Of a stretch of DNA of 11,958 bases, positions 1 to 11,958 are shown one piece after another. The translations under genes and the position numbers were made by a program. The notes beneath the pieces are model-generated. The model searched no databases. It saw only the letters and a program-made list of their open reading frames with translations, and had not been told where the DNA came from. The DNA comes from an uncultured Clostridia bacterium. Lineage in GTDB: Bacteria > Bacillota > Clostridia > Oscillospirales > Ruminococcaceae. The first letter of the stretch is position 1; every line of letters begins with the position of its first letter. Location of the stretch: contig CAMVBT010000044.1 of NCBI GenBank assembly GCA_947165805.1, positions 1 through 11,958 on the forward strand, written 5' to 3'.

Positions 1-85
1 TTTTTAAAAGGGGCGGCGGGGTCCGGGGCAGAGCCCCGGGCTCAAGCGAAGCGACTTCTTGAGCGAAGCGACTACTGCGACCGCG
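1..85. repeat. Partial third copy of the composite 3'-end repeat (cut by window edge)
   Basis: This lies directly after the last ATPase gene. It begins with TTTTTAAAAGGG, also found at 10942-10953 after gdhA. It ends with two copies of the tag AGCGAAGCGACT (45-56 and 62-73), which resembles CTCGAGCGGAGCGACC after gdhA and CTCGAGCGCAAGCGACC after dpaB. CTCAAG (41-46) and CTTGAG (58-63) form a short inverted repeat around the first tag. The rest of the copy, including any terminator, lies outside the window. Membership rests on these short shared blocks and the same position relative to the gene. Confidence 0.6.
23..39. other. GC-rich hairpin downstream of subunit D gene
   Basis: CCGGGGC (23-29) and GCCCCGG (33-39) form a perfect 7-bp stem with a 3-nt AGA loop. 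It sits about 46 nt past the stop of the subunit D gene. On the minus strand no T-run follows (the next bases are ACCCCGCCGCC), so it is not a convincing intrinsic terminator. It could slow polymerase or protect the 3' end of the ATPase mRNA. The real operon terminator is probably beyond the left edge. Confidence 0.45.
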
Positions 86-694
86 CTAAGCTTTGGCGGC
101 TTTGATTATTTTCTGGCGTGAGAACTCTTCGCGCTCTTTTTCCTCGAGGGCTTCGGAGATGTACTTCACCTGATCGCGGTAGGTGGGGATAAGGATATTT
201 TTGAGGGCGTTGGCGCGCTTCTGTGATTTGCGTATCGCAACGCACAGGCGATAGACGCTGTTCTCGATCTCCGCGAGCAGGAGACCTGTCTGCTTTGCCC
301 TGAGAAAGCAGACATACGCCTTATCATAATTGGAATCCGTCGCCGCGAGGCTGTAACAGAGCCTCGGCTCGAAGTCGCCGCCGGAGATGTTCGGCAGCTC
401 TATCCCCATTACACTTCTGTAAGAAATATCAACAGTGGCATCTATGGGCATAGCCTTGCACTTCTCGGACAGCACGCCGTCAATGACATTGGCGTTCTGC
501 AAAGCCGTGTAGGCCTCGGCGTATATCTTTTCGAGGCTGCCGCTGAGCTCCTTTGCTTTATCTGTGAGCATGACCATTTCGCGGATAAGGATATTGCGCT
601 TTCTGTCCATGAGCTCATAGCCGAGCTGTGCCTGTTTCAGCGAGTGCTTCGCGTTTATCAGATTTCCCTTTGTGGCAAAGACCTGCTGTGCCAT
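86..694 (-). CDS. ntpD: V/A-type ATPase subunit D (central rotor shaft)
   Basis: The predicted protein is 202 aa, a normal length for V/A-ATPase subunit D. This subunit is the long antiparallel coiled coil that runs up the centre of the A3B3 head and, with subunit F, transmits rotation between the head and the membrane ring. The N-terminal helix contains FATKGNLINAKHSLKQAQLG followed by LMDRKRNILIREM, which fits the family pattern of a Leu/Lys/Arg-rich helix ending in a K-R-x-x-L-x-R-E motif. The C-terminal part is again a charged helix rich in K, R and E (about residues 150-202). The start ATG (692-694) follows AAGGGGG at good spacing, and the stop is TAG. It is the last gene of the ATPase operon, 22 nt after subunit B, and is followed by repeat DNA. 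Identity is inferred from sequence pattern, length and its place directly after A and B. Confidence 0.93.
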   Translation of the reverse strand: MAQQVFATKGNLINAKHSLKQAQLGYELMDRKRNILIREMVMLTDKAKELSGSLEKIYAEAYTALQNANVIDGVLSEKCKAMPIDATVDISYRSVMGIELPNISGGDFEPRLCYSLAATDSNYDKAYVCFLRAKQTGLLLAEIENSVYRLCVAIRKSQKRANALKNILIPTYRDQVKYISEALEEKEREEFSRQKIIKAAKA

Positions 695-716
695 GAGCTT
701 ACCCCCTTCCGGTCAA

Positions 717-2102
717 TTACTCCGCGTTTTCGCGGTAGTGCTCCTCGATGAGCTTCGCGTTCATTCTGTCAAGCTCGGTCTTCGGGAGCAGCGAAAGCAG
801 ATCCCACGCGAGCTCAAGTGTCTCGTCCATGCTGCGGTTCTCGTCAAAGCCCTGATTCAGGAATCTCTGCTCGAACTCGCGGCCATAGACCATGTAGCGC
901 TTGTCGGTCTCGGAAAGCTCGTCTTCGCCTATTACCGAGGCGAGCGAACGCGCGTCCTGCACCTTCGCGTAAGCCGCGAAGAGCTGGTTCGCGACATCGC
1001 TGTGGTCGGCGCGGGTGTAGCCCTCGCCGATGCCGTCCTTCATCAGTCTCGACAGCGACAGCAGCACCGAAAGTCCGGGATAAATGCCTTCGGAATCGAG
1101 GGTGCGGTCAAAAACGATCTGCCCCTCGGTGATGTAGGCGGTAAGGTCGGGTATCGGGTGTGTGATGTCGTCGTTGGGCATCGTAAGTATCGGTATCTGC
1201 GTCACCGAGCCCGTGGAGCCCTCTATAACGCCGGCTCTCTCGTACATAGACGCGAGGTCGGAGTACAGATAGCCCGGGTAGCCCTTACGTCCGGGTATCT
1301 CGCCCTTTGAGGACGAGAATTCGCGCAGAGCCTCGGCGTAGGATGTTATATCGGTCATGATGACGAGTATGTGCATATTCTTCTCGAACGCCAGATATTC
1401 GGCTGTCGTCAGCGCGCATTTCGGCGTGAGTATGCGCTCGATTATCGGGTCATTGGACAGGTTCAGGAACATTACGACTCTGCCGCTTGCTCCCGCGTGC
1501 TCGAACTCACGTCGGAAGTAGTCCGCCACGTCGTTCTGAACGCCCATTGCCGCGAATACCACGGCAAAATCCTTGCCGCTGTCCTCGGCTATGCGCGCCT
1601 GCTTTACTATCTGCACCGCGAGCTTGTTATGAGAAAGTCCCGAGCCCGAGAATATGGGCAGCTTCTGCCCGCGGATAAGCGTCATAAGGCAGTCTATCGA
1701 GCTGATGCCGGTATGTATGTAGTTGCGGGGATATGAGCGCGCCACGGGATTGAGAGCGCGGCCGTTTATGTCGCCGTACTTCTCCGCGAACACGTCGCCG
1801 AGCCCGTCGGCGGGCTTTCCCGCGCCGTTGAACACGCGCCCGAGCATCTCCGGGCTGAGCGGTATCTCCAGAGGCTTGCCCTTGAACACGGTGCGGGTGT
1901 TGTCCAGCGACAGTCCCGATGTTCCCTCGAACACCTGAAGTATGACCTTGTCGCCCTCCATCTGCACGACGCGTCCGAGGCGCTTGGTGCCGTCCGCAAG
2001 GCGCAGCTCCGCGATCTCCTCGTATGCGACGCCCTTTACGCCCTCAAGGCATACCAGAGGGCCGTTTACTTCGGCAAGACCCGAATATTGTATATTCAGC
2101 AT
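717..2102 (-). CDS. ntpB: V/A-type ATPase subunit B (non-catalytic nucleotide-binding subunit)
   Basis: The predicted protein is 461 aa, typical for subunit B, which alternates with subunit A in the A3B3 hexamer. The N-terminal beta-barrel domain covers about residues 1-75. The usual P-loop is replaced by [10 protein letters not shown] (151-160), the degenerate loop that marks B rather than A. A Walker-B-like HILVIMTD lies at 244-251, followed by [20 protein letters not shown] and the [11 protein letters not shown] motif (281-291). SLSRL (about 349-353) carries the arginine that in this family reaches into the catalytic site of the neighbouring A subunit. The start ATG has AGGGAGC at 2113-2119 as its ribosome binding site. 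There are 18 nt to the A stop and 22 nt to the D start, so co-translation from one mRNA is expected. The sequence is intact. Confidence 0.97.
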
Positions 2103-2120
2103 ATCTGTAACTGCTCCCTA

Positions 2121-3869
2121 TTATTTAAGTCCGTCGAGAGTTTTGTCGATCTCGCGGCTGTATTCCCTGAACATCTCCGGCTTGTCGTTCGGTATGTCGT
2201 ATTTCATCTTTATCAGCTTGTCGAAGAGCCCCGTTCCGAGTATGCTGCGGACGCTGACTCCGCGCGCGAGAGCGTCCCCGGCGCGGTCATAGAGCCGCAG
2301 TATAACGCGCATCATCAACAGCTGCTTGCTCATCGGGACATAGGTGTCGTCCTTGTGGAAGGCGTTCTGCTGGAGGAAGCCCACGCGTATCACCTTCGCG
2401 GTCTCGAGCACCAGCTTCTGGTCGTCGGGGAGAACGTCCGAGCCTATCAGCTTGACGATCTCCATGAGCTTGTTCTCTTCGAGCAGTATGTTGCTTATGC
2501 GCTGACGCACGCGCAGGAAATCCTCGCCCACGTTTTTTTCGTAGTATTCCTCGAAATCGGGGATATACTCCGAGTAGCTGGTCAGCCAGTTTATCGCGGG
2601 ATAGTGTCTCGCGTAGGCAAGGGGCTTGTCGAGCGCGATGAAGCATCGCACGAAACGCTTGGTGTTCTGAGTTACCGGCTCGGAGAAGTCCGAGCCCGCC
2701 GGAGATACCGCGCCGATTATCGTGACGCTGCCGCGCTTGCCCGAGAGCACGTTGCAGTTGCCCGCGCGCTCATAGAATTCCGCGAGGCGCGACGGCAGGT
2801 AGGCAGGGTAGCCCTCTTCCGCGGGCATTTCCTCCAGACGTCCGGATATCTCACGCAGAGCCTCAGCCCAGCGGGAGGTCGAGTCCGCCATTATCGCTAT
2901 ATCGTAGCCCATGTCGCGGTAGTATTCCGCTATGGTTATTCCCGTGTATATCGAAGCCTCACGCGCCGCAACGGGCATATTTGACGTGTTCGCTATCAGC
3001 ACTGTGCGGTCAGTGAGGTGCTTGCCGCTCTTCGGGTCGATGAGCTCGCCGAATTCCTCGAGCACCTGCGTCATCTCATTTCCGCGCTCGCCGCAGCCAA
3101 TGTAGACGATGATGTCCGCGTCGCACCACTTGGCTATCTGGTGCTGAGTCATGGTCTTGCCCGTGCCGAAGCCTCCCGGTATAGCGGCTGTGCCGCCCTT
3201 TGCGACAGGCACTATCGAGTCGAGCACGCGCTGACCGGTTATCAGCGGGGTATTTATCGGTATGCGTCTCGCCACCGGGCGCGGAGTACGGATAGGCCAG
3301 CGCTGACACAGCGTCAGCGTGAGCTCCTCGCCGTTCACATCGACTTTGAGTATGGTATCGCTGACCTTATACTTTCCGTTCGGAGCGGCGTAGGTGACTG
3401 TGCATTTCCCGAAGTCCGGCGGCACCATAACGCGGTTGGTTATCAGCGCGGTCTCGGGGCATTCGGCGTATATCTGTCCCGGCGAGAGCTCGTCGCCGGC
3501 TTTTGCGAGCACGGTCACGTCGAACTCACGGGAGGGGTCTATCGTCGGGATATCGCTGCCCTCGGTAACGTAGACGCCGTCGGTCTTCTTCATATCGCGC
3601 AGGGGTCTTGCGATACCGTCGAAGATATTGGCGATTATACCGGGGCCTAAAGTCACGCTCATGGGCGAGCCGGTACCGTGAACGACCTCGCCGATACGCA
3701 GTCCGGCGGTGTTCTCGTAGACCTGTATCGTGGTCATATCGGCATTTACGCCTATGACCTCGCCGATGAGGCGCTTATGACCGACATAGACCATTTCGCG
3801 CATGGCGAAATCCTTGGTATTCTTTATTTTTATAACGGGTCCGTTGATCGCGTAGATCTTGTTTGTCAT
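2121..3869 (-). CDS. ntpA: V/A-type ATPase subunit A (catalytic subunit)
   Basis: The predicted protein is 582 aa, the usual length for catalytic subunit A, which is longer than F-type beta because of a non-homologous insert (roughly residues 110-185 here). It binds and hydrolyses or synthesises ATP in the cytoplasmic head. Walker A is GGFGTGKT (232-239, Lys238). GCGERGNEM (258-266) supplies the catalytic glutamate Glu261. IAIMADSTSRWAEALRE (325-340) is the Walker B segment with the family's DSTSRWAEA signature, and EEGYPAYLPSRLAEFYERAG follows. Many family members have GPFG at Walker A, so GGFG is a small variation that leaves the Lys and Thr intact. The start ATG follows GAGGAAACAAG. A 54-nt gap separates it from subunit E. 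The predicted coupling ion (H+ or Na+) cannot be read from this subunit. Confidence 0.98.
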   Translation of the reverse strand: MTNKIYAINGPVIKIKNTKDFAMREMVYVGHKRLIGEVIGVNADMTTIQVYENTAGLRIGEVVHGTGSPMSVTLGPGIIANIFDGIARPLRDMKKTDGVYVTEGSDIPTIDPSREFDVTVLAKAGDELSPGQIYAECPETALITNRVMVPPDFGKCTVTYAAPNGKYKVSDTILKVDVNGEELTLTLCQRWPIRTPRPVARRIPINTPLITGQRVLDSIVPVAKGGTAAIPGGFGTGKTMTQHQIAKWCDADIIVYIGCGERGNEMTQVLEEFGELIDPKSGKHLTDRTVLIANTSNMPVAAREASIYTGITIAEYYRDMGYDIAIMADSTSRWAEALREISGRLEEMPAEEGYPAYLPSRLAEFYERAGNCNVLSGKRGSVTIIGAVSPAGSDFSEPVTQNTKRFVRCFIALDKPLAYARHYPAINWLTSYSEYIPDFEEYYEKNVGEDFLRVRQRISNILLEENKLMEIVKLIGSDVLPDDQKLVLETAKVIRVGFLQQNAFHKDDTYVPMSKQLLMMRVILRLYDRAGDALARGVSVRSILGTGLFDKLIKMKYDIPNDKPEMFREYSREIDKTLDGLK

Positions 3870-3923
3870 CTTGTTTCCTCGTTATTTATCGTTTTTTTGC
3901 GGCAGAGCGGAGGAACACGTCCT

Positions 3924-4505
3924 CTACAGCTGCATCTCGGAGCGCGACGAAAAGGCCTCACGCTCGGCATCGAAGGCGGAATCAAGGGTGAAGTCGATAA
4001 ATATGCCCTTGACGGGGTATTTGAACATAAGCCCGCCGATCAGGATATTCCTGTCGGTCTTTGGCTTGATGCCGTATTTCCGGAGCACATTTTCCGCGAG
4101 CTCGAGATCGGCCTTGCGGCAGTAGACGAACACGGGGTCGGAGAGCGAGCGCTCACGGTTTGCGGCGGCGACGCACTTTTTCAGGTGCTCCTCATACTCC
4201 CCGGATCCGGTGAACTCTGTCAGCTCACGGCGGATATCCTCGAAGAGCTCGTTCACAAGGGCGTTGCGGTGGGTCAGCACTTTTCTGTCGAGGGCATAGC
4301 GGGTCTCCGCTACACGCTTGTGTTCGTCGTTCTCGCAGTGTGAGATCTTCGCGAGCATTGCTGCCTTTGCTTCCCTTATCTCGCGGTCGTCGTTTATCAT
4401 ACCGACGGCCTGCTTCTGTGCTTCTTCGATGATCCTGTCCGCTTCGCCCTTCGCGGCGGTCTCGGTCTGCTGTATGAAGCGTTCAAGTTTTGTGTTGGTT
4501 TCCAT
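3924..4505 (-). CDS. ntpE: V/A-type ATPase subunit E (peripheral stalk)
   Basis: The predicted protein is 193 aa. Subunit E forms a heterodimeric coiled coil with G/H as the peripheral stalk that keeps the A3B3 head from turning with the rotor. The N-terminal half (to about residue 100) is a long helix rich in Glu, Lys, Ala and Arg (KLERFIQQTETAAKGEADRI, then EAQKQ). The C-terminal half is predicted globular with alternating short strands (NILIGGLMFKYP, GIFIDFTLDSAF), as expected for the head-contacting domain. The start ATG is preceded by AAAGGT overlapping the stop of subunit F (gap 12 nt), a modest ribosome binding site that suggests translational coupling. E and G are variable families, so the call leans on architecture, length and position between F and A. 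Confidence 0.9.
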   Translation of the reverse strand: METNTKLERFIQQTETAAKGEADRIIEEAQKQAVGMINDDREIREAKAAMLAKISHCENDEHKRVAETRYALDRKVLTHRNALVNELFEDIRRELTEFTGSGEYEEHLKKCVAAANRERSLSDPVFVYCRKADLELAENVLRKYGIKPKTDRNILIGGLMFKYPVKGIFIDFTLDSAFDAEREAFSSRSEMQL

Positions 4506-4517
4506 AGTATGTACCTT

Positions 4518-4826
4518 TTACAGTTTCATTCCGATAGCTTCACCGACGTAAGCGGCAAGGGTCTCGGAGATATGTGAGCCGCCGTGACGGTCGGGGACGG
4601 CGACTATAAGGGGTCTGCGCAGTGAGAGCTTGCGTTCGGCTATCTCCGTCCGGCAAAGGTCGGAGAGCTTCTTCGTCACGAATATGACCGCAATGTCCTC
4701 ACGGGCGGCGGCGCTGTCAAGAGCCGCTATCACCTCGTCGTGCTCATGCACGACCACGCCCTCGACGCCGGCGAGCCTCATTCCCATCTGCGTATCGGCG
4801 TTGTCGCTTATCAGCCAGCACTTCAT
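4518..4826 (-). CDS. ntpG: V/A-type ATPase subunit F (rotor, NtpG/AtpF type)
   Basis: The predicted protein is 102 aa, standard for subunit F, a small Rossmann-like protein that binds the foot of the D shaft and regulates or stabilises rotation. The N-terminal strand KCWLISDNADTQMGMRLAGV and the segment DIAVIFVTKKLSD match the family's alternating strand-helix fold. The C-terminal motif PLIVAVPDRHGG is the most diagnostic stretch (family pattern P-L-I-x-x-I-P-D-x-x-G). The start ATG has GAGG overlapping the TGA of the K gene only 10 nt upstream, so coupled translation is likely. The name follows the Enterococcus hirae scheme, where this subunit is NtpG; other schemes use F. Confidence 0.92.
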   Translation of the reverse strand: MKCWLISDNADTQMGMRLAGVEGVVVHEHDEVIAALDSAAAREDIAVIFVTKKLSDLCRTEIAERKLSLRRPLIVAVPDRHGGSHISETLAAYVGEAIGMKL

Positions 4827-4836
4827 TCCGCAGTCC

Positions 4837-5268
4837 TCAGCCGTTGAGTATCAGTATCGAGACAAGGATTCCGTAGAGCGCGACGCCTTCGCCCAGCGCC
4901 ACGAAGATCAGAGCCTTCGAGAATGTCTTTTCGTCCTCGCTGAGGGCTCCGATAGCCGCGGAAGCCGCGTTTCCTACCGCGATACCTGTAGCTATCGTCG
5001 CGAAGCAGGTCGGCAGAGCCGCGGCGATGTACTTCATTCCGATGCCGAAGCTGTCACCGGCAGCCTGAGCGGCTTCGGGAGCCTGCGCGGCTGCAAGTAC
5101 GGGCATGAATATCATCATCAGTATCATCGTCCCGAGGAACAGACCTCCGTTGAGAAGAACGGTGCGTTTCTTGTCGACCTTCTTGCCGGCGTGTACTCTG
5201 CGGATAGCTGTGACCAGCGGTATGATTATCATAGCGAGCGCAATAAGCGGTAATAAATAAAGAATCAT
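4837..5268 (-). CDS. ntpK: V/A-type ATPase subunit K (membrane rotor ring proteolipid)
   Basis: The predicted protein is 143 aa and very hydrophobic. It forms the ion-carrying rotor ring turned by flow through subunit I. Four membrane segments can be drawn: about 2-22, 41-61, 78-106 and 117-141. The third and fourth make the recognisable proteolipid hairpin, with a Gly/Ala-rich helix (ATIATGIAVGNAASAAIGAL), the cytoplasmic loop SEDEKTF and ALGEGVALYGILV, where Glu127 is the expected ion-binding carboxylate. The first hairpin does not resemble a c-subunit repeat: it has a basic loop (RRVHAGKKVDKKR) and no membrane carboxylate, and ends in an Ala-rich linker (VLAAAQAPEAAQAAG). The length is thus between single-hairpin (about 80 aa) and double-hairpin (about 156 aa) types. 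The start ATG has AAGGAG. Ion specificity cannot be decided from sight. Confidence 0.93.
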   Translation of the reverse strand: MILYLLPLIALAMIIIPLVTAIRRVHAGKKVDKKRTVLLNGGLFLGTMILMMIFMPVLAAAQAPEAAQAAGDSFGIGMKYIAAALPTCFATIATGIAVGNAASAAIGALSEDEKTFSKALIFVALGEGVALYGILVSILILNG

Positions 5269-5288
5269 TGTTTTATTCTCCTTGATCG

Positions 5289-7328
5289 TTATACTTGTAC
5301 TTTGGTGTTTGTGGATACGGATTTGAACGGTATGCCTCCGCCCTTGAAGAAGCGGCTGAACAGCTCATAGAACTCCAGTCGGAGCACCTGTATGCCGACG
5401 ATGAAGCCCTCAAAGCCGGTAACGAATATGTTGCCGAAGATGAGCACCACTACGCTGCCCGCGCCGTCAAACATATCGGCTATGATGCTGAATACCAGCA
5501 TTAGTCCGGCGTGGCTGAGCACGAAGCCGCCGATACGCAGGTAAGACATGGTGTTCGACAGGTAGGTGAGGCATATCTCGAAGAGGTCTATGAAGCCTTC
5601 GATGATGAACATACCGACGGATTTCTTCTCTCCGGTACCGCCGCCCTCCTGCATCTTCGCGAGCTTGGCTTTTAGTCCGGTGTCTATGTTACCGGCGTTC
5701 TTAGCGCCTTTGACGGGTTTCATTCCTCTGTTCTCCATAGCGTGGAGCAGCGGCTCCTTGAAGAATATCAGCGCCAGAGGCAGCACTATCAGGCAGATGA
5801 TATACACGGGAGTCATTATCTGTATGCCCAGCGCTATGCTGCATCCGAGACCGGCAATAAGCGAAGCGTAGAACACAAATCCGCAGATGCCGCTGGCTCC
5901 GAAGATGCCCGCGTCAAGATCCCCCATCCGCAGGCTCACGACTATGTTGACTATCATCGTGGCAAGTATCAGGCAGATGCCGACGATCAGCGCCAGTATG
6001 AGGAACATATTCGACGCCTTGAATACGTCGTGGGGAGGTTCGGTGTAGCCGAAAAGCTCATATATCTGCGGGAACCGGAAGAACGGTTCGATTATATCCT
6101 CATTCCCGAATACCGAACCGTACAGGATACCGAACAGAGCGCTGGATAATCCTATTCTTGCTATGATCGGCGCGAGTCCCGCTTTCGTTACCTTAGTGAG
6201 TATGATGCCGAGTATCATTATGCAGAGCCCCTGACCGAGATCTCCGAACATCATTCCGTAAAGCAGCATATACGTTATCGCCACGAGAGGCGTCGGGTCC
6301 ATTCCGTTCGCCGCGGGCAGTCCGTACATCTTCACGAACATCTCGAAGGGTCTGAACAGCCAGTTGTTCTTCAGCCTTACCGGAGCCTTGTCGTCCGATG
6401 TCACGTCACGGATATTCACGGTGACATCTCCGACAGAATTTATCATCTCCGTGAAGTGCTTTGCTTCTTTTGACGGTATATAGCCGGAGAAATGGAAGCT
6501 GTTGTCGAATACGGTGACGTTGGCACGCAGCTCGTAGCTGCTGTTCAGGGAGATCAGCTTCGCGTAGACCTTTGAGAGCTTCTCGCTCTCGCGGTCGGCT
6601 ATTTCCTTCAGCTTTTCCTCCACCTCGCCCAGCTTCACCAGATCATCGTCCATATCGGAGAGCAGTTTTCTCGCTGCTTCCTCGGTGCTTCCCTTCAGGT
6701 AATCCGGGAGTACCGAGCGCTCAAAGCCGAGGCTTCCGAACAGGAAGTCGATATTGTTGACCTCCGCCGATGTCGTTATGTACAGGCACCATGTATAATT
6801 CTCCTTCTTCTCGAACGGGTAGAAGAAGAACGTCTTTTCGCTGTAGAAATCGAGCTTTCGTATGCTTCCGTTCGGTATCCGTCCGAAGCGCGGCTTGAGA
6901 TACTTACAGGCGAGCAGCTCCGCGAAGTCCGCGTCGAAGCCCGAGAAGCCCAGCAGGTTGTGATATATGGCGCCCTTTGAGCGTATCTCGCTGTTTATGC
7001 GCATCTGCTCCTCATAGAGCCCGGCCTGCTGTTTGTCCAGCTCATCGAGATACTTCTTGAAGTCCGCGCCGACGTTATATTCTATATCATCGAAGGGCGC
7101 GTCCTCGTCGAGCTTTACGCCGAGGTTATCCGCAATGGCTCTCGCGCGCTTTATCATGCGCTCGTACAGTCCCTTGTCCTTGAGATTTTTCGCGGCAAGC
7201 TCGTTGCGCGACGTATCGGGCGGCGGGTTCATGTGGAAGCACCCGCTCTCGCAGCACTTTTTCAGCGTCTTGTTGACCTTTCTGAGGCTGCCTTCTATAT
7301 AGACGAGCGATACTTTTTCTATTGCCAA
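5289..7328 (-). CDS. ntpI: V/A-type ATPase subunit I (membrane stator, a-subunit homologue)
   Basis: I place the start at the TTG at 7326-7328, giving 679 aa. It has GAGGGGG 7 nt upstream and begins (M)AIEKVSLVYIEG, which is how this family starts. An in-frame ATG at 7401-7403 would add 25 residues, but these are encoded by the 7-bp repeats of the inserted element and lack a good ribosome binding site. The N-terminal half (about 1-325) is the cytoplasmic arm with coiled-coil stretches that hold the peripheral stalks. From about 345 on there are some seven to eight membrane segments. NTMSYLRIGGFVLSHAG contains the essential arginine (about Arg598), and QVLRLEFYELFSRFF supplies the second conserved Arg (about 650). 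This subunit forms the ion half-channels against the K ring. The gene ends TAA 20 nt before the K start. Confidence 0.95.
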   Translation of the reverse strand: MAIEKVSLVYIEGSLRKVNKTLKKCCESGCFHMNPPPDTSRNELAAKNLKDKGLYERMIKRARAIADNLGVKLDEDAPFDDIEYNVGADFKKYLDELDKQQAGLYEEQMRINSEIRSKGAIYHNLLGFSGFDADFAELLACKYLKPRFGRIPNGSIRKLDFYSEKTFFFYPFEKKENYTWCLYITTSAEVNNIDFLFGSLGFERSVLPDYLKGSTEEAARKLLSDMDDDLVKLGEVEEKLKEIADRESEKLSKVYAKLISLNSSYELRANVTVFDNSFHFSGYIPSKEAKHFTEMINSVGDVTVNIRDVTSDDKAPVRLKNNWLFRPFEMFVKMYGLPAANGMDPTPLVAITYMLLYGMMFGDLGQGLCIMILGIILTKVTKAGLAPIIARIGLSSALFGILYGSVFGNEDIIEPFFRFPQIYELFGYTEPPHDVFKASNMFLILALIVGICLILATMIVNIVVSLRMGDLDAGIFGASGICGFVFYASLIAGLGCSIALGIQIMTPVYIICLIVLPLALIFFKEPLLHAMENRGMKPVKGAKNAGNIDTGLKAKLAKMQEGGGTGEKKSVGMFIIEGFIDLFEICLTYLSNTMSYLRIGGFVLSHAGLMLVFSIIADMFDGAGSVVVLIFGNIFVTGFEGFIVGIQVLRLEFYELFSRFFKGGGIPFKSVSTNTKVQV

Positions 7329-7335
7329 ATTTCTG

Positions 7336-7342
7336 CCCCCTC
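7336..7342 (-). promoter_or_regulatory. Ribosome binding site deciding the TTG start of ntpI
   Basis: On the minus strand GAGGGGG is followed by 7 nt and then TTG (7326-7328). No comparable purine-rich site lies before the upstream in-frame ATG at 7401-7403, which sits inside a hairpin of the inserted element. This supports a non-ATG start and keeps repeat-encoded residues out of the protein. Confidence 0.7.
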
Positions 7343-7348
7343 TTTTTT

Positions 7349-7550
7349 TAATTGATAATTGACAATTGATAATTGATAATTTTGGTGTCCGCTCCGCGGA
7401 CATATTTGAATCGTGACGAGACCCGGTATTTATCTGCCGTATTTATGGTTTTTCCGGTCGGGCAGCAAAGCTTTCCGTTTTGTCACGATCCGGACAGGCC
7501 GCCGGAGGCGGCACCTCAACTGTTAATTGTACACTGTAAACTGTTAACTG
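7349..7550. mobile_element. 202-bp MITE-like palindromic element with heptamer-repeat ends
   Basis: This element fills the junction between the stop of subunit C and the leader of subunit I, and has no reading frame of its own. The two ends are imperfect inverted repeats of 69 bp each (7349-7417 against 7482-7550) that align without a gap. Outermost are five 7-bp units (7349-7383 read on plus; 7516-7550 read on minus; consensus YARTTRA). Next comes GGTG and a GC-rich hairpin with loop TCC (7386-7402; 7498-7512). Last is ATCGTGAC (7410-7417), matched by GTCACGAT (7482-7489). A 64-nt core separates the arms. Similar AT-rich heptamer arrays are known as interspersed repeats in several bacterial phyla. 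No transposase and no clear target-site duplication are visible, so mobility is inferred from the symmetry. It is transcribed within the operon and may form a structured RNA there. Confidence 0.72.
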
Positions 7551-8567
7551 CTAAATGATCAGGTACTTTTCCATTTCTTCCGGGTGCAGCCCGTAGCGTA
7601 TGCCCTCGATTATGCGGAAAAGGTTTGTGCTCTCTGCCTTGAACAGCATCATGAGCGAGTAGAGGGCTTCCACTTCATTGGCGCTTACCGCGAGGCGGTG
7701 CCGGAAGTAGCGGTACTCCGATACGTTGACGTTTATCTCCGGGATATCGGAGACCTTTGCCGTCGCGACACGCTCGGTCACGAACATCTCCCGCAGCACC
7801 GCTACCGGGTCGTTCGTTCTCAGAGCCTCGTCTATCTTCTTGCGGCGCAGACGTTTATGATACGGTATCAGCAGCTCGCTGATACGTTCGGGGTCGGCCT
7901 TGAACACGCTTTTCATACGATAGCACATCAAAAGGTTGTCCGCGTCTGTCTTGCGCAGGAAGAAATCCTTTAGCAGCTCCCGGGAGCTGCCGCGGGCGAA
8001 CCTGTCGATCTGCCCGAACGCCCACTGTATGTAGCACACGTTTATCGTGGTTATGATCTTGTTCAGATCGGGCTCCGGGTCAGTCAGCAGACCGTGCAGG
8101 GGCTTTTTGTACGGCGTGGGTTCAAGGATCAGCGCCAGCATCGAAAGGTCTGAGGCTTCCGCGACGCTTATCGGGTCAAAGCAGATATACTTCGTCACAT
8201 ACTCCGGAAAGGAGAACATGAAGCTCTCCTGCGCGCCGGAGGCTATGGCGGTGACTGCCTTGATGAGCTGTTCGGTCTCGATGTGTCTGATGTAGAAACT
8301 CATTATTCCGGTCTTGTCGCCGGTATGGAATTTCAGTACGCGAATGTAGTTGTCAAAGACGCTGCGCTCTATAAGAGCCTCGGCCTGCGCGCGGTGTATC
8401 GCCGATTCGTCGGTGTCCGCGAATGCCGCCGCGTACAGCGGGCGCGTCTTGAGAAACGCGGCCACGGCTCCGACCGACGGCTTATGCATCAGCGTCGTAT
8501 ATTCGTCCTTCGTGAGGAGCTTGCCAGATATAGCCCTTGATTTGGCTGTCACGGCATTATTCGCCAT
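7551..8567 (-). CDS. ntpC: V/A-type ATPase subunit C (AC39/d-type rotor-ring adaptor)
   Basis: The predicted protein is 338 aa, the normal size for the mostly helical V-ATPase C/AC39 family. It forms a funnel-shaped cap on the K ring and docks the D-F shaft to the membrane rotor. Family traits visible are an N-terminal segment with AKSRAISGKLLTKDEYTTLM, repeated helix bundles, the IQWAFGQIDRFARGSSRELL-like middle region, and the C-terminal NLFRIIEGIRYGLHPEEMEKYLI, which resembles the conserved end of the family (N-x-x-x-I-x-x-x-K/R-x-x-x-x-P-E-E). The start ATG has GGGAGG 8 nt upstream and lies 19 nt after the G/H stop. The stop TAG directly abuts the first 7-bp repeat of the inserted element, so the insertion has neither shortened nor extended the protein visibly. 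The sequence is intact. Confidence 0.93.
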   Translation of the reverse strand: MANNAVTAKSRAISGKLLTKDEYTTLMHKPSVGAVAAFLKTRPLYAAAFADTDESAIHRAQAEALIERSVFDNYIRVLKFHTGDKTGIMSFYIRHIETEQLIKAVTAIASGAQESFMFSFPEYVTKYICFDPISVAEASDLSMLALILEPTPYKKPLHGLLTDPEPDLNKIITTINVCYIQWAFGQIDRFARGSSRELLKDFFLRKTDADNLLMCYRMKSVFKADPERISELLIPYHKRLRRKKIDEALRTNDPVAVLREMFVTERVATAKVSDIPEINVNVSEYRYFRHRLAVSANEVEALYSLMMLFKAESTNLFRIIEGIRYGLHPEEMEKYLII

Positions 8568-8586
8568 TTCCGCGCCTCCCTCCGTT

Positions 8587-8901
8587 TCAGCCTGTCGTCA
8601 ATATGCGGCCGACTATTTCTTTTTTGAAGCTGTCACGTTTTGCGGCCATTTTTTCGTCCAGTCTGCGGCATTTCTCGTCCGCGGCGTTCTCTGCCTCGGC
8701 GATCTCGCGGTCGGACGCGGCTTTCAGCTCCGCGATGCGCTCGTTTGTCTGTGCTTTCAGCTTTTCGGCGTTCTCGCGGACAAGGCTCTCATGTTCGGCT
8801 CTTGCGGCTTCGAGTATCTCTTCCGCCTTACGCGATGCCGCTTCCGAAGTCTCGCGCGCCTTCTTGTCTATTGCTATCAGAGTGGCTATTGAATTTTCCA
8901 T
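8587..8901 (-). CDS. ntpF: V/A-type ATPase subunit G/H (peripheral stalk coiled coil)
   Basis: The predicted protein is 104 aa and almost entirely helical, with a repeated E/K/A/R pattern and very few prolines or glycines (AARAEHESLVRENAEKLKAQ is typical). Subunit G/H pairs with subunit E as the peripheral stalk. The N-terminus MENSIATLIAIDKKA matches the family habit of starting with a short segment followed by an E-x-x-A-x-x-I-x-x-A-R coiled coil. It is the first gene of the ATPase operon, with AGGAGG upstream of the ATG and a predicted promoter 37 nt away. Coiled-coil proteins of this size are hard to name alone, so the call depends strongly on position. The E. hirae name is NtpF; archaeal schemes use H. 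Confidence 0.87.
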   Translation of the reverse strand: MENSIATLIAIDKKARETSEAASRKAEEILEAARAEHESLVRENAEKLKAQTNERIAELKAASDREIAEAENAADEKCRRLDEKMAAKRDSFKKEIVGRILTTG

Positions 8902-8937
8902 ACTGCCGCCTCCTGTTTTACATAATTATACTATTTT

Positions 8938-8966
8938 ATGATATTACTTTTTTTGGTGATTGTCAA
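8938..8966 (-). promoter_or_regulatory. Predicted sigma-A promoter of the V/A-ATPase operon
   Basis: On the minus strand a perfect -35 box TTGACA (8961-8966) is separated by exactly 17 nt from TATCAT (8938-8943), one mismatch from the -10 consensus. The spacer carries a run of seven A's. A second TATAAT occurs at 8925-8930, 30 nt from the -35 box, too far to pair with it. Transcription should start near 8930, giving a short leader with AGGAGG and then the G/H ATG at 8901. This is consistent with constitutive housekeeping expression; no operator is seen. Confidence 0.78.
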
Positions 8967-9029
8967 CAGCAAAACTGACTAAAAATCCCCTATCATTTTC
9001 TACATTGCACAGAATATTTTTTCGAGAAA

Positions 9030-9045
9030 CGGCGGCGAGCCGCCG
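9030..9045. other. Short GC-rich hairpin upstream of the ATPase promoter
   Basis: CGGCGG (9030-9035) and CCGCCG (9040-9045) pair around a CGAG loop. On the minus strand it is followed by TTTCTCGAAAAAAT, a weak and interrupted T-tract, so it might be a back-up terminator for readthrough from dpaB that insulates the ATPase promoter. The evidence is limited to the stem itself. Confidence 0.35.
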
Positions 9046-9130
9046 CTTCCAATCCGTCTGTTACTTTTTTGGAGCGGCGGGTCTCTGCCTCGCAGTTCAG
9101 AGTTTTTGCTATATTATCTGTATATGAAAG

Positions 9131-9165
9131 TAACTGCTCCTTTTGTCAGTCAAAAGGAGCAGTTA
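9131..9165. terminator. Perfect 15-bp hairpin downstream of dpaB, possibly bidirectional
   Basis: TAACTGCTCCTTTTG (9131-9145) and its exact reverse complement (9151-9165) are separated by a 5-nt loop. The plus-strand side continues TTATTAT and the minus-strand side ACTTTCATA, so both T-tracts are weak. Sequence and position match the gdhA terminator (shared CTGCTCCTTT stem), placing it in the same composite module. It most likely ends the dpaAB transcript about 150 nt past the stop codon, and could stop antisense transcription too. Confidence 0.65.
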
Positions 9166-9192
9166 TTATTATAGTTTATGTTTCCTTTACCC

Positions 9193-9309
9193 TCAAAAGG
9201 CGTACTACCTACCCCCGCTGCAAGGCGAAGCGGTTCGCCTTTACGGAAAGAGAGAGAGGGTGGTGGAGAGAGGGGGGCCGGGGGAGGGAGCTCGAGCGCA
9301 AGCGACCGG
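9193..9309. repeat. Composite 3'-end repeat, copy 1 (after dpaB)
   Basis: This shares two exact 18-nt blocks with the copy after gdhA: TCAAAAGGCGTACTACCT (9193-9210) and CTGCAAGGCGAAGCGGTT (9218-9235), separated by 7 nt in both copies. It ends in the tag CTCGAGCGCAAGCGACC (9291-9307) just before the dpaB stop. AAGGCGAA (9222-9229) and TTCGCCTT (9234-9241) form a perfect 8-bp hairpin with loop GCGG. Between hairpin and tag this copy carries a purine tract instead of the TTTTTAAAAGGG segment seen in the other copies. Confidence 0.8.
9245..9290. other. 46-nt purine-rich (plus) / C-rich (minus) tract
   Basis: Of 46 nt, 42 are purines on the plus strand, ending in runs of G6, G5 and G3 close together. 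On the minus strand, which is the dpaAB transcript, this reads as a C- and U-rich, G-poor stretch just after the dpaB stop. That composition would suit a Rho loading site in the mRNA, and on the plus strand a G-quadruplex is conceivable with one long (11 nt) loop. Both functions are inference; the strand asymmetry itself is seen. Confidence 0.6.
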
Positions 9310-9311
9310 TT

Positions 9312-9899
9312 TCAGTGTGAACCGAGAATGGGCTGCAGCTGTCGGCCGGCGAGGGCGCTTATGAGGGCGTCGGGTATCTTTGCGAAATCGCCGGTGAGGG
9401 AAAACGGCTTGTTTTTGTGATCGTCCTGGATTATGGGGACGAAATAGTAATTCTTATAATTCATCAGCGAGAAGATGTTCTTCGCGGCTCCCGCGAGAGC
9501 GTCATTCGTCGCTATATTCAGCACCACGGGCTTTATGCCGCGCAGGTGGCTCTTGACCGCCATGGTGACCGGGGTGTCCGTGATGCTCGCCGCGAGCTTC
9601 GCCAGAGTATTGCCCGTGCAGTTCGCAACGAGCATGATATCTGTCATATTCTTCGGCCCTATCGGTTCGGCTCCCTCTATCGTGTGTATCACCTCATGGC
9701 GGCACATATCCTCAAGACGTCTGCGGTGTTCGGCGGCAGTCCCGAAGCGGGTGTCAGTTTCAAAGGCGTTGAACGACATTATCGGTATTATATCGCACCC
9801 GAGCTCTTTCAGCTTTCCGAGCGCGTCAAAGCAGCGTGAAAATGTGCAGAAAGACCCGCACATGGCAAATCCTACACGTTTGCCTTTAAGTTCCTCCAT
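9312..9899 (-). CDS. dpaB: Dipicolinate synthase subunit B (spore DPA synthesis)
   Basis: The predicted protein is 195 aa from the ATG at 9897-9899, close to the roughly 200 aa of Bacillus subtilis SpoVFB. I prefer this start to an in-frame ATG 33 nt upstream (9930-9932) because AAAGGAG (9908-9914) is 8 nt before it and the protein then begins MEELKGKRVGFAMCGSFCTF, as in the family. It is a flavoprotein-like (HFCD-type) subunit. Visible motifs are GFAMCGSFCTF near the N-terminus, EPIGPKNMTDIMLVANCTGN (about 78-97) and PVVLNIATNDALAGAAKN. With DpaA it converts the lysine-pathway intermediate dihydrodipicolinate to dipicolinic acid in the mother cell; DPA is then loaded into the forespore core. 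The start overlaps the end of dpaA by 14 nt, so translation is probably coupled. The composite repeat and a terminator hairpin follow. Confidence 0.95.
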   Translation of the reverse strand: MEELKGKRVGFAMCGSFCTFSRCFDALGKLKELGCDIIPIMSFNAFETDTRFGTAAEHRRRLEDMCRHEVIHTIEGAEPIGPKNMTDIMLVANCTGNTLAKLAASITDTPVTMAVKSHLRGIKPVVLNIATNDALAGAAKNIFSLMNYKNYYFVPIIQDDHKNKPFSLTGDFAKIPDALISALAGRQLQPILGSH

Positions 9900-10734
9900 T
9901 TCTTCTGCTCCTTTCGTCAATGATATTCTCAACAGCTTCCGCTATGATATATCCCGCGGTCATCGGTGATGTCTTTCCGGGCAGGCCTCCCGCCTTTATG
10001 ACTCTGAACGGCGTGTCCCCGTCGGTACACGGCACGGACGCGAGCTCGATGAGCAGAGTGCCGGGACGTGCCGCCGATGCGGTATCCCCCGTCAGTATGG
10101 GCGCAGGGACGGTGTTCAGTATGATGTCCGCAGCCGCGAGAGCTTCTGCGAGCCGCTCCTTGTCGCTGATGTCTGTAGGGGAATAGCCGCAGGCGCGTAT
10201 CCACGCGAGGTCTGCGGGCTTTCGCGCCGCGGCAGTGACATCGGCGCCGAGAGCCGAGAAATACCGTGCTGTCATCTTGCCGATGCGCCCGAAGCCCAGA
10301 ACCAGCACCTTCGCGCCGAATACCGAGGCCTCGGTCGCGTTTATCGCGATACCCGCGGCGGCCTCGGCGGTCAGCACGGCGTTCATGACCGCAAGCTCCT
10401 CGCGTTTCAGATAATCATACAGCTCCCAGCCGTTCTCCGCGCAGAGCGATTTGAGCCGCGGGAATACCTTTCCCGCAAAGACCGCCGCTCCCGGGCGCAG
10501 TACATCGTAAAGGACATTTATGCCGAGGGCTCCGTTGCCGAACGGGCAGACTATATCTTCGGTACCGGCGAATATCGGCAGCACCGCGCATTCATAGCGC
10601 TCCTGCGCGCCGGCGCGGGGCAGACCCGCGATATCCGCGCCCTCAAAGCCGCGGACTGCGCAGCCGTACTTCTCCGACAGCTTCTTCGCGGCAAATATCA
10701 TACGGCGGTCTCCGCCGATAATCAGCATTTCCAT
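9886..10734 (-). CDS. dpaA: Dipicolinate synthase subunit A (spore DPA synthesis)
   Basis: The predicted protein is 282 aa, near the 297 aa of B. subtilis SpoVFA. It is the NAD(P)-binding dehydrogenase-like subunit of dipicolinate synthase. The N-terminal domain starts MEMLIIGGDRRMIFAAKKL. REELAVMNAVLTAEAAAGIA (about 111-130) is the linker helix typical of this family and of D-2-hydroxyacid dehydrogenase folds. VLGFGRIGK (145-153) is the Rossmann dinucleotide loop. LPGKTSPMTAGYIIAEAVEN (251-270) is the conserved C-terminal signature. GGGAGG (10745-10750) precedes the ATG by 10 nt. A sigma-K-like promoter lies just upstream, matching the known mother-cell control of spoVF in Bacillus. No lysine-pathway genes are adjacent, unlike in B. 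subtilis, where asd, dapG and dapA share the operon. Confidence 0.95.
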   Translation of the reverse strand: MEMLIIGGDRRMIFAAKKLSEKYGCAVRGFEGADIAGLPRAGAQERYECAVLPIFAGTEDIVCPFGNGALGINVLYDVLRPGAAVFAGKVFPRLKSLCAENGWELYDYLKREELAVMNAVLTAEAAAGIAINATEASVFGAKVLVLGFGRIGKMTARYFSALGADVTAAARKPADLAWIRACGYSPTDISDKERLAEALAAADIILNTVPAPILTGDTASAARPGTLLIELASVPCTDGDTPFRVIKAGGLPGKTSPMTAGYIIAEAVENIIDERSRRNGGT

Positions 10735-10770
10735 AGTCTCTGTTCCTCCCGCGATATATCATCGCTTATC

Positions 10771-10798
10771 TATAATATGACAGAGCCCGGAGCTGTGT
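10771..10798 (-). promoter_or_regulatory. Predicted sigma-K promoter of dpaAB
   Basis: On the minus strand CATATTATA (10771-10779) fits the sigma-K -10 pattern CATANNNTA exactly, and AC (10797-10798, in the context CAC) lies 17 nt upstream, as in the known -35 element. No TTGACA-like box is present at sigma-A spacing. The predicted start site is near 10764, about 30 nt before the dpaA ATG. Sigma-K control is established for spoVF in B. subtilis; its use here is inferred from motif and gene function. Sigma-E has a similar -10 and cannot be fully excluded. Confidence 0.65.
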
Positions 10799-10814
10799 GA
10801 ATGTCCGATGCGAC

Positions 10815-10850
10815 AAAAAAAACTGCCCCTTTCAGTGCCGAAAGGAGCAG
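10815..10850 (-). terminator. Intrinsic terminator of gdhA
   Basis: On the minus strand an 11-bp stem (10840-10850 with 10823-10833) and 6-nt loop is followed by eight T's (10815-10822). The single non-Watson-Crick position is a U-G pair in minus-strand RNA but a C-A mismatch on the plus strand, which points to function on the gdhA side. It ends only 16 bp before the dpaA promoter and isolates the two transcripts. Confidence 0.87.
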
Positions 10851-10879
10851 GATTTTTGTTGTTTTTGTTTCTTTCGCAT

Positions 10880-10996
10880 TCAAAAGGCGTACTACCTGTC
10901 GAGTCTGCAAGGCGAAGCGGTTTGTTTTAGGGTCCAGCCCTTTTTTAAAAGGGCTGGCCGCCGGAGGCACTCTTGAAAGACTCGAGCGGAGCGACC
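10880..10996. repeat. Composite 3'-end repeat, copy 2 (after gdhA)
   Basis: This carries the two 18-nt blocks shared with the dpaB copy (10880-10897 and 10905-10922, 7-nt gap) and the tag CTCGAGCGGAGCGACC (10981-10996), 3 nt before the gdhA stop. In between it has an extra perfect 11-bp hairpin, CCAGCCCTTTT (10934-10944) with its complement at 10947-10957, followed by GGCCGCCGGAGGC (10956-10968). That last 13-mer also occurs at 7497-7509 in the element inside the ATPase operon. The TTTTTAAAAGGG within the hairpin recurs at position 1 of the window. Confidence 0.8.
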
Positions 10997-10999
10997 GAA

Positions 11000-11958
11000 T
11001 TAAACCACGCCCTGAGCCTTCATAGCTTCCGCTACCTTGAGGAAGCCCGCGATGTTCGCGCCTGCTACGAGGTCGTCGCCGAGGCCGTACTCGTTGGCAG
11101 CCTTTACGGAAGCCTCGAAGATGTTCTTCATGATGTTCTTGAGCTTTTCGTCAACTTCCTCGGAAGTCCAGTTGTATCTCATGGAGTTCTGGGACATTTC
11201 GAGACCGGAGACTGCAACGCCGCCCGCGTTTACTGCCTTGGAGGGAGCAACTATCACCTTGTTCTCCTTGAGGTAAGCGATAGCTTCGTTGGTCGTAGGC
11301 ATATTAGAAACTTCCACATAATACTTCACGCCGTTTGCAACGATCTTCTTAGCCTCGTCGATGTTGACTTCGTTCTGTGTAGCGCAGGGCATAACGATAT
11401 CGACCTTGACGCCCCACGGCTTCTCGCCTGCGTGGAATTCTGCGCCGAACTTGTCTGCGTAGTCCTGAGCTCTGTTGCGGCACGAAGCGCGCATTTCGAG
11501 CATATAAGCGATCTTCTCGGGAGTGTTGATGCCGTCCTTGTCATAGATATAGCCGTCGGGACCGGAGATGGTAACTACCTTGCCGCCGAGCTCGGTTACC
11601 TTGAGAGCCACGCCCCATGCAACGTTGCCGAAACCGGAGATAGCAACTGTCTTGCCCTTGATGTCGTCGCCGAAGTGCTTGAGCATCTCAACAGCGTAGT
11701 ATGTTGCGCCGTAGCCTGTAGCCTCGGGTCTGATAAGAGAGCCGCCGTACTGGATGCCCTTACCTGTCAGAACGCCGGAGAATTCGTTCTTCAGTCTCTT
11801 GTACTGGCCGAAGAGGTAGCCGATCTCACGTCCGCCTACGCCGATGTCGCCTGCGGGAACGTCGAGGTTCGGACCGATGTGTCTGTAAAGCTCTGTCATG
11901 AAGCTCTGGCAGAAACGCATAACTTCAGCGTCGGACTTGCCCTGCGGGTCGAAGTCGG
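11000..11958 (-). CDS. gdhA: Glutamate dehydrogenase, hexameric NADP-type (5' end outside window)
   Basis: About 318 C-terminal residues are present; the frame is open to the right edge, so roughly the first 125-130 of the usual 444-450 aa are missing. The visible start reads DFDPQGKSDAEVMRFCQSFM, the family segment after the substrate-binding lysine region. The ATG inside it (11918-11920) is therefore not the true start. VPAGDIGVGGREIGYLFGQY contains the catalytic aspartate; RPEATGYGATYYAVEM and VAISGFGNVAWGVALK give the Rossmann cofactor domain, and NAGGVAVSGLEMSQNSMRYN closes the active-site cleft. It catalyses reversible amination of 2-oxoglutarate to glutamate in the cytoplasm, ammonia assimilation being the usual role in gut Clostridia. 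NADP preference is inferred from overall family likeness, not from a decisive residue. The stop TAA is followed by the composite repeat and a strong terminator. Confidence 0.96.
   Translation of the reverse strand, partial: DFDPQGKSDAEVMRFCQSFMTELYRHIGPNLDVPAGDIGVGGREIGYLFGQYKRLKNEFSGVLTGKGIQYGGSLIRPEATGYGATYYAVEMLKHFGDDIKGKTVAISGFGNVAWGVALKVTELGGKVVTISGPDGYIYDKDGINTPEKIAYMLEMRASCRNRAQDYADKFGAEFHAGEKPWGVKVDIVMPCATQNEVNIDEAKKIVANGVKYYVEVSNMPTTNEAIAYLKENKVIVAPSKAVNAGGVAVSGLEMSQNSMRYNWTSEEVDEKLKNIMKNIFEASVKAANEYGLGDDLVAGANIAGFLKVAEAMKAQGVV

What the first reader, a model, noticed from the sequence alone, without database searches (positions are those of the whole stretch)
7349..7550. 202-bp symmetrical element inserted between ntpC and ntpI
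The two ends match as inverted repeats of 69 bp (7349-7417 and 7550-7482) with no indel: 35 nt of heptamers, 26 nt including GGTG and a hairpin, then ATCGTGAC. Such exact register over 69 bp, despite many substitutions, suggests selection on the structure or recent descent from a mobile ancestor. It sits inside an essential multi-subunit operon with its right edge touching the TAG stop of ntpC, and the frames on both sides are intact. No description of it as a named element is known to me, though AT-rich heptamer repeats are familiar in other phyla.
Basis: partly seen in the sequence, partly recalled or inferred. Interest (0 to 1): 0.72.

Follow-up and report, generated by a model that had tools for sequence, protein, structure and literature searches.

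The report
Mobile heptamer-hairpin repeat at gene ends
The 202-base element between two genes of an ion-pumping ATPase is one copy of a family of small, apparently mobile repeats in gut bacteria, for which no description was found here; each copy carries hairpins, and in some species copies sit right at the stop signal of genes.

Summary
In detail: 7349-7550 has two 69-nt inverted arms in exact register (43/69 identical; best of 5000 shuffles 32). It is not an operon-specific RNA. The same arm grammar (heptamers YARTKGA, then GGWG, a 5-7 bp hairpin and ATTTnAAT) gives 51 arm matches in its own genome and matches in 44 of 71 genus genomes, patchily across the order (65 of 295). Relatives lack it at ntpC-ntpI with clean empty sites, and at seven other sites compared. 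Hairpin sequence varies but pairing is kept. The two hairpins of one element mostly differ in sequence (5 of 53 pairs equal, 22 expected). In one genome 44 of 59 arrays start at an upstream gene's stop codon, 6% expected; elsewhere this is weaker. Architecture resembles REP/BIME (REPIN) repeats, but their Y1/RAYT transposase is absent from 11 of 16 high-copy genomes, the tetranucleotide is GGWG, and heptamer arrays are extra. No target duplication was seen and no mover found. Best reading: a REPIN-like, non-autonomous mobile repeat family with an unknown mover.

The parts
7349..7550 (.). whole element: two inverted heptamer-hairpin arms around a 64-nt centre
   Evidence: absent in relatives at this site
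7349..7383 (+). left heptamer array TAATTGA TAATTGA CAATTGA TAATTGA TAATTTT
7384..7387 (+). left tetranucleotide GGTG
7387..7401 (+). left hairpin GTCCGC-TCC-GCGGAC
7410..7417 (+). left ATCGTGAC, complementary to its right copy
7418..7481 (.). centre, not shared as a whole with the other copies printed from this genome
7482..7489 (-). right ATCGTGAC
7498..7512 (-). right hairpin GCCGCC-TCC-GGCGGC, stem different from the left one
7512..7515 (-). right tetranucleotide GGTG
7516..7550 (-). right heptamer array CAGTTAA CAGTTTA CAGTGTA CAATTAA CAGTTGA, starting directly after the ntpC stop
7551..8567 (-). ntpC (name from the finding), stop TAG at 7553-7551
5289..7328 (-). ntpI (name from the finding), probable start TTG 7328-7326 behind GAGGGGG

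Best explanation
The element is one copy of a non-autonomous, short interspersed mobile repeat family, REPIN/BIME-like in build: two GGWG-hairpin units in inverse orientation, with lineage-specific 7-nt arrays outside. Shown: many dispersed copies, empty sites in relatives, paired hairpin changes, two mostly different stems per element, no target duplication of 3 nt or more seen by eye at the sites compared, and a strong bias in some genomes to begin at a gene's stop codon. Inferred: a factor acting in trans recognises each folded hairpin with its GGWG foot on single-stranded nucleic acid, and copies are joined into gene ends without target duplication. Copies in essential operons survive because they fall between the stop codon and the next ribosome site. 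The mover is unidentified and is not a resident Y1/RAYT transposase in most high-copy carriers searched.
For: Empty sites: G053 and G065 lack it at ntpC-ntpI and relatives lack arm and array at seven further G000 sites (rechecked in 86). Structure: 35 of 38 arms found without a hairpin requirement carry a perfect stem >=5 bp, about 0.003 per arm expected; 51 two-sided changes against 16 shuffled (rows pre-selected for pairing). Different stems: 5 of 53 pairs equal against 22.3 re-paired. Stop anchoring: 44 of 59 arms in a 392-kb sample of G044 against 6.4% simulated. Two sister genomes differ in presence, type and tandem number.
Against: No autonomous partner: of 20 ORFs listed in the 8 wide brackets (450-5000 bp) 16 were scanned in Pfam and none had a transposase family; five had no family at all among those plus the unscanned four remain open. 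None of Y1, RT or PDDEXK_2 is present in all high-copy genomes; other families were not tried. No movement was observed, only differences between species. Stop anchoring is weak in G007 (4 of 27), G141 (6 of 32) and G005 (6 of 22), so it may be selection in some lineages rather than targeting. Many arms are solo, so the pair may not be the only moving unit. Some absences (the L344 site in G005) could be deletions.
Confidence: 0.72

Rival explanations
1. A functional cis-element at gene ends: heptamers and hairpin act in the mRNA after the stop codon (stability, re-initiation or a binding protein), spread by any means and kept by selection. Orientation and stop contact follow from function.
For: In the G044 sample 32 of 37 solo arms read stop, array, hairpin (33 of 38 by the rule). 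Of 15 GTAG-repeat readings away from arms none is nearer than 14 nt to a stop, though 6 lie within 30 nt. RNA fold of the window element z = -3.2; hairpin pairing kept; some solo arms run straight into a ribosome site.
Against: Empty sites in relatives at eight loci; 27 of 71 genus genomes show no arm match under strict filters; weak stop contact elsewhere; stop codons in the arrays not clearly above a permuted null.
Confidence: 0.35
2. A true REP/BIME (REPIN) family moved by a RAYT-type Y1 transposase that was lost or missed in most genomes.
For: Hairpin with a tetranucleotide at its 5' foot, inverse pairs with a variable linker, tandem copies; such features are described for REP/BIME in PMC8266576 (passages).
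Against: Y1 absent in 11 of 16 genomes with >=45 arms, 7 of these 11 at least 90% complete; Y1 in 11 of 44 genomes with arms and 9 of 27 without. None of the 29 Y1 loci fetched holds an arm or array. GGWG instead of GTAG; heptamer arrays extra. A GTAG repeat exists beside it as a separate family in G044.
Confidence: 0.2
3. A MITE of a cut-and-paste (DDE) insertion sequence with terminal inverted repeats.
Against: No target duplication of 3 nt or more seen by eye at the sites read; arm sequence varies while pairing is kept; stems of the two ends mostly differ; no larger element with the same ends and a transposase in what was scanned.
Confidence: 0.12
4. Chance or low-complexity similarity of AT-rich heptamers.
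For: Heptamers followed by GGTG also occur in Bacteroidales, Chamaesiphon and others without a hairpin: 0 of 14 such loci have a stem >=5 bp.
Against: 52 of the other 66 loci shown (Clostridia or same-genus records, several per genome) have the hairpin; shuffles and empty sites as above.
Confidence: 0.01

Closest known systems
REP / BIME / REPIN repeats with TnpAREP (RAYT)
   Same: palindrome preceded by a tetranucleotide, in some systems a perfect stem (8 bp with a 3-nt loop, or 5 bp); inverse pairs with variable linker, often tandem; mostly intergenic, high copy (PMC8266576 passages; see also PMC3733652 passages)
   Different: GGWG not GTAG; heptamer arrays outside; the two stems mostly differ in sequence; starts at stop codons in some genomes; no Y1 gene found in most high-copy carriers
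TAACTGA heptamer direct repeats (MacGregor 2015, PMC4679880; abstract and two sections read)
   Same: intergenic 7-nt direct repeats, one base from TAATTGA, patchy among genomes, near gene borders
   Different: no GGWG-hairpin or inverse pair in the parts read; in the Orange Guaymas genome mostly just upstream of start codons; Beggiatoaceae, Cyanobacteria, Bacteroidetes
IS200/IS605 ends (IS608, ISDra2)
   Same: hairpin with a guide tetranucleotide at its foot (passages); no target duplication and the TTGAT target of ISDra2, which recalls AATTGAY, are recalled
   Different: no TnpA found here in most carriers; inverse symmetrical ends; arrays
MITEs (features recalled)
   Same: small, inverted ends, dispersed
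   Different: no target duplication seen, no parent insertion sequence found, end sequence not conserved

Membership tests
REP/BIME/REPIN | palindrome that folds, preceded by a conserved tetranucleotide | tested here: met
   35 of 38 genus arms with GGWG carry a perfect stem; 64 of 115 in the pattern-scan loci
REP/BIME/REPIN | tetranucleotide GTAG (most often) | tested here: not met
   of 221 array ends GGTG 136, GGAG 23, though many of these loci were fetched by a GGTG pattern
REP/BIME/REPIN | inverse pairs with variable linker, tandem copies | tested here: met
   70 non-identical pairs, 92-449 bp; three tandem copies in G005, one in its sister
REP/BIME/REPIN | RAYT (Y1) gene in the genome and beside the repeats | tested here: not met
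   no match in 11 of 16 high-copy genomes, some of them incomplete; 0 of 29 Y1 loci hold arms or arrays
MITE of a DDE element | target site duplication | tested here: not met
   none of 3 nt or more seen by eye at the sites compared
MITE of a DDE element | terminal inverted repeats shared with an autonomous element | tested here: inconclusive
   8 wide brackets in the loci held, 16 of 20 ORFs scanned, no transposase; whole genomes not read
IS200/IS605-type single-strand element | ssDNA hairpin ends with guide and cleavage tetranucleotides | tested here: inconclusive
   anatomy fits, cleavage site not identified
IS200/IS605-type single-strand element | lagging-strand bias of insertion | not tested
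   most genomes are drafts in many contigs
TAACTGA heptamer repeats | two or more TAACTGA in direct repeat | tested here: not met
   the window element holds no TAACTGA on either strand
Known RNA family | Rfam match at gathering score | tested here: not met
   0 matches in the window

The most novel reading that the evidence does not exclude
A RAYT-independent class of REPIN-like elements in which a still unknown machinery acts on gene ends: insertion or retention is keyed to the translation stop. The 7-nt period and the hairpin shape are kept while their sequences drift lineage by lineage, and the two hairpins are kept different so that each folds alone, as left and right ends of a single-strand intermediate. 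In the G044 sample 44 array starts sit at stops, in DNA with 329 ORFs of at least 100 codons.
Probability: 0.3. Interest if true: 0.8.

Novelty: new variant of a known kind. Interest (0 to 1): 0.62.

Why it matters
If right, a large repeat family reshapes the ends of genes in many uncultured gut Clostridia, between genes of essential operons too. It offers a natural experiment on how short hairpin repeats spread without the transposase that explains REPINs elsewhere, and it joins two literatures (heptamer arrays and REP-like hairpins) that were separate in the papers seen here. The rule of two different stems per element gives a testable hint of local folding on a single strand.

Tried and rejected
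Y1/RAYT as resident mover: rejected for most high-copy carriers. Reverse transcriptase (PF00078) and PDDEXK_2 (PF12784): no match in 14 and 9 of the 16 genomes with >=45 arms, so neither is general, although G044 has 30 PDDEXK_2 matches. No other mover family was searched.

Autonomous element with the same ends: 8 brackets of 450-5000 bp with 20 ORFs of at least 90 codons; 16 ORFs were scanned in Pfam. Found: RuvC, RuvA, RecQ pieces, SNZ, SNO, cupin, pyruvate kinase, rubredoxin, an S24/HTH protein; six had no family; no transposase. L276:3684-4568 has no Pfam hit; that it looks Rpn-like is my own reading.

Arrays as all-frame stop cassettes: 2.47 frames closed against 2.32 permuted (maximum of 300: 2.479), not supported.

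Operon-specific riboswitch or leader: rejected by empty sites and by 0 Rfam matches. Plasmid or phage carriage: no match of the 202 nt in the two collections; two IMG/VR contigs hold the arm pattern, not followed up.

Literature: seven searches listed no paper that names this family; those on the heptamer letters listed 12 papers, none on a bacterial repeat by title. Judged from listings. The library lacks most subscription journals, so this is weak evidence of absence.

Limits: genes were called as ORFs of at least 90-100 codons, not by a gene finder; the arm grammar in the scripts is mine; R1 counts per genome are capped near 77 or 18 and strict filters lose weak matches; many genomes are incomplete; copies share descent, so re-pairing and shuffle tests are not independent events. 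In one search four fetched ntpC loci gave no two-gene measurement (two partial, one without a hit, one not entered).

Full report
What is in the window. Its arms match in reverse complement without a gap at 43 of 69 positions, more than any of 5000 shuffles (maximum 32). Each arm reads: five heptamers, GGTG, a perfect 6-bp hairpin with a 3-nt loop, a few nucleotides, ATCGTGAC. The stems differ between the arms. Rfam has no match in the window. Folded as RNA from the ntpC side, z = -3.24; as DNA from the plus strand, z = -2.82.

It is a dispersed repeat. Own genome: 28 further partial matches. A covariance model R1 of the arm (40 arms) gives 51 matches in G000, a pair counting twice, and matches in 44 of 71 genomes of the genus, from one to a cap near 77, and in 65 of 295 genomes and 39 of 148 genera drawn from the order. 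A stem of at least 5 bp follows GGTG in 0 of 14 of the shown loci from Bacteroidales, Chamaesiphon and other groups, and in 52 of the other 66 (Clostridia or same-genus records). Equal contig lengths suggest that 'Bacteroides sp. NALB_7961_8' is G007, which genome search places in the window's genus.

Empty sites. Of 23 relatives' ntpC loci, 19 gave both genes; in 18 of these ntpC and ntpI are -4 to 151 nt apart, and the nineteenth (G038) is unreliable because its ntpI alignment starts at residue 55. None of the 23 loci (about 3-4 kb each) holds an arm or a run of three heptamers by my grammar. At the DNA level, G053 (86-91% identical flanks) and G065 (81-87%) lack the element; in nine aligned relatives the 202 nt are absent, with other short sequence in two of them (L256, L262). 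At seven further G000 sites (loci L061, L010, L009, L015, L062 and two in L057) the relatives' loci hold neither arm nor array; for L009 only the left flank is shared, and at some sites other DNA stands in the gap (L298, L302, L310). At L061 the relatives' stop TAA lies where the array begins with TAA. At L010 three of four relatives end with TGA directly after the shared codon while G000 ends two codons later. At L009 the TGA is kept. I saw no target duplication of 3 nt or more, by eye.

Sister genomes. G005 and G084 are 93.6% identical over 80 kb of alignments. A pair in G084 (L344:5885-6045) is missing in G005, where a shorter stretch stands; another site carries a different, doubled element in the sister; a third has three tandem copies in G005 and one in G084. 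Several other elements are shared in place. This shows turnover; for the first, loss cannot be excluded.

Structure is kept, sequence is not. Anchors of two heptamers plus GGWG, with no hairpin required, gave 38 arms from genus loci; 35 have a perfect stem of at least 5 bp starting at the G of GGWG (0.003 per arm in shuffles). In the pattern-scan loci it was 64 of 115. On 40 arms pre-selected for pairing, 51 cells change on both sides against 16 in shuffles; the 100% pairing there is by construction. Of 70 non-identical pairs 61 have different stems in the two arms; within eight genomes 5 of 53 are equal against 22.3 when arms are re-paired within a genome, minimum 12 in 5000. Copies share descent, so this is strong by lineage rather than by count. 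Heptamers follow YARTKGA with lineage-specific favourites, CAATTGA and TAATTGA commonest.

Contact with stop codons. In 392 kb of G044, 44 of 59 arms begin between -45 and +30 nt of the stop of the same-strand gene, mostly with the stop inside or at the start of the array (42 of 58 between -40 and +25). Simulated insertion into free intergenic DNA gives 6.4%. As a control, 15 GTAG-repeat readings of the same genome away from arms have their stop 14 nt or more upstream; 6 of the 15 lie within 30 nt, so these too are closer than the simulation (17% of its stop class), but none touches the stop. Of 37 solo arms 32 obey the rule; of 22 paired arms 12 do, and 9 others face the start of the next gene, as one arm does in the window. 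Elsewhere: G000 8 of 21, G007 4 of 27, other genus loci 4 of 11, pattern-scan loci 21 of 71; G041 5 of 10, G005 6 of 22, G020 0 of 1; G141 6 of 32, G217 0 of 6, G246 1 of 4, G338 2 of 8, G037 1 of 2. So it is a strong feature of some lineages, not of the family.

Search for a mover. Y1 transposase (PF01797) is found in 20 of 71 genus genomes: 11 of 44 with arms and 9 of 27 without. Of 16 genomes with at least 45 arms, 11 have none, seven of these at least 90% complete (G005, G020, G021, G044, G048, G063, G071). None of the 29 Y1 loci fetched contains an arm or array. RT and PDDEXK_2 families are also not general. Of 20 ORFs in wide brackets 16 were scanned and none is a transposase by Pfam.

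How it most likely works. The anatomy is that of a REP/BIME: PMC8266576 (passages seen) describes palindromes preceded by a tetranucleotide, in inverse pairs with a variable linker and often in tandem, with the tetranucleotide proposed as a guide for the cleavage site. By analogy I infer that GGWG plus hairpin is recognised as a folded single strand, that different stems keep the two hairpins from pairing with each other, and that joining leaves no target duplication. This is inference; no enzyme is known. The contact with stops may be targeting or survival of copies that do least harm.

Novelty. The heptamers recall TAACTGA repeats (PMC4679880; abstract and two sections read), which in the Orange Guaymas genome lie mostly upstream of start codons and are not described with hairpins in the parts I read. 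The searches listed no paper on this family. I file it as a new variant of a known kind: REPIN-like in build, failing the RAYT and GTAG tests.

Noticed in passing
L061 about 1090-1260 and L228 from 2512: A different repeat with GGTACCTCTAAAAACC at its end is nested inside the C139 copy of the element in G000 and also stands behind ntpC in G002.
   Followed up: no
L064-L069, L071 (G007): Several G007 copies sit inside a larger repeat with ends like GGGGCTGTAAAAAA and TTTTTTACAGCCCC, which may have carried them along.
   Followed up: no
L269-L288 (G044): 25 GTAGGGGACGGGC repeats (GTAG-type, REP-like), some directly behind the arms, form a second repeat family.
   Followed up: partly
genome G044: 30 PDDEXK_2 (Rpn-type) matches, many partial; the next highest genus genome has 11.
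   Followed up: partly
L272:7881, L280:12344, L283:437 (G044): Several solo arms are followed by a strong hairpin of the type CACCGCCC...GGGCGGTG and T-rich DNA that looks like an intrinsic terminator.
   Followed up: no
window 7329-7403: The ntpI frame stays open into the element up to an ATG at 7403, so the insertion could offer an upstream start.
   Followed up: no
L319:6831-6991 and L357: The same site holds different elements of the family in two sister genomes, as if one had replaced the other.
   Followed up: no
records JAMPHV01: A MAG named Bacteroides sp. has contigs of the same lengths as G007, which the tool places in the window's genus; probably misnamed.
   Followed up: partly
L223, L224: Two IMG/VR contigs carry the heptamer-GGTG pattern followed by a 6-bp stem.
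   Followed up: no
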